This document shows positions 1 through 58,564 of a DNA stretch of 58,564 bases, in pieces. The DNA lies in contig NZ_JAAHHW010000037.1 in NCBI RefSeq assembly GCF_010692325.1, forward strand, positions 1 through 58,564, read 5' to 3'. Origin of the DNA: Moorena sp. SIO3I8 (GTDB lineage: Bacteria; Cyanobacteriota; Cyanobacteriia; Cyanobacteriales; Coleofasciculaceae). Below the pieces are notes generated by a model that was given only the letters and a program-made list of their open reading frames with translations, searched no databases and was not told where the DNA came from. A program made the translations under genes and the position numbers. The first letter of the stretch is position 1, and every line of letters begins with the position of its first letter.

Positions 1-171
1 GATCGCTTTCGGATCATCTCCTATTCCCTTACCTTTTATCTCAGCTAGATTCAAGGGTTGATAACGAGATTTTTCTAACGCATCATCAGAGGGATTACAA
101 CCCATTAGGATTAAGCTAATAGTCAACCCTACTCCTATAAGCGGTAACCTGTCTTTTCTATCCATGGTCAT
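1..171 (-). CDS. Lipoprotein, N-terminal part (runs off the window)
   Basis: The reverse strand reads a start followed by charged residues, a hydrophobic stretch and the lipobox LILMGC, so it should be cut before Cys by signal peptidase II and lipid-anchored. ATG codons at 171 and 165 are both in frame; the basic MDRKDR start at 165 is a normal signal-peptide N-terminus. About 55 residues are visible and the rest lies beyond base 1. The mature part begins CNPSDDALEKSRYQ and shows no domain I recognise, so the function is unknown. The lipoprotein assignment rests only on the lipobox. Confidence 0.6.
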   Translation of the reverse strand, partial: MTMDRKDRLPLIGVGLTISLILMGCNPSDDALEKSRYQPLNLAEIKGKGIGDDPKAI

Positions 172-218
172 TTGAAATTAAATTTGTTATAGCCTTGATT
201 TTATCAAACATATCAATT

Positions 219-554
219 TTAATTGACGGCAAATTCAGTTTGCTGACGCATTTCGGGAGGATAGAAAGCTAAAACAATATTTTCTTTCTTGATGCCAGCA
301 TTAATTAAATCAGTAGTGATACCCGTTTCTATTCCATCATATTCAATATAAATTTTCGTATTTTTTAGAGTAATATATATTAGGTTTACTCTGATTCTTT
401 TTCCCTGTGACCATCCTACCTGCATTAATCCATAGTGCTCTCGTGTTTCGTCAAAAATGGGATCAAGTCGGATGTCTCCATGAGAGGGACGAAATTGAGC
501 GTATTTTAGAATAACTTGTTTTATTATTTCTCGATAGGTCGTTTGGGTATCCAT
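219..554 (-). CDS. xisI: XisI-family protein (fdxN element excision controlling factor)
   Basis: A 111-residue protein matching the XisI family in length and order of motifs: an N-terminal YREIIKQVILKYAQ helix, a FDETREHYGLMQVGW strand, and the C-terminal VLAFYPPEMRQQTEFAV signature. I start it at ATG 554 (MDTQTT) rather than further upstream, because the upstream extension overlaps the DUF29 gene at 565-987 and does not look like XisI. In Anabaena XisI acts with XisH to control excision of the fdxN element by XisF; most cyanobacteria keep many XisI paralogues outside such elements and their role there is unclear. The usual partner XisH is absent next door; a DUF29 gene precedes it by 10 bases. 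Confidence 0.85.
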   Translation of the reverse strand: MDTQTTYREIIKQVILKYAQFRPSHGDIRLDPIFDETREHYGLMQVGWSQGKRIRVNLIYITLKNTKIYIEYDGIETGITTDLINAGIKKENIVLAFYPPEMRQQTEFAVN

Positions 555-564
555 TGTTTGACTT

Positions 565-987
565 CTAATTTGGAGGAAACCAATCCGATTGGATTTGCTC
601 AGGGGAATAGGGACATTTGTCAGGAAAGTCCCAATCGGAAATTCCGGTTTCATTAGCAGCATCGGCTCTCGCATCACCATAAACCTTTGATAAATCTGCC
701 CAGTATCGCTTTAAACTAGGAGTATCTCTGAGATAGCGTTTAAGGTTATTGCGCTCTCGTTTGATGGTTATTTCCCAAGACCTAGACCGTTTTTCAGGTT
801 GATATTCCCATTTCAACAGATGTTGAATCGTTAAACGAATAGAAGATAAAAAGCGGTCTCGCTCTCGTTTACCCAAGTCTTCAATTTCTTCTAGGAGATT
901 AATCCAGTCTACTTCACTATATCGTTGTTCTTTGATCAGATAAACTTGTTGTTCAACCCATTGGATGATATCAGTTTCATAGAGCAT
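565..987 (-). CDS. DUF29 family protein
   Basis: A 140-residue protein with the DUF29 pattern: an acidic N-terminal YETDIIQWVEQQ helix, LLEEIEDLGKRERDR, then LTIQHLLKWEYQPEKR and a basic SWEITIKRERNNLKRYL segment. It is soluble with no signal peptide. DUF29 is widespread in cyanobacteria and occurs in large paralogous sets; no biochemical function is established that I can name. It sits 10 bases upstream of xisI on the same strand, so the two are probably cotranscribed. The start ATG at 985-987 fits the family N-terminus. Confidence 0.8.
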   Translation of the reverse strand: MLYETDIIQWVEQQVYLIKEQRYSEVDWINLLEEIEDLGKRERDRFLSSIRLTIQHLLKWEYQPEKRSRSWEITIKRERNNLKRYLRDTPSLKRYWADLSKVYGDARADAANETGISDWDFPDKCPYSPEQIQSDWFPPN

Positions 988-1070
988 TTTGTTCTTGGAA
1001 ATCTAACTAAACATGACAAAAGCCTTACCTGGTTGGGTTACGCTCCTGCTCACCCAACCTAGGAATAAGG

Positions 1071-1706
1071 CTACTGCCAGATGTAAATCAGCACAAACAA
1101 AATAATCCAAATGACATCGACAAAATGCCAGAACAGGGAGGTGGCAGCAACCCCAAACTCACCGTTGTCGTAGTTACCGGGAATGAAGGAGCGTCCCAGC
1201 ATAATCAATTGCAACAAGACTCCTGTCAGCACGTGCAAACCATGAAACCCGGTGAGCAAATAAAAGGTGCCGCCAAATACGCCATCGGTAAACCCAAAGG
1301 GGAGACTGCTCCATTCCACTGCCTGACCATATAAAAAGTAGCTCCCCATTGCCATGGTCAGGAGCCAAAATGCCCGAAAGCCCCACAGATTGTTGACATG
1401 GAGATATCGTTCGGCAATATAAATTACGAAACTACTAGACACCAGCACTACAGTATTAATAGCTGGCTCTTTGATCTCTAGCCCTGTGACACCGGCAGGG
1501 AGCCAGTCGGCTGTGGTAGTCTTGTAAACAATGTATCCAGCAAAGAAGCTCAGGAAGATCACACTTTCCGAAAGCAAGAAAATGATGAAGCCAAACATGC
1601 TGTTGCCTGCTTCATCATGGCTATGTTCTGCTGTCCCATCAGAGGTATGGGTCTGACTCGGTATTACACCAGAGGTGAGTGATGGATCGATTTCAGTTGG
1701 GTTCAT
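1071..1706 (-). CDS. ctaE: Heme-copper oxidase subunit III
   Basis: A 211-residue polytopic membrane protein with subunit III signatures: FLLSESVIFLSFFAGY in the first helix, GFHGLHVLTGVLLQL, and the last-helix motif FWHFVDVIWIILF. About five transmembrane helices follow a 40-residue hydrophilic N-terminus containing a short His/Glu segment. Subunit III supports the stability and proton uptake of the catalytic subunit. It is the last gene of the leftward operon; its start overlaps the end of ctaD by 14 bases, which implies translational coupling. Confidence 0.95.
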   Translation of the reverse strand: MNPTEIDPSLTSGVIPSQTHTSDGTAEHSHDEAGNSMFGFIIFLLSESVIFLSFFAGYIVYKTTTADWLPAGVTGLEIKEPAINTVVLVSSSFVIYIAERYLHVNNLWGFRAFWLLTMAMGSYFLYGQAVEWSSLPFGFTDGVFGGTFYLLTGFHGLHVLTGVLLQLIMLGRSFIPGNYDNGEFGVAATSLFWHFVDVIWIILFVLIYIWQ

Positions 1707-3381
1707 GGATAACTTCTAGCGCATCAGGGTTAGAAATCAAAGCTTCAGATTTGCCATAGCCATAGGGTTCGGCAATCACCACAGGCAACTGTTCAAAGTT
1801 CTCGTGACTGGGCGGGGAGGAGACAAGCCATTCTATCCCGATCGCCCGCCAGGGATTGGCTGGTGCTTTTTCTCCTTGCACCCAGGAACCGACCATATTG
1901 AGGATAAAGGGCAAAGTAGACATGCCCAACAGGAAGGCTCCAATGCTAGCAATCACATTCCAAAAGGCAAATTCGGGATCGTAGGACGCAACTCGGCGGG
2001 GCATGCCTTGCAGTCCTAATGGGTGCATGGGGAAAAAATTGAGATTGGCTCCAATAAAGGTCAGGGCAAAGTGGAGTTTTCCCAATCCTTCATTATACAT
2101 GCGCCCTGTCATTTTGGGGAACCAATGGTAGAAGGCGGCATAAATCCCCATAACTGTTGCGCCATAGATAACGTAGTGAAAGTGACCAACAACGAAATAG
2201 GTGTTGTTGACGTGAATATCTACTGGAACGGCTGCTAACATAATGCCAGTAATGCCTGCAAATACGAACATCACTAAGCCACCTAGTCCGAAAAGCATAG
2301 CGCTGGTTAGTCTGAGTTTGCCTCCCCAAATGGTGGCTACCCAGGCAAAGACTTTGATGCCAGTTGGCACGGAAATCAGCATGGTGGAGAACATAAACAG
2401 CATCCGCATCCATCCGGGGGTGCCACTAGCAAACATGTGATGCACCCAGACTATAGCGCTCAACCCAACAATAATTAGGGATGAAATAGCAACTACTTTG
2501 TAACCAAAAAGGGGCTTGCGGGCGTAAACTGGGAATATTTCTGAAAAAATGCCAAAAATCGGCAGGATAATTACGTAAACGGCTGGGTGAGAGTAGAACC
2601 AGAAAAAGTGCTGGAACAGAATGGGATCGCCCCCTTTGGCAGGGTCAAAAAAGCTGGTGCCTAGGGTTAAATCAAACAACAGCATGATGGCTCCAGCAGT
2701 CAGGGCAGGTAAGCCAAATAATTGAATAATCTGGGCACTGAGTACAGCCCAGACAAACACAGGCATTCGGAATAAGGTCATTCCGGGCGATCGCATCCGA
2801 ATAATGGTGGTTACGATGTTGACGGCTCCCAGAATAGAGGATACTCCCGAAAGCGCCACGGCTAGTAGCCACAGAAATTGACCGCTAATCAAAGCACCAG
2901 TAGGATTTTGCAGGCTCACGGGTGGATAAGACCACCAACCTGCCTGGGCTGGGCCTCCTGGAGCTAAAAAGCTTCCCATCAGGACAATCCCAAAGACGGG
3001 CACCATCCAGAAGGCCAGGGCATTTAGCCTGGGAAATGCCATATCCCGTGCCCCAATCATCAGCGGTACTAGGTAATTGGCCAGCCCGGCCAACACTGGA
3101 AAGGTCCACAAGAACAGCATTACTGTTCCGTGGAGGGTAAACATAGCATTGTAGACGGTGCGATCAACCAGATCGGCCTCTGGGGTAATCAGTTCACCCC
3201 GGACGATCATGGCAAAGATTCCACCAATGAGAAAAAAGAAAAAAGAGGTGACAATATACTGAATCCCAATCACTTTGTGATCGGTGCTGAAGCTGAAAAA
3301 CCGTTTCCAGTCTTCAGGGGTACCTGGCGAGGGCTGTTTGCCCAAGGATGCGATCGCGTCAACCGAAGAAAGATTGGTCAT
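1693..3381 (-). CDS. ctaD: Heme-copper oxidase subunit I, A2-like
   Basis: A 562-residue catalytic subunit with about 12 transmembrane helices. Visible metal ligands are the low-spin heme His in TLHGTVMLFLW, the CuB/Tyr motif YSHPAVYV, the CuB pair in WVHHMF, and the heme His residues in VGHFHYV. Ala replaces the Glu of the GHPEVY motif and is preceded by Tyr-Ser, which matches the A2 subtype of the heme-copper superfamily, where the YS pair substitutes in the proton channel. It reduces oxygen to water and pumps protons. Its start overlaps the stop of ctaC (ATGA). The partner subunit II lacks CuA, so quinol rather than cytochrome c is the probable donor. Confidence 0.96.
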   Translation of the reverse strand: MTNLSSVDAIASLGKQPSPGTPEDWKRFFSFSTDHKVIGIQYIVTSFFFFLIGGIFAMIVRGELITPEADLVDRTVYNAMFTLHGTVMLFLWTFPVLAGLANYLVPLMIGARDMAFPRLNALAFWMVPVFGIVLMGSFLAPGGPAQAGWWSYPPVSLQNPTGALISGQFLWLLAVALSGVSSILGAVNIVTTIIRMRSPGMTLFRMPVFVWAVLSAQIIQLFGLPALTAGAIMLLFDLTLGTSFFDPAKGGDPILFQHFFWFYSHPAVYVIILPIFGIFSEIFPVYARKPLFGYKVVAISSLIIVGLSAIVWVHHMFASGTPGWMRMLFMFSTMLISVPTGIKVFAWVATIWGGKLRLTSAMLFGLGGLVMFVFAGITGIMLAAVPVDIHVNNTYFVVGHFHYVIYGATVMGIYAAFYHWFPKMTGRMYNEGLGKLHFALTFIGANLNFFPMHPLGLQGMPRRVASYDPEFAFWNVIASIGAFLLGMSTLPFILNMVGSWVQGEKAPANPWRAIGIEWLVSSPPSHENFEQLPVVIAEPYGYGKSEALISNPDALEVIHEPN

Positions 3382-4319
3382 AACCCTTTGTTTTGCTGAT
3401 TTGAACCAGAGTAATTAACCATAGGAGGCGCAGCTGGAACCACCGTTTTCCAGCCTGCATTAATTGCTGTTTCAGAGGCTCGACGATATTCCTCGAAGGC
3501 TTGATTGTAGGCTGCTTTGGGGGGTTGAACCGCTGCTTGAGCAAGCCACTGCTGATAGGATTCCGGGGATTGTACCACCACATCCGCCTGCATTGCTGCA
3601 AAGTAAGTTCCACTGTATTGAGAATCCCGCAACCGATAGTTGCCTTCGCGAATGGGAGTAAATTCAAACTCGATCGCCTGATTTGGGATAATATCCTGCT
3701 TGACTCGAAAGGCGGGTATATAAAACCCATGTATCACATCCTCTGATTTCAGGGTAAGCTTGATGCGATGGTTGTTGGGTAAATGCAGTTCTGTGCTGCT
3801 GATACTTTGCTCGGGATAGCGAAATTCCCACGCCCACTGACGAGACAAGACTTCAATACGCTCTATTGGTTCGTTGGAGTCAGGCATTTGTGAGTCAGTA
3901 CTTGGTTCAATTGGTGCAGCCTCAGCGGTTGCCATTTCTAGATGAACATGCTCCATCGGACCGAGAATCGACATCTGGTCGTAGACCTGGTAGCTGTAGG
4001 CTGCAATCCAAATTACTAAGGCTAAGGGAATCGCTGTCCAGACGATTTCCAGGGTGATGTTTCCTTCAATTGCTGGACCATCACTGATGTCATACTTGCC
4101 TGCTTGCTGAAACAAGACTGAATAGGTTAGGGTTCCTACTACTCCTAAGAAAATAAAGGTTCCCAGTGTCACTAGGAAACTGAATAAATCGTCAACTAGC
4201 AGGGATTCAGCTGAAGCTTGGGGAGGAAACCAAGAGTAAGCCTGTTGACCCATCCACAGACTAATCCCGGCTAATGCGATCGCAACGACAACCAAAGTCA
4301 AAATCCTGCGAATATTCAT
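3378..4319 (-). CDS. ctaC: Oxidase subunit II lacking CuA ligands (quinol-oxidase type)
   Basis: A 313-residue subunit II: an N-terminal membrane segment, a second hairpin helix around residues 45-110, then a periplasmic or lumenal cupredoxin domain. His197 in DVIHGFYIPAF is kept. In the CuA loop the residues aligned with Cys-x-Glu-x-Cys-xxx-His are Asp232, Gln234, Ser236 and Phe240 (GNYRLRDSQYSGTYFAAM); only Met243 remains. The CuA centre cannot form as in cytochrome c oxidases. In cyanobacteria this is the mark of the alternative respiratory terminal oxidase (ARTO, Cox2-type), thought to take electrons from plastoquinol. An acidic, Pro-rich insert lies near residues 130-155. It starts 8 bases after the preceding DUF2231 gene. 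Confidence 0.93.
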   Translation of the reverse strand: MNIRRILTLVVVAIALAGISLWMGQQAYSWFPPQASAESLLVDDLFSFLVTLGTFIFLGVVGTLTYSVLFQQAGKYDISDGPAIEGNITLEIVWTAIPLALVIWIAAYSYQVYDQMSILGPMEHVHLEMATAEAAPIEPSTDSQMPDSNEPIERIEVLSRQWAWEFRYPEQSISSTELHLPNNHRIKLTLKSEDVIHGFYIPAFRVKQDIIPNQAIEFEFTPIREGNYRLRDSQYSGTYFAAMQADVVVQSPESYQQWLAQAAVQPPKAAYNQAFEEYRRASETAINAGWKTVVPAAPPMVNYSGSNQQNKGL

Positions 4320-4327
4320 GAGCTTAT

Positions 4328-4933
4328 TTATTTCAAGAGTAAGTTTGGATCTTGCCCCAGTCTCAACAGGCGATCAGCGCTAATGTGTAGGCCAAAATCT
4401 GCCGCCAGTTGCGCTCCCAGGGTACCGTGAACAAACATCAGTGCAAAAATCCCTAGTCCCGCTAACAAATAGGTCCATTGTACTTGTCTGGCCCTATCCT
4501 TATTCCAAACAAATCGCTGAAATCCTCGCCATACTGTCATTGCTACAATCAGCAGCAGCAGCAAGACTCCGCCAACTCCATGCCAAAGCATGGTTTCCAT
4601 GGCTTGTAATCCCCAGGCACTTGTAACCTCTGTGGGTGGGTCTGCCAGCATGATTTCATAGAAACCCGCTGCAACGGTGAAGAAAGTAACCACTGCTGCT
4701 GCCAGCATGTTGTACCAGCCGACATCAAAAAAATTGGATCTTGTGGCAGGAATTGCCAGTATCTTAAAGACTGGCTTTTCCAGGGGAAACAAGACCCCAA
4801 CAATATCAAAGCCGATGGCCACGATAAATAAACCAAGGGTTAGATGTACCAGATTGGGATGAATCGGAATCGGGTAAGGCAAGCCATTGGCTCCCAATTG
4901 GCTCCCCAGTTGGTCAATTAGGTTTGAACTCAT
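4328..4933 (-). CDS. DUF2231 membrane protein, oxidase-associated
   Basis: A 201-residue protein with about four transmembrane helices and the DUF2231 signature LPYPIPIHPNLVHLTLGLFIVAIGFDIVG. A second His-containing helix has METMLWHGVGGVLLLLL. Conserved His residues in IHPxxVH could bind a cofactor (inference). Genes of this family commonly precede ARTO-type cta operons in cyanobacteria, so a role in assembly of, or electron delivery to, the quinol oxidase is likely but unproven. It overlaps the next DUF2231 gene by ATGA and lies 8 bases before ctaC. Confidence 0.85.
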   Translation of the reverse strand: MSSNLIDQLGSQLGANGLPYPIPIHPNLVHLTLGLFIVAIGFDIVGVLFPLEKPVFKILAIPATRSNFFDVGWYNMLAAAVVTFFTVAAGFYEIMLADPPTEVTSAWGLQAMETMLWHGVGGVLLLLLIVAMTVWRGFQRFVWNKDRARQVQWTYLLAGLGIFALMFVHGTLGAQLAADFGLHISADRLLRLGQDPNLLLK

Positions 4934-5430
4934 TGCAACAAGCCCTCCCTAGTCCCTTCTACTACCGGAACAGTATGTAATCCATAGACCCAAACGAGTA
5001 AGTCACCCAGGTAGACCTGGACAAACACTAACCCTACTAACAACGCCCCCACCCCCAAAAAAGGTATGGGTAACTCTTTGGGATTGCGAGAACGAATAAT
5101 GTAGCGCCATGCTGTCACCGCTGCAATGATGCCAGATAGAGACCAGCCAATCAGCGTATGCAGGTTCAATGTTGCCTCTGCTGCTGTGTAAGGCTCTGCT
5201 AATCCGGCTTCAATTTGCCCAAAAATAACAGCAATAAAGATAGAAATAGTCGCAAAAAATAAATTCCACCAACTTACCTCATACAGACGATAATTACGGC
5301 TAAAGTAGCCGACAGCGTCACACAAGACGGCAAACAATACCATGGCAATCACAAAATGAACCACGATCGGATGAATTGTATCGGGATACGGCAAGTTGTG
5401 ATCGTTGAGTGGGGGGAGATACTCTAGCAT
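4930..5430 (-). CDS. DUF2231 membrane protein, first gene of the oxidase operon
   Basis: A 166-residue paralogue of the following gene with the same PYPDTIHPIVVHFVIAMVLF signature, about four transmembrane helices and a second His in LNLHTLIGWSLSG. It is the promoter-proximal gene of the operon DUF2231-DUF2231-ctaC-ctaD-ctaE. Nothing leftward-facing lies within 1 kb upstream, so the operon promoter should be between 5431 and about 5900. Function is inferred only from context. Confidence 0.85.
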   Translation of the reverse strand: MLEYLPPLNDHNLPYPDTIHPIVVHFVIAMVLFAVLCDAVGYFSRNYRLYEVSWWNLFFATISIFIAVIFGQIEAGLAEPYTAAEATLNLHTLIGWSLSGIIAAVTAWRYIIRSRNPKELPIPFLGVGALLVGLVFVQVYLGDLLVWVYGLHTVPVVEGTREGLLQ

Positions 5431-5889
5431 ATTGTTCTCAATGAGGTTTCAATGAGGAATTGTTGGTAGTGGTAAACAAGTAGTGATTTTCACACCCGAA
5501 ACCTTCACGCTTACCGTAGCAAAATCACTACATATTTACCACTAACTTACTAAGTTTGAATTATACTACTCAAATAATAGTAAAATAATAGACTAACTAA
5601 AACGCTAGTATCAAATTATTAGGCATCTTTGACATTAGAGCCATAAAAACAATTATATTCAGGCTGAGCAGCAATAAAATAACATAAAATTGTTGGGGCT
5701 TTATTCCTTTCAAAAAAAACACTGCGATTCTCCTATTTTTTAGTTTTTACCTAGATATAAATCCTCATTAACTGAGGATTTACTTAGACTTGATCAGATA
5801 TCTAGTTAGTGACTGCTAATTTTTAAGCAAACAACTAACTTTGTCAAATTGATTGACTCAAATTACAGGGTTTACAAAGCAAGCAGCTA

Positions 5890-5923
5890 GCTCCAGTTAG
5901 TAGATATAGCTACTAACTGGAGC
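5890..5923. repeat. Perfect 14-bp stem hairpin
   Basis: GCTCCAGTTAGTAG (5890-5903) is exactly complementary to CTACTAACTGGAGC (5910-5923) with a 6-base loop. No T-run follows on either strand, so it is not a standard intrinsic terminator. It lies about 460 bases upstream of the oxidase operon start and could be a regulatory or recombination site. Confidence 0.6.
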
Positions 5924-6317
5924 AAGGATAGCGATACCTGACTTTAGATATATCACCTGGTTTTAGTATAGCCAGCTAACCCTTAGTATTAGTATATTTT
6001 CAGAAAGTTTTAAGATTTATTACAAAGCCAAAAAGGTTGACAATTTGTCTTATCTGACTTTGACGATTTGTATTGTTATAGCAAAGGTAAATTTGGCTCA
6101 GGTAAAAGGGAACAGGGAGTAGGGAGTAGGAAACTTTGGAATAGGGAATAGGTAAAAAAATGTATCCATAATTACTATTATAACCGCTAGATAAAGTATT
6201 AACTGTATAAATTGAAGGGGATTGGCTTTGGAAACTATAGGCTAGAACTGTTGAGTAATTTTACTTATGGTTTTCCTTCGATATCGTGCCAACGTGATTT
6301 CGACATAAGCAACGTTA

Positions 6318-6446
6318 TCGAGGTGCGACCCGTGGCGAATTTAATTCGCCTAGCGATGCAGCGCGGTCTTGGGGAGGCAGCGCGGTCTTGGGGGTTTCCC
6401 CCATGAGCGACTGCCGTGGTTCCCCCCATGAGCGACTGCATCAAGA
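6318..6446. repeat. Dispersed palindromic repeat cluster
   Basis: Contains GTGGCGAATTTAATTCGCC, a near-perfect palindrome, then direct repeats of CAGCGCGGTCTTGGGG and of CCCCCATGAGCGACTGC. Shortened versions occur at about 9418-9450 (GGCGAATTTAATTCGCC plus GGAAAGCGCACC), 21650-21675 (CCCCCATGAGCGACTGGATCA) and 26754-26802. It does not encode a plausible protein. Confidence 0.65.
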
Positions 6447-6539
6447 CACGGAAAGCGCACCTCAGGAGTCAGGAGCTTCGAATCAGGAGCTTCGAGTCAG
6501 AAAAACTTAATTTTTTACTTATAGCGGTTTGCACTTAAG

Positions 6540-7089
6540 TTAGTTACAATAACAACAATAAGAAAACAATTTTTTTATGTCTTCTTTAGTCAAAGAATCA
6601 CAACACTCTACTAGACCTTGTTCTAACTCATCTCTAGTCATCGGGACTAATGAACGCAAATATTCTTTCAAAATAAACCAAAACTTTTCGATGGGATTAA
6701 AATCGGGAGAGTAAGGAGGTAAAAAGAAAACACTAGCTCCAACTGTAGATAATATTTCTACAATTTTTTGACTTTTATGGGTGGGTAAATTATCCATAAT
6801 TACCATAGCGCCAGGCCATAATGATGGTGCTAAAACTTGTTTTATATAAGTTAGAAAACTTTGAGTATTCATTGAACCATTTAACGTCATAGTCCCTAAG
6901 ATACCTTCCGAAGAAAGAGCACTAATTATTGTAATATTTTCTCCTCTATAATAAGGACGATAATCGACAACTCTAGTTCCTCTTTGAGAACGGCCATAAA
7001 TGCGTTTTTTGCCTAAATTAAACCCTGTTTCATCCAAAAAAACTAGGTTCTTTACTAAAAAATTAGTAATTTTTTGCCAATAAAGATAT
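6540..7089 (-). pseudogene. IS630 transposase, C-terminal DDE half
   Basis: The downstream half of the same transposase, cut off by the ISAs1-family insertion. The DDE residues are visible: D in FLDETGFN, D in VIMDNLPTHK, and E in PPYSPDFNPIEKFW. The frame enters from the target-site sequence at 7089 with RYLYWQKITNFLVKNLVF. It lacks its own start and ribosome binding site, so it should be inactive unless the inserted element excises precisely. Confidence 0.85.
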
Positions 7090-7099
7090 CTTAAGTTAC

Positions 7100-8524
7100 C
7101 AGGGTAAGCGCATCTAATTTTGTATAAAAAAGTACAGATTTATTGATTAATATATGTATAAGTGCCAGTTTGAGTATTAATGATGTTAAGTAGTATCGTG
7201 ATTAGCATTGTGTCTACTTTAGATTAGGGTTAGTCTCATGGGTAATGGTTTTCAATCTCGAACAGTTTCGAAATTAAACTCGAAAGCTTTAAGTGTAGCT
7301 AAAGCGACTGCGTTAACTGAAAAAATGGCATTAATTTTCAGCGAGATAGAAGACCCCCGTGTGGCTAGAACACGTGTCCATTTGTTAACAGATATTTTAA
7401 TCATCGCAATACTATCAGTAATTGCAGGAGCCAAGGGATGGGAGGATATGGAAAATTATGGATTAAGTAAATATGAATGGCTAGAGCAATTTTTAGCAAA
7501 ACCGAAAGGTATCCCAAGTGCAGACACATTTCGCCGAGTGTTTGTTCGCGCAGCGTCTCCGTTGGAGTTGCGTATCAACCCAAAAATATTCGAGAGATGT
7601 TTTAGACGTTGGGTCCAATCGATAGTTGAGACAGTAGAAGCACAGGTAATTCCCATTGACGGTAAAACTATCAAAGGCTCTTATGATAGAGTACTGGGAA
7701 AAACCGCTTTGCACTTAGTCAGTGCATGGAAAGCGTGAATATCGTCTTGTTTTAGGACAAGTAAAAGTAGCTGATAAATCAAATGAAATCACGGCAATTC
7801 CCGCCTTATTAGAATTACTAGATTTAGCTGGATGTATCGTAACAATTGATGCTATGGGTACGCAAACTGCCATTGCCTCTCAAATTATCAGTGCCAAAGC
7901 TGATTACGTTTTAGCTCTTAAAGCCAACCATCCTACCCTTCATAAACAAGTAAAAGATTGGTTTTATAAAAACCTAGAACAGGGATTTAAAGGGATTACT
8001 CATAGTTATGATAAACGGATAGAAAAAGGTCATCATCGGACTGAAACAAGGCAAGTGTGGTGTGTTCCAATATCTGAAATATCACCTCTACATAACCAAG
8101 ATGATTGGGTCGGACTTAAGTGTATTGTCATGGTGATAAGAGTACGTCATCTGTGGAACAAAACTACACGCGAAGTTCAGTTTTACTTAACGAGTTTGGA
8201 TTGTGATGCTCGTAAAGAGCGGGAAAGCTATCCGTCTCCACTGGGGTGTAGAAAATGGGTTGCATTGGACTTTAGATGTCACTTTTCATGAAGATGCTTG
8301 CCGTGTTCGTACTGGCCATGCTCCACAAAACTTATCATTGCTGCGACGAATTGCACTTAACGCATTGAATTTAGAGCAATCGTTCCGGCGTAGTAATCGT
8401 CAAAAATCGAATCGAGCTGCCATGGATAATAACTATATGTTGACGATTATCGCTGCTTGTTTATCTCATTATCATGATGCCTCAAAACCTTTATGTCAAT
8501 AGGTTTTGAGATGCGCTTACCCTG
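7100..8524 (+). mobile_element. ISAs1-family insertion sequence, 1425 bp
   Basis: Perfect 16-bp inverted termini CAGGGTAAGCGCATCT (7100-7115) and AGATGCGCTTACCCTG (8509-8524) enclose a rightward transposase gene. A 10-bp target duplication CTTAAGTTAC flanks it (7090-7099 and 8525-8534). Terminus sequence, duplication length and transposase type agree with the ISAs1 family. It inserted into the transposase gene of an older IS630 copy. Single copies of the same terminus occur at 17487-17502 (exact) and 16641-16656 (15 of 16). Confidence 0.92.
7238..8502 (+). pseudogene. ISAs1-family transposase with two frameshifts
   Basis: Three overlapping frames add up to one transposase. Frame 1 (7238-7738) has the DDE_Tnp_1-associated N-terminus EKMALIFSEIEDPRVARTRVHLLTD and the first catalytic part IPIDGKTIKGSYD. 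Frame 2 (from about 7722) continues YRLVLGQVKVADKSNEITAIP, LAGCIVTIDAMGTQ and ADYVLALKANHP. Frame 3 (to 8502) carries the C-terminal IRLHWGVENGLHWTLDVTF with the last acidic residues. Breaks lie near 7728-7740 and 8215-8235. ISAs1 transposases are normally one frame, so this copy is probably dead, although its ends are intact and could be mobilised by another copy. Confidence 0.85.
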
Positions 8525-8534
8525 CTTAAGTTAC

Positions 8535-8918
8535 CTACCCTTTCCGTTTTGGCTTGAGTGGCATATAAAGTTTTTTTTTTCGGGTTATATTGAGTTTTTT
8601 TAAGAATCTACTTAAGGTAGTTATGTGGACAGTAATTTTTTTTTCGTTTTCAAGTATTTCCACTATTTCGGATAGAGTTAATGAGGGATAATCTGACAAC
8701 ATAGATTTGATAAATTCTGTGAATGGTTCTAATTTAGAGGCTCGGTTATTCCCTTGTTTACCTGGTGATAAATCTCCGGTATCTTTAAATTTTTTAATAA
8801 TTATAAATACAAAATCACGACTCACTTTAAACCTTTTAGATAACTGCGTAATTGATCCTTCACAGTCTAGATAAGCTGTGATAATTTTAGTTCTTATGTC
8901 AACAGAATAGGCTTTCAT
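8535..8918 (-). pseudogene. IS630 transposase, N-terminal reading frame
   Basis: A 127-residue frame with the IS630 helix-turn-helix half: MKAYSVDIRTKIITAY, ITQLSKRFKVSRDFVFIIIKKF, then a second HTH ending in TLSRFLKKLNITRKKK. It ends shortly after an A10 run (T10 on the plus strand, 8571-8580). A -1 shift in the A-run opens the next frame (RKKK-TLYATQAKTERVGNLRYLYWQKI), which continues across the insertion point into the catalytic half at 7089-6540. The first frame alone stops just before the target site, so the intact element probably used programmed -1 slippage. The gene is now split by the ISAs1-family insertion. Confidence 0.82.
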
Positions 8919-8964
8919 AATTGGGATATATATATTATACTTTATTTAAACGCAAACCGCTATA

Positions 8965-9488
8965 ATTTGCAATTAATCAAAGTTTAATCCTCTGATAAAA
9001 TTAGCGATTGGCCGTAGGCCACGCTACGCGAACGCACTTTCGTTTTTCTACTTTGACTAGAAAATGCGATAAGTCTAAAATTACCAATTTTTGAACTTAT
9101 ATCCGATTTTTTGGGTCAATTACCCTGTTAGTGAGGATTGGACTGACTAATACTGGGGTATTGGCTTGAGGCGGTGACAGATTGGCTATCAAAACATCCA
9201 GAAATCTGAGAACCCTGCGTCTTTAGACCGGCTTAGAAGTTACCCCAGCGAGCAATCCCTCCCTGGGGCAGTCTTTATAGTTGGTCGGCTATGCATAAAA
9301 GAGGTGCAGAGACGCGCGCCAAGCGTGTAGGGTCGCCTTTATAAGTGACTGGCTATGAAGATGCATGGTTAAAACTATTGTATTAAGGCTCCACTACACT
9401 TACGGTAACTTCAAGACCCGTGGCGAATTTAATTCGCCTACGGAAAGCGCACCTTTGGTTAAAACTTATTCATTAAGGCTGCCCTATT
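8965..9488. other. Gene-free stretch with repeat fragments
   Basis: No gene recognised. It holds one copy of the dispersed module TTGGCCGTAGGCCACGCTACGCGAAC (about 9008-9033), a stretch around 9205-9265 with CCAGCGAGC and CCCTGGGGC pieces that could be the decayed end of a transposable element, and GGCGAATTTAATTCGCC (9424-9440), which matches the repeat near 6320. Confidence 0.5.
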
Positions 9489-9698
9489 CTAAGGTTTCGT
9501 CTCCCGGATGAAACAGAGCCACGGGGTAAACCCCGCCGTATCTCTTCGTGTGGGTTCAGGCAGTCTGGCTATCAAACTCCTAATCAACTCAGACTGAGTC
9601 ATTCCCAGCCGTTCAGCCTCCTCCTTTAACTGCTGCTTCTGGCAAACTTGTGATCCTAATTTGTTTTCATATTTATATATGACAATATAGGCAGACAT
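9489..9698 (-). CDS. Small ribbon-helix-helix-like protein divergent from tnpB
   Basis: A 69-residue protein: MSAYIVIYKYENKLG followed by QLKEEAERLGMTQSELIRSLIARLPEP, which has the strand-helix-helix look of RHH/CopG regulators. The last third (RRDTAGFTPWLCFIRETKP) is encoded by repeat-like DNA that contains a CGGGGTAAACCCCG hairpin, so the natural C-terminus may have been replaced by the element's left end. It is divergent from tnpB with a 21-base gap. It could be an accessory regulator of the element; this is an inference from position and fold only. Confidence 0.5.
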   Translation of the reverse strand: MSAYIVIYKYENKLGSQVCQKQQLKEEAERLGMTQSELIRSLIARLPEPTRRDTAGFTPWLCFIRETKP

Positions 9699-9719
9699 TT
9701 GTTATGATTATAGTAGGAG

Positions 9720-11150
9720 GTGATGAAGTTGTACAAAACCATTCCGGTAAGAGCAGAATTTACAGACGAAGAGGAGGCTTTTTGGGTCTTTCAGTGCCAG
9801 CGAGCGAATAGCTTGATAAATTGCGCTATTTATTACATCAAGCAGAAACATTACGATTGGTTAAAAGAGCAGCTAGAAGCTTATTCCACTTATTGGAGAG
9901 GTGACGAGTTAAGGCTGGGATGGAAGACTTACAAGTGTATTACAAAGTATCCAGAGTTAGACAAAGTCTTGAAGATGAATCCTCATTACAAGGCTATGGC
10001 GGCTCAATCAGCTCAACAGACTTTAAAATCAGTAGGAGAATCAATTTCTAGCTACAACCAACTAGTAGGTTCTTATTACAAAGGGGAAGTCGATAGGCCA
10101 AGGCTGCCTAGATACAGAAAAAAAGGTGGATTAGCTGGTGTCACTTTTCCAAGACAGTCACTTACCTACAAAGAAGGCATTTTTTACCCTTCAATCAGTA
10201 AAGAATCTAAGCCAGAACTAATTTGCAAGATAACGTTAACTCCGCCTGACTTTATAGATCCAGATTGGGTGAAAGAGGTAACCATTCGTCCTAACTTAGG
10301 GCAGTTGTGGATTGACTGGGTTATAGATGACGGGAAGCAGGCCGTTGAACATAATCCAGATCTGGACTACTCTCAAGCTTGGAGTTTTGATCATGGCGGA
10401 GACAACTGGCTAACTGGTATTTCGACCAAAGGAAAAAGCCTGATAATCGACGGTCGAAAGCTTAAATCAATGAACCAAGGCTATTCTAGGTTGGTCGCTA
10501 AGTACAAGTCAGGGAAATCCGAATCTTATTGGGATGCTAATTTGGATAGAGTGCAGCGTAAGCGCAACAACCAAATGAGAGATGCGAAGAACAAAGCTGC
10601 CAGGTTTATTATTAACCGTTGCCTTAACGATAAAATTGGAAATCTGATTATTGGATGGAATGAGCGGCAAAAAAATGCATCTAATATGGGTAAGCGAGGT
10701 AATCAAAATTTTGTTTTAATTCCCACTAAAAGATTAATCGAAAGATTAAAACAACTTTGCTATGAATACGGAATTAAATTGACAATTACTGAAGAGTCAT
10801 ACACTAGCAAAGCGTCTTTTCTGGATGAGGATCCATTACCTAGACACGGTGAAAAACCCAGTGAATGGAAGCCATCAGGAAAAAGAGTGAGACGTGGGCT
10901 TTATAAGACTTCTTCTGGATGCTTAGTAAACGCTGATTGCAACGGTGCCGGAAACATTGCAAGAAAAGTAGCCACACAGTTAGGTCTTGATCTAACCAAG
11001 GTGAGTAGGGGATCCTTGACAGTCCCACACCGATATGACGTTTTTAGTTCCTTGAAAAAATCATATCGAAAAAGAAGTGTTGGCGTTCGCGTAGCGTCGG
11101 CGAAAGCCGATAGAGGCTCGGTTTCAACCAGCCTCCTAACAACCTTTTAG
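9720..11150 (+). CDS. tnpB: TnpB-like RNA-guided nuclease (IS200/IS605 family)
   Basis: A 476-residue TnpB of the subgroup with an EESYTSKxSFLD segment in place of the two-CxxC zinc finger. RuvC residues are Asp224 (SFDHGGDNW), Glu358/Glu359 (TITEESYTSK) and Asp406 (NADCNGAGNIARK). In this subgroup the S-K-C-S motif usually has Cys; here it is Ala (SKASFLD). TnpB cuts DNA guided by an omega RNA from the element's right end and helps retain the element. The start is GTG 9720 or ATG 9723; an AGGAGG at 9715-9720 is unusually close to both. The C-terminus (VGVRVASAKADRGS) is encoded by dispersed-repeat DNA. No tnpA is present, so the element is non-autonomous for transposition. Confidence 0.88.
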   Translation: MMKLYKTIPVRAEFTDEEEAFWVFQCQRANSLINCAIYYIKQKHYDWLKEQLEAYSTYWRGDELRLGWKTYKCITKYPELDKVLKMNPHYKAMAAQSAQQTLKSVGESISSYNQLVGSYYKGEVDRPRLPRYRKKGGLAGVTFPRQSLTYKEGIFYPSISKESKPELICKITLTPPDFIDPDWVKEVTIRPNLGQLWIDWVIDDGKQAVEHNPDLDYSQAWSFDHGGDNWLTGISTKGKSLIIDGRKLKSMNQGYSRLVAKYKSGKSESYWDANLDRVQRKRNNQMRDAKNKAARFIINRCLNDKIGNLIIGWNERQKNASNMGKRGNQNFVLIPTKRLIERLKQLCYEYGIKLTITEESYTSKASFLDEDPLPRHGEKPSEWKPSGKRVRRGLYKTSSGCLVNADCNGAGNIARKVATQLGLDLTKVSRGSLTVPHRYDVFSSLKKSYRKRSVGVRVASAKADRGSVSTSLLTTF

Positions 11151-11183
11151 AATCCCCCGTGTTTTAACCGGGGGAGATGTCAA
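11151..11183 (+). mobile_element. Right end of the tnpB element, hairpin
   Basis: GAATCCCCC begins just after the tnpB stop; CCCCCG (11154-11159) pairs with CGGGGG (11169-11174) and is followed by GAGATGTCAA. This is the usual right-end structure of cyanobacterial tnpB elements and should form the 3' end of the omega-RNA scaffold. A matching solo end (CCCCGTCCTTCAAGG then GCGGGGAGTGTCAA) occurs at 16436-16463. The start codon of the next gene (11177) is inside this end. Confidence 0.7.
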
Positions 11184-12685
11184 CAGTAGCAGCTCAAACC
11201 GTGAAGATTCAAACCTTTGTTCAACCCATTGACCGTACTGCTGGGGTAGTCATAGTTATACTGAGTCTACTGATTGGTATATTACTGTGGACTGGCGATC
11301 GCACTGCCCCCAGGGTACGGGAATTTTCCTGGCAAGATAAACAAATCGGTGCGGAGGATAAAGCATTTATCCTAACCTTCAGCCGTCCTATGGATCAGAC
11401 TAGTGTGGAAGCGAATCTGAACATTGTTCCACCCATCCCGGGCAAAATTAGCTGGGCTGGACGCAAAATGGCTTATACTCCGCTGCTCCCTTTACCCTAT
11501 GGCACCGAGTATCAATTCCAGCTCACTGGGGCAGTAGAGCAATTCGCTAAGCCTGGCAATAAGACTGCCATCGAACCGTTTAAGGCATCCTTCCGTACCC
11601 GTGACCGAGCCTTTGCCTATGTGGGTGTTAAAGCAGAAGAACAGGGGCGATTAATTTTCTATAATCTCACTCGCCAACAAAAAACTATCTTAACGCCTCC
11701 AGATTTGCTGGTTATGGACTTTAAGTTCTATCCTGATGGCAGCCGAATTCTTTTCTCTGCTGTTAGAAGTCAGAATAAAGAACAGGACTTGCTCTCTGCA
11801 AAATTATATACTGTGACCACGGGCATATCTACTCGTGCCCCAGCTCAAGAGACCGTATCCTCAGACTCTGGTGGTAAAGTTGAGCTGGTTCTCGATAGCA
11901 AAGACTACCAGAATCTGAAGTTTGATTTGTCTGCTGATGGTAAAACGATTGTGGTACAGCGGGTCAGTCGCAGTAATCCTTCGGAATTTGGGCTGTGGAC
12001 CATACAAACTGGTACTAAACCGAAACCATTAGACCATGAACCAGGAGGAGATTTTATGATTACTCCTGACAGCAACGCTATTGCGATGGCTCAAGGTCAG
12101 GGAGTGGGCATTTTACCCTTGACACCAAATGCTCAACCCCTAGACTTTTTACCGAAGTTTGGCATGGTCCTAAACTTTGCTAAGGATGGTTCAGCAGCAG
12201 TGATGGTGAAGTTTAATAGTGACTATACGCGATCGCTATTTTTAGTCAAAAACCAGGGCTCTGAGCAAGAGATACTGCGCACCACTGGTTCTGTCCATAG
12301 TTGTGAATTCTCGGCGCAAAACCATATTCTCTATTGTCTGCTCAGCCAACTCATTGCTGGGGAAGAATTCAAAGAAGAACCTTTCCTAGCAGCGATTAGC
12401 CTTAAACCTAATGACAAGAATGAGTATACCTTAAAGCGCTTGGTACTTTTACCGGAGCAACAGGAAGTTCATATGAGTTTGTCCCCAGATGACTTAGGTA
12501 TACTCTTTGATCAAATAGTCCCTGAACGGTCATCTGATGAAGGTTTGATCACTGATGAAGGACAAATAATTGCCAATGCTAGACTCTGGCTATTACCTTT
12601 AGTGGATGATACATCTTCAGATACTCCAGTGAAGCTGGAAGCGGAACCACTCCTAACTGGATTTAATGCTCGTTGGCTACCTTGA
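11177..12685 (+). CDS. Membrane-anchored Ig-like/beta-propeller protein
   Basis: A 502-residue protein. Residues about 22-40 (AGVVIVILSLLIGILLW) form one transmembrane helix, followed by a Big_5/SbsA-like Ig domain (FILTFSRPMDQTSVEANLNIVPP, PYGTEYQFQLTG) at about 45-140, and then a TolB/PD40-like propeller with repeated F-x-PDGSRILFSA, LSADGKTIVVQ and LSPDDLGILF blades. It probably faces the periplasm or exterior. No catalytic motif is seen. Its ATG lies inside the right end of the tnpB element, so the original start and promoter may have been displaced. Confidence 0.65.
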   Translation: MSTVAAQTVKIQTFVQPIDRTAGVVIVILSLLIGILLWTGDRTAPRVREFSWQDKQIGAEDKAFILTFSRPMDQTSVEANLNIVPPIPGKISWAGRKMAYTPLLPLPYGTEYQFQLTGAVEQFAKPGNKTAIEPFKASFRTRDRAFAYVGVKAEEQGRLIFYNLTRQQKTILTPPDLLVMDFKFYPDGSRILFSAVRSQNKEQDLLSAKLYTVTTGISTRAPAQETVSSDSGGKVELVLDSKDYQNLKFDLSADGKTIVVQRVSRSNPSEFGLWTIQTGTKPKPLDHEPGGDFMITPDSNAIAMAQGQGVGILPLTPNAQPLDFLPKFGMVLNFAKDGSAAVMVKFNSDYTRSLFLVKNQGSEQEILRTTGSVHSCEFSAQNHILYCLLSQLIAGEEFKEEPFLAAISLKPNDKNEYTLKRLVLLPEQQEVHMSLSPDDLGILFDQIVPERSSDEGLITDEGQIIANARLWLLPLVDDTSSDTPVKLEAEPLLTGFNARWLP

Positions 12686-12955
12686 AGGTTAGCAGGTTTA
12701 AGGTTAGTAGGTTGAACGCGATCGCGTGGCCAATAGGCCAAGGTTAGTAGGTTGAAGGTTAGTAGGTTGAAGGTTAGCTGGTTGAAGGTTAGTAGGTTGA
12801 AGGTTAGTAGGTTGAAGGTTAGCTGGTTGAAGGTTAGCTGGTTGAAGGTTAACAGGTTGAACGCGATCGCGTGGCCAATAGGCCAAGGTTAGCTAGTTGA
12901 AGGTTAGCAGGTTGAACGCGATCGCGTGGCCAATAGGCCAAGGTTAGCTGGTTGT
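12684..12955. repeat. 15-bp tandem array AAGGTTAGYWGGTTG with embedded HIP1
   Basis: About 14 units of AAGGTTAGTAGGTTG, AAGGTTAGCTGGTTG or AAGGTTAGCAGGTTG, interrupted three times by GAACGCGATCGCGTGGCC followed by AATAGGCCAAGG. The interruption is a HIP1 octamer joined to a GGCC-AATA-GGCC palindrome. It starts directly at the stop codon of the preceding gene. The same 15-mers form coding insertions inside cobN, and a relative occurs in mutS. Open frames across it are repeat artefacts. Confidence 0.9.
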
Positions 12956-12999
12956 AAGCATTCAGCCTTCAGCGGTCAGCTGTCAGCAGATGAATAGCA

Positions 13000-13232
13000 C
13001 TAACCTTAATTGGTAGTGCTATAACCTTAAACCTGTCGCCTTAAACCATCAAACCTTAAACCTGTAACCAAACAACCTTCAAACCAAACAACCTTCAACC
13101 TTCAAACCAAACAACCTTCAACCTTCAAACCAAACAACCTTCAACCTTCAAACCAAACAACCTTCAACCTTCAAACCTTCAACCTTCAACATTAAAACCT
13201 TCAACATTAAAACCTTCAACCTGTAACCTTAA
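13000..13232. repeat. CCTTCAAACCAAACAA array, about 23-bp period
   Basis: Complementary-strand relative of the previous array: CAACCTTCAACCTTCAAAC blocks separated by CAAACAACC, with a period near 23 bases. It ends 12 bases before the VOC gene start, so the promoter of that gene must lie in or before repeats. The period is not a multiple of three, unlike the 15-bp arrays that occur inside genes. Confidence 0.85.
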
Positions 13233-13243
13233 AGTAAAAGATT

Positions 13244-13621
13244 ATGGAAATTAATCAGTGTCTTCATGTTGCTGTTTTAGTTTCTGATTTGGAAAAGGCA
13301 GAGGATTTTTACGGTAAGATTTTGGGATTATCTAAAGTTGAACGAGAGCTGAGATTTCCTGGTGCTTGGTACCAAGTTGGTCAATTCCAAATTCACTTGA
13401 TGGTTAATCCTAATGCTAAAGTTGACCTAAAAAATCCTGAAAAATGGGGTCGTAATCCCCACATTGCCTTTAGTGTCGTAAATTTAGATGAAGCGAAGGA
13501 ATGTCTACAAGCTCATGGTTACCCGATTCAATTGAGCTCGTCTGGTCGTGCGGCATTATTTACCCAAGATCCAGATTGTAATATTATTGAGCTTAGTCAG
13601 ATTAGTAAGATTAGCACTTAG
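13244..13621 (+). CDS. VOC-family (glyoxalase-like) protein
   Basis: A 125-residue single vicinal-oxygen-chelate domain with the expected beta-alpha-beta-beta-beta halves: LHVAVLVSDLEKAEDFYGKILGL, YQVGQFQIHLMVN, then PHIAFSVVNLDEAKECL and a C-terminal FTQDPDCNIIELSQ. Metal ligands are probably His8, His54, His90 and Glu115, the usual VOC positions. Substrate unknown. Small VOC proteins of this type are common in cyanobacteria. It is followed after 27 bases by the recombinase gene on the same strand. Confidence 0.85.
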   Translation: MEINQCLHVAVLVSDLEKAEDFYGKILGLSKVERELRFPGAWYQVGQFQIHLMVNPNAKVDLKNPEKWGRNPHIAFSVVNLDEAKECLQAHGYPIQLSSSGRAALFTQDPDCNIIELSQISKIST

Positions 13622-13648
13622 GGGTTAAGGTCGGTATGGGGAAAATAG

Positions 13649-14965
13649 ATGAAAACCATTGCCTACCTGTACAGCAATCCCCTACTTGACCCAGTGCCCG
13701 ACCCAGAAGTTTGGGGTTTGGAGGTGGATCAGATCTATCTAGATTTAGGAGGACGTCAGCAGTGGCAGCAGTTAGTTGCGGATTGCCAAGCTCAACCCCC
13801 TGATTACTTGCTAATTCGTCGTCTGGAAGAACTGGGAGAGTGTTTAGCTGAAATTAGCGATCGCATTACCCAAATTGAAACCCTCGGTATTTGTTTGATT
13901 GCCACAGAGCAATCTTACAATTCTGCTCAGCTAACGGATGCTACCAACTACACTACGATTCGCGCTAGTTTACTGAAGCTCTTACACGAAATCCAGCAGG
14001 AAGTCAACAGCCGCCGCCTTCGGCAAGGGCACGCTCGTAATCGCCTCAAAGCCTTACCCCCACCAGGAAAAGCCCCCTATGGCTATCGGCGGGGCAAAGA
14101 CCGCTATCTAATTGACCGCAGTACGGCACCGGTGGTTAAGGATTTTTTTGAACAGTTTCTGCTTTATGGTTCCTTGCGGGGTGCAGTACGGTATTTAGAG
14201 CAAAAATATGGTAAACGGATTTCCGTGACTACCGGGCGTCGTTGGCTAACAAATCCGGTTTATCGGGGAGACCTTGGCTATCAAAAAAATGGTGAGGTTA
14301 TTTCCGATACCCATAGTGCTATTTTGAATCGGGAAGAAGCGGCACAAATTGACCGACTGCTCAGGCGCAACCGACAATTACCTCCTCGAACCGCTAGTGC
14401 TCCCCGTTCTTTGGCCGGGTTGGTGGTTTGTCAGGAATGTCAGTCGGGGATGACCGTTGTTAGTGTTACTCAATATCGTAAAAACAAACAATATCTCTAC
14501 CTACGTCCGATCAATTGTCCTAAGCATCCCAAATGCCGTGCTCTTAGTTATGAACAGGTCTTGGAGCAGACTATTCAACTGATCTGTCAGGAATTACCCC
14601 GTGCTGTTGCTGCTATGAATGCTCCCAGCTTGGATGGGGTCAAGGAATCCCTTCAGGGTAAAATTACTCAAAAAAAAGATAATTTAGAGCAGCTAACCCT
14701 GTTAACGTCTAGTGGGGTGCTTGATCAAGAAACTGCTGATTTACGAGCATACAAACTACGGACAGAAATTTCCCAATTGCAGCAGCAGCTAGCTGCTTTG
14801 CCGCCAGTGAATTTAAAAGCGATCGCTCAGACAGTATCCATTCCTCAATTCTGGATTGATTTATCAGAATCAGAGCGTCGGTTTTACTTTCGGGAGTTTA
14901 TTCAAAAAATTGAAATCTTGCGTCAGGTAAAAGAATTGCAGCTGCAACTTGTGTTTATTTTTTAA
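13649..14965 (+). CDS. XisF-like large serine recombinase
   Basis: A 438-residue protein resembling the XisF-related recombinases conserved in cyanobacteria. The N-terminal resolvase-like part (about 1-130) begins AYLYSNPLLD with a candidate catalytic Ser9 and has LLIRRLEELG. Then comes a Recombinase domain (about 145-255, KAPYGYRRGKDRY and RRWLTNPVYRGDLGY), a zinc ribbon (VVCQECQSGM...NCPKHPKC, about 257-303) and a coiled coil with Gln-rich heptads (about 330-385). It catalyses or once catalysed site-specific recombination between att sites. No flanking att pair was found. XisF in Anabaena excises the fdxN element; this protein is a relative, not necessarily the same function. Confidence 0.82.
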   Translation: MKTIAYLYSNPLLDPVPDPEVWGLEVDQIYLDLGGRQQWQQLVADCQAQPPDYLLIRRLEELGECLAEISDRITQIETLGICLIATEQSYNSAQLTDATNYTTIRASLLKLLHEIQQEVNSRRLRQGHARNRLKALPPPGKAPYGYRRGKDRYLIDRSTAPVVKDFFEQFLLYGSLRGAVRYLEQKYGKRISVTTGRRWLTNPVYRGDLGYQKNGEVISDTHSAILNREEAAQIDRLLRRNRQLPPRTASAPRSLAGLVVCQECQSGMTVVSVTQYRKNKQYLYLRPINCPKHPKCRALSYEQVLEQTIQLICQELPRAVAAMNAPSLDGVKESLQGKITQKKDNLEQLTLLTSSGVLDQETADLRAYKLRTEISQLQQQLAALPPVNLKAIAQTVSIPQFWIDLSESERRFYFREFIQKIEILRQVKELQLQLVFIF

Positions 14966-14967
14966 GT

Positions 14968-15042
14968 AAGCTATCAGCTATCAGCTATCAGCTATCAGCT
15001 ATCAGCTATCAGCTATCAGCTATCAGCTATCAGCTATCAGCC
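14968..15042. repeat. Heptanucleotide tandem repeat (AGCTATC), about 10 units
   Basis: Perfect head-to-tail AGCTATC heptamers directly after the recombinase stop. Short tandemly repeated heptanucleotides (STRR) are a known feature of filamentous cyanobacteria. The rest of the gap to 15273 (TTTGTAAAATTAAATACAG and an AT-rich stretch) shows nothing I can name except an expected promoter for the next gene. Confidence 0.9.
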
Positions 15043-15273
15043 ATTTGCCACCGACACATTACTCCTACTTTAAGCAATGCCCTTTGGCGAGGCATCCTGT
15101 AAAGTTATCCAAAGATAAATTACATTAGCTCTCACAACGCTAGTGCTGCCCAGTTATTTTTGTAAAATTAAATACAGAAAATAGTTAAAGTTTACCCATT
15201 GTCTGGGAAGATTTTGGCTCGAAGCAGTCTCAGCTAGGGTAGACGGGAATTTTTTTACCTTGATGAGAGAACC

Positions 15274-15507
15274 ATGAAACTTTTAGAATCGCAGACCCAA
15301 ACCCCGACTTGGAACAGCTCCCCTAATCCCAACTTAGATCAGTCCCAGGAACCGTTCCAACCTGGGACTTGGGTACGTCTGTTAGAGCTACCTAATCCCT
15401 ATAGCTTTGATGAAGCGCTACTGCTTTGCCAGATTTCACAAGACCAGTGGGTATCCTGGATTCCTGATCATGGCGAAGCAACCCTACATATCAGTCAATT
15501 TTTCTGA
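15274..15507 (+). CDS. Small conserved cyanobacterial-type protein, function unknown
   Basis: A 77-residue soluble protein with a Gln/Pro/Asn-rich N-terminal 25 residues and a compact C-terminal part (PGTWVRLLELPNPYSFDEALLLCQISQDQWVSWIPDHGEA) that has a beta-rich, SH3-like pattern. A GATGAGAGAACC just before the ATG gives a weak ribosome binding site. I do not recognise a named family. It converges on the MoaD-like gene with 56 bases between them. Confidence 0.6.
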   Translation: MKLLESQTQTPTWNSSPNPNLDQSQEPFQPGTWVRLLELPNPYSFDEALLLCQISQDQWVSWIPDHGEATLHISQFF

Positions 15508-15563
15508 GTTTTTACTAGAAACACAGCCCTTGGAGGCAAAAGGCTTGCAGGCACAATAATCGA

Positions 15564-15824
15564 TTAGCCACCGCTAACAGGAGGAATCAGAACCACTTCA
15601 TCCCCATCTTGCAAGGGGGTATCGGGGGGAACGAATTGGAGATTGATGCCAAAGCGCGTCACTTCACGCCATTGCTCCAGCTCTGGGTGTTCACTCAGTA
15701 AACGGTCTAGCACGGCTGATACTGATGTTTGAGGGGGAAATCCTAACTGGAGTTCTGGCAAGCCATAGGTTTCTTGATAGGCAGCAAAAAGCTTGACTGT
15801 AATAGTAATTGATGATTCAGACAT
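15564..15824 (-). CDS. moaD: MoaD/ThiS-like sulfur carrier protein
   Basis: An 86-residue beta-grasp protein: ITITVKLFAAYQETYGLPE at the N-terminus, DGDEVVLIPPVSGG at the C-terminus. The terminal Gly-Gly is the site of adenylation and thiocarboxylation. In molybdenum-cofactor synthesis MoaD delivers sulfur to MoaE to make molybdopterin. MoaE is not in the window, so a different sulfur-carrier role (ThiS- or CysO-like) is possible, but FAxYxE near the N-terminus fits MoaD better. Confidence 0.85.
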   Translation of the reverse strand: MSESSITITVKLFAAYQETYGLPELQLGFPPQTSVSAVLDRLLSEHPELEQWREVTRFGINLQFVPPDTPLQDGDEVVLIPPVSGG

Positions 15825-16102
15825 AGATTAATTTGTTATTGAGCTCGATAATTGCTATGAATTTGCTATTTTTTTGTGTGAAATGCTGTTTTATTATCTT
15901 CTCCCTGACGAGACTCAGATCCAAAAACTTGACCAATAAGATCAAAGAAAATCCAATAATATAGATGCACCCTGAGGATCAAAGCAGTATGTACCCTAAT
16001 TCGGGAGTATTATAAAACCTAAGTGGCATTTTTGACCAAAATAATGGGTCTCAAGCCTTGCCCTTCTAGGGCGACTTTTCCAGAATTTATTAGAAAAAGG
16101 TG

Positions 16103-16108
16103 TATAAT
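16103..16108 (+). promoter_or_regulatory. Candidate -10 box for the structured RNA
   Basis: TGTATAAT with a consensus TATAAT at 16103-16108 predicts a start near 16114-16116, which is exactly where the outer RNA stem begins (GTGTA at 16118). No good -35 is seen 17 bases upstream. A small GCCCTTCTAGGGC hairpin at about 16060-16072 lies before it. Confidence 0.45.
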
Positions 16109-16112
16109 ATAT

Positions 16113-16463
16113 TAAGTGTGTAGCCTAGCACAGGTAGGATTCGTCGGTACTACCTCAATTAATAACGACGTAAAGCGATGCTAGTACACGAGGCGCGAAA
16201 AACCTCTAAAACGCATGGATCTTAACAGATACCGAAAACCAGTAAAGTAGCAAATTCAAAATATATAACGTACCGTGGGGCACACGGGAACGGGGAAATG
16301 CCCAACGCTTAGGGAGATAAGCCCACTGGGATTAGTTAAATTAGGCTCGATACTTGGTTATGCATGAACGGGTATTTGGCTTAAATATTGCCTTTCAGGA
16401 TAGCTAATTTTAAGGCGTGTCGTAGAACTAAGAATCCCCGTCCTTCAAGGGCGGGGAGTGTCA
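16113..16463 (+). ncRNA. Probable structured RNA, omega-RNA-like, with TnpB-type right end but no tnpB
   Basis: About 350 bases without a gene that fold repeatedly. The outer stem is GTGTA (16118-16122) with TACAC (16185-16189) plus CTAGCA (16125-16130) with TGCTAG (16179-16184). Inside, GGTAG (16133-16137) pairs with CTACC (16150-16154) and its loop CGTCG (16142-16146) can pair with CGACG (16166-16170), a pseudoknot. Further stems are GAGG/CCTC (16190-16206) and CCGTG/CACGG (about 16273-16288). It ends in the hairpin CCCCG/CGGGG (16436-16456) and AGTGTCAA, the right-end form of tnpB elements. It is likely the guide-RNA scaffold of a tnpB (or IscB/HEARO) element whose nuclease gene is gone. 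Identity is inferred from structure and memory of such ends. Confidence 0.45.
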
Positions 16464-16483
16464 ATAGAGTAGAATTTATTAGT

Positions 16484-16616
16484 CCAGCGGCATTCGCATC
16501 TTATTTTTGTACATGCTGGCGGGGTGAGGATTTCAGCGATCGAGTCCTACCCATGAATCAATTGATGAAATCCTTACTGGATCAGGGTTTTGCAATTTAG
16601 ATGCGAATGCCGCTGG
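16484..16616. mobile_element. 133-bp element with perfect 18-bp inverted ends (MITE-like)
   Basis: CCAGCGGCATTCGCATCT (16484-16501) is exactly complementary to AGATGCGAATGCCGCTGG (16599-16616). The 97 bases between them have no credible gene. No clear target duplication is seen (flanks ATTAGT and TTCCTT). It starts 21 bases after the right-end hairpin of the structured RNA. Confidence 0.7.
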
Positions 16617-16640
16617 TTCCTTTTGTCAAGCGTGTGATTG

Positions 16641-16656
16641 AGATGCTCTTACCCTG
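16641..16656. mobile_element. Isolated ISAs1-family terminus
   Basis: AGATGCTCTTACCCTG matches the right terminus of the ISAs1 element at 7100-8524 in 15 of 16 bases. No transposase gene is attached. Its outer tip points toward the tachylectin-like gene. Confidence 0.55.
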
Positions 16657-16676
16657 AGCTATAAACCTGGCTGACC

Positions 16677-17219
16677 CTAGAAGATATTCTGGTATTGGTT
16701 CCAACCGTCTGAAATAACCGTCTCCGCACCCCGATTCTGAAAGTTATTAGGATCCGGTAGACCACTATAGCTATAGTAGGACAGTTGACCATTGGGTTTT
16801 AGAGCAAACAGAACTCCAGAACCTCCAGAAAAAACTTTACTATATTCGTTCCAACCGTCTGAAATAACCTTCTCTGCACCCCGATTACGAAAGTTGTTAG
16901 GATCCGGTAGACCACTATAGCTATAGTAGGACAGTTGACCGTTGGGCTTTAGAGCAAACAGAACTCCAGAACCTCCAGAAAAAACTTTACTATATTCGTT
17001 CCAACCGTTTGAAATAACCTTCTCCGCACCCCGATTACGAAAGTTGTTAGGATCCGGTAGACCACTATAGCTATAGTAGGACAGTTGACCATTGGGCTTC
17101 AAGGCATAAAGAATCTGAACACCAGACTGACCTTGAGTCAAAACAGGGGTCAAGGTTGTTAGCCCGGTCATGGTAGCGAGTACAACCAAAAACCTTCGAC
17201 GTCTGATGACACTTTTCAT
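16677..17219 (-). CDS. Secreted tachylectin-like repeat protein
   Basis: A 180-residue protein with a signal peptide (MKSVIRRRRFLVVLATMTGLTT, cleavage near residue 30) and three nearly identical 50-residue repeats: ALKPNGQLSYYSYSG, LPDPNNFRNRGAEKVIS, GWNEYSKVFSGGSG. The pattern recalls tachylectin-2-type propeller blades, which bind N-acetyl sugars; tachylectin-2 has five blades of 47 residues. With three blades here, assembly of several chains or a partial gene is likely. The repeats are almost identical in DNA (150-bp period), so they expanded recently or are kept alike by conversion. It may bind surface glycans. Confidence 0.7.
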   Translation of the reverse strand: MKSVIRRRRFLVVLATMTGLTTLTPVLTQGQSGVQILYALKPNGQLSYYSYSGLPDPNNFRNRGAEKVISNGWNEYSKVFSGGSGVLFALKPNGQLSYYSYSGLPDPNNFRNRGAEKVISDGWNEYSKVFSGGSGVLFALKPNGQLSYYSYSGLPDPNNFQNRGAETVISDGWNQYQNIF

Positions 17220-17389
17220 TTGTATAACACCTTTTAATTTGTATAAGTGTGATTCGATTCCCTCCCAACCTCTTAATAAACAGAGAAGATTTTAAATAAA
17301 CACAATACTGTCATCAACAGCTCTTTAATTTCTTCCAACTTATAGGGGCATCAGCAAGGGAATTGCTTAGTATTAAACATACACATAAT

Positions 17390-17464
17390 TAATTTAGAAT
17401 AATTTAGTTCTAATAATTTAGAATAATTTAGAATAATTTAGAATAATTTAGAATAATTTAGACA
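17390..17464. repeat. 10-bp AT-rich tandem repeat (TAATTTAGAA)
   Basis: Roughly seven units of TAATTTAGAA, one of them diverged (TTAGTTC). The 10-base period is close to one DNA turn and could give intrinsic curvature. It lies between the tachylectin-like gene and mutS. Confidence 0.85.
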
Positions 17465-17486
17465 TTCTGGCTAGGCTATACAATGC

Positions 17487-17502
17487 CAGGGTAAGCGCAT
17501 CT
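17487..17502. mobile_element. Isolated ISAs1-family terminus (exact)
   Basis: CAGGGTAAGCGCATCT is identical to the left terminus of the ISAs1 element at 7100. No transposase follows; downstream there is CTTGTCAA (17501-17508) with a complementary TTGACAAG at 17563-17570. It may be the end of a decayed or internally deleted copy. Confidence 0.65.
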
Positions 17503-17569
17503 TGTCAACAAACTGGGGGTAGTTCTCAATAAACCCGGTATTATTGTGCTTATTGACAAGATATTTTCT

Positions 17570-17607
17570 ACATATAGTGTTCAGGGAAATAAATAAACAC
17601 TATATGT
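17570..17607. repeat. Perfect 12-bp stem hairpin upstream of mutS
   Basis: ACATATAGTGTT (17570-17581) is exactly complementary to AACACTATATGT (17596-17607) around a 14-base loop. It lies about 160 bases before the mutS start. There is no adjacent T-run, so a protein-binding or mobile-element role is as likely as termination. Confidence 0.6.
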
Positions 17608-17764
17608 ATGAATCAATCCATTAGATGTGTTTACTCTACTCCCTAGTATTTAAAAAAAACTATTGCGATAGAGTAATGTAAGCCCAGTGGAAATGAATCT
17701 AACAAACCGAGGGTGACTTGGATTAACCTCTTACTATAGAGTATTGGTATTTCTAGCTTAGTAA

Positions 17765-20700
17765 ATGAGCAGATCCCCTCAAGCATCTACTCCCGAATCC
17801 AACGATAACCTTCCGAAAAGGGCAACTGAAGCAGCAAGGAAAGTTGCGCCTGAGAATACTGACCATCGGACAGTGGACCGCAGTAAGCTGACACCGATGA
17901 TGCAGCATTTTGCTGAAGTAAAAGACCAGTATTCCCATGCTGTGCTGCTCTACCGAGTTGGGGACTTCTATGAAACCTTCTTTCAGGATGCCAGGATAAT
18001 TGCTGAAGCCCTGGAACTGGTCTTAACCAGCAAAGAAGCAGGTAAGGGAGTGGGACGGGTGCCAATGACGGGGGTTCCTCACCATGCTTTGGACCGCTAC
18101 AGCACCATGCTAGTGGAAAAAGGCTATGCGATCGCAATATGTGACCAAGTGGAAGATGCCTCAGTGGCAGCCAAAGAAGGACGTCAGGTGCGCCGGGAAG
18201 TCACCCGTGTCCTTACCCCCGGTACCTTGATGGAAGAGGAGATGCTCCATGCTCGTCGTAACAATTTCCTGGCAGCAGTAGTGATTGCTAAGAATCATTG
18301 GGGTTTAGCCTATGCAGATATTTCCACTGGGGAATTTCTGACTACTCAAGACCGAGAGTTAGACCTGCTGGTTCAGGAATTGATGCGCTTGCAGCCCTCT
18401 GAGGTATTAATTCCCACCAATGCTCCCGATTTGGGGAGTATGCTACGACCTGGTCAGACTTCTGAGAGTTTACCGGATTGTTTACCAAATTCATTTTGTT
18501 ATGCACTCCGTCCCCAACGACACTTTACCTTGGCCGAAGCCCGACAGCGACTGTTGGAACAGTTCAGAGTGCGATCGCTTGAAGGGTTAGGGTGTGAACA
18601 TCTCCCCCTTGGTGTCCGTGCTGCTGGTGGGTTGTTGGAATATCTCAAAGATACCCAAAAAGAAAATTATGTAGCGTTACAGATATTACGTACCTATACC
18701 ATTGCTGATTATTTAATTCTCGACCACCAGACTCGTCGCAATCTGGAAATTACTGCTACTGTCCGAGATAACACCTTTAATGGTTCCCTGCTTTGGGCTC
18801 TAGATCGAACCAGTACAGCCATGGGAGGTAGAGCATTGCGGCGCTGGCTACTGCAACCATTACTAGAGATTAAGGGAATCCGGGCACGACATGATACGAT
18901 CGCGGAATTGGTGGAAAATACTGGACTGCGCCAGGACTTACAGCAGCTGCTTCGGAAAATTTATGACTTGGAGCGGTTGACAGGTAAAGCAAGTTCTGGT
19001 AGAGCTAATGCCAGAAATTTAGTCGCCTTAGGGGATTCTCTGTTGAGGTTACCGGAATTAGCTGACCTAGCGGCTTATGGCTCTTCTCCCTATCTGAAAG
19101 TGATGCAGAATGTACCGCCACAATTGGAAGAGTTAGGGCACACAATCCAGGAGCATCTGGTAGAGTCACCACCGTTGCATCTGACTGAGGGGAAATTAAT
19201 TCGGCCTCAGGTCAACCAGCAGTTGGATGAAATGCGTGCTCAAGCCGAGGAGGATCAACAGTGGATTGCCAATTTGGAAGTGACGGAGCGGGAAAAGACA
19301 GATATTCCCAAGCTGAAGGTAGGGTTTAATAAGACTTTTGGATATTACATTAGTGTCCCTCGTGCTAAAACAGCTCAGGTACCAGATAACTATATTCGGA
19401 AGCAGACCTTGGTTAATGAAGAGCGCTACATAACCCCAGAGCTGAAGGAAAGGGAAGCACGGATTCTGACGGCCCGGGAGGATTTGAATCGTTTAGAGTA
19501 TGAAATTTTTGTAGGTTTGCGCCATGAGGTAGCGCTGGAAGCTGACAGGATTCGGGGTGTGTCTCGGGCAGTAGCAGCATTGGATGTGTTGTGTGGATTA
19601 GCAGAGGTCGCTGTTTATCAGGGATATTGTCGTCCCGATATGGATCAAAGCCGGGAAATTCGGATTATAGATGGACGGCATCCAGTGGTAGAGCAGTCCT
19701 TGCCCAGTGGTTTGTTTGTCCCGAATTCCGCGTCTTTAGGTCAAAACAAGTTGAAGGTTGACGGGGAGTTGAAGGTTGACGGGAAGTTGAAGCTTGAAGA
19801 GGAGTTGAAGGTTGACGGGGAGTTGAAGGTTGAAGGTTATTCTGAGTTGAACGTTGAAGAGGAGTTGAAGGTTGAAGAGGAGTTGAAGGTTGGAAGGTTG
19901 AAGGTTGAAGGTTCTTCCGAGTTGAACGTTGAAAATTATAACCAGCAACTAGATAACGAGCAACTAGATAACGAGCAACTGGATAACGAACAACCTGCTA
20001 ACCTTGGCCAAAAGGCCACGCTACGCGAACAACCTTCTAACCTTGGCCAAAAGGCCACGCTACGCGAACAACCTTCAACCGTTCCACCTTCTAACCTTCA
20101 ACCTTCTAACCTTCAACCTGCAACCGTCCAACCTTGGCCAAAAGGCCACGCTACGCGAACAACCGTCGAACCTGCCACCGAAACGGATAATCCTGATTTG
20201 ATTATTTTGACCGGACCTAACGCCAGTGGGAAGAGTTGTTATTTGCGTCAGATAGGATTGATTCAGTTGATGGCACAGGTGGGAAGTTTTGTGCCAGCAT
20301 CGGAAGCAAGTTTGGGGATATGCGATCGCATTTTTACCAGAGTCGGTGCGGTGGATGATTTAGCAACAGGCCAGTCTACGTTTATGGTGGAAATGAACGA
20401 GACAGCGAATATTCTCAATCATGCTACGGATAAGTCTTTAGTGTTGTTGGATGAGATTGGTCGAGGTACAGCAACCTTTGATGGTCTTTCCATAGCTTGG
20501 GCAGTGGGGGAGTATCTGGCCATGGAAATTAAGGCACGGACGATTTTTGCCACCCATTATCATGAGTTGAATGAGTTAGCCTCGATTTTGCCCAATGTCG
20601 CTAATTATCAAGTGACGGTAAAAGAGTTACCCAATGAAATCATCTTTTTGCATCAGGTACAGCCAGGAGGAGCTAACCGTTCTTATGGCATTGAGGCCGG

Positions 20701-20893
20701 ACGTTTAGCGGGTTTACCAACCTCAGTGATTAAGCGGGCGAAGCAGGTGATGAAGCAAATTGAGAAGCACAGCAAAATTGCCCTGGGGTTGCGCAAGGGG
20801 ATTGGCAAACAATTGTCAGCTAGGAACACAACTGGCCAAAAGGTGAGCGACCAAGAGGTGACCATCGAGCAGTTGGATATTTTTGATGACTAA
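17765..20893 (+). CDS. mutS: DNA mismatch repair protein MutS with a repeat-derived insertion
   Basis: A 1042-residue MutS1. The mismatch-reading Phe-x-Glu is present (RVGDFYETF, about 62-70), then connector, core and clamp domains, Walker [10 protein letters not shown] (about 816), Walker [11 protein letters not shown], the ATHYHEL loop, and the C-terminal dimer/HTH segment ([14 protein letters not shown]). Residues about 660-806 are an extra block with [12 protein letters not shown] repeats, three LDNEQ units and two [13 protein letters not shown] units, encoded by dispersed repeat DNA. Without it the protein is about 895 residues, normal for cyanobacteria. The insert sits just before the ATPase domain, a loop position that may tolerate extra length. 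No stop or shift occurs across it. It may still be functional. Confidence 0.95.
19741..20185 (+). repeat. In-frame dispersed-repeat block inside mutS
   Basis: The first part is TTGAAGGTTGACGGGGAG and variants (reads [12 protein letters not shown]), the middle is AACTAGATAACGAGC (QLDNE), and the last part is CAACCTTCTAACCTT units around three copies of TTGGCCAAAAGGCCACGCTA followed by CGCGAAC. The module is read in two frames within the same gene: as [11 protein letters not shown] twice and as [11 protein letters not shown] once. Confidence 0.9.
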
Positions 20894-21241
20894 GCCACCA
20901 TGATTGTGATCTGATTAACAACTACACAGTCAACACAGCTGATCAGTTAACGCGGATGGGATGGGACCTAGGAGCCGCTACGCGAAAGCATTCCCGCCCC
21001 TGCCCTTACGGAAAAAAGATCCGATTGCATAAATTTTTAAGCTAGCCCTGATTAGTATATAGACCTTAACTAATCAATTTTGGGAGCAGCTCCGTGACTA
21101 TAGACTACGCCACCTGTAGCTCTTGATAGGGATAAACCTTTAGTTTCTAAAGGGTAGCATCGTCGATTATAGCGCCATGTGAGCTATAAGTTTTGTGGAT
21201 TTGTATTTTTTTTTTAAGTTATTGGATGAGCGAGGAAACTT
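20894..21241. other. Gene-free stretch after mutS
   Basis: 348 bases without a gene. It contains a degraded repeat piece (GAGCCGCTACGCGAAAGCATTC near 20971) and a T-rich run (about 21206-21217). The next gene has a GAGGAAA ribosome binding site just before its ATG. No clear terminator for mutS is seen. Confidence 0.5.
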
Positions 21242-21511
21242 ATGAAAGTTAAAAACGTCTATCAAGATGAACAAGGAAATTGGCATATCGACTATGGAAT
21301 CGATCATCTGATGGGGCTATCCATTAGGACTTATTTAGGACAGACACTGATCGGATTTATTATTTCGATTCCCATGAGTTTCTTGTTTTTTATGTTTTTA
21401 CTTTCCGTTTTCGATGCCTTAATTGAATCAATACCGCAGGTAGATACCAGTATTCAACAGATAGTTCCTCAAGAAAATGGCTCTCCTAAAATGATTATAG
21501 TAAATGAGTAG
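21242..21511 (+). CDS. Small single-pass membrane protein, unknown function
   Basis: An 89-residue protein: a hydrophilic N-terminus (MKVKNVYQDEQGNWHIDYG), one long hydrophobic stretch at about 35-60 (LIGFIISIPMSFLFFMFLLSVF), and a polar C-terminus. GAGGAAA is spaced 5 bases from the ATG, so the start is well supported. No family recognised. It is upstream of, and on the same strand as, another membrane protein 318 bases later. Confidence 0.55.
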   Translation: MKVKNVYQDEQGNWHIDYGIDHLMGLSIRTYLGQTLIGFIISIPMSFLFFMFLLSVFDALIESIPQVDTSIQQIVPQENGSPKMIIVNE

Positions 21512-21829
21512 TTTAAAGGAGCGATTACCCCTTAAATAGCCAGGGATTCAATAAACTAAAAATAAATTGTCTTGATGCCAGGGCTATTTCATTGTAAAAA
21601 GTTGCCTAAGCGTGTCTATACCAAAATAACAAAGTCGTTGTCTTGATGCAGCGTGGTTTCCCCCATGAGCGACTGGATCAATAGATAGATTGGTTTTTTA
21701 TAAATAACCAGTCCCATCAGACCTAGTCAGCAATAAGCGTGGTTTAATACAAACTATGTTTCGTAGAGCTATTAAATCACAGATAATTTAACGTTTTGAT
21801 TCTAAATAAATTTTGAGTAAACAGTCACT
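21512..21829. other. Gene-free stretch with hairpin and dispersed repeat
   Basis: AAATAGCC (about 21534-21541) can pair with GGCTATTT (about 21581-21588), a long-loop hairpin after the small membrane gene that could serve as a weak terminator. A copy of the TCTTGATGCAGCG-TTTCCCCCATGAGCGACTGG repeat (about 21640-21672) follows, as near 6370. Confidence 0.5.
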
Positions 21830-22711
21830 ATGAATATTCTCTCTAAACTTAAAAACCGGAAACTCGGATTAATAGAATTAATGTCAATGGGGTTTGAGGT
21901 TTATATAAAAAACTTAAAACCTATCCTACTGATATTTTCTACAATATATTTACCTTTCCTGATAATTCTGTCAGGTAGGCAATTTCTGCTTTCAAATAAT
22001 CCTTTAGAATCAATATTTGTTTTTAGTTTATTTATATGGAAAAACATCTATTTTATACCCATAGCTATTATTACCAATAATTATGTTTATGGAAGACATT
22101 ATAACTATCAGAGTGTATTCAAAAAAATCTTAGCAAGCTTAGTTCCGTTATTATTGATGAGTTTGGAATTTATTATTGTAGTTTTTCTGATAGAGCTGCG
22201 AGCATTTATAACTGTATTATTAAAAATAATAATAATATCAATTATATCATATTTTGTATTTTTTTTATTATTAGATTTTCTATCTCATAATTACTTTTTT
22301 ACGGTATCTATAGTCCTTGTATATCTGGTACTTATCCTTAGACTTATTGTACTTAAAAACCCTGTTATCCCTGTTATAATTTATATTATAAATAATCAAT
22401 ACTATGGGCTTGCTTTTATTCTGAGAGACCAATGGGGAGAAGACGCTTTCGCTTACAGTCGCTCTATAGTTAAAGATAATTGGTGGAGAGTATTCTTCTT
22501 CAGTTTTTTAGTTATGGTTATTGACTTTGGATTACAATTATTCAATATTATTCATTTCATATTACAATTCTTTAATAATATTCCTTTCATAAACGATTTT
22601 TGGTTTTCCTTACTTTCCCAAACCTTAGCCCAATTTATCGCAATAGGTATTGTCATTGGGAGTACACTGCTATTTCTCAACTTAGATTTCCACAAAAAAT
22701 TAGATAACTAA
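21830..22711 (+). CDS. AT-rich polytopic membrane protein, unknown function
   Basis: A 293-residue protein with about six hydrophobic segments rich in Ile, Phe and Leu. It opens KLGLIELMSMGFEVYIKNLKPILLIFS, which resembles glycerophosphoryl-diester-phosphodiesterase-type membrane domains, and carries YGLAFILRDQWGEDAFAYSRSIVKDNWWRVF near residue 200, the usual soluble loop of such domains. No catalytic motif is visible. Codon use is markedly AT-richer than neighbouring genes, which may mean relaxed constraint or transfer. Confidence 0.55.
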   Translation: MNILSKLKNRKLGLIELMSMGFEVYIKNLKPILLIFSTIYLPFLIILSGRQFLLSNNPLESIFVFSLFIWKNIYFIPIAIITNNYVYGRHYNYQSVFKKILASLVPLLLMSLEFIIVVFLIELRAFITVLLKIIIISIISYFVFFLLLDFLSHNYFFTVSIVLVYLVLILRLIVLKNPVIPVIIYIINNQYYGLAFILRDQWGEDAFAYSRSIVKDNWWRVFFFSFLVMVIDFGLQLFNIIHFILQFFNNIPFINDFWFSLLSQTLAQFIAIGIVIGSTLLFLNLDFHKKLDN

Positions 22712-22908
22712 TGACAGTGTCATCATGATTAGTTTTAACTAAGTTTTTCTTCAATTTTCTCAATCTTTAATTCAAGTTAATCAAGTTGACATGCTCCCAG
22801 TTACCGTCCTATTCGCTAATTATTAGAAAGGTCACGAACATCGTAAACCAATTTACTGAGTGGTGTTGATAATTAACTATTCCTTCCCTAATAAACTGGT
22901 GATAAAAC

Positions 22909-23056
22909 GTAAGCATTCAGCCGTGAGCCTTGCCCAAAGGCCACCCTAGGCGAATGGCTCACCCTAATTGAGGTGTTTTGTAGCGTGCCCATAGGGCATC
23001 AGCTGATAACTGAGAGCTGAGAGCTGAGAGCTGAGAGCTGAGAGCTGAATGCTTAC
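22909..23056. mobile_element. 148-bp element with 13-bp inverted ends GTAAGCATTCAGC
   Basis: GTAAGCATTCAGC (22909-22921) is exactly complementary to GCTGAATGCTTAC (23044-23056). The interior has a GCCC-AAAGGCC-type module and five GAGAGCT heptamers (about 23010-23046). The same terminus occurs at 12956 (GTAAGCATTCAGCC) and, modified, at 54518 and 54592, so this is a dispersed family. The rest of the 22712-23060 gap is AT-rich with nothing else recognised. Confidence 0.65.
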
Positions 23057-23060
23057 ATAA

Positions 23061-23378
23061 TTAAAACACCAAAAATTTGCCCCCTAGCCCAACAGTGTGA
23101 AATTTTTTACCCCAGAAGTTGGTGGTATAGATACTGAAAAGGAAATAGTTTTGGTGACGAGTGTAGCTTTCGATCACTGGCTTAACTGCATCAGGTGGTA
23201 AAGGTTTACCGACAAAACAAGCTGCTTTTACCCCAAGAGGAAGGGATTTCTGCTGGCAGTAAGTATCATGTAAGTGCCATGACGCATGATCAAGATAAGC
23301 GTCTTTAGTGGGATTGGTGAGTGCCATAATGCTGGACACTAAAGCTAAGAAAACTGTGCTATTGATGCGCTGATACAT
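23061..23378 (-). CDS. DUF4359 secreted protein
   Basis: A 105-residue protein with an N-terminal hydrophobic signal (NSTVFLALVSSIMALT) and the DUF4359 pattern: NPTKDAYLDHASWHL after the signal, paired cysteines (YCQQ and ACFV), and the C-terminal HQNYFLFSIYTTNF...FHTVGLGGKFLVF. Cys residues suggest one disulfide in an oxidising compartment. DUF4359 is mainly cyanobacterial and of unknown function. It ends 5 bases from the 148-bp repeat element. Confidence 0.75.
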   Translation of the reverse strand: MYQRINSTVFLALVSSIMALTNPTKDAYLDHASWHLHDTYCQQKSLPLGVKAACFVGKPLPPDAVKPVIESYTRHQNYFLFSIYTTNFWGKKFHTVGLGGKFLVF

Positions 23379-23893
23379 AATTTTCTCTTAAAAAATCGAT
23401 TATTAGTAATCAGTAATTAGGACTTGGTAATTAGTAGTTGACCATTACCCATCACCCATTACCTGCTCAGCCATAGGATGATTAGTCAACCAGATTTGGC
23501 TTGGCTGGCTATCCTCGACTGATGGGAAGCCCAGTTAAATTCCTTGGTTAAATATTTTTTTCGTTATGTTGTGGGTCTATTCCGGAAAATTTAACCTATT
23601 GATTGCTATTGCTGCTAAATCTGCTATTTTACAAATGATTAACGGGACTTGATCTAATTCTCTTTTCCGAGAGCCGAAGTTATCCTTTCCCTAGCTGAAA
23701 TCTGAACGCGCACGCGTGCGCGTAGCGCATAAGCTGACAATTCCACTACCTATGATATTTTCACACTTTCTTCACAAGCTATGATTATATTTTTTATCTA
23801 GTAGCGTTATAGTAATTCGGTTATTTTTGTTTAAAACAAACTTAAATTATTTGCTGAATGTCTGTAACCTAAACCATAATTACTAACAATTTT
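23379..23893. other. Gene-free stretch with an 18-bp palindrome
   Basis: 515 bases without a gene. There is a TAATCAGTAATTAGGAC / CCATTACCCATCACCC repeat cluster (about 23401-23465) whose relatives also appear inside cobN. A perfect palindrome ACGCGCACGCGTGCGCGT is at 23706-23723. AT-rich DNA before 23894 should hold the promoter for the ATPase gene. Confidence 0.55.
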
Positions 23894-25060
23894 ATGATTG
23901 ACAATTACCTTCTATACCAAGTCGGTGGTAGTCTAGCCAGTGATGCGCCTAGCTATGTAGAAAGACAAGGCGATATCCAACTCTATAACGCCTTAAAAAG
24001 GGGTGAGTTTTGTTATGTTATGGCTCCCCGACAAATGGGTAAGTCTTCTCTATCGGTGCGAATCAGACATCAACTACAACAAGAAGGTATAAGATGCAGC
24101 ACTATTGATATGACGCGCATCGGTAGCGAAATAATTACCCCAAATCAGTGGTACAAAGCAGTGGTGGCTGAGTTAGTACGAGGTTTCAAGTTATTCGGTG
24201 ACTTTAATTTCCAATCCTGGTGGCACCAGGAAGAGTATCTCTCACTGCTTCAGCAATTGAGTTATTTCCTGGAAGATATCCTGCTGGTCAAATTTCCTAA
24301 TGAACGAATTGTTATCTTCATTGATGAAATTGATACTATTATCAACTTACCTTTTCCCGTTGATGATTTTTTTGCCCTAATCCGATTCTGCTATAACCAA
24401 AGAGTAATTAATCCCAACTATAATCGCCTTGTCTTTGCTTTATTCGGGGTAGCTAAGCCAAGGGATTTGATGACTGGCAAAAAGCCGACACCGTTTAATA
24501 TCGGGAAAGCCATAGAACTAAATGGCTTTGAATTCGATGAAGCATATCCCCTTGCCAAGGGATTAGAGGAAACAGGGGGTAATGCTAAAACGATTCTCAA
24601 GGAGATACTGGCTTGGACAGGAGGACAACCTTTTCTGACCCAAAAACTATGTCAGTTGGTGGTAGACTCAGTAAAGGTCGGGTTGAGTATTCCTCCTGGT
24701 AATGAGGAATCTTGGGTTAGCAAAATCGTACATAATCAAATTATTGATAATTGGGAATCCCAGGATCAACCCGAACATTTGCGGAGCATCTCGGCTCGCC
24801 TTTTGAGTAATAATTTGACTAATAAATATTATGCTGATAAATTGCTGGGACTTTATCAGCAGATTTTAGCTGGAGATGATGTACCGATGGATAACAGCCA
24901 AGAGTGCAAGGAATTGCTGCTATCGGGTTTGGTGGTTAATCAACAAGGATGGCTGAGGCTGAACAACCCTATATATAAAGCAATTTTTAATGCTGAATGG
25001 GTTACCAAACAACTAGGGAATCTGCGTCCCTATGCTCAAAAGCTTGCCTCTTCCGGATAA
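23894..25060 (+). CDS. AAA-like P-loop ATPase (AAA_35 family)
   Basis: A 388-residue STAND-like NTPase. It begins YQVGGSLASDAPSYVERQGDIQLYNAL, the entry signature of the cyanobacterial AAA_35 family, followed by Walker A APRQMGKSS (residues 44-52), Walker B IVIFIDEIDTI (about 137-147) and the sensor-like GGQPFLTQKLCQLV near 240. The C-terminal winged-helix-like part ends LLLSGLVVNQQGWLRLNNPIYKAIF. This domain usually precedes WD40 repeats, TIR, caspase-like or CHASE2 domains; here it stands alone, so its effector must be another protein if it is a switch. It is followed by the GHL10 gene after 225 bases. Confidence 0.8.
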   Translation: MIDNYLLYQVGGSLASDAPSYVERQGDIQLYNALKRGEFCYVMAPRQMGKSSLSVRIRHQLQQEGIRCSTIDMTRIGSEIITPNQWYKAVVAELVRGFKLFGDFNFQSWWHQEEYLSLLQQLSYFLEDILLVKFPNERIVIFIDEIDTIINLPFPVDDFFALIRFCYNQRVINPNYNRLVFALFGVAKPRDLMTGKKPTPFNIGKAIELNGFEFDEAYPLAKGLEETGGNAKTILKEILAWTGGQPFLTQKLCQLVVDSVKVGLSIPPGNEESWVSKIVHNQIIDNWESQDQPEHLRSISARLLSNNLTNKYYADKLLGLYQQILAGDDVPMDNSQECKELLLSGLVVNQQGWLRLNNPIYKAIFNAEWVTKQLGNLRPYAQKLASSG

Positions 25061-25139
25061 AGTATGCTACACTATTAGTTTAAGCTGCTAAAACGCTAGC
25101 TATATCGTTTATCGCAGTTATGAGGTACGCTTCTCAACC

Positions 25140-25175
25140 TCAAAGTCCCCCTTATTAAGGGGGATTTAGGGTGAT
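25140..25175. repeat. Dispersed CCCCCTTATTAAGGGGG hairpin repeat
   Basis: TCCCCCTTATTAAGGGGGAT folds on itself and is followed by TTAGGG, the common cyanobacterial form of this repeat. A related copy (CCCCCCTTAGTAAGGGGGG) is at about 43900. It may act as a bidirectional terminator, or be neutral. Confidence 0.6.
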
Positions 25176-25285
25176 AATAGGTACCTTATGGGATATAGAA
25201 TTGCTATATATCTCGATTTTCGGCTTCAGCCGCTTAAAATAACTTAAAATAATGTCCCAAACTCTTGCTAGGCAAGAATTTGACG

Positions 25286-26590
25286 ATGTCGAATAAAAAT
25301 AATGAAAACAGTGGATGTGGATGCGCAAATATTCCTATTTCTCTAATCTTACTGGTTTTAGGCGGTGGTTATTGGTGGTTGAACCATCAAGGAGGTTTCG
25401 CCATGATTAGCAAATTACCTCAAAACCTACCAATAGCTATTCCTAAAAATCTACCAATAACTATTCCTGGATTAAATTCGACACCAGCCGAACCACAACC
25501 TTCGGCTCCTACTCAGCCTTCTGTAACCACTGCACCTTCCTTACCAAATTCGCCAATTGTTAAACCTAATCATCAGCCAGCTTCATCAACACCTCAAACA
25601 GCTCAAAAACCTCAAACACCTCAAACAGCTCAAAAACTTCAAAAACCTCAAACACCAATTGTTAAACCTAATCATCAGCCAGCATCACCAACAACTCAAA
25701 CTCCTTTGGATAAAAAAGCAATCAGAGGAATTTATATAAGTCGTTATAAGGTAACTAATAATGCTAGTGAAGAGAAGATTAGAAAACAAGTTCGTCATTA
25801 TCATTCTCAAGGAATTAATACGATTATTCATGGTGTATGGGGTAATATTTGTCCTATGTACACTAGTGAAGTGATGCAAAAAACGTTTGGTTATAAAAGT
25901 TGTCCTAATCAGTTTCGCGACCTCTGGTTAACTTGGCTAATTGATGAAGCACACAAACACGGCATGGAAGTTCATGCTTACTTTGAAAAAGGTATCAAAA
26001 TAGATAAAAATAGCCCGATTTTTGATTTAGCTATTGAACGAAAATGGGTTGTACCCGGCGTTGACCGCACCTATCCAGGAATCGAGCATTATATTCTTGA
26101 TGTAGAAATTCCTGAAGTTGCTAATTTTTTTAGAGATATTTTAGTAGAGTTTGTCCAAAAATATCCTAAAATTGATGCAGTCCAATGGGACGATTATCTG
26201 GGTTACCATGCCGAGTTGCCAGGTAAAGTAAATCGCACTAATAAGCTAACCGCTTTTTCACAAGAAATGATCGGTGCTATGAAACAAGCTAACCCAAAGG
26301 TTAGTTTTGATCTTTGTCATCATAATCCTTATTGGGCTAAAAAATATTTTGCTGCTGACTGGCCAAAATGGAATGTAGATCGAGTTTTTATTCAAGCTTA
26401 TAATGATAAAAATTTTACCAAAGAAGTAGATTATGCCGAAACCTATGATGGAATTGCTATTACTGATAAACAATTCCATCGCTTGCCAGAAATAGTTGCT
26501 AACAACAAAATTAAGGCTATTTTAGTATTTCCTGATCGGACAAATCCAGAAGACGTAGCGTCTAAGTTAAAGCAATTTTATGTTAAATAG
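25286..26590 (+). CDS. GHL10-type glycosyl-hydrolase-like lipid- or membrane-anchored protein
   Basis: About 434 residues from ATG 25286; a longer TTG start at 25265 is possible. Residues about 15-32 are a membrane anchor (ISLILLVLGGGYWWL), then a 100-residue Pro/Gln/Thr linker with repeated TPQTAQKPQ and KPNHQPAS segments, then a GHL10 (DUF187-like) barrel: AIRGIYISRYKVTN, INTIIHGVWG, HGMEVHAYFEKGI, DAVQWDDYLGYH, VSFDLCHHNPYW. The acidic pair in QWDDY is a candidate active site. The family is thought to act on cell-wall or surface glycans, but the substrate is unknown. The linker is encoded by low-complexity repeats. Confidence 0.75.
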   Translation: MSNKNNENSGCGCANIPISLILLVLGGGYWWLNHQGGFAMISKLPQNLPIAIPKNLPITIPGLNSTPAEPQPSAPTQPSVTTAPSLPNSPIVKPNHQPASSTPQTAQKPQTPQTAQKLQKPQTPIVKPNHQPASPTTQTPLDKKAIRGIYISRYKVTNNASEEKIRKQVRHYHSQGINTIIHGVWGNICPMYTSEVMQKTFGYKSCPNQFRDLWLTWLIDEAHKHGMEVHAYFEKGIKIDKNSPIFDLAIERKWVVPGVDRTYPGIEHYILDVEIPEVANFFRDILVEFVQKYPKIDAVQWDDYLGYHAELPGKVNRTNKLTAFSQEMIGAMKQANPKVSFDLCHHNPYWAKKYFAADWPKWNVDRVFIQAYNDKNFTKEVDYAETYDGIAITDKQFHRLPEIVANNKIKAILVFPDRTNPEDVASKLKQFYVK

Positions 26591-27106
26591 ACGTAAGCTC
26601 ATATAGCGTTTATCATAGGTATGATGTACAGAATTTCGGGATTTTAGGGAACAGGGAACAGGGAACAGGGAACAGGCAAGAGAGAAGAAAGAAGAGGGAA
26701 GAGGGAATAGGGAATAGGGAATAGGGAATAGGGAATAGCGATGGGCTGCATCAAGAGGTGCGACCCGTGGCGAATTTAATTCTTAATAGGTCAAGCGCAC
26801 CTAACAGGGAATCAACGTCAAAGAAGACTATACCTCATAACTGGCATAAACGCTATATAGCGATTTTTAATTAGGTGAGGTACAAATTTTTTGGTATTTT
26901 AGGGAGCAGGGAGCAGGGACTGAGGCCGTAGGCCAGGCTACGCGAAAGGAGCAATCAATTCATAAGAGGGAAGTCGGAAGTTGAAAGTCGGAAGTGGTAA
27001 AAAAATTTATGTACCTCATTAGAATAGAAATGCTATAGTAGTCGAAGTAAAGGTTAAAACATATTTCTGTTCCCTATTCCCAGATCCGCTGTTCCCTGTT
27101 CCCTAG
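26591..27106. repeat. Intergenic repeat block GGGAACA / GGGAATA
   Basis: Tandem GGGAACA (26648-26670) and GGGAATA (about 26700-26740) heptamers, a copy of GGTGCGACCCGTGGCGAATT (about 26756-26775), a GGCCGTAGGCCAGGCTACGC module (about 26932) and GTTCCCTATTCCC pieces at 27065-27105. No gene is seen. GGGAACA-type units also occur inside cobN as coding sequence. Confidence 0.85.
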
Positions 27107-30100
27107 CTATACAATGCCAAAATTTTCTCCTTCAATCACTGCTTCTGCTTGTAATGCGATCGCTCTCAATTTCTCTAAGGTCTCTGGTGCAACTGACTGC
27201 CACAATCCCCGCTGATTAGCTTCCAGTAACCGTTCTGCCATATCTCGCAATGCCCATGGATTCTTTTGTTGGACAAACTCTTGGACGTCTGGGTCAAATA
27301 AATACCCCTGAGCTACTCCTTGATACATATGGTCTGCGACACAATTAGCGGTAGCATCATAGGCAAACAAATAATCTACCGTTGCTGCCATTTCAAATGC
27401 TCCCTTGTAACCATGGCGCATCACTCCCTCAATCCACTTAGGATTCACGACACGAGAACGGTACACTCGGGCAATCTCTTCCTTTAGCTGTCGAACTTTG
27501 GGCTTTTCAGGGATAGAATTATCACCAAAGTAGGTTTGAGGATTTTTGCCAGTTAACCCCCGCACCGCTACGGTTAACCCCCCCTGAAACTGGTAATAAT
27601 CATCTGAATCGAGTAAATCATGTTCCCGATTATCCTGATTGTGTAATACAATTTGCATCTGTTTCAGACGCTGCTCAAAGGCTTCTGGGGCTCCCTTGGG
27701 GGAAGATGAGCTGTAGGCGTAACTACTCCAGTTAATGTAAGCGCGAGCTAAATCCTGCTCATCTTGCCAGTTTTGAGATTCAATCAAACCCTGTAACCCG
27801 GCACCATAGGCTCCTGGTTTTGAGCCAAAGATGCGGTAGTGCGATCGCATTTGGGCTTGGGACTGACTCAACCCTACCTGTAACCAATCGTCTGTTTCCT
27901 GTTTCACCTGGGCTGCTAGAGGATTGTCTGATGGTGATTCATCCAGGCTTGCCACAGCAACTACTGCATTGTGAAATAGGTCGATTAAATTGGGGAAACT
28001 ATCTCTAAAGAAGCCAGAGATGCGCAGGGTCACATCCACTCGGGGACGTTGTAACACAGACACTGGCAATATTTCAAAGTCTACCACCCGCCGTGAGGAC
28101 CCATCCCAAATCGGTCGCACTCCCAACAACGCTAGAGCTTCGGAAATATCATCTCCCCCGGTACGCATGGTCGATGTGCCCCATACGGAAATTCCTAGGG
28201 TTTTGGGATACTCACCATTTTCCTGGGTATAGCGCTCCACTAGCACCTCAGCTGCCTTTCTGCCTACATCCCACGCTGTTTCTGTGGGTATGGCACGGAT
28301 ATCAACAGAGTAAAAATTCCGACCTGTGGGCAGAACATCCGGTCGTCCTCTAGTCGGCGCACCAGATGGCCCACTCGGTACATATCTCCCCTCTAATCCC
28401 CGTAACAATTGGGTAAGTTCTTGATTAGTTTGTTGTAGTGCTGGTAAAAGGCGATCGCGTATCCAATCTAATTCTTGTTTTGTTGTTTTAGTAATCGGTA
28501 ATCGATCATCAGTAATCGCTAATGGATAATTAGTGATGATTTGTTCTACTAATTTAGACGCTTCTTCTTCTAATACTTCAACCAAATCACCAACAGTATA
28601 TTTACCACTATAGCATTCCTCTGTTCCCTGTTCCTTATTCTCTGTTCCCTGTTCCCTTTCTATACTGCTTTTTGCTATCTCCTTAACCACTGAAAACTCT
28701 TCCGTTAGGGGGTCAAAACCCCAACCTAAATCCTGAGCTAAAGCACGAGTTAAGCCGATGCGATTCTTTCCTGGATGACGAGCAATTGCTACTATTAAAT
28801 CCTGCAATTGACGTCCTTGGGGACATTGACTAAAGACATGTAATCCATCTCGAATTTGAGCTTCTTTCAATTCACAAAGATAAGCATCAATTTGATTAGT
28901 AATTTCCGATTCTCCAGCTTCGATGTCGTCTACTTCAATCCCCAAATCTTCGTGCAAGTGCTCATCAAGGATAAGTCTAACAATGCGATCGCGAATAATT
29001 GGCAAGCGAGACAAATCCAAACTCTGCGCTTCATAATACTCATCAACCAATCCCTCCAACTGTTGCAGAGGACCATAAAGTTCAGCACGAGTCATGGGAG
29101 GGGTTAAATGATCAATAATCACCCCTTGAGCGCGACGCTTTGCTTGAGCACCCTCCCCCGGATCATTGACAATAAATGGATACAAATGAGGCATGGCTGC
29201 CAACGCTACTTCTGGATAACAGCACTCTGACAAGGCCACACTCTTACCCGGTAACCACTCCAAATTCCCATGCTTGCCCACATGAACAATTGCTTGGGCA
29301 CCAAAACACTTCCGCAACCAATAATAAAATGCCAAATACCCATCAGTGGGTTCCAAATCGGGAGCATGATAATTCAAAGCTGGGTCAAGATCATAACCCC
29401 GAGAGGGTTGAATCCCTACAAACACATTTCCCAACTGAATCCCTGAAATGGGAAATCCCGAAATCTCGGTTATCTCTCCCTGGCCATTTTTGCGGTCTTT
29501 ACCGTTAAGATCAAACTCTCCCCAACGCTCACGGATTCCCTTTTGAACCCCTATCGGTAACCCTTGAAAATAGTCCCAATACTCCTGCCAACTCAACTCC
29601 TGTCGTACCAAACGTAACTGCCATCCTTCCGGATCATTGGTCACCCCAGCGGTCAACCACTCAATCAACTCATCCCCAGTTTCCGGAATCTTCTCAACCC
29701 AATACCCAGCATCCCGTAACCCTTTTAAAATCTCCACACAACTGGCCGGGGTATCTAATCCTACGCCATTGGCCAGCCTGCCATCTCGATTGGGGTAATT
29801 CGCTAAAATCAGAGCAACCTTTCTCTGATTCGGTAGGGTTTGCCGTAACCGTAGCCAATTCATGGCTAAATCTGCTACAAACTGAATGCGATCGCATACT
29901 GGTTCATAAACCACCACATCCGTTTCCAGAGCAGGATTCCACCGTTGCGCCGACTTAAAGGAAATCGCACGACTAATAATTCGCCCATCCACCTCTGGCA
30001 ACGCCACATTCATGGCAGTATCCCTAGGCATCAATCCCTGAAACCCAGACTCCCACTGTTCCACCGTGCCACTACTTAAAATAACCTGCAACACAGGCAC

Positions 30101-31429
30101 ATCCAGCCCTTCCCACAACTCCAACTGATGTACCTCAGCATCCAACTTAGCCACCGAGAAACTAGTCGTATTCAGCAACACTGCGATCGCGTAGCGTGAG
30201 CAAAGCTCAATCGCACTACTAGAGCTATCGGGAGTTTGGAAATAGCCTAACAATTCCCTTTGTACCTCTAGATCCCGTAAAGAAGACACAAACACTGGCA
30301 CCGGTTCCAAGCCCCGTTCTACCAAAGCCTGACATAACCCATCAATCGGTGCTGTATTTCCCGCTAAGTAATGGGCACGGTAGAACAGGATACCTACTTT
30401 AAGATTGCCAGCAGCTTGAAGGTTAGCAGGTTGAAGGTTTGTTTTGGTTGAAGGTTGTTTGGTTGAAGGTTGAAGGTTTATGTTGGTTGAAGGTTGTTTG
30501 GTTGAAGGTTGAAGGTTTGTTTTGGTTGAAGGTTGAAGGTTGGTTTTGGTTGAAGGTTGAAGGTTTGTTTTGGTTGAAGGTTGTTTGGTTGTTTGCCTTT
30601 GGCCTTCGAGTAGGGTAGGTTGTTCGCCCTTGGTGTTGCCTTCGGGTAGGTTATTTGGTTCCTGGTTATCCTCCCAACCTTGGCCAATAGGCCACGCTTT
30701 CGGCAAAGCCGACGCTGCGCGAACGCGAACAACCTTCAACCTGCTAACCTTCAACTTTTCAACCAACCTGCTAACCTTCAACCTGTTAACCTTCAACCTG
30801 TTAACCTTCAACCTGCTAACCTTCAACCTGCTAACCTTCAACCTGCTAACCTTCAACTTGCTAACCTTTATGCCCGATTGCCATGGATAAACCCCAACCC
30901 GAGGCACAGGTTTGGGTGGTGGTGGATTATTGGTTTGCTCCAGGCATACATCTGCCACAAATTTCAGAGCATTAGTGAAATTCTCAACACCGCCTTCTGT
31001 AAAGTAGCGCCATAATTGATTCACTATCGGAATAGTTTCTGTGGAGTGACTAGTTAAGGTAGGATCTGGTCGGTCATCTCCTGGTAAAACCAATAATGTA
31101 GCGCCAGTTTGTTCTACTGTTTCTTTCACCACTTCTAAGCCATAGGACCAGTAGGAGCGTCCACCCAATAATCTGATAATGATAATCCGTGCTTTGGCTA
31201 AAATATCCTCAGCATAGGTATCAATGGTTAGTTGTTGCTGCAACTGCAACAAGTTAGCGACTCGGATAGCTGGGAAATCTGGGGGAAGTTGGGATACTGA
31301 TGCGGCTAGGGTTTGGATATCGGTGTCAGCAGCAGTGAGGAAAATAATCGGTGCTGGGGTTTGTTCGATGAAGATAACCCCTTCAGCTTCAGGGTTCCAT
31401 CCTCCCGGAGTTGCGGCGATGCGATGCAT
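27107..31429 (-). CDS. cobN: Cobaltochelatase subunit CobN with repeat-derived insertions
   Basis: A 1440-residue CobN-type chelatase. Landmarks are SGTVEQWESGFQGLMPRDTAM, KVALILANYPNRDGRLANGVGLD, YHAPDLEPTDGYLAFYYWL, VHVGKHGNLEWLPGK, and the late CobN/BchH signature YVPSGPSGAPTRGRPDVLPT. It inserts cobalt (with ATPase partners) into the corrin ring; cyanobacterial CobN proteins are about 1250 residues. The excess comes from a block at residues about 187-341 (KVSRL repeats, then QPSTKTNL repeats) and a shorter block around residues 935-985 (REQGTENKEQGTE and NYPLAITDDRLPITK). Both lie between conserved regions and keep the frame. No B12 riboswitch was recognised upstream. Confidence 0.93.
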   Translation of the reverse strand: MHRIAATPGGWNPEAEGVIFIEQTPAPIIFLTAADTDIQTLAASVSQLPPDFPAIRVANLLQLQQQLTIDTYAEDILAKARIIIIRLLGGRSYWSYGLEVVKETVEQTGATLLVLPGDDRPDPTLTSHSTETIPIVNQLWRYFTEGGVENFTNALKFVADVCLEQTNNPPPPKPVPRVGVYPWQSGIKVSKLKVSRLKVSRLKVSRLKVNRLKVNRLKVSRLVEKLKVSRLKVVRVRAASALPKAWPIGQGWEDNQEPNNLPEGNTKGEQPTLLEGQRQTTKQPSTKTNLQPSTKTNLQPSTKTNLQPSTKQPSTNINLQPSTKQPSTKTNLQPANLQAAGNLKVGILFYRAHYLAGNTAPIDGLCQALVERGLEPVPVFVSSLRDLEVQRELLGYFQTPDSSSSAIELCSRYAIAVLLNTTSFSVAKLDAEVHQLELWEGLDVPVLQVILSSGTVEQWESGFQGLMPRDTAMNVALPEVDGRIISRAISFKSAQRWNPALETDVVVYEPVCDRIQFVADLAMNWLRLRQTLPNQRKVALILANYPNRDGRLANGVGLDTPASCVEILKGLRDAGYWVEKIPETGDELIEWLTAGVTNDPEGWQLRLVRQELSWQEYWDYFQGLPIGVQKGIRERWGEFDLNGKDRKNGQGEITEISGFPISGIQLGNVFVGIQPSRGYDLDPALNYHAPDLEPTDGYLAFYYWLRKCFGAQAIVHVGKHGNLEWLPGKSVALSECCYPEVALAAMPHLYPFIVNDPGEGAQAKRRAQGVIIDHLTPPMTRAELYGPLQQLEGLVDEYYEAQSLDLSRLPIIRDRIVRLILDEHLHEDLGIEVDDIEAGESEITNQIDAYLCELKEAQIRDGLHVFSQCPQGRQLQDLIVAIARHPGKNRIGLTRALAQDLGWGFDPLTEEFSVVKEIAKSSIEREQGTENKEQGTEECYSGKYTVGDLVEVLEEEASKLVEQIITNYPLAITDDRLPITKTTKQELDWIRDRLLPALQQTNQELTQLLRGLEGRYVPSGPSGAPTRGRPDVLPTGRNFYSVDIRAIPTETAWDVGRKAAEVLVERYTQENGEYPKTLGISVWGTSTMRTGGDDISEALALLGVRPIWDGSSRRVVDFEILPVSVLQRPRVDVTLRISGFFRDSFPNLIDLFHNAVVAVASLDESPSDNPLAAQVKQETDDWLQVGLSQSQAQMRSHYRIFGSKPGAYGAGLQGLIESQNWQDEQDLARAYINWSSYAYSSSSPKGAPEAFEQRLKQMQIVLHNQDNREHDLLDSDDYYQFQGGLTVAVRGLTGKNPQTYFGDNSIPEKPKVRQLKEEIARVYRSRVVNPKWIEGVMRHGYKGAFEMAATVDYLFAYDATANCVADHMYQGVAQGYLFDPDVQEFVQQKNPWALRDMAERLLEANQRGLWQSVAPETLEKLRAIALQAEAVIEGENFGIV
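28490..28672 (-). repeat. Two small repeat-derived coding insertions in cobN
   Basis: TCTGTTCCCTGTTCC copies (about 28618-28666) are the complement of the GGGAACA family and read REQGTENKEQGTE. Next to them TAATCGGTAATCGATCATC (about 28491-28545) resembles the TAATCAGTAATTAGG cluster at 23401 and reads NYPLAITDDRLPITK. Both are in frame between conserved CobN segments. Confidence 0.7.
30409..30871 (-). repeat. Large in-frame repeat block inside cobN
   Basis: On the plus strand: GGTTGAAGGTTTGTTTT arrays (30418-30590), a GGCCTTCGAGTAGGG segment, one TTGGCCAATAGGCCACGC module with a GCAAAGCCGACGCTGCGCG extension (30683-30725), and CAACCTGCTAACCTT 15-mers (30730-30870). Read on the minus strand as KVSRL units, then WPIGQGWEDN, then QPSTKTNL units. 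The 15-mers match the noncoding array at 12684-12955. Confidence 0.9.
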
Positions 31430-31511
31430 AGTTTAGGGTGCGATTCGTTGATTCTAAATGAGTCTATTGGACTCAGGGAGAGATGGCAAGGCTCTAGGTG
31501 TTGTAACTCGT

Positions 31512-31568
31512 TAATAATCTCCAGGTTTTACCTGCCCATTGTCACCCTTTTAACATGGCTAGGGATGG
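31512..31568. repeat. Direct repeat, copy A (flanks the Abi_C gene)
   Basis: 57 bases that match 32849-32905 without gaps in 50 positions; shared cores are TAATAATCTCCAG, GCCCATTGTCACCCT and GCTAGGGATGG. It lies just downstream of the Abi_C gene and upstream of cobN. Confidence 0.85.
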
Positions 31569-31700
31569 TTGGGGTTTGGTGTGATTGTCAGGCACCAGGA
31601 TGTTGAAGAGCGGGTGATGGTGATCGTCTCATGTCTGCTTTTGCAGCCAGGGGTCGGGGGTGACTCTCTGACTGAGTTTAATTAGCTATTGCATTGGGTT

Positions 31701-32672
31701 TTAATTGTTAGGTTTGTTGTTTTTCTGCATTTGATACTCCTTTGTTGCAAATAGAAAGTGGCATAGTGTTTTAGCCGAATTAACTGCTAGTCTGGCATGA
31801 TGTTCCGACGGTTGATAGGATCTGGCGTGAGCATCGCTCATGTTATTTCGCAAAGTAGCCAAGCCATTAACTATCTTTGTTAGACCATTGAGAATTTCCT
31901 TTAAACACTTTGCAAGGTTTTCCTGTCCTGGAGAAAGATTAAGGTGTTTTTGAACTCTCTTATACCGTTCAGGTAAGTTTACCTTATAGTCCGATGGATT
32001 AGGATCAAACTCTTGTTCGATTGCCAACAAAACTGCCTCAACGAGAGAGCGTGCGTTAGTGATTGCACCATCAAAATCACTTTTAGCAATCTTATCGTCA
32101 CATTTACTGATTTGCTCATCAATAAAAATATGTGTTACTTTCTGCGAATTTTCATAAGGATGTGATAATTCAATTTGAGAACCATCCAATTTAGAAACAT
32201 CCCATTTGTTGTTTCCTGAAGATTGTAGTTTATAATTATCAAATTCAAGATATTTGTTAAGAAGTTCGACTGCCTCTTTATTATCACTTCCTTCTTTCCA
32301 AAAATGACGAGGATCAATAGCCGCGAGCAGGATATCTTTCATGATTAGCTTATCGTTAAACTCACGTAACTTCTCCTCAGCGTATTTCTTACGTGCAGGA
32401 AAACCTCGACCGTATTCATCGTTCGAACCAAATTGGTTAAAAAATTCAACCAATTGGGGACCACTTCGAGAGGGTGAACAATTTCCATCACCTGTAATGA
32501 TATCACGAAGAACTAATATGGTTTCTTTTAATAATTTCACGCTTAAATCAACCTTTAAAACCTGATTACACAATTCTAAAGTACAGGTCATAGCAAGGAA
32601 TATGCCACGATTGCTGCTACCTTCGATCACTATTCGCTGTGGTGAACAGTGTGGGAATCTTTCGTTATACAT
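31701..32672 (-). CDS. Abortive-infection family protein (Abi_C domain)
   Basis: About 323 residues. The C-terminal third has the Abi_C pattern: FDGAITNARSLVEAVLLAI, LPERYKRVQKHLNLSP, LKEILNGLTKIVNGLATLRN, SDAHARSYQPSEHHARLAVNSAKTL. The N-terminal part has LLKETILVLRDIITGDG and GPQLVEFFNQFG. Such proteins are linked to phage-induced growth arrest. The start is uncertain: ATG 32672 or a later ATG at 32591 are both possible and no ribosome binding site decides it. It sits next to a restriction-modification pair and between 57-bp direct repeats, so it looks like a separately acquired defence gene. Confidence 0.75.
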   Translation of the reverse strand: MYNERFPHCSPQRIVIEGSSNRGIFLAMTCTLELCNQVLKVDLSVKLLKETILVLRDIITGDGNCSPSRSGPQLVEFFNQFGSNDEYGRGFPARKKYAEEKLREFNDKLIMKDILLAAIDPRHFWKEGSDNKEAVELLNKYLEFDNYKLQSSGNNKWDVSKLDGSQIELSHPYENSQKVTHIFIDEQISKCDDKIAKSDFDGAITNARSLVEAVLLAIEQEFDPNPSDYKVNLPERYKRVQKHLNLSPGQENLAKCLKEILNGLTKIVNGLATLRNNMSDAHARSYQPSEHHARLAVNSAKTLCHFLFATKEYQMQKNNKPNN

Positions 32673-32848
32673 TAGGCTAACACACTCAAAGAAGGGCGGC
32701 AAGGTCTCGGACTTTTTACAACTGAATAACGGTGATAGTAAAGTTTACTCTACCCTGATACTGGGGTGACAGGATTACTGCTACAGTAGCGAATAGTTGT
32801 AAAGCGGGGTAAAAAGGTGGTAACTGGGAGCCTAACTGGGAATTCCTA

Positions 32849-32905
32849 TAATAATCTCCAGCTTCTACATGCCCATTGTCACCCTGTTAAAACCGCTAGG
32901 GATGG
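32849..32905. repeat. Direct repeat, copy B (flanks the Abi_C gene)
   Basis: Partner of 31512-31568 in the same orientation (50 of 57 identical). The 1.28 kb between the copies contains only the Abi_C gene. Confidence 0.85.
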
Positions 32906-32974
32906 CCTAGGTATTTTTGGGATTTGTCCTTCAAAGCAACCTACCAATCGGCATGATCATACCGAATTATTGAG

Positions 32975-34099
32975 TTATAAATTTAATTCCAGTTGTAATA
33001 CCGTATTATTAGTAAATAAATTCATTGGTTGGCCTAAACACTGTGCTTGGTAAACTGCTTGAATAAAACAGGCAACTCGATAGGCAAATTGTACAGGAAC
33101 AGCGTTGCCAATCTGCTGGTGGACATGACGTTTATTTCCTCCATGAAATACCCATGAGTCTGGGAAAGTTTGAAGTCGGGCATATTCACGATTAGTAAAG
33201 CGTCGCAGACGGCTTGCACTGATACGCCATAGCTTTAAGTTAATATTTGGATTCCTTACAAATTGCCCATTGACGCGATCTTTTTCCTTTCTTTCTGCCA
33301 CCACATTTCCCTGAGCCCACCCCCAAATAGTTCCAGTATCAATAGCAGGAAATGGGGCATCCAAAGATCTTATTGGATGTCCGTCAGATCCAGTTCGAGA
33401 GAATCTACATGGTACAGGGGTCTCAGTAGGATCAAATTCCTTTCCAGTCTCCTCATGAACACGGCTTTTGAAGCCCCATTCAGGACAATGATTAGGAAGG
33501 GAAATGAATGGATTGGCAGCCAGATCAGCTAAATAGGCTGATGCTGGTGTATCTGGCTCTGGCGTGGGCCAGTGAAAAGCTGAGGGAAATCGGTCGAAGC
33601 TGGCAATAAAAATAAATCTTCTTCTCGTTTGAGGCACTCCAAAACCAGATACTCTGAAGACATTATATTTTATGTAGTATCCAAGACTCTTGAAATGCTC
33701 TGAAATTACGTCAACAAAAGGCTTTCCACTTTTGGGTTCTTTCATTGTCCTGAGATTTAGAACATTCTCAATTACGATAAAGCGAGGCTTCTTGATCTTT
33801 GCCATTCGGACAACTTCTTGAAACAGAAAATTCCTCTCGTCATTTTCCTTTCGATTCCCGCCCAGTGAAAAGCCCTGACATGGAACGCCTGCTAAAATTA
33901 CATCACTATCAGGTAAATCTCTTTCTGATAGTTCTCGAATATCAGCTTCTTCAACATCCCATTCAGGTCGATTATTACGGAGTGTTTTAACGCTCCATCT
34001 ATCAATATCTGTGGAGTATAGATGTTTAAAACCAGCCATTTCAAAGCCGAGATCTAAGCCACCTGCACCAGAAAAAAGACTTGTGAATGAAAGTTCCAT
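32975..34099 (-). CDS. DNA (cytosine-5) methyltransferase of a type II system
   Basis: A 374-residue C5 methyltransferase with all main motifs: I FSGAGGLDLGF (9-19), IV GVPCQGFS with catalytic Cys74, VI VIENVLN (Glu111), VIII QTRRRFIFIA, IX REYARLQTFPDSW, X QIGNAVPVQFA. The target-recognition region lies about 185-300; the specificity cannot be read from it. It starts 1 base after the end of the putative endonuclease gene on the same strand, so the two form a restriction-modification operon in which it protects host DNA. Confidence 0.92.
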   Translation of the reverse strand: MELSFTSLFSGAGGLDLGFEMAGFKHLYSTDIDRWSVKTLRNNRPEWDVEEADIRELSERDLPDSDVILAGVPCQGFSLGGNRKENDERNFLFQEVVRMAKIKKPRFIVIENVLNLRTMKEPKSGKPFVDVISEHFKSLGYYIKYNVFRVSGFGVPQTRRRFIFIASFDRFPSAFHWPTPEPDTPASAYLADLAANPFISLPNHCPEWGFKSRVHEETGKEFDPTETPVPCRFSRTGSDGHPIRSLDAPFPAIDTGTIWGWAQGNVVAERKEKDRVNGQFVRNPNINLKLWRISASRLRRFTNREYARLQTFPDSWVFHGGNKRHVHQQIGNAVPVQFAYRVACFIQAVYQAQCLGQPMNLFTNNTVLQLELNL

Positions 34100-34100
34100 A

Positions 34101-34844
34101 TCAACGAAGAGTGACTGTTGGTCCTAAAGATTTTGCTGCACGAAAAACTTCAAATGTGTGTTTCTTTCCTGCGTTTGGATTATCTATATAGGAAGGTGTA
34201 AGCGTATGTTCAATCATATCAAAGTAATAACCCCTGATCAGCCTTGGAGTCTCTATACGTGTGATAGTACCCGAGTGTTTTAAATCTATACCACATTTAA
34301 AGCCAGTTGGAGCAATCAGAGTAACTTGGCGTTCTGTGCCATCCGTAAGGGCAAATGGTGTAGGTGCAACATACATTTTTCGGTCACGAATCATAATGTC
34401 TCCATAGCTACCGAAACCTTTAAGATTCTTATTTTTATGGATATAAGAATGGTCTGCATTTAAGAAATTGCCATGACACATGACAATATCATAGACTGGA
34501 TAGTTCTTTTCCTTGGTTTTTGCTGGGTATCGTCCAAACACATAGTAAATTGTCCTGCCATTATGCAGACCTGAGGGCACTTGACTATTGCAGTCATAGT
34601 TTGCTTCCCTGCCTGGAAATCCTAATCCTTTTATCTCGAAGCCAAGGGGGAAATCAACAAGCCTGAAGTCTGGATAAGCATTTCTTGAAGGTTCATCGAA
34701 GTTCAAGGAAAGCCTTTCAAGACGAACAGCAAACCAATTTTGAAAGCTAAACTCTTTGTCCGTGGAAGAAACGCGACTTATCAACTCGCTGGCATCGATT
34801 GCGCGAACGCATTCTAAGAAAACCTTTGCTATGATTTGATCCAT
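34101..34844 (-). CDS. Putative type II restriction endonuclease (PD-(D/E)xK)
   Basis: A 247-residue protein of no family I can name with certainty. It has a PD-(D/E)xK-like arrangement: YPDF with Pro58-Asp59, then GFEIKG with Glu70-Ile-Lys72, 11 residues later. The direct pairing with a C5 methyltransferase and absence of other partners supports an endonuclease role. It is upstream of the methyltransferase in the operon. Recognition site unknown. Confidence 0.7.
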   Translation of the reverse strand: MDQIIAKVFLECVRAIDASELISRVSSTDKEFSFQNWFAVRLERLSLNFDEPSRNAYPDFRLVDFPLGFEIKGLGFPGREANYDCNSQVPSGLHNGRTIYYVFGRYPAKTKEKNYPVYDIVMCHGNFLNADHSYIHKNKNLKGFGSYGDIMIRDRKMYVAPTPFALTDGTERQVTLIAPTGFKCGIDLKHSGTITRIETPRLIRGYYFDMIEHTLTPSYIDNPNAGKKHTFEVFRAAKSLGPTVTLR

Positions 34845-35004
34845 AATGATTTGTCTAGCCCAATGTTGCGATCGCTCTCACCTGTAGTTACACGCAACTG
34901 TAGTGCATTTGGTGCTTGACAATGGAAGCACATCCAAAAGACAAAGTCAATGTTAACAGTTCTGAAGACCATCTACTGATACTCAGCAAAGTCTAACGGT
35001 TAAG

Positions 35005-35250
35005 GTCAGCGGGGCGAGACCTTGCCATAAGTGTCTAGAATTTCATTCACCGCAGCCTGGATACTGGCCTCATCGGTGATGTCCAACGGAGTGGGTGAGC
35101 ACCCAACTCTCTAAGGTCAGCCATTTTCTCAACACTACGTGCCGCCACTACTACGGTCAGACCATCCTTCAGCAGAGATTTGGCCATTTCTTTGCCCATA
35201 CCCGATGATGCGCCGGTAATCAGTGCGACTTTGGATTTACCATCTGCCAT
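35005..35250 (-). pseudogene. Short-chain dehydrogenase fragment
   Basis: An intact Rossmann start (KVALITGASSGMGKEMAKSLL, then VVVAARSVEKMADLRELGAHPL) shifts frame near 35100: the continuation LDITDEASIQAAVNEILDTYGKV is read in another frame. It then ends with a stop (about 35005) before the NNAG and YxxxK motifs. About 80 residues of a normal 250 remain. This is a frameshifted and truncated SDR relic beside the defence island. Confidence 0.85.
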
Positions 35251-35294
35251 GATATTGAAGTTCCCTGTGTTTAGTGGACTCGTTAATATTAAAC

Positions 35295-35543
35295 TTAGAA
35301 ACTAGCAACCTTCACAGATTTTGTTACTGCTACTGTCTTGCGATCGCGCTTAATACGGTCAATCTCTTTAAGAGTCAATGATGTTAAGTAACTCGTACCG
35401 CAACTAGGGCAGCTAACCATAGGTACATTTTCAATCACCAGTAGATCTTTTCCTTTCCCATAGGCTCGAGATCCATAGCGAGTTCTGGCTTCAGCAAAAC
35501 CACAAACATCGCAAACAGTAAATTCTTCAATTTCAGAGTGCAT
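35295..35543 (-). CDS. YgiT-type zinc-finger antitoxin candidate
   Basis: An 82-residue protein with two CxxC pairs (VCDVCGF and SCPSCGT) as in the MqsA/YgiT zinc-binding domain, followed by TSLTLKEIDRIKRDRKTVA. It lacks a full C-terminal HTH. It overlaps the end of the DUF4258 gene by 11 bases, so it is the second gene of a toxin-antitoxin pair; such zinc proteins usually neutralise DUF4258/MqsR-like toxins. Confidence 0.8.
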   Translation of the reverse strand: MHSEIEEFTVCDVCGFAEARTRYGSRAYGKGKDLLVIENVPMVSCPSCGTSYLTSLTLKEIDRIKRDRKTVAVTKSVKVASF

Positions 35544-35814
35544 AGACTGTGATGATTATAACCTTGCCAGATGAGCCTAGCTTAACAATTACTTCCACAG
35601 GATCGCCATCAGTTGAATATCCTTGAATCCGGTATTTGTACTCTGCGGTAGCTCTATCCTTCTGACGCTCGATAATTTCACCAGTGAGAATGGCCTGCTC
35701 AACATCCGCCAGCATCAGATTGTCGTCATCCATTTCTTCATCAGCATGGATCGTCATCACATACTGTTGTCGAAGAATTTTGTCCTGGATTTTTTCTAGG
35801 ATAGCTGCAAACAC
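35533..35814 (-). CDS. DUF4258 toxin candidate
   Basis: A 93-residue protein with the DUF4258 pattern: YVMTIHADEEMDDDNLMLADVEQAILTGEIIE, YRIQGYSTDGDPVEVIVKLG, KVIIITVYAL. The His in TIHADEEM is conserved in the family. DUF4258 resembles RelE/MqsR ribonuclease folds. It is the first gene of the pair with the YgiT-like protein. The activity is inferred from pairing. Confidence 0.78.
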   Translation of the reverse strand: MFAAILEKIQDKILRQQYVMTIHADEEMDDDNLMLADVEQAILTGEIIERQKDRATAEYKYRIQGYSTDGDPVEVIVKLGSSGKVIIITVYAL

Positions 35815-35912
35815 TCTTACGGTTCTCAGAGTTACCCCTTAAAGGGTACATTTTAGGTTGAACTGATAATAGCAATAAACCGCTTCACAATTTTGGTTAA
35901 CAAAGCCTTGCA

Positions 35913-36188
35913 TCATACCAATTTCTTCAAGCTCCGAGAACCAAAACGATAAACTGCACGATGTCCGATCCGAATTACCCAAGGTTGGGCATCAGGGTAT
36001 CGCTCATAGAGTTGATCAGTGGCCGCGATCGGAGTATCGGCAAGTTCAAAAGCTCCCGTTTCAATGTCGATCGCTACGATTTTTCCATAATTGCCTTTTT
36101 CTACCAAAGGACGTACTTGAATCTCATAAATATAATTGCCTCGTTGGGCAAATTCTTCTTTGCTATAGCGGGGCGGCCGTTCCACCAT
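35913..36188 (-). CDS. Small conserved protein, possible toxin-antitoxin-related
   Basis: A 91-residue soluble protein: ERPPRYSKEEFAQRGNYIYEIQVRPLVEKGNYGKIVAIDIETGAFEL, then AATDQLYERYPDAQPWVIRIGHRAVYRFGSR. I have seen this type in cyanobacterial genomes beside toxin-like genes, but I cannot name a function. Its first 18 codons and upstream region are duplicated at 36921-37035. It stands 98 bases from the DUF4258 pair. Confidence 0.6.
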   Translation of the reverse strand: MVERPPRYSKEEFAQRGNYIYEIQVRPLVEKGNYGKIVAIDIETGAFELADTPIAATDQLYERYPDAQPWVIRIGHRAVYRFGSRSLKKLV

Positions 36189-36252
36189 TCCTTTGACCTC
36201 TTTTCAAGAAGATCAGCGTCTATGGTGATTATAGATCGGAACCTGCTAGACC
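36135..36252. repeat. Duplicated segment, copy 1 (flanks hicBA)
   Basis: 118 bases that match 36921-37035 with six substitutions and one 3-base gap. Copy 1 includes the first 18 codons of the 91-residue gene and its upstream DNA; shared core GCTATAGCGGGGCGGCCGTT. Confidence 0.9.
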
Positions 36253-36268
36253 AATAGTAAACACAACT

Positions 36269-36481
36269 TTACTTACCCAAGTCTTCTTCCCTGAGATTAG
36301 CATCCCTCATGAGCTTACTTAAAATTCCAGTCGGTAAATCTCGGTTGCCATGAACAGGGATAGAGAGAATAGCTTGAACACCCTTCTTGCTATAAATGTG
36401 ATGACTACTATTGATTCGTTTGAGAACCCATCCTCGCTTCTCAACAATTTTGCAGAGAGCCTTGCCAGATATAGACTTCAT
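36269..36481 (-). CDS. hicA: HicA-family toxin
   Basis: A 70-residue double-stranded-RNA-binding-fold protein: SGKALCKIVEKRGWVLKRINSSHHIYSKKG, then LSIPVHGNRDLPTGILSKLMRDANL. His in the SSHHIY segment is the expected catalytic His. HicA is an mRNA interferase neutralised by HicB. It overlaps the end of hicB by ATGA. Confidence 0.9.
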   Translation of the reverse strand: MKSISGKALCKIVEKRGWVLKRINSSHHIYSKKGVQAILSIPVHGNRDLPTGILSKLMRDANLREEDLGK

Positions 36482-36678
36482 AGGGATAGTTCAACTAACT
36501 GCTTATCAGGCTCAAACTCTTCCCTTTCGCTCGCCACCTCAATCCAACCCTGGACAGCTTCTTCAAGCATTTCTATAAGGTGTTCATAGCTTTCACCCCA
36601 TGTATGACATCCAGGTAGTGCTGGAACTGAGCCACACCATACCCCATGCTCTTGCCAAATAACTACTTTAATCTTCAT
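36478..36678 (-). CDS. hicB: HicB-family antitoxin
   Basis: A 66-residue partial-RNase-H-fold protein: MKIKVVIWQEHGVWCGSVPALPGCHTWGESYEHLIEMLEEAVQGWIE. It is the short form without a DNA-binding tail. It is transcribed before hicA (hicBA order) and both genes lie between the 118-bp direct repeats. Confidence 0.88.
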   Translation of the reverse strand: MKIKVVIWQEHGVWCGSVPALPGCHTWGESYEHLIEMLEEAVQGWIEVASEREEFEPDKQLVELSL

Positions 36679-36920
36679 TGCTGATCCTGTGATCCACTAG
36701 AACTCTACACTTTGAGTATAGAGTCATCTTTCGGAATCTTGGGTTGGAGCGGTTAACGCCAGTGAACTATCCTAAGGCTTGTGACCAGTGAAAGTTGAAA
36801 TAAGGCTGATACAGCTTAACGGCATCAGGCGTGGAACCGGCATCTTGACGGTTATCAATATTCCCAGGCAGGATGCCCACCCCACTCATATTCATTCCGC
36901 CCCTCAGCAATGCCAATATG

Positions 36921-37035
36921 ATTGCCTCGTTGGGCGAATTCTTCTTTGCTATAGCGGGGCGGCCGTTCCACCATTCCTTTGACCTCTTTTCAAGATCAGC
37001 GTCTATAGTGATTATAGCTTGGAAGCTGGTAGACC
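36921..37035. repeat. Duplicated segment, copy 2 (flanks hicBA)
   Basis: Second copy of 36135-36252. It retains the 5' end of the 91-residue gene (MVERPPRYSKEEFAQRG-like) but the rest of that gene is missing, so it is a truncated remnant. The rest of the 36679-37182 gap contains a strong hairpin at 37123-37152 and nothing else recognised. Confidence 0.85.
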
Positions 37036-37122
37036 TAATTTTGATAGTTATTCGCTGATCATCCCAAAGGATTTTTTCTAGTTTGCTTAGTCTTCAGGGA
37101 ACTCCGAACCAAATACTTAAAT

Positions 37123-37152
37123 CGCCTGTGCCCCATCCATGGGGCACAGGCG
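37123..37152 (-). terminator. Strong 12-bp hairpin downstream of the H-type-lectin-like gene
   Basis: CGCCTGTGCCCC (37123-37134) is exactly complementary to GGGGCACAGGCG (37141-37152) with a 6-base loop. It follows the leftward gene ending at 37183. Only ATTTAAGTATTTGG follows on the minus strand, so the T-run is weak. An additional AGGGGT/ACCCCT stem with an A6 tract (37155-37174) lies between. Confidence 0.6.
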
Positions 37153-37182
37153 ACAGGGGTCAGAAAAAACCCCTAAGAGCGA

Positions 37183-37560
37183 TTACTCACCGATAGCGAT
37201 CCAACCTATGGTTTCAGTTGTATGTGGACCATCTGAGAGGGCCTGCCTTGGACCACCCCGAACTAATTCGTTCATTCTGAACTTAAAGCTCTCCGTGGTT
37301 ACATCTGCGATCCTGACACCAGGGGTATCTGCTCCATTAAAGGTTTGAACCATTGGAATCACGATCACATCTGAGCCTTCCGGAAATGGGGTTGGGAATA
37401 ACACTTCTGTAAATGTGCTTGTGTCACCATTTGTTGTTTCAGCTGGGCCTGAGGAATTCAGGTTAATCATCCCTGTTTGAATAGTCACTGCATAAGCTGG
37501 GGTAGCAATGAGTACCAGTGCAGCCATCAAGGACATGAAAAACATCGCAACTCGCTTCAT
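37183..37560 (-). CDS. Secreted H-type-lectin-like protein
   Basis: 125 residues from ATG 37560, chosen because AAGGAGGAGATT sits right before it. Signal peptide MKRVAMFFMSLMAALVLIAT ends at PAYA. The mature part has the H-type lectin look: FTEVLFPTPFPEGSDVIVIPMVQTFN, VRIADVTTESFKFRMNE, ETIGWIAIGE. H-type lectins bind GalNAc-like sugars as trimers or hexamers. Upstream (37561-37902) I see no gene, only a small AGCCCATTTTTGGCT hairpin. Confidence 0.72.
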   Translation of the reverse strand: MKRVAMFFMSLMAALVLIATPAYAVTIQTGMINLNSSGPAETTNGDTSTFTEVLFPTPFPEGSDVIVIPMVQTFNGADTPGVRIADVTTESFKFRMNELVRGGPRQALSDGPHTTETIGWIAIGE

Positions 37561-37902
37561 AATCTCCTCCTTAAAATGAGAAAAGCGAAAGAAGTCTTTG
37601 AGAGTTTCCGTTCCTAAAATATCCTCAGCAGAACTAAAACTGCCAATGTAGTTTTGGCATGTTTTATGGATAAAAACGCATAATAAGCCCATTTTTGGCT
37701 CATTTTTGCGTAATTAGTGATCATTTTACGAATTTATGAAGAATGATTAAGCTACTCTAGGATCTGAGTTCCCTGTGAAAATCTGTCCCTACTCGCGAGG
37801 TCTAATGGTTGAATGACCAACCAGCTTAACCAAAAGCGATAGCGATTTGCAACCTGGGCTAATTACAATACCAAAAAATAGTCACTTGCAGCAAATCTCA
37901 AC

Positions 37903-40443
37903 ATGTCAGAGGATACAGATACCAAGTCAGGCTCACAGCAAACCCCCCTCGCCGCTTGGCGTGCCCAAGAACTACAACGACTCCGCAATAGTTTAAGACG
38001 GGGACAACAACCAATGGCCGACTGGCAAGGGGGAACCTTAGCGGTTTCTGCTGTCCCTGGTGCTGGGAAATCTACTGGCATGGCAAAAGCTGCAGCAATT
38101 GCGATCGCAAATTACCAACTCCATAGCAGATATCAATTGCTGGTAGTCACCTTCACTCGCTCTGCGGCTGCCAGTATTCGAGCTAAAATCCGCGATGACC
38201 TAAAAACCCTTAAGGTCCCACAAAATAGTTTTGTAGTCTATACCTTACATGGTTTAGCCCTCTACATTGCTAACCGTCATCCAGAATTATCGGGACTTAA
38301 TCTAGACAGTAGTACTCTAGTAACTCCAAATCAAAGTCATCGCTTAATCCGTGCTTGTGTGGAACAGTGGATTGCTAATTATCCACGCCGGTATCTTACC
38401 TTGCTCGAAGGTCGAAGCTTTGATGGAGAAGAAACAGAACGGTTGCGCAGACAATCCGTATTGCGAACGGAAGTGTTACCTAACCTGGCCTACACTGTTA
38501 TCCATGAAGCCAAAAGTTCTGGGTTATTACCAGCAGATTTGTGGCACCTCAGTGAACAGACAACCGATGAATATGGGATATTAGCGATCGCAGCAGGACT
38601 GTATCAACAGTATCAAACCATAGTGCGATCGCGTGAGTTTATCGACTACGATGACATGATTCTAGCCGCGCTGAGAGTCCTACAAAACGATGCCATCCGT
38701 CAGCTCTGGCAAAATCAATTTTTTGCCGTCTTTGAAGACGAAGCCCAAGATTCCACACCGTTACAATACCGACTCTTGCAAACCCTAGCCACATTCCCAG
38801 CTAGTTCCGAACCAAACCTTGAACCTTGGCCTATTGGCCACGCTACGCGAACAACCTCCCAACCTTCAACCTCCCAACCTTCAACCTCCCAACCTTCAAC
38901 CTCCCAACCTTCAACCTCCCAACCTTCAACCTCCCAACCTTCAACCTCCCAACCTTCAACCTCCCAACCTTTAACAAATCTGATCCGAGTTGGAGACCCC
39001 AATCAAGCCATTAACTCTACCTTTACCCCAGCTGACCCGATTTACTTCAATTGGTTTTGCCAAAAATGTCAGGGAATAGGACGTTTAGCCACAATGGATC
39101 AAGCGGGTCGCAGTAGCCAGGTTATCATCGATGCTGCCAACTTTATCGTGAATTGGGTCAATAGCACCTATGGCAGCAAAAACTCTACCGAAACAGTACC
39201 ACAGCCAGACTCTATCCCCCAAACCGAACCAGCGACGGAGCTACCCTTTCGTCCTCAAACCATTCGTCGAGTCGATGCCAATGACCCTCAACCGGATGCC
39301 AACCCAAATCCAGAAGGGAGAGGTTTAGAACTCTACACTCCTAAGGACATCTACCACACAGTCGAGCTGATTGGAAAGCGAGTAGTGGAGCTATTTGCCA
39401 AAAACCAAAACCATAACGCTGCTGTGCTGGTGCGGGAGAATCGACAAGGGACTTTTGTGGTGGAACAACTGGAGTATCTCAAACGCCAGCATGGGATTGA
39501 AGTGTATGATGTCCAAAAACGCGATCGCGAATCCCACGTTCCCAGTCAAATCCTAACACTGCTGCAATTTCTCGACCGTCCCCATTCTCCGGATTACCTA
39601 AAAGCTGCCCTAGATGTCTTGGTAAAACGTCAGTTAATTCCCACCCAAGACCTCAATGCTTTATCCACCTATCCCGAACAATTCCTCTATCCTGGTCCAT
39701 TGGACCCACCCCAGACAAAAGCAGTTATCAAAGCTCGCCGCTACTGCTGTGATTTACTGCGTGCTCGTCTAGAACTCCCCAATTATCACCTAATTTCCTT
39801 CCTAGCTCAGACCTTAAACTATGACCAATCCGAGCTAGCCACAGCAGATAAATTAGCCGAACGGATAGCAAAACAGACCTTTGGCAACAGTTCTATCAGT
39901 GAAACTCTAACAGTACTTCAGGAAATCGTTAGCTCAGAACGTTTTGAACCTGTAGACCCAGACAATACAGACTCCCCTTATCTGCGTTCCCATCAACTGA
40001 CTGTAATCACCATGCACAAAGCCAAAGGATTAGACTGGGACTATGTTTTCTTGCCCTTTCTCCATGAAGACACCCTTCCAGGTAATCCGTGGGTACCTAC
40101 TGCTGCTCAGTTTTTGGGAGAATTTACCCTAGCAGAAGTAGCCAGAGCTCAAATTCGTGCCTACCTTCACGGTAAACCCTTACCCATGGCACCCGAGGCT
40201 TGGGAACAAGCCGCACAGCTTAAGACTGCTGAAGAATTCCGCTTACTCTACGTAGCCATGACCCGAGCTAAACGGTTGCTGTGGATGGCCGCCGCCGATT
40301 TGGGACCATTTCGGTGGAATACCTTTAGTGGTAAAGGAGATAACTTGCAGCAGAAGAAACCCTGTCCAGTATTGCCAGCATTGAAAGCTCAGTTTCCAAA
40401 TTCTTTAATGGTTAATGATTACAGCGGTTGGCAATTCAATTAG
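37903..40443 (+). CDS. UvrD/PcrA-type superfamily 1 helicase with an in-frame repeat array
   Basis: An 846-residue helicase: motif I SAVPGAGKSTGM (about 49-60), Ia VTFTRSAAASIRAKI, II FAVFEDEAQDST, III LIRVGDPNQAIN, V TMHKAKGLDWDYVFLP, VI RLLYVAMTRAKRLLW. It unwinds or strips DNA in repair or replication restart. Between motifs II and III (residues about 305-357) lies an extra block, EPWPIGHATRTT followed by eight QPSTS-like pentapeptides, encoded by the dispersed repeat module and 15-bp units. Helicase motifs on both sides remain intact and in frame. Confidence 0.85.
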   Translation: MSEDTDTKSGSQQTPLAAWRAQELQRLRNSLRRGQQPMADWQGGTLAVSAVPGAGKSTGMAKAAAIAIANYQLHSRYQLLVVTFTRSAAASIRAKIRDDLKTLKVPQNSFVVYTLHGLALYIANRHPELSGLNLDSSTLVTPNQSHRLIRACVEQWIANYPRRYLTLLEGRSFDGEETERLRRQSVLRTEVLPNLAYTVIHEAKSSGLLPADLWHLSEQTTDEYGILAIAAGLYQQYQTIVRSREFIDYDDMILAALRVLQNDAIRQLWQNQFFAVFEDEAQDSTPLQYRLLQTLATFPASSEPNLEPWPIGHATRTTSQPSTSQPSTSQPSTSQPSTSQPSTSQPSTSQPSTSQPLTNLIRVGDPNQAINSTFTPADPIYFNWFCQKCQGIGRLATMDQAGRSSQVIIDAANFIVNWVNSTYGSKNSTETVPQPDSIPQTEPATELPFRPQTIRRVDANDPQPDANPNPEGRGLELYTPKDIYHTVELIGKRVVELFAKNQNHNAAVLVRENRQGTFVVEQLEYLKRQHGIEVYDVQKRDRESHVPSQILTLLQFLDRPHSPDYLKAALDVLVKRQLIPTQDLNALSTYPEQFLYPGPLDPPQTKAVIKARRYCCDLLRARLELPNYHLISFLAQTLNYDQSELATADKLAERIAKQTFGNSSISETLTVLQEIVSSERFEPVDPDNTDSPYLRSHQLTVITMHKAKGLDWDYVFLPFLHEDTLPGNPWVPTAAQFLGEFTLAEVARAQIRAYLHGKPLPMAPEAWEQAAQLKTAEEFRLLYVAMTRAKRLLWMAAADLGPFRWNTFSGKGDNLQQKKPCPVLPALKAQFPNSLMVNDYSGWQFN
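38822..38973 (+). repeat. In-frame repeat block inside the helicase
   Basis: One TTGGCCTATTGGCCACGCTA module with CGCGAAC (38825-38853), then eight 15-bp units CAACCTCCCAACCTT (38854-38973). The module is read here as PWPIGHATRTT, a different frame from [11 protein letters not shown] in mutS. Confidence 0.92.
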
Positions 40444-40457
40444 GTACAAATTTATGG

Positions 40458-40790
40458 GTTTTTAGGGAGCAGGGAGCAGGGAGCAGGGAGTAGGAAAACA
40501 ATCCTGTTTACCTGATAGTTATGCAAATCTAATGGTTAATGGTTAATTGAAGAACAATGACAATTTTTAAATTAACCATTAACCCATTAATAAAACTAGA
40601 TTTTATAAGCTTTTAATTCTATGATTTAGATAATTAATCTACAAGATATAGCAGAAGTCAGAAGTCAGAAGTCAGAAGTCAGAAGTCAGAAGTCAGAAGT
40701 CAGAAGTCAGAAGTCAGAAGTCAGAAGTCAGAAGTCAGAAGTCAGAAGTCAGAAGTCAGAAGTCAGAAGTCAGAAGTCAAACTCTTGCGC
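40458..40790. repeat. Heptanucleotide arrays after the helicase
   Basis: GGGAGCA heptamers (40464-40490) and about twenty perfect AGAAGTC heptamers (40652-40789). AT-rich DNA lies between them. No gene is present from 40444 to 40882 apart from the truncated 5' end of the next one. Confidence 0.92.
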
Positions 40791-40882
40791 TTACTTAGGT
40801 TTGAGACTTTTGTCATGTCCGCGCCTGCCCTGGCGACTGCTATATCAACCCGTTCGACACCAGTCTCGGTACCCTTGATTCC

Positions 40883-41398
40883 GTGACCATAGAATTTAAC
40901 GGGCTAATGTCAGGGGACCCACGGAGCGAAAGCCTAGACGCAAAGCCAGCAACTCTGACTTGGAATCTGGAAGGCTTATTCACATTGGTCGGACCAAATA
41001 ATACAACCCTGTTCACACAGACAGCAACAGTAGGAGATTCAGCCCAAGTCGCTGCCTATGATGGCACATTAGATTTTCAGGGTGAGTCTGCAGTTTCATT
41101 TATCGGACTAACCGTTAATGTATTCGGTGATAAGACCTTCACAAATGGTTCCGTGTTTAATGCATTCCTGGGCACTGAACCCGTAGACTTTTTGTTCTCT
41201 GCGAAAACCATATCAATTATTAACGGAACCGCTAATATACTCAATGCGATCGCAACAAAAGCCCAAGGGGATGTTCAGGTTACTTACAACTACACACCAT
41301 CAGAGCCAGAGTCAGTACCAGAACCCGCGACTCCCCTTGGCTTAGGTTTAGTCCCAGGACTAAAACTGTTGTGGCAACGAAAGGCTGAAGATTGTTAA
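40883..41398 (+). pseudogene. PEP-CTERM / choice-of-anchor-E-like protein, 5' end broken
   Basis: 171 residues from GTG 40883. Reading further upstream in the same frame gives FDTSLGTLDSV, the usual start of choice-of-anchor-E domains, but the signal peptide ends in another frame (SAPALAT at about 40818). The C-terminus has SVPEPATPLGLGLVPGLKLLWQRK, a PEP-CTERM-like sorting signal: Pro-Glu-Pro, a hydrophobic stretch and basic residues. Such proteins are exported and processed by an exosortase. The 5' break means it is probably not exported as is. No exosortase gene is in the window. It lies beside the polysaccharide cluster, as these systems often do. Confidence 0.6.
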
Positions 41399-41448
41399 TT
41401 GTTAATAGCCAATTTTAAAGTGGTTTAAGTGATATCTTTGAAAGCCAC

Positions 41449-42939
41449 TTAGTCTAAGGCTGTTTCGGTGTCCTTAGGGGTGACCAAAAATACATCGATA
41501 TAACTTTTATACCCGATCTCATTCTTGAATACTTGATGGTTTTGGATTTGAAATCTTTTCCTGAGCTCATTCTGTAATTGCTCAGTGCTATCTGGGTTTC
41601 TGTTATTATTATGTACCAGCCACAGGCGTGATGGAAATGGTGACAAACTTTGTTCCCACTCCTCTAAATCTAAAACCTGAATAGGTGCTGAACCCTGATA
41701 GTAATGATTTAAGGCAAGACGCGGGCGAGGATAACCGATGTGTAAAGCAATGACATCTTCCGGTTGCTCATTAATCGTAATCATTTGTGACACACTGCGC
41801 CAATCGTGACGGTACACCTTGGTATAGTAATGCTCCAACCCACCACCAACTGCCACGAAATACATCAGAGCGATCGCAATCCCTAATTTCCGTGCTCGAT
41901 GCCAAATTTTGCTAAACCCTACTGCCAGCAAAATCAGCAGGTATGGAGCAATGAATAGCAGATAGCGTGGTAGCCAAACCGGACTAAAGATCCAAGACAT
42001 TATAAACAGCACAGCTGTCGGTAAAAATCCCCAAGCAGCAAGCCAAAAAATGTGGGGTTTAAGCTGCCTATTAAATAGAGAAAAGCCCAGCAAACCAGCC
42101 AACATTATGGTATATAACTTGTAGAAATGTTCACTTACAGAGGACTGTAAAGACTTCAAGGGCCAATAGGCTGTAAATATCGTTAGTCGGGACAACACAT
42201 TAACTAGGGTTGGTTTCGGGTTGTTAGCTGTCCAACCGTCAAAGAATGCAGATGAAGCAGTAGCGACCTGGAAAATCCATGGTAAGGACACAATACCAAC
42301 AACTAGGAGTACTGCACCAACCCCTAACAAAACACGGTATCGCTTACGAAATTTCCACACCAGTAATAGACAATCTGGCAGTAGCAGCAAACAATTGAGT
42401 GGTGTAGTCAAAGTCGCTAAAAGCCGTGCAATCAGCCAGCAACTGATTGACACAGTGGTCATACGTTCCAGCCCATGAGTCAGAGCCAGTGTGCCTACTA
42501 GACCAAGGAAAGTACTTAAGCTGTACATCCGCACTTCTTGGGCATGGTTGATGAACACAGGCGATAGGGTTACTAGGAGAGCTGCAATCAGTCCAACTCG
42601 CTGTCCCACTAAACGACGACCAAGGCAATAAGTTAAGAAAACACTACCTAATCCAAACGGAATCGACAATCCCCGCAACCAGACATCACTCTCACCGAAA
42701 AACATCCAAAGCCGTAGAAGTATGAAATAGAGTGGGCGTGTCAGACGAAGCTTCTCTGGTATCGCTTTAGCGTCATGAATACTATAGAGTTCATCGATCC
42801 AAAGGCTCTCTGTACCAAGTTGATAAAAATACAACGTAACAGCTAATAGCAGAATCAAGGTAATGGGAATCCACTCCTGTAGCGAATTAACTCTAGCTAG
42901 TGGTGGCAAAAAAGATTGTGTTTTGGATTTCATATTCAT
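41449..42939 (-). CDS. GT39/ArnT-like membrane glycosyltransferase
   Basis: A 496-residue protein with about 11 transmembrane helices. The first loop carries the catalytic acidic motif SLWIDELYSIHDA, then RLTRPLYFILLRLW, as in lipid-sugar-dependent GT-C enzymes. The C-terminal 120 residues form a soluble domain. It transfers a sugar from a polyprenyl-phosphate donor to an extracytoplasmic acceptor. It is the last gene of the polysaccharide cluster, 16 bases after the sulfotransferase. Confidence 0.82.
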   Translation of the reverse strand: MNMKSKTQSFLPPLARVNSLQEWIPITLILLLAVTLYFYQLGTESLWIDELYSIHDAKAIPEKLRLTRPLYFILLRLWMFFGESDVWLRGLSIPFGLGSVFLTYCLGRRLVGQRVGLIAALLVTLSPVFINHAQEVRMYSLSTFLGLVGTLALTHGLERMTTVSISCWLIARLLATLTTPLNCLLLLPDCLLLVWKFRKRYRVLLGVGAVLLVVGIVSLPWIFQVATASSAFFDGWTANNPKPTLVNVLSRLTIFTAYWPLKSLQSSVSEHFYKLYTIMLAGLLGFSLFNRQLKPHIFWLAAWGFLPTAVLFIMSWIFSPVWLPRYLLFIAPYLLILLAVGFSKIWHRARKLGIAIALMYFVAVGGGLEHYYTKVYRHDWRSVSQMITINEQPEDVIALHIGYPRPRLALNHYYQGSAPIQVLDLEEWEQSLSPFPSRLWLVHNNNRNPDSTEQLQNELRKRFQIQNHQVFKNEIGYKSYIDVFLVTPKDTETALD

Positions 42940-42955
42940 ATCAATTTGTCATTTG

Positions 42956-43816
42956 TTATTTGTCTTGATATTCAGAAGTATTTGAATTTAAAAAATTTTC
43001 GATTGCATACTCATATATTTCAAGATCAGGCTGACATATCCTTTGGATTTTTTCTAAATTTTTTTCAGTGATGACAGAAGATTGGTGCTTTTTTGATTTA
43101 GGATTACGATTTAAATTCCTAATCCTTAATTTTCTGCCAAAGCGCTCTTCAAACTGTTTCAAAAATTTTTCTGGGTACTCTAGGAATCCGATCAGAGCAA
43201 ATTTATGCAAATTTTCTTTAGCTTGATTAACAGCTTGCTCTGGGCTGTAGTCTCCTATCTCATGGTTACCTCCTAAAAACGTTACATATTTATGTCCTTG
43301 TGCTTGACCAAACTCTGAGTCTAAATACTCTTCGATTTCCATATCTATTTTACAATGTTCATGGCTTTTATAACGATTATATAAATATTCGGAAATCCAT
43401 CGTTTTACTGGATCTCGTAAAATAGTAATAAAGGCATAGTTTTCTTGAAAATGACGATGAGCTACTGAACTAAATACCAAGTGACCAGTAATGTAATTAA
43501 CATTTTCCCGACACATAAAATAGACAAGTAAATTCTCTCGAAGCTTTAACACAACCGGGTCATCTACCCTACTCGATGATAAGTCTCGAGCAATCAGTTT
43601 CTGAGCAGCCTTCAAAGATGCAGCAGCATCCAGATGACATAAATTACGATCTCTGATATCCCAAGTAGCATAACAAGATTTAAGGGCTTTGCTAATTGAC
43701 GACCCTCCACATTTAGGAATATGAATAAAAACAATATTTTCCTTCAAGCTTCCCTGAAACAAATTGCTAGTTCTGGCACTAACTTCCAGAAAGATACTAT
43801 TGAACAAGTCATTCAT
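42956..43816 (-). CDS. Carbohydrate sulfotransferase (Sulfotransfer_2-like)
   Basis: A 286-residue soluble protein with the PAPS-binding loop IVFIHIPKCGGSSISKAL (28-45) and the 3'-phosphate motif ITILRDPVKRWISEYLYNRY (about 140-160). It should move sulfate from PAPS to a sugar hydroxyl. AGGAGACA stands 5 bases before the ATG. Its place among flippase and glycosyltransferase genes suggests that the exported polysaccharide is sulfated; which sugar is modified is unknown. The DNA is AT-rich. Confidence 0.82.
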   Translation of the reverse strand: MNDLFNSIFLEVSARTSNLFQGSLKENIVFIHIPKCGGSSISKALKSCYATWDIRDRNLCHLDAAASLKAAQKLIARDLSSSRVDDPVVLKLRENLLVYFMCRENVNYITGHLVFSSVAHRHFQENYAFITILRDPVKRWISEYLYNRYKSHEHCKIDMEIEEYLDSEFGQAQGHKYVTFLGGNHEIGDYSPEQAVNQAKENLHKFALIGFLEYPEKFLKQFEERFGRKLRIRNLNRNPKSKKHQSSVITEKNLEKIQRICQPDLEIYEYAIENFLNSNTSEYQDK

Positions 43817-44045
43817 TTTTTGTCTCCTATGTCATTAGAGTATTTATCAATTGGTTTAGAAAGTTATAGGTTTTAGGGAGCAGGAATCCCCCCTAACCCC
43901 CCTTAGTAAGGGGGGAAGGGAGCAGGGAGCAGGAACCCACCCCTAACCCCTCCCAGGAGGGGAAGTGAGGGAAGTGGGAAAAAAGTTTGTGTACCTCATA
44001 AGTATGGTAAATGCTATATAATACTGAATAAACGCGGACTTGATA
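43817..44045. repeat. Intergenic repeats inside the polysaccharide cluster
   Basis: GGGAGCAGGAA units alternate with CCCCCCTTAGTAAGGGGGG (about 43897-43915) and a CCCCTCCCAGGAGGGG hairpin (about 43953-43968). These could terminate transcription between the flippase and sulfotransferase genes. Confidence 0.75.
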
Positions 44046-45311
44046 TTAATCAGACGACGCTGACCTTTTACCAAAGACGTATCGAATGATCCAAACCGCA
44101 AAAATTGGCATCGCTACTAATTGGGTGATCAGGACAGCTACAGCTACCCAAAAAATTCCTCCTTGCATGACTAGGAGTAAGGAAGTAGTAAACACAACAG
44201 TGAAAATCACGTTCCAGCCTAGATCAATGTGAGCTTTATCCAGCGCTTGAAGTAGCCGAGATGTGGAACGAGACAAGGCAATTGGCAAGGCTGAAAAGCA
44301 AATCAAGATTAAAACAGGAATTGCGGTTACCCATTTTTCCCCAAACACAATTGGCACATAAAATGGAGCCAAACTAGTTTGTAAAATAACAAGTGGTAAG
44401 ACAATTGCTCCAATCATCTTGAAACTACCAAAGTATCGCTTTTTCAGCTCCTTTAAATCCTCACGAACTTGACAAAAATGAGGATACCAGGCGGAACCTA
44501 AGGCATTAAGAACACTCTGGCTAATCCCTAATCCAGCGTTGAAAGCAAAAAAGTAAAGTCCCAATACTTCCATACCGAGAAATCGACCCACTAGTAAATA
44601 ATCGATGTTGAGTCTTAGCTTATTTAACAACTCAACTCCCAGCAGTTTGCTGCCAAAACTTGTAATGTTTTGCCATTGCTTCAAACTGACAGATTTAGGG
44701 GGTCGCCAAGGATGATTGGAATAGGTAATTACAATCCATACTGGATAGGATAAAACCATCGACCATACTACAGCCCAAACCCCCATATCCAACAGCGCTA
44801 AACCAACGATAATGATATTGCTGACTATTGCCTGTGCAGCATAACACCAAGCCCTAACGTTTAGTCGGTTTTCTCGTTCAATCAAAGCAGACTGAACCAT
44901 GAAAACTGGAAACATTAAGTAAATTAGGGAAAGGGCACAGATGGGTAAAATCAGTTGGTTGTTGTCATAAAACCAAGCAATCGGATAGGAAGCAATACAC
45001 TGAAGAATAGCTAGGGAAACACATAAAATCCAATTCAGCCAGTAGGCGGTATTACAGATAATCTCTAACTCTTGCTCATCAGCCTGAATCAGCTTAGCTC
45101 CAATCCCCGCTCTCAGGCTGAGAGTGTTAGCAAATTGAAAAGTAGTAACAATGACTGATACCATTCCATAATCATAGGGAGTGAAGACACGAGCTAGAGT
45201 AACCGTTGTCGCTAAACGGAAGATGCGCTGCACTAGTTCAGCACTTCCTAGCCAGCTAATGTTACGAATGAATTGGTCAGATGATAGCTGCTTGAGCTTT
45301 TTGATTAGCAT
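44046..45311 (-). CDS. Polysaccharide flippase (Wzx/PST family)
   Basis: A 421-residue protein with 12 or so transmembrane helices; FIRNISWLGSAELVQRIFRLATTVTLARVFTPYDYGMVSV is the usual opening of PST/Wzx flippases. It should translocate lipid-linked repeat units across the inner membrane. Its ATG overlaps the stop of the previous gene by one base (TAATG), so translation is coupled. Confidence 0.9.
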   Translation of the reverse strand: MLIKKLKQLSSDQFIRNISWLGSAELVQRIFRLATTVTLARVFTPYDYGMVSVIVTTFQFANTLSLRAGIGAKLIQADEQELEIICNTAYWLNWILCVSLAILQCIASYPIAWFYDNNQLILPICALSLIYLMFPVFMVQSALIERENRLNVRAWCYAAQAIVSNIIIVGLALLDMGVWAVVWSMVLSYPVWIVITYSNHPWRPPKSVSLKQWQNITSFGSKLLGVELLNKLRLNIDYLLVGRFLGMEVLGLYFFAFNAGLGISQSVLNALGSAWYPHFCQVREDLKELKKRYFGSFKMIGAIVLPLVILQTSLAPFYVPIVFGEKWVTAIPVLILICFSALPIALSRSTSRLLQALDKAHIDLGWNVIFTVVFTTSLLLVMQGGIFWVAVAVLITQLVAMPIFAVWIIRYVFGKRSASSD

Positions 45312-46453
45312 TAGGATACAGGTACATTAGCAAAGGGAGGAGCTAAAGGCGCTCTAGGTCTACCGCCTCCACCTACGCGGTTTGGACTATTGTTAGTAAC
45401 AATATGTAAAGATTGAAAGAGTTCCATAAAATCTTTGTAAAAGGGATTATTATGGTGAGCTTTAGCAAATAACCGATAACCATAAGCTGATTTAAACTCT
45501 TGTTTCACCCCTTTTTCCACAGCTAAAGCATAAGCATCTCTACCTGTTCCATCCACTACATAACCGCCATAATCTTGTAAAGCATGAAAAAGTTTTTTAC
45601 CGGCTGGTGTAGTTATACCAAGACTTTCTTCTGTTACCTTAGGAGGAATTGCTAACAGAGATCCCATTACCAGTTGAGAATCCTTACCTTTATATTTAGA
45701 TGGAGCTCTACGATCTGCTCTATCCGCAGGCCAGCGGTATCCAGGTGTAGGGCTTTGGGGATTGTAATTGAGGTATTTTCCCCAAAGTTCTATTTTTAAA
45801 ACATGGCGAATTGGCTCGCTACCAGTCAACTCTCCCTTGCGTATCGTTCCACCTATAGAGGACAATCCAGAACCAAGATGACCTCCAGCAATACCTTGAC
45901 TGTATAAATCTAAGTCTTTTTTTGGCCAGTGATAGCCATATACAGGACCACCTTTAACACAGCGAGCCATAGGTTCTAGTTGGATTATGGTGTGACCATC
46001 AGGCTGAAGCAAAGCAGCAGCATTATTGGGAGTAGAATACTTAGTGGGAGTGTTAATCGCATCCGGAACAATTAAATCATCAGGAATAGGAATAGATAAA
46101 TTTTCATAGCTTGTCTGACCGCTACATCGCTTTGTCCAACTGCCAGGATTATACAAGGGTTGCAGTGGACTACCTGCGGGGATAATAAATAACAGATCAA
46201 CATCTACAGAAGAACGGGCTGATCGAGGTAGATTAGCCGGTTTATACTTAGCATGACTACCAATCGGCATGTTCCAGATTGAGTCCTGAGAAAAGGGCCA
46301 GAGCCAGGGGTCACGAGTGGTAGGAGTGCTGCTCTTAGCATACATCAAATTGTTGGGTGGTAGATAATTAGCCAAACCAATGCTTATAGCTATTGTTACC
46401 AGCAGCAGTAATCCTAATAAATACCGTTTGAATTTCCAAGATTTGAAGATCAT
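45311..46453 (-). CDS. Uncharacterised secreted protein of the polysaccharide cluster
   Basis: 380 residues from ATG 46453; an upstream TTG at 46552 is less likely. A signal anchor RYLLGLLLLVTIAISIGLAN is followed by a family-like segment DPWLWPFSQDSIWNMPIGS, then IPDDLIVPDAINTPT, LLQPDGHTIIQLEPMARC, GGHLGSGLSSIGGTIR, HVLKIELWGKYL, YGGYVVDGTGRDAYAL. The WPFSxDSIWNxPIG theme occurs in other secreted proteins of unknown role. Two Cys could form a disulfide. Its coupling to the flippase gene and place in the cluster point to polysaccharide processing or anchoring, perhaps as a lyase or hydrolase; this is inference. Confidence 0.65.
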   Translation of the reverse strand: MIFKSWKFKRYLLGLLLLVTIAISIGLANYLPPNNLMYAKSSTPTTRDPWLWPFSQDSIWNMPIGSHAKYKPANLPRSARSSVDVDLLFIIPAGSPLQPLYNPGSWTKRCSGQTSYENLSIPIPDDLIVPDAINTPTKYSTPNNAAALLQPDGHTIIQLEPMARCVKGGPVYGYHWPKKDLDLYSQGIAGGHLGSGLSSIGGTIRKGELTGSEPIRHVLKIELWGKYLNYNPQSPTPGYRWPADRADRRAPSKYKGKDSQLVMGSLLAIPPKVTEESLGITTPAGKKLFHALQDYGGYVVDGTGRDAYALAVEKGVKQEFKSAYGYRLFAKAHHNNPFYKDFMELFQSLHIVTNNSPNRVGGGGRPRAPLAPPFANVPVS

Positions 46454-46613
46454 ATAAGGCTTAGTAAAATGCCGTTTTATATCAAATCTATTAGCATCGG
46501 TATTGCCTAACACAAGAGTGTTCGTTAAAAAGCAAAACCTTGTGGAGCTCAAGACTTTTGATAAATGACAAATGACAAATGACTATAAATGAAGGAAACA
46601 AGCGAACTTGATA

Positions 46614-47573
46614 TCATGCAAAATTTGATAGTCGCTGACGCACACTGTAAGCCAGCTCTAGCACTTTGCCATAGCCCTCAGGTCCGAACCACTGCATCAA
46701 TGCGATCGCTATACTCAAACGGATGTACTCTCGGGAGAAGCGTAGCTGAGGGTAATGCATGAGAGCTTGACGACGAAAATGATTAGCCATTTTGTAATCT
46801 TGCTCACTACTTTGAAGACATTTCCACGCTAGGCAGAGATTAATATTGCCATAGCTTCGATTTCTTAAATGTAAGCTTTCAAAGGGAGCAGATTGAAAAG
46901 CTTTTTCAATGATTGTACGGAAGTCTTCTAGCCTTTTTACATAGTTTTTGGACTTATTATTTTGATGATGGCGATAGCGAACTAAGGCTTCTTTTACCAC
47001 AGCAAAAGGATAACGTGAAGCAATCCGAAGCCACATGTCCCAATCTTGAGCCGCGCAAATAGTTTGATCAAATACCCCTAGGGTCTCAAAGCAGTGGCGA
47101 CGAACCATTGCTACACTGCCACATTCAACTATATTGTGTTCAACAAGCTTCTCCCAAACATTACCCTCGGCGTGATGTTCAAACACTCTACCTGTGGGTT
47201 TTCCGGTTTCATTGATATAGGCAACCCAGGTATATACCAGACCGACGTCTGGATTTTCTTCCAGAACAGACAGTTGTTTTTCTAGCTTAGTGGGCTCCCA
47301 AAGATCATCAGCATCAATGAATGCTATATAATCCCCCCTAGCATTAGCAATTCCCTGGTTTCGTGCTGCAGACAAGCCTTGATTGGCTTGGGAAATCAGT
47401 TTAACTCGCGGGTCAGCTATCTGAGAAATCCATTGCTCAGTATTATCTGTACTGCCATCATTAACAACTATTACTTCAAAATCATCATAGGTTTGATTGA
47501 GAACACTATCGATAGTTTTGGGAAGATAAGTCATGGCATTGTAGGTGGGAATAACTACAGAAATCTTTGGCAT
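46614..47573 (-). CDS. Family 2 glycosyltransferase
   Basis: A 319-residue GT-A enzyme: ISVVIPTYNAMTYLPKTIDSVLNQTYDDFEVIVVNDGSTDNT at the N-terminus, AFIDADDLWEPTKL with the metal-binding D-A-D, and DWDMWLRIASRYPFAVV as acceptor-side ED-like motif. It adds a sugar to the lipid-linked repeat unit at the cytoplasmic face. AGGAG lies before the ATG. Confidence 0.92.
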   Translation of the reverse strand: MPKISVVIPTYNAMTYLPKTIDSVLNQTYDDFEVIVVNDGSTDNTEQWISQIADPRVKLISQANQGLSAARNQGIANARGDYIAFIDADDLWEPTKLEKQLSVLEENPDVGLVYTWVAYINETGKPTGRVFEHHAEGNVWEKLVEHNIVECGSVAMVRRHCFETLGVFDQTICAAQDWDMWLRIASRYPFAVVKEALVRYRHHQNNKSKNYVKRLEDFRTIIEKAFQSAPFESLHLRNRSYGNINLCLAWKCLQSSEQDYKMANHFRRQALMHYPQLRFSREYIRLSIAIALMQWFGPEGYGKVLELAYSVRQRLSNFA

Positions 47574-47680
47574 ATCTATAAACTCCTAAGTTTTCTAGTT
47601 AGGTCACTAAATAGTTAAAAAACTAAAGTTAAAAAACTAAAATTAAAACACTAAAATTAAAACACTAAAATTACTAACCC

Positions 47681-49174
47681 TCAGTTGCCAACTCTAGTTG
47701 AGAACCGACTTTGTTTCACAGTACTAGTAACAACAGTACTATCAGAAGGTGGACGCCTCTGCCAGTTCCAACCTGCAATTGCCAACAAGGTATACCAGTA
47801 GAAAAAGAAATTGGTATGACTCCAGATGTTCTCGGTAATCATCCCTACAGGTATAGCCATAAGAGTTGCCAACAGGATAAAACACAAATCCCGCTGTCCA
47901 CTTCCAGCAGGTGCATACCGAAGCAACTGAACAAGACGCAAAAACTGAGCAAAGAGAAAAGCTAAAAAAGTCCCTAGACCCAGTAACCCACCTTCTACCA
48001 GACTCCGGACATAATCATTGTGGGGAAGAAGACCATTGGTACTAATGTGATCACTCAAACCCAGACCATAACCCAAGATTGGGACATGCTGCCATTGCGT
48101 CAGTAAGTAAGTCCACTGATCGAGCCGCCAATTAAAACTGTTGTGGTCTACCTTCGAGAGCAGAATCGCACGCCAGATATCAATGTCAGGATTGAGTAGC
48201 GGTGTGTTAGCAATTGATCCGAGGCGTTCTTGTCCAAACTCTGAACTTGCAAATAGTCCTATAACTAGGGCGAAAAATAGCAACCCACCGATTAGGTTAA
48301 CTAGACTTAATCTAGGGGCAATCAAAACCAACACAAAAGTCGCCAACATCATCAAGCCAAATAGGGCTTTGGTACTCACAAAGAAAAAGGCGAGTAAACC
48401 TAGCAACAGAAGCCAGAGCAAACGCTGCTTTGAATGACTTAACTTCCAATAGGTCAGACCGATAAATAGCAATATAAAGGTAACGAAGGTATTGGGGTGA
48501 CCCAGAGTCCCTCTGATTCGAGATGTTCCTCCAGAGATTGTGGCAGAGTGATTTGTAATTGGTGAAAGTATCGAAGGTAACACTGAAGGAATGATCATCT
48601 GGATCAAGGCTAATGTAAGTGGTAAAACAAGAGCCAAGAACAGCATATGGATAATTTTTTCAGGAGCAATCCGGTGTTTAAGCTGCATGATCAACAGGTA
48701 GACCATCAGCCATGAAAATAGGCGCACCCACTCCCGGATACTCACTGAAATATACGAACTATCAAGTCCTAATCCTCCCAAAGCAAGCAGGATAACCCAC
48801 AAACCCTGTAACCCTACCCAACCAGCAAATAACCACCAAAATTTATCAGTTTGAACCCTCCGACCTGTTAATAACATTACTGTCACGTAGAGTAATGTTA
48901 GAGCATCAAGCCCGATGGCAAATAGTGCTGGTAACTGTTGCTTTGAGAAAATATCAAGAGAGCTACGCAGGATTAACATACCCAGTACAATTTGCTCAAA
49001 GCTGGCAAAGCAGTAGACCAGCACTGCTACCATACCTGCGCCAAGCGCTAAAACCAGTAAAAGGGGATTAATGCCAGCCAGTAACCCTGTAACTATACCA
49101 ACCCCTACACCGGCTGACCCTACCAAAACGGTAGGGTTAGGGAAACGACTCCGACCGTTATTGCTCCACATCAT
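47681..49174 (-). CDS. O-antigen ligase / Wzy-type polymerase
   Basis: A 497-residue protein with about 11 transmembrane helices and a large outer loop (about 330-370) containing DHNSFNWRLDQWTYLLTQW and PILGYGLG, then LPHNDYVRSLVEGGLLGLGTFLAFLF. The R-x-x-QW and H-N/D residues are typical of the O-antigen ligase/polymerase superfamily. It should polymerise repeat units in the periplasm. Its start overlaps the end of the kinase gene by 17 bases. Confidence 0.88.
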   Translation of the reverse strand: MMWSNNGRSRFPNPTVLVGSAGVGVGIVTGLLAGINPLLLVLALGAGMVAVLVYCFASFEQIVLGMLILRSSLDIFSKQQLPALFAIGLDALTLLYVTVMLLTGRRVQTDKFWWLFAGWVGLQGLWVILLALGGLGLDSSYISVSIREWVRLFSWLMVYLLIMQLKHRIAPEKIIHMLFLALVLPLTLALIQMIIPSVLPSILSPITNHSATISGGTSRIRGTLGHPNTFVTFILLFIGLTYWKLSHSKQRLLWLLLLGLLAFFFVSTKALFGLMMLATFVLVLIAPRLSLVNLIGGLLFFALVIGLFASSEFGQERLGSIANTPLLNPDIDIWRAILLSKVDHNSFNWRLDQWTYLLTQWQHVPILGYGLGLSDHISTNGLLPHNDYVRSLVEGGLLGLGTFLAFLFAQFLRLVQLLRYAPAGSGQRDLCFILLATLMAIPVGMITENIWSHTNFFFYWYTLLAIAGWNWQRRPPSDSTVVTSTVKQSRFSTRVGN

Positions 49175-51377
49175 CTGAACCCCGCGATAAAACAGACTTC
49201 CCAGACGCTACAGACTTGTTGAGGGAACCATTGAGATCGCTCAAACGCTTCAGGGATTTGGATAAAGACTGGTAACTGTGATCGGAATAGGAGTAAAATC
49301 TTTCAGTCTGAGCCGTCATCCCATTGATCACCACCCCTAGTATGGGCAAGCCATTATCTTTCAATTCTTTCAATTCTTCTCCTGCTTGAAGTAGGATGTC
49401 CTTTGGTGTGAAGTTGGGACGGGTAATCATGACTAATCCCTCACTATACCGACTCAAGGTATGAACATCGGCACAGCTACTAATTGGTGGAGTATCGATG
49501 ATGACCAGATCATAATGAGTTGCTGCTTTGGCTAACAGATGTTTCATCGAAGCTGACTCTAGCACCCTAGAGGGGTTAGTAAACAGCCCACCAGAGGTCA
49601 AAATTGAGAGGTTTTCAATACTTGTGGGTTGCACTGTCTCAAACAGATTGATATCTCTGTCAATTACATCCGTCAGACCAGGCAATGGGGTTACCCCCAA
49701 GATCCGATGCTGCTTGGGCTTACGTAGGTCTGCATCAATAATTAATGTCTGCCGAGATAACATAGCTGACACAGCTGCTAAATGGGAAGCCACGATTGAC
49801 TTACCTTCACCAGAAACCGTACTGCTGACCACAATCAGCTTCAACTTCTGTTGAGTCCGAAACTCTAGCTTCTTGAGGAGTAGGCGGTAAGGTTCAACTA
49901 AACTGAGATCATCCAAAAATTGTTCGGGATGCTTAAGACTCAGAGCAGATAACGGTATTTCCGGTAAGACTCCCAGTCTGGGAAGTTTCAGCAGTACCTC
50001 TGCATCAGAAACATCGTACAACTTGTTATCTATCACCTCCAGCAGTAGAATAATACCGATGGCTAGGGTAATTCCAGCAGCGGTAGCAAGTACTAGCACC
50101 ACTTTCTTATTGGGTTCACTGGGTAAGGAGGGGACTTGAGCTTCAGCAATAATACGGATATTGCTAACGAGTTGAGCTTCAGCAATCCGTGCTTCCTCTA
50201 GTTTGTTTTGTAGAAATTTCAACGATTCAGTTGCTTCTTCTCGTTGGCGAACTAACGCCGTAAGACGTTGCTGTTTAATGGGTAGTTGCTCAAGATGATT
50301 CTGAAGTATAGCTCGCTCACGCTGTAAAACTTTTAGCTTCTCTGCCAGTGCTAATTGTTCAGTATTAGAAATAATATATCTGGAGGTAAGCTCCTGACTC
50401 AACTGATCAGATGCTACATCGCTAGGGCTTATGGTCTGAGGGTTGGGGGCAATAGTAGCAATTTTATCATTGTAGAGTGAACGGATAGCATCTCGCTCTT
50501 CCAGCAACGATAGTACTGTGGGATGATTCTCGTTAAAACGTGAACGAACCGTAGCTAACTCGGAATCCAAATCTGCTAGCTTATCCCGTAATTTATCTAG
50601 TTGTTCATCTTGACCAACCCTTCCACCTACGTAGGCATTATTAATAGTATTAAAGCCTGTTAGTTGCTCGATTGCCTTCAGCCGGGCATTGACCTCTTCA
50701 AGTTGGGCATACAGAAGACGTTCCTGGTCTTCTACCTTAGCAAGACTCTCCACCAAGCTTTCGGTTTGTTCATTAAAGGAGACTAAACCACTACTTTTTC
50801 TATACTTGCTCTCCGCCACTTCTGCTGCTTCAGTCAATGCCCGTTGCTGAGGAAGCTCCTTCTCCAAAAACTCCCGTACTGCTCTAGCTTCTTGGCGAAT
50901 TGCTTCAGTACTTTCGTAAACCATTGCGTTGGCAACAGCATTAAGCAACACAGTAGCTAATTCCGGGTTTTGATTCTGATAGCTGATTTCAAGAATGTTA
51001 GTAGCAGGAATATTTTTTACTGTTAAATCCTTCTTAAGTTCTTTAGGAGTTATTTTTGTCACTAAATTACTGACGTATTGTGAAAATACTTGGTCAATTG
51101 CTTGCTGCAGAATCCGTTGGGACTTAACCAGTTCTGCTTGATTAGCAATTGGGTTAGCCCCACCCGGTCCCCGGTTAGGCAATTGGCTAAGGTCACGACC
51201 TAAGGGAGAAACACTTACCTGTTTATTGTCAAGCATTAGCCTTGCTTTCACCTCATACACTGGTGAAGTATAGACTAGATAGGCGATCGAGGCACCAATT
51301 ACGGAAGCAAAGGTAGCCAGAGCTGGCCAAAACCGACGCTTCAAGACTGATACTAAAGATGAAAGGCTGGTCTCCAT
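49158..51377 (-). CDS. Wzc-like polysaccharide co-polymerase with BY-kinase domain
   Basis: A 739-residue fusion. A Wzz domain with a first membrane helix (FWPALATFASVIGASIAYLVY), a long coiled coil (about 165-420), a second membrane helix (VVLVLATAAGITLAIGIILLLEV), then the kinase: Walker A VVSSTVSGEGKSIVA, A' QTLIIDADLRKPKQ, Walker B DLVIIDTPPISSCAD. A Tyr-rich tail (RFYSYSDHSYQS) is the likely autophosphorylation site. It controls chain length and export. Confidence 0.93.
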   Translation of the reverse strand: METSLSSLVSVLKRRFWPALATFASVIGASIAYLVYTSPVYEVKARLMLDNKQVSVSPLGRDLSQLPNRGPGGANPIANQAELVKSQRILQQAIDQVFSQYVSNLVTKITPKELKKDLTVKNIPATNILEISYQNQNPELATVLLNAVANAMVYESTEAIRQEARAVREFLEKELPQQRALTEAAEVAESKYRKSSGLVSFNEQTESLVESLAKVEDQERLLYAQLEEVNARLKAIEQLTGFNTINNAYVGGRVGQDEQLDKLRDKLADLDSELATVRSRFNENHPTVLSLLEERDAIRSLYNDKIATIAPNPQTISPSDVASDQLSQELTSRYIISNTEQLALAEKLKVLQRERAILQNHLEQLPIKQQRLTALVRQREEATESLKFLQNKLEEARIAEAQLVSNIRIIAEAQVPSLPSEPNKKVVLVLATAAGITLAIGIILLLEVIDNKLYDVSDAEVLLKLPRLGVLPEIPLSALSLKHPEQFLDDLSLVEPYRLLLKKLEFRTQQKLKLIVVSSTVSGEGKSIVASHLAAVSAMLSRQTLIIDADLRKPKQHRILGVTPLPGLTDVIDRDINLFETVQPTSIENLSILTSGGLFTNPSRVLESASMKHLLAKAATHYDLVIIDTPPISSCADVHTLSRYSEGLVMITRPNFTPKDILLQAGEELKELKDNGLPILGVVINGMTAQTERFYSYSDHSYQSLSKSLKRLSDLNGSLNKSVASGKSVLSRGSDDVEQ

Positions 51378-51461
51378 TACACGTTTTTTAAGTCATTTGC
51401 TAATTGCTAATTGCTAATTGCAGCAATTTTAAAGTTTAAATTTGCCTTTTACCTTAATAGT

Positions 51462-52907
51462 TCACTTTTCTAGGGGGACCTTATTGAGTTCCTGTGGCTT
51501 GCTAGACAACAACAGGTCAAGTTGGAAGTTGACTTGTTCTAAGATTTGTTTACGTAAGGTTTTTTCCAAATTCTCTGCATCAGTCGGTTCCCGAGAATTC
51601 GTTTCTTCGTACAGAAGAGTAGTGAGTTCTTGTAGACAAGCTTGTAGACGCTGCCGTTTTTCAGGTGTCATAGTCATTGCTTTAGGCTTGAGTGTTGACT
51701 GGAATTCCTTACCTAGACTCACCTTTAGTTCAGTGGTAGGCTGCTGAATTGAGTCGTTTGTTTGCTGTGTGATCACAACAGGTGAGTCGGTAACTTTGGC
51801 ATACAGGGCTAAGTGATCAGCAGTGATTTTTTCCCAGTTGTAGTTAGCTTGCACATATCGTTGTGCCTTCTTAGCCATTTTTGCCAACTCCAGAGGTTGC
51901 TGTATGCCTTGGGCTAGACAACGAACGCAGGAGTTAGGGTTTCCAGTCTCGAACAGCAGACCTCGCTCTTGACCAACAAGTTGCCGATGTGGCGGAATGT
52001 CACTTGCCACCACTGGGATTCCTTCCCGCATCGCTTCTAGCATCACTAGGGGCATTCCTTCTAAATCAGAAGGCAAAACGAAAATCCCTGCTCCTCGCAT
52101 GATCTCTGATAAGCGAGATCCTTGGAGTTCACCCGTGAAGAGTATATCGTTATTTCCAGCTGCCATATTGACCAGCTTCGAGGTAAACTCAGGCATTTCA
52201 CTGATACCACCAGCTAGAACAAGTTTCCATCCTCTAGGCTTGAGGGATTGAAACGCCTCTATCAGTAAATCGGGTCGTTTTTCCGGTACCAGTCTGCCTA
52301 GGAATAGAATATAACGTCCCTGTTGTAGTGAGAGGGATTTAAGATAGGGAAATTTCGGGTCTGACTCAGCATATATCCCTGGGGCGTTGGGGATGTCAAT
52401 TGTATCAATGCCGTAGGTTTTCCAAAAATAAGACTTGAGATTGTTTGATACTACAACCAGTTCATGGGCATAGTTCACTGCCACCTTTTCTCCCAAGTGG
52501 ATGATACTACTAGAAAGTCGGCCCCACTTAGCTCGTTGCCAGTCCAATCCATGACAGGTAACCACAATCCCTGTAGAAGAGGTAATTCTGGGAATCCAGC
52601 TAAACAGGGCTGGACCGACAGCATGGAAATGCACAATGTCATAGCGTTTGATAATTGAAGCGATCGCAGCGAAAGCAGAACTGGTCAACGCATCTAGCCC
52701 TCTGAATGATAAGGAGGGTAGGCAAATCACTTGCACACCTTTGTATTTATAAGAGGAAAACCAGGGGGTTTGGGTATAACTCGGTCGAGCGAACAGATCT
52801 ACCGAGTGACCTTGTGCAACCATTTTGGGATAAACTTCCTGACAGCAGCGCTCAATTCCACCCTGTTTAGCCGGTAAACCTTTTGCTCCAATTACGGCAA
52901 TTTTCAT
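51462..52907 (-). CDS. Family 4 glycosyltransferase
   Basis: About 481 residues from ATG 52907 (MKIAVIGAKGLPAKQGGIE), the natural start of GT4 enzymes; upstream codons have no GT character. It contains ILFLGRLVPEKRPDLLIEAF, the donor site with FVLPSDLEGMPLVMLEAMREGIPVVASDI (E-x7-E), and a C-terminal tail of 110 extra residues rich in Gln/Leu with EKRQRLQACLQELTTLLYEE. That tail is unusual and may bind another cluster protein. It extends the polysaccharide repeat unit. Confidence 0.9.
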   Translation of the reverse strand: MKIAVIGAKGLPAKQGGIERCCQEVYPKMVAQGHSVDLFARPSYTQTPWFSSYKYKGVQVICLPSLSFRGLDALTSSAFAAIASIIKRYDIVHFHAVGPALFSWIPRITSSTGIVVTCHGLDWQRAKWGRLSSSIIHLGEKVAVNYAHELVVVSNNLKSYFWKTYGIDTIDIPNAPGIYAESDPKFPYLKSLSLQQGRYILFLGRLVPEKRPDLLIEAFQSLKPRGWKLVLAGGISEMPEFTSKLVNMAAGNNDILFTGELQGSRLSEIMRGAGIFVLPSDLEGMPLVMLEAMREGIPVVASDIPPHRQLVGQERGLLFETGNPNSCVRCLAQGIQQPLELAKMAKKAQRYVQANYNWEKITADHLALYAKVTDSPVVITQQTNDSIQQPTTELKVSLGKEFQSTLKPKAMTMTPEKRQRLQACLQELTTLLYEETNSREPTDAENLEKTLRKQILEQVNFQLDLLLSSKPQELNKVPLEK

Positions 52908-53048
52908 GATTTGCGATTCTCTTTTAGAAACGGTAGATGTAATCAGACATTGGATAGTAGACCTCTTGCAAAAGTCCCAAACTAGTCTCCACAATCCGTA
53001 TTGCCTATTGCCTGATCGGAAGTACCCTACTTATGCAAGAAGTCTAAT

Positions 53049-54275
53049 TTAAATGCATTCTGCGGTAGTAGTAGATGACACAGAGCGCTGTTTCCAACGA
53101 TGCAACATGTCTTTGTAGACATCGCTGACGACTGTGTGGGCTGCATAGGGCTGGGCATTCCTGACACAGGACACAGCCGGATAATCCTCGGCATGTTGCA
53201 ATACATGACCCAGAGCATTTGCGATCGCATTTGGTGTTCTTTCGTAGGCCACCATCCCACTGTCAGCACGGAGCAGTCTAGGGGTTTCACCACAGTTGGT
53301 AGTTACTACAGGTGTTCCACTCGAGAGTGCTTCCAGGACAACCATAGGAAGACCCTCGTAGGCACTGCTCAGTACAAAGGCGCTGCTGATCCGGTGCAAC
53401 TGGGCTAGTTTTTCAAAGGACACGGACCCGAGCATGGTGACTCGCTCACAGAGCGCCAAACGAGCAATTTCAGAACGGACTTCACCAGCTAATTCTCCAT
53501 CCCCTGCTATGAGCAGATGAAGACTCGGGTCGTTGAGCGCTGCGTACGCTCGCACCAGTAAAATCGGATCTTTCTGGGGATGAAGGCGACCTGCGAACAA
53601 AACAAAACGTGTCTGTTCTGGTAAACCTAGCTGCTGGGCAAGGAGTTTCCTTTGCTTCTCCTGTTCCCTTGGTTCTAAGGGATAAAAAATCTCAGTATCA
53701 ACTGTGTTTTTCAGAAAAGTGACGCGCTCAGCTACAGCGGGGTAACGTTCCTGGTAGAATTTTGCTGATTCCGTATTACAAGAATAAATCTGGTCAAATT
53801 GCTTAATCAGGAAGCGCTCCAGTGCAAAATACCCTGCCGGAAAATACTGCCATAGCATGGCCTTCTTACTAGTGCCAGCAGCAATCTGCTGCTGAATATC
53901 ATTGTGAATGAAAAGGGTCTTATCTCCATACCAGTTGAGAGCTGCTAGAGTTGGTTCAAGGCGATGGAAGTGGATAAAATCAGATGCCAAGCAACGACCT
54001 AACAAAGCTGCTGTATACTTGACAGTAGTCGGTATAAAGCCCCTAACATTATCATTGAGCATATTAAATAGGGGCATGAATTGGATTGACCGACCAGCAT
54101 ACTCAGTCTTTTGCCATACCCCTGTCGATGATTTGGGTTCTCCTGTTCCTACCAACCGCACCTCAAACTCACTCGGAGCATATTTAATGAAGGAGCGGAT
54201 CACTGTCTGAATGCCACCGATGCTGCTATTCCATGGATTGAACTGGTAGAAAATCGTCAAAATGGGCTTACGCAT
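53049..54275 (-). CDS. Family 4 glycosyltransferase
   Basis: A 408-residue GT-B enzyme: ILTIFYQFNPWNSSIGGIQTVIRSFI, then FVLFAGRLHPQKDPILLVRAYA, and the donor motif FVLSSAYEGLPMVVLEALSSGTPVVTTNCGE. Acceptor and sugar unknown. It precedes the second GT4 gene by about 140 bases. Confidence 0.9.
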   Translation of the reverse strand: MRKPILTIFYQFNPWNSSIGGIQTVIRSFIKYAPSEFEVRLVGTGEPKSSTGVWQKTEYAGRSIQFMPLFNMLNDNVRGFIPTTVKYTAALLGRCLASDFIHFHRLEPTLAALNWYGDKTLFIHNDIQQQIAAGTSKKAMLWQYFPAGYFALERFLIKQFDQIYSCNTESAKFYQERYPAVAERVTFLKNTVDTEIFYPLEPREQEKQRKLLAQQLGLPEQTRFVLFAGRLHPQKDPILLVRAYAALNDPSLHLLIAGDGELAGEVRSEIARLALCERVTMLGSVSFEKLAQLHRISSAFVLSSAYEGLPMVVLEALSSGTPVVTTNCGETPRLLRADSGMVAYERTPNAIANALGHVLQHAEDYPAVSCVRNAQPYAAHTVVSDVYKDMLHRWKQRSVSSTTTAECI

Positions 54276-54803
54276 GAATTCAAGTTGAGACTTTAACTAA
54301 TTGCCTGAGGCAACAAAATCAGAGTGATTTGCGCCAACCACTGGTTTGAGGGGGTTCAACTTTTCCTGAAACCAGATGGATTGCCAAGTTGGCAGGATTT
54401 TCTAGCCTCGAGAGTATATTATTCACAATTCTGTTCTTTTTCACACAAAATTACTATGAAGTTTCTGTCAAGTATCTGTATATTTTTTGTGAATTTATTG
54501 TGGACAATAGTATTGCGGTAAGCATTCCTTAGGAAAGGAATGCTTACCTCTTTTATTCAAAAACTGTTCGCGTAGCGTGGCCAATGGCTGATAGCTGATT
54601 GCTTACGTATTGGGATACTTCAGAGGGGCATACAGCAGGTTGGAATTTCTTGGAGTACAGTAGCTATAGCGGTTTTTTCAGCAAATGCAACAGGCAACAG
54701 AACAGAAATAACAGATGACAGGCGAGACGCCTGTTCTACGGAGCGCTGATAGCTGATTGTTCTTCTGGCTCAACATCTCAATTCAATACAACTCGGGATT
54801 ACC
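54276..54803. other. Gene-free stretch with a terminator-like hairpin
   Basis: GGTAAGCATTCCTT (54517-54530) is exactly complementary to AAGGAATGCTTACC (54535-54548) with a 4-base loop, followed on the plus strand by TCTTTTATT. The outer sequence matches the GTAAGCATTCAG repeat family. A TTCGCGTAGCGTGGCCAATGG module (about 54570-54590) and GCTGATAGCTGATTG pieces follow. No gene is seen. Confidence 0.6.
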
Positions 54804-56261
54804 CTAAATCCAGGAGCGGAACCACATCCGCAGGTGATACCCTGACCCAGACAAGGGTAGACCTAAGTAAATTGGTAACCAGAATATAAAAGCTAGTACA
54901 ACTACCAAGATGACGGTGACACCAGCACTACGATACTGGTTTTGCTCACTGTGTAGCCAGCGGTCAACTAGCCAAGCCAGTGCTAATCCAGAAAACACTG
55001 AAGCTCCCATATAATGATAGAGAAACGTGCAGCGAGTCACTTTCGTCCAAGGCAATAGGTTAGCAGCGTAGTTTACGATCAAATAGAGGGTAATCCAGGT
55101 ATAGGAAGTTGGTATGGATTTCCAGCCCACTCCTTCTAAAATTCGTTGGGTTAACAGCAGCAGCAGCAACAAAATTGCTGTAGTCGAGAGCCACCATAGG
55201 AAAGGATTGCCCATGGCATGGACATCATAGATTACATTGCTCGCACCAGCCGATAAGGGGGAGTCAGTGGCAACAGCTTCAGGGGTGTGACTAGCAGTCT
55301 GATAAAAGTAAGCAACCGGACGCCACATCAACAGCCAACTATACCACCTGGAACAGTAAGGATGGACGTCAGTGCCACTGCCCACATTTTGATGGAAGGT
55401 TAAAATTTTGACTTGAGACTCCCAGAATCCAGGGCTAGGATTCATCAGTAAGTGAGGAATCCAAAGGAAGCTGTAGGTGACAACTGGTAAAATCACCAAG
55501 TTTAGCACGATGTGCCCGACATTCAGTTCCGTCAGGTTCTGTAATGGATGGCGTCCCGATGCTATAGGGCGAGTACGGGTTTTCTGGCCAAAATAAGTTC
55601 TAAATAATTGCCATACCCAAGCGACAGCCCATACTATATAAATGCCTAACAAAAACCACAAGCCATTCCACTTAATCGCTGCGGAAGCACCAAAAAACAC
55701 ACCAGATAGGATTAGCCAGCGTTTTGCACCGTGATGATTCAGAGCCAGAAGGAAAAACAACTGACCGAGTAATCCTAAGATCACTAAATATATATTGTTC
55801 AGGGCATAGCGGGATTCTACCAGGAATAAACCATCAGTAGCTGCGAACAGAGCAGCAATCAAAGCATAGCTGCGACGTCGATTGAGTTGATAAGCCACAG
55901 CCGCCACTACGATCGGAATCAAAGAACCGGTCAGGGCATTCAGCCATCGGTAACTCCAGGTAGACCGTAAGGAACCAGTCAGGTCGTTAACCGTATCCTG
56001 CCCAAAGGGGAGGTGAGAGCCAATCCAGATGCCAATGGCAATGATGTACTGACTTAGGGGAGGATGGGGATTGAAAAAGGAAGTACCGGTTAAGTAGTTA
56101 TTGGCAAATATAGCGTAGTAAACTTCGTCGAATACCAGGCGATTAAATCGACCCAGTCCCCAAAATCGCAGGGCGAGTGACAGTAAAACAATGGCAGTTA
56201 TGCCAATGCTAAACCAGGGGATAGACGAATCAGACGGCTTTTTTGGCAAAATCATCACCAT
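54804..56261 (-). CDS. PMT-family (GT39) mannosyltransferase-like membrane protein
   Basis: About 485 residues from ATG 56261; a GTG at 56291 is possible. A dolichyl-phosphate-mannose transferase-like protein with about ten membrane helices: VFDEVYYAIFANNYLTGTSFFNPHPPLSQYIIAIGIW holds the catalytic Asp-Glu and the HPP motif, SAAIKWNGLWFLLGIYIVW the third-loop signature, and a large loop has VKILTFHQNVGSGTDVHPYCSRWYSWLLMWRP. Bacterial homologues mannosylate exported proteins or lipids. It is the first gene of the leftward polysaccharide cluster. Confidence 0.85.
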   Translation of the reverse strand: MVMILPKKPSDSSIPWFSIGITAIVLLSLALRFWGLGRFNRLVFDEVYYAIFANNYLTGTSFFNPHPPLSQYIIAIGIWIGSHLPFGQDTVNDLTGSLRSTWSYRWLNALTGSLIPIVVAAVAYQLNRRRSYALIAALFAATDGLFLVESRYALNNIYLVILGLLGQLFFLLALNHHGAKRWLILSGVFFGASAAIKWNGLWFLLGIYIVWAVAWVWQLFRTYFGQKTRTRPIASGRHPLQNLTELNVGHIVLNLVILPVVTYSFLWIPHLLMNPSPGFWESQVKILTFHQNVGSGTDVHPYCSRWYSWLLMWRPVAYFYQTASHTPEAVATDSPLSAGASNVIYDVHAMGNPFLWWLSTTAILLLLLLLTQRILEGVGWKSIPTSYTWITLYLIVNYAANLLPWTKVTRCTFLYHYMGASVFSGLALAWLVDRWLHSEQNQYRSAGVTVILVVVLAFIFWLPIYLGLPLSGSGYHLRMWFRSWI

Positions 56262-57087
56262 CGAGGCTTGGGTTATCGGTGAATGGCACACTCAATCTGG
56301 AGTAGAGGAGACCTTGATCAGAAATTCTTTTCTGGGGGAAGAGCGGGAAGAGAGATAAGAGTGGAAAGACAACACTGCCCCTTTATCCCCCCTTGTCTAC
56401 CTTCCCTAATTCAGAAAGTATAAAATATGCCAATTAAATGCACACTAGCTTAATAACCTGTAAGCTGATCACCTGCAACCTGTAACTTATACCTGCTCAG
56501 CATCTGTAGCTCGAATCAATGAAATTGGTATAACTTACCCCTTTTAAGGCTTTTATCACTTTTGGTTTTTTTGACACTTTGTATACTTTAATCTCTTTAA
56601 TCCCTTTAACTTTTTTGCACGCTTATCCTCCCTTCGTTTCTCCCTCGTGCCTATACAATTGTGATATAACCAAAAAAATTATCAGACAAGTATTCCTGAT
56701 TTTCCTCTAACTGGATTGAAAAGTTAATAATAGGCATCACCACTTGACCTTTCCTTATTATTCTAAAATTGCTTCACATTTTTCACAAAAACTATCACTA
56801 TTATTAAACTGTTGGCAAAGATGATAAATGCGGTATATTTTTAGGATAAAAAACAAGTTTATAGTGGTAAATATTGAGTTATAATATATCTGGTTTTTAT
56901 GGACAAGGATAAAAATCGATTTTTATCCTTGTGGAGAGTTATTCCTGGGTGTGCTGCCACTCTAAACCATCAGTAGGAGTAAAGATTATTTTCTCGTTAA
57001 TAGAGAAAAATCAGCCTCTGCTAATGACTTAAATGTCAATGATTAAAACAATCAAAAGCCCACGTAGTTAGCACATAGGAAACACTT
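56262..57087. other. Gene-free divergent region with a 30-bp palindrome
   Basis: 826 bases between two divergent genes. AT-rich throughout; the only clear structure is the perfect palindrome at 56903-56932. A ribosome binding site AGGAAA stands before the gene at 57088. Confidence 0.6.
56903..56932. promoter_or_regulatory. Perfect 30-bp palindrome
   Basis: ACAAGGATAAAAATC (56903-56917) is followed without a loop by its exact complement (56918-56932). It lies 155 bases before the RTX-like gene. It may be an operator for a dimeric regulator, or a transcription attenuator; the RNA form would give a 13-bp stem ending in T-rich sequence. Confidence 0.6.
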
Positions 57088-57606
57088 ATGAGAAACTCAG
57101 ATGTTATTGTAATAAATGGCAGAAACAGTAATCAAATAAATGACACAGAGATTAATCAAATAAATGGCACACAGGACGACGACAACATCACACAAGGTAC
57201 CGAAAACCGAGATCATATCTATGCCCTTGGCGGGGCTGACACTATAGTCGGAAGTGTTGGAGGTGACACTATCGACGTTGGTTATGATGATGATCCTGAT
57301 TATGTCAAGTATGATAACTTTTCCCAGAGGACGGACCAGATCATAAACTTCGATCCCAACGATGAAGACAGTATTTATGTAAAATCTGATTTGTTTTCGG
57401 ATCTTGTTGACAACGAAGGTTTGAATTCAGATGCCAATTTTGAAGATCGGTTGCAAATTTATCAGTTGGGTTCAGATGCTTATATTAGAGTAGATCCAGA
57501 TGGTCTTCAAGGCAACACCCCCTTCAGAACATTAGCTACCCTGAAAAATGTTGATACAAACGATCTAACTATAGATATAGTTGATGGCGATTTTATCATC
57601 GGATGA
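57088..57606 (+). CDS. RTX-like calcium-binding repeat protein
   Basis: A 172-residue acidic protein. NQINGTQDDDNITQGTENRDHIYALGGADTIVGSVGGDTIDVG is a short stretch of RTX-type nonapeptides that bind calcium; the C-terminal half resembles the region after RTX arrays (TDQIINFDPNDEDSIYV, FRTLATLKNVDTNDLTI). No signal peptide, as expected for type I secretion substrates. The transporter is not in the window. AGGAAA precedes the ATG by 6 bases. Confidence 0.7.
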   Translation: MRNSDVIVINGRNSNQINDTEINQINGTQDDDNITQGTENRDHIYALGGADTIVGSVGGDTIDVGYDDDPDYVKYDNFSQRTDQIINFDPNDEDSIYVKSDLFSDLVDNEGLNSDANFEDRLQIYQLGSDAYIRVDPDGLQGNTPFRTLATLKNVDTNDLTIDIVDGDFIIG

Positions 57607-57610
57607 TTAA

Positions 57611-57658
57611 CCACAGGTGATTTAGGATTGTCAAGATCAGCTTCGAGGTTACCTGTGG
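57611..57658. repeat. Hairpin with 8-bp stem between the RTX-like and next gene
   Basis: CCACAGGT (57611-57618) is complementary to ACCTGTGG (57651-57658) with a 32-base loop, just after the RTX-like gene stop. Without a T-run it is at best a weak terminator. Confidence 0.5.
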
Positions 57659-57797
57659 AACCAATCAGCAATCCGGTCAGTCTTCAACCCAAGACTGTCA
57701 GATGGGTTTCCAGCGTCTACTCGGAAAAAATATCCAGTTTGGAACTGGGAAGCATCTACCCATGACTAATCTCTAGTTCTCAACAAAGATAATAAAT

Positions 57798-58564
57798 ATG
57801 TTTCACCTTAAAAACCACAAGTGCTTCTCTTTGAGAACAGGTATTGTCAGCCTGATCGGTGTGGCCAGTCTATTTGATACTAATCCTGCCTCAGCCATCA
57901 TCATCACTAATGGTAGTTTTGAAAACAATTTTACGGGCTGGGAAACATTGGGTAGTGCTTCTGTGCGCACCGCAGGTTTTGGTAGTAAACCTACTGACGG
58001 CAGTTTCTATGCCCAGCTAGATACATTCCTTCCCCAGGAACAAGAGAACTTCATGGAGCTAGCCGATTTTCTAGAGCTGAACATTACAGCCCTGGATAAT
58101 CTGGGTACGGGAAAGGGGGAGGTGTTTGAAGGATCAGCAATCAGAACTAGCTTTACAGCAGAAGCAGGAGATGTTATTAATTTTGATTACAACTTCCTCA
58201 CAGATGATTTCGGTTCTGAGTATTTTAATGACTTCGCTTTTGTGGGAATTTCCGGTCAGGTGAATGGTTTGGCTGATACGTTCTCAGTATTAGCTGATTC
58301 CATGACACCGTTTGTGAATGAAACTGGTTTTAGCACCTACTCTCAGACAATTGTTGGCTCTGGAACCTACACCTTGACCATAGGTGTGACAGATGTTGGG
58401 GATGGTGCCTTTGATTCAGGAGTAATAATTGATAATGTCAATGTAGTCAGACTCGAACCAACTGATCCCCCCTCAGTTCCAAAACCAACTGATCCCCCCT
58501 CCGTTCCAAAACCAACTGATCCCCCCTCCGTTCCAAAACCAACTGATCCCCCCTCCGTTCCAAA
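57798..58564 (+). CDS. Secreted surface protein with C-terminal PTDPPSVPK repeats (runs off the window)
   Basis: 255 codons are visible, no stop. A signal peptide (MFHLKNHKCFSLRTGIVSLI, cleavage near SA of NPASA-IIITNG) leads into a cyanobacterial exosortase-type beta domain: GSFENNFTGWETLG, FTAEAGDVINFDYNFLTDDFGSEYFNDFAFVGI, TLTIGVTDVGDGAFDSGVIIDNVNV. This domain is common in PEP-CTERM surface proteins. From residue about 220 it becomes a Pro-rich repeat of PTDPPSVPK that continues past base 58564. I expect a C-terminal anchor beyond the window. Confidence 0.7.
   Translation, partial: MFHLKNHKCFSLRTGIVSLIGVASLFDTNPASAIIITNGSFENNFTGWETLGSASVRTAGFGSKPTDGSFYAQLDTFLPQEQENFMELADFLELNITALDNLGTGKGEVFEGSAIRTSFTAEAGDVINFDYNFLTDDFGSEYFNDFAFVGISGQVNGLADTFSVLADSMTPFVNETGFSTYSQTIVGSGTYTLTIGVTDVGDGAFDSGVIIDNVNVVRLEPTDPPSVPKPTDPPSVPKPTDPPSVPKPTDPPSVP
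58455..58564 (+). repeat. 27-bp coding tandem repeat
   Basis: Four visible 27-base units reading PTDPPSVPK, nearly identical in DNA (one differs by TCA for TCC). The array continues beyond the window end. Its period is a multiple of three, so unit number may vary without shifting the frame. Confidence 0.9.

Follow-up and report, generated by a model that had tools for sequence, protein, structure and literature searches.

The mutS1 gene and its insert

The window, i.e., the whole stretch of 58,564 nt of Moorena sp. SIO3I8 DNA analysed here, contains a mutS1 gene whose 1042-residue product displays all five MutS domains (I–V) in a Pfam search and scores above the cut-off of the MutS1 equivalogs NF003810 and TIGR01070. 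As supposed in the earlier note, this gene carries a real repeat-derived insert, read in frame; in an alignment with E. coli MutS it falls where the ATPase domain begins and takes the place of two residues (605–606), which presumably belong to a surface turn. The insert is composed of a left arm of AAGGTT units, a run of 15-nt units and a right arm of AACCTT units, and contains three copies of the GGCCAAAAGGCCACGCTACGCGAA module (Table 1); the claim that this module is read in two frames within one protein proved correct, the copies at 20000–20032 and 20039–20071 giving the same 11-residue peptide and the copy at 20132–20164 a different one. The longest perfect tandem stretches of the insert have periods of 39 (79 bp), 18 (40 bp) and 15 (37 and 34 bp) and are frame-safe; perfect heptad stretches reach 21 bp, and one stretch of period 8 covers 16 bp. 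The insert contains neither an intein domain nor a known intron RNA, no intein domain being present among the Pfam hits of the window MutS and no Rfam match being returned for positions 17700–20950 up to E 1.

Table 1. Position and strand of the mutS1 gene, its insert and other repeat arrays of the window, with the lengths of the insert sites in the genomes compared (native linker residues included).
Feature	Position	Strand	Description	Site length (nt)
mutS1 ORF	17765–20893	+	1042 codons	
Repeat-derived insert of mutS1	19742–20191	+	residues 660–809, ~150 codons, starts after FVPNSASLG	453/453/294
Left arm of mutS insert	19754–19913	+	AAGGTT units, LKV text	
15-nt units of mutS insert	19938–19994	+	read QLDNE	
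Right arm of mutS insert	20000–20135	+	AACCTT units and two module copies	
Third module copy of mutS insert	20132–20164	+	read in another frame	
Array in CobN/Mg-chelatase H ORF (27107–31429)	30419–30868	-	two-armed, in frame	486/462/192/42
Array in UvrD-like helicase ORF (37903–40443)	38815–38971	+	one arm and module, in frame, just before GDPNQ	201/171/246/120
Intergenic array	12685–13233		two-armed, full of stops, non-coding control	
MutS2				186/537/177/135
RND transporter				300/408/459
CheA hybrid, three sites				405/528/411; 288/291/357; 510/423/561
AnmK				477/519
PMT glycosyltransferase				312/342
LeuA				225/309
FAD oxidoreductase				333/303
ThiL-like protein (name from its text only)				357/297

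The repeat family in the genus

Four genomes of the genus, one per species, were compared: the window genome (G000, a 510-contig draft), G001 (20 contigs), G002 (10 contigs) and G003. In whole-genome pattern counts the module GGCCACGCTACGCGAAC is present in 380, 433, 357 and 176 copies, respectively, and is missing from 15 other genomes; reversed as a control, the pattern gives 0 in all 19. The CAACCTT pattern occurs in 125, 290, 144 and 15 copies in the genus, in 3 copies in G006 and 10 in G009, and is absent from the remaining 13 of the 15 non-genus genomes; its reversed control is found once in G003 and once in G009. Most in-gene arrays share one design, an AAGGTT arm followed by an AACCTT arm, which together form an imperfect palindrome; a GGCC..GGCCACGCTACGCGAA module is often present as well.

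The distribution of the arrays was assessed in G001 and G002, from which 1.16 Mb was sampled in 20-kb stretches chosen regardless of hits (the hit-picked locus L200 being excluded). ORFs of at least 250 aa make up 63% of the bases of this sample but hold 4 of its 24 arrays and 5 of its 45 exact modules, so that genes are depleted of arrays without being free of them. The AAGGTT arm comes first in all 11 two-armed arrays of this sample. The loci read contain 72 distinct arrays (orthologs counted apart), of which 43 are two-armed, 32/47 within ORFs and 11/25 elsewhere, and all 43 keep this order. The commonest spacing is 7 in non-ORF arrays (128/372) and ranks second in ORF arrays (113/593). Spacings divisible by three (332/593 in ORF arrays, 120/372 elsewhere) are weakly informative, and they make up the whole array in only 7/47 ORF arrays and 2/25 others. 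The module is found, in the same orientation, in 39 copies over the 47 in-ORF arrays (orthologs counted apart), 12 in one frame and 27 in a second. Amino-acid choice at the variable codon was considered as a further line of evidence and dropped, the non-ORF units being too few.

In the window, the idea of the earlier note that the units fill intergenic DNA holds for one array, while three of the four array clusters lie inside long ORFs (Table 1). Eighteen named genes, mutS among them, have such inserts; beyond the window, where the loci were mostly picked for a hit in a long ORF, the hosts are SMC, an RND transporter, an FAD oxidoreductase, a B12 radical-SAM protein, a PMT glycosyltransferase, MenD and Mfd, as well as AnmK, a CheA hybrid (three inserts), a DAHL histidine kinase, a WD40 protein, MutS2, PurL, LeuA and PutA. 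Two insert-bearing ORFs (L277 and L284) are without a Pfam match at 1e-8; inserts are also present in other ORFs such as L321, L325, L328 and L344. In MutS2 the insert lies just before LVLLDEVGAGTDP, which we take to be the Walker B motif, in all four genomes of the genus (L278, L312, L313, L314), at a site of 135–537 nt. Several of the hosts, namely MutS, MutS2, the UvrD-like helicase, Mfd and SMC, are DNA repair or chromosome proteins, which may amount to a bias towards repair genes.

The CobN site is occupied by the LKV/NLQP repeat in G000 and G001, by unrelated text in G002, and is almost empty in G003. In G002 the CobN gene is broken, its two parts lying about 63 kb from each other (L333 and L316; G002:C1:6553000-6559500 and 6490500-6494000), the split being either a real rearrangement or a misassembly. 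Both breaks fall at another in-frame repeat text, FAPLAPQ..GEIELKSPRIGGFRGL, and the C-terminal half is fused to an N-terminal part which, by eye, reads like a copper ATPase. The CobN of the window has two further heptad-like texts at residues ~920–1015, REQGTENKEQGTEE and NYPLAITDDRLPIT, and thus three repeat kinds in one ORF.

Reading frame at coding and non-coding sites

At the 13 in-gene sites of Table 1, with the first genome of the site as the reference, all 23 non-zero length changes are divisible by three and free of stops. Nine of these sites were taken from loci that had been chosen for their long open frames, and are biased towards intact frames. Sites compared in every genome of the genus give 10 of 10 (one change in mutS, for which G003 is left out, and three each in UvrD, CobN and MutS2). 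At four non-coding array sites, a multiple of three is found in one of nine changes (Fisher p 1.2e-4 for 10/10 and 8.6e-7 for 23/23); this control excludes three non-independent re-comparisons against another reference (residues 2, 0, 0), mirror rows and eight empty rows of L328. No ORF of 60 codons runs across eight of the nine control arrays; the ninth, in L313, is crossed by ORFs of 70 and 74 codons, so that this site may be partly coding.

The unit sequences differ in how easily they stay open: repetition of the CAACCTT heptad alone leaves all frames open, that of the AAGGTTG heptad alone leaves none, and the 15- and 18-nt units have one open frame in the AAGGTTG direction. Short arrays can be open by chance, since 10 of all 25 non-ORF arrays, short ones included, have some open frame (14/150 frames); the openness of the mutS insert exceeds chance, since among non-ORF arrays of at least 250 nt only 1 of 11 is open (1/66 frames).

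The mutS insert across the genus

Repeat text occupies the same mutS site in all four genomes, with differing content. The site measures 453 nt in the window genome, 453 nt in G001 and 294 nt in G002, being open and in frame in the latter two, so that unit number and content vary between species in these three genomes; the window and G001 copies have equal length and different text, and a run of 100 N inside the G003 insert leaves its frame beyond judgement. The distance from FVPNS to TGPN amounts to 107–160 residues in the three complete copies and 13–51 in the rightly anchored loci outside the genus, a count that leaves out five mis-anchored rows and four without hit, one of which is G003.

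On both sides of the insert the protein is well conserved, the identity to the window MutS ranging from 98 to 100% in the N-terminal part and from 96 to 98% in the C-terminal part. With dN/dS values of 0.065, 0.036 and 0.055 for the N-terminal part and 0.060, 0.110 and 0.188 for the C-terminal part (G001, G002 and G003, respectively, against the window), the flanks are under purifying selection. Since dN/dS is low in the flanks and MutL scores above the cut-off in all four genomes, the MutS of the genus looks functional. The proposal that unit number might alter MutS activity or mutation rate finds no support in these data, given the selection on the flanks, the presence of MutL in 4/4 genomes and the intact frame of the three complete copies.

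The MutS insert site outside the genus

Among 30 aligned MutS sequences, the insert site is the main length-variable place: at least five extra residues are found there in 10 of 27 non-genus sequences, the next place having them in 3. Unrelated repeats, often heptads, occupy this site in other cyanobacteria, and 11 of 20 non-genus linkers of at least 45 nt show a 7-nt periodicity with p below 0.05 relative to the rest of the same gene. In four genomes (G006, G009, G030 and G013) the pattern counted over the whole genome lies in the MutS linker itself: CCCCCCTTAAAAAGGGGG is present in 15 copies each in G009 and G006, CAGAGGCNCAGAGGAC in 3 copies in G030 and GGGGARTGGGGARTGGGG in 54 copies in G013. 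The MutS linkers of G010, G017, G018 and G007 lack the counted pattern, which has 7 copies elsewhere in G010 and 118 in G018. The linker patterns are unspecific: out of 57 genomes, 27, 16 and 27 contain them, and for the third pattern the reversed control gives as many as 15 copies in G035.

Compared with other genes, 7 of 45 MutS sequences (6 in the linker) and 12 of 427 ORFs are hit by a repeat, or 5 and 6, and 3 and 3, at stricter thresholds, the ten background genomes having been chosen partly for repeat-like linkers; as MutS is longer than most ORFs, its excess per kb is modest. A k-mer comparison of the linkers with ~80 kb per genome was dropped as underpowered, the positive control G002 having failed and only G013 standing out.

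Interpretation and rival explanations

The reading that we favour, with a probability of about 0.75, is that the inserts are linkers derived from repeats and tolerated by their host proteins, with selection preserving the frame. A genus-specific dispersed repeat, consisting of an AAGGTT arm, a spacer or GGCC module and an AACCTT arm, would have settled in a tolerant site of MutS, probably before the split of the four sampled species, and the same repeat would occupy tolerant sites of other proteins of the genus. The insert would be translated as a long linker, assumed to be unstructured and probably neutral, whose unit number turns over through recombination or slippage, mostly in steps of 15, 18 and 39 nt; selection would purge the copies that break the frame, so that multiples of three survive and non-coding copies vary freely, and MutS would stay functional despite this turnover. 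As the same repeat is found in other proteins, and unrelated repeats are found at the MutS site elsewhere, the site is best read as permissive rather than as made for MutS. Three observations sit less well with tolerated linkers: the broken CobN of G002 has its site in frame too, the C-terminal part of the G003 MutS has the highest dN/dS, and the two arms form a strong RNA pairing, for which a passive linker has no use. The last point concerns the mutS insert (-161.9 vs -119.2, sd 5.7, z -7.5) and 10 of the 11 inserts tested (z -4.0 to -16.6), the one-armed UvrD insert giving -0.8; six mutS windows outside the insert give z -2.6 to 1.8.

This contrast in folding is what might be expected if the two-arm hairpin helped to remove or skip the insert at the level of RNA or translation, a highly improbable explanation in view of the missing Rfam and intein matches and of the frame data, a spliced or bypassed insert having no need to stay open or to be a multiple of three, as 23 of 23 changes are. 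It is unlikely that the insert is an adaptive linker, tuning by its length or composition the ATPase, the dimer or the MutL contacts of MutS: the recurrence of repeat text at this site across genera and its place directly before the ATPase domain would fit such a role, yet the content turns over between near-identical MutS proteins, as in the equally long G000 and G001 inserts, and the excess of MutS over other ORFs is modest. A broader variant, according to which the pre-ATPase site is evolvable throughout cyanobacteria, lineages recruiting their abundant repeats and unit number setting repair efficiency, so that the repeat load feeds back on mutation rate, appears very unlikely.

It is distinctly unlikely that the gain or loss of 7-nt units toggles the frame of MutS as a contingency switch giving rise to reversible mutator lineages. 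Tandem-repeat switches in mismatch-repair genes have been reported, a small tandem repeat of Salmonella mutL toggling function and switching mutability in the part of that report available to us (PMC2955026), and the heptad and period-8 stretches of the mutS insert could in principle behave likewise; against this, the longest perfect repeats are frame-safe, the three complete mutS copies (one genome per species) are in frame between flanks under purifying selection, and the same repeats are found in PurL, LeuA, MenD and SMC, where switching makes little sense. Moreover, 15-nt units of E. coli tolA are described, in the part of the study available, as changing in frame at 6.9e-5, in a RecA-dependent manner and with no significant effect of mutS (PMC3477136); because of this comparison, unit turnover in the mutS insert may by analogy depend on RecA-dependent recombination, with a small effect of MutS. 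Finally, the draft state of the window genome and the N run of G003 might raise the suspicion of an assembly or binning artefact; this is hardly conceivable, and the assembly error envisaged in the earlier note did not materialise, the insert being carried in frame by the far less fragmented G001 and G002.

Relation to known repeat systems

The closest precedent for tolerated repeat-derived linkers is given by the Rickettsia palindromic elements (RPEs), which, according to the part of the source available, are palindromic repeats dispersed over the genome that lie in frame within unrelated genes and also outside genes (PMC10969869). The genus repeat is likewise multicopy and dispersed, palindromic (the AAGGTT arm preceding the AACCTT arm in 11/11 two-armed arrays) and in frame in unrelated genes. 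It departs from the RPE description (~150 bp, conserved peptide) in its site lengths of 120–561 nt, in its module read in two frames, in its tandem arms, whose length varies from species to species, and in its host. REPINs are small palindromic multicopy elements, present also in Nostoc punctiforme in the part of the source available (PMC3116915); the genus repeat shares this character with them. Small dispersed repeats, reportedly treated by Elhai in 2008, are similar in this respect. REPINs and small dispersed repeats are mostly short and mostly lie outside genes, unlike the genus repeat. PARCEL repeats are tandem repeats in coding regions and show dyad symmetry at the DNA level (PMC2996958); as far as the accessible part of that paper goes, they form 25-residue amphipathic domains in ORFs without assigned functions, whereas the genus inserts lie in housekeeping enzymes. 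The tolA case shares the in-frame copy change of 15-nt units but, in the accessible part of its source, concerns one gene and no dispersed family; Salmonella mutL shares the presence of a repeat in a mismatch-repair gene, as far as its report was available, with no toggling seen in the three complete mutS copies of the genus.

Among the best-ranked literature matches, drawn mostly from papers outside subscription journals, none deals with in-frame repeats in any gene of the genus, or in the mutS of cyanobacteria. Judged by the sources seen, the genus repeat offers a clear example, from a host other than Rickettsia, of a dispersed palindromic repeat lying in frame in many core enzymes, with the non-coding copies acting as a built-in neutral control. 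Tandem repeats would be able to add ~40–190 residues to housekeeping proteins, making the insert tolerance of enzymes measurable; if the activity of MutS did depend on the insert, the repeat content of the genome would be coupled to mutation rate.

STRR are heptanucleotide tandem repeats of cyanobacteria. The genus repeat has in common with repeats of the STRR type or TAACTGA type its 7-nt units in multicopy arrays, and is set apart by paired inverted arms, units of 15, 18 and 39 nt, the GGCC module and its position inside core genes. An earlier study, as cited in PMC4679880, reported that repeat units divisible by three are the likeliest to occur in coding regions. The window also contains two perfect heptad arrays, CAGAAGT x18.3 at 40652–40779 and AGCTATC x10.4 at 14969–15041, and, on the minus strand at 16677–17219, a 180-aa ORF made of near-identical 150-nt repeats with NGQLSYYSYSGLPDPNNF text.
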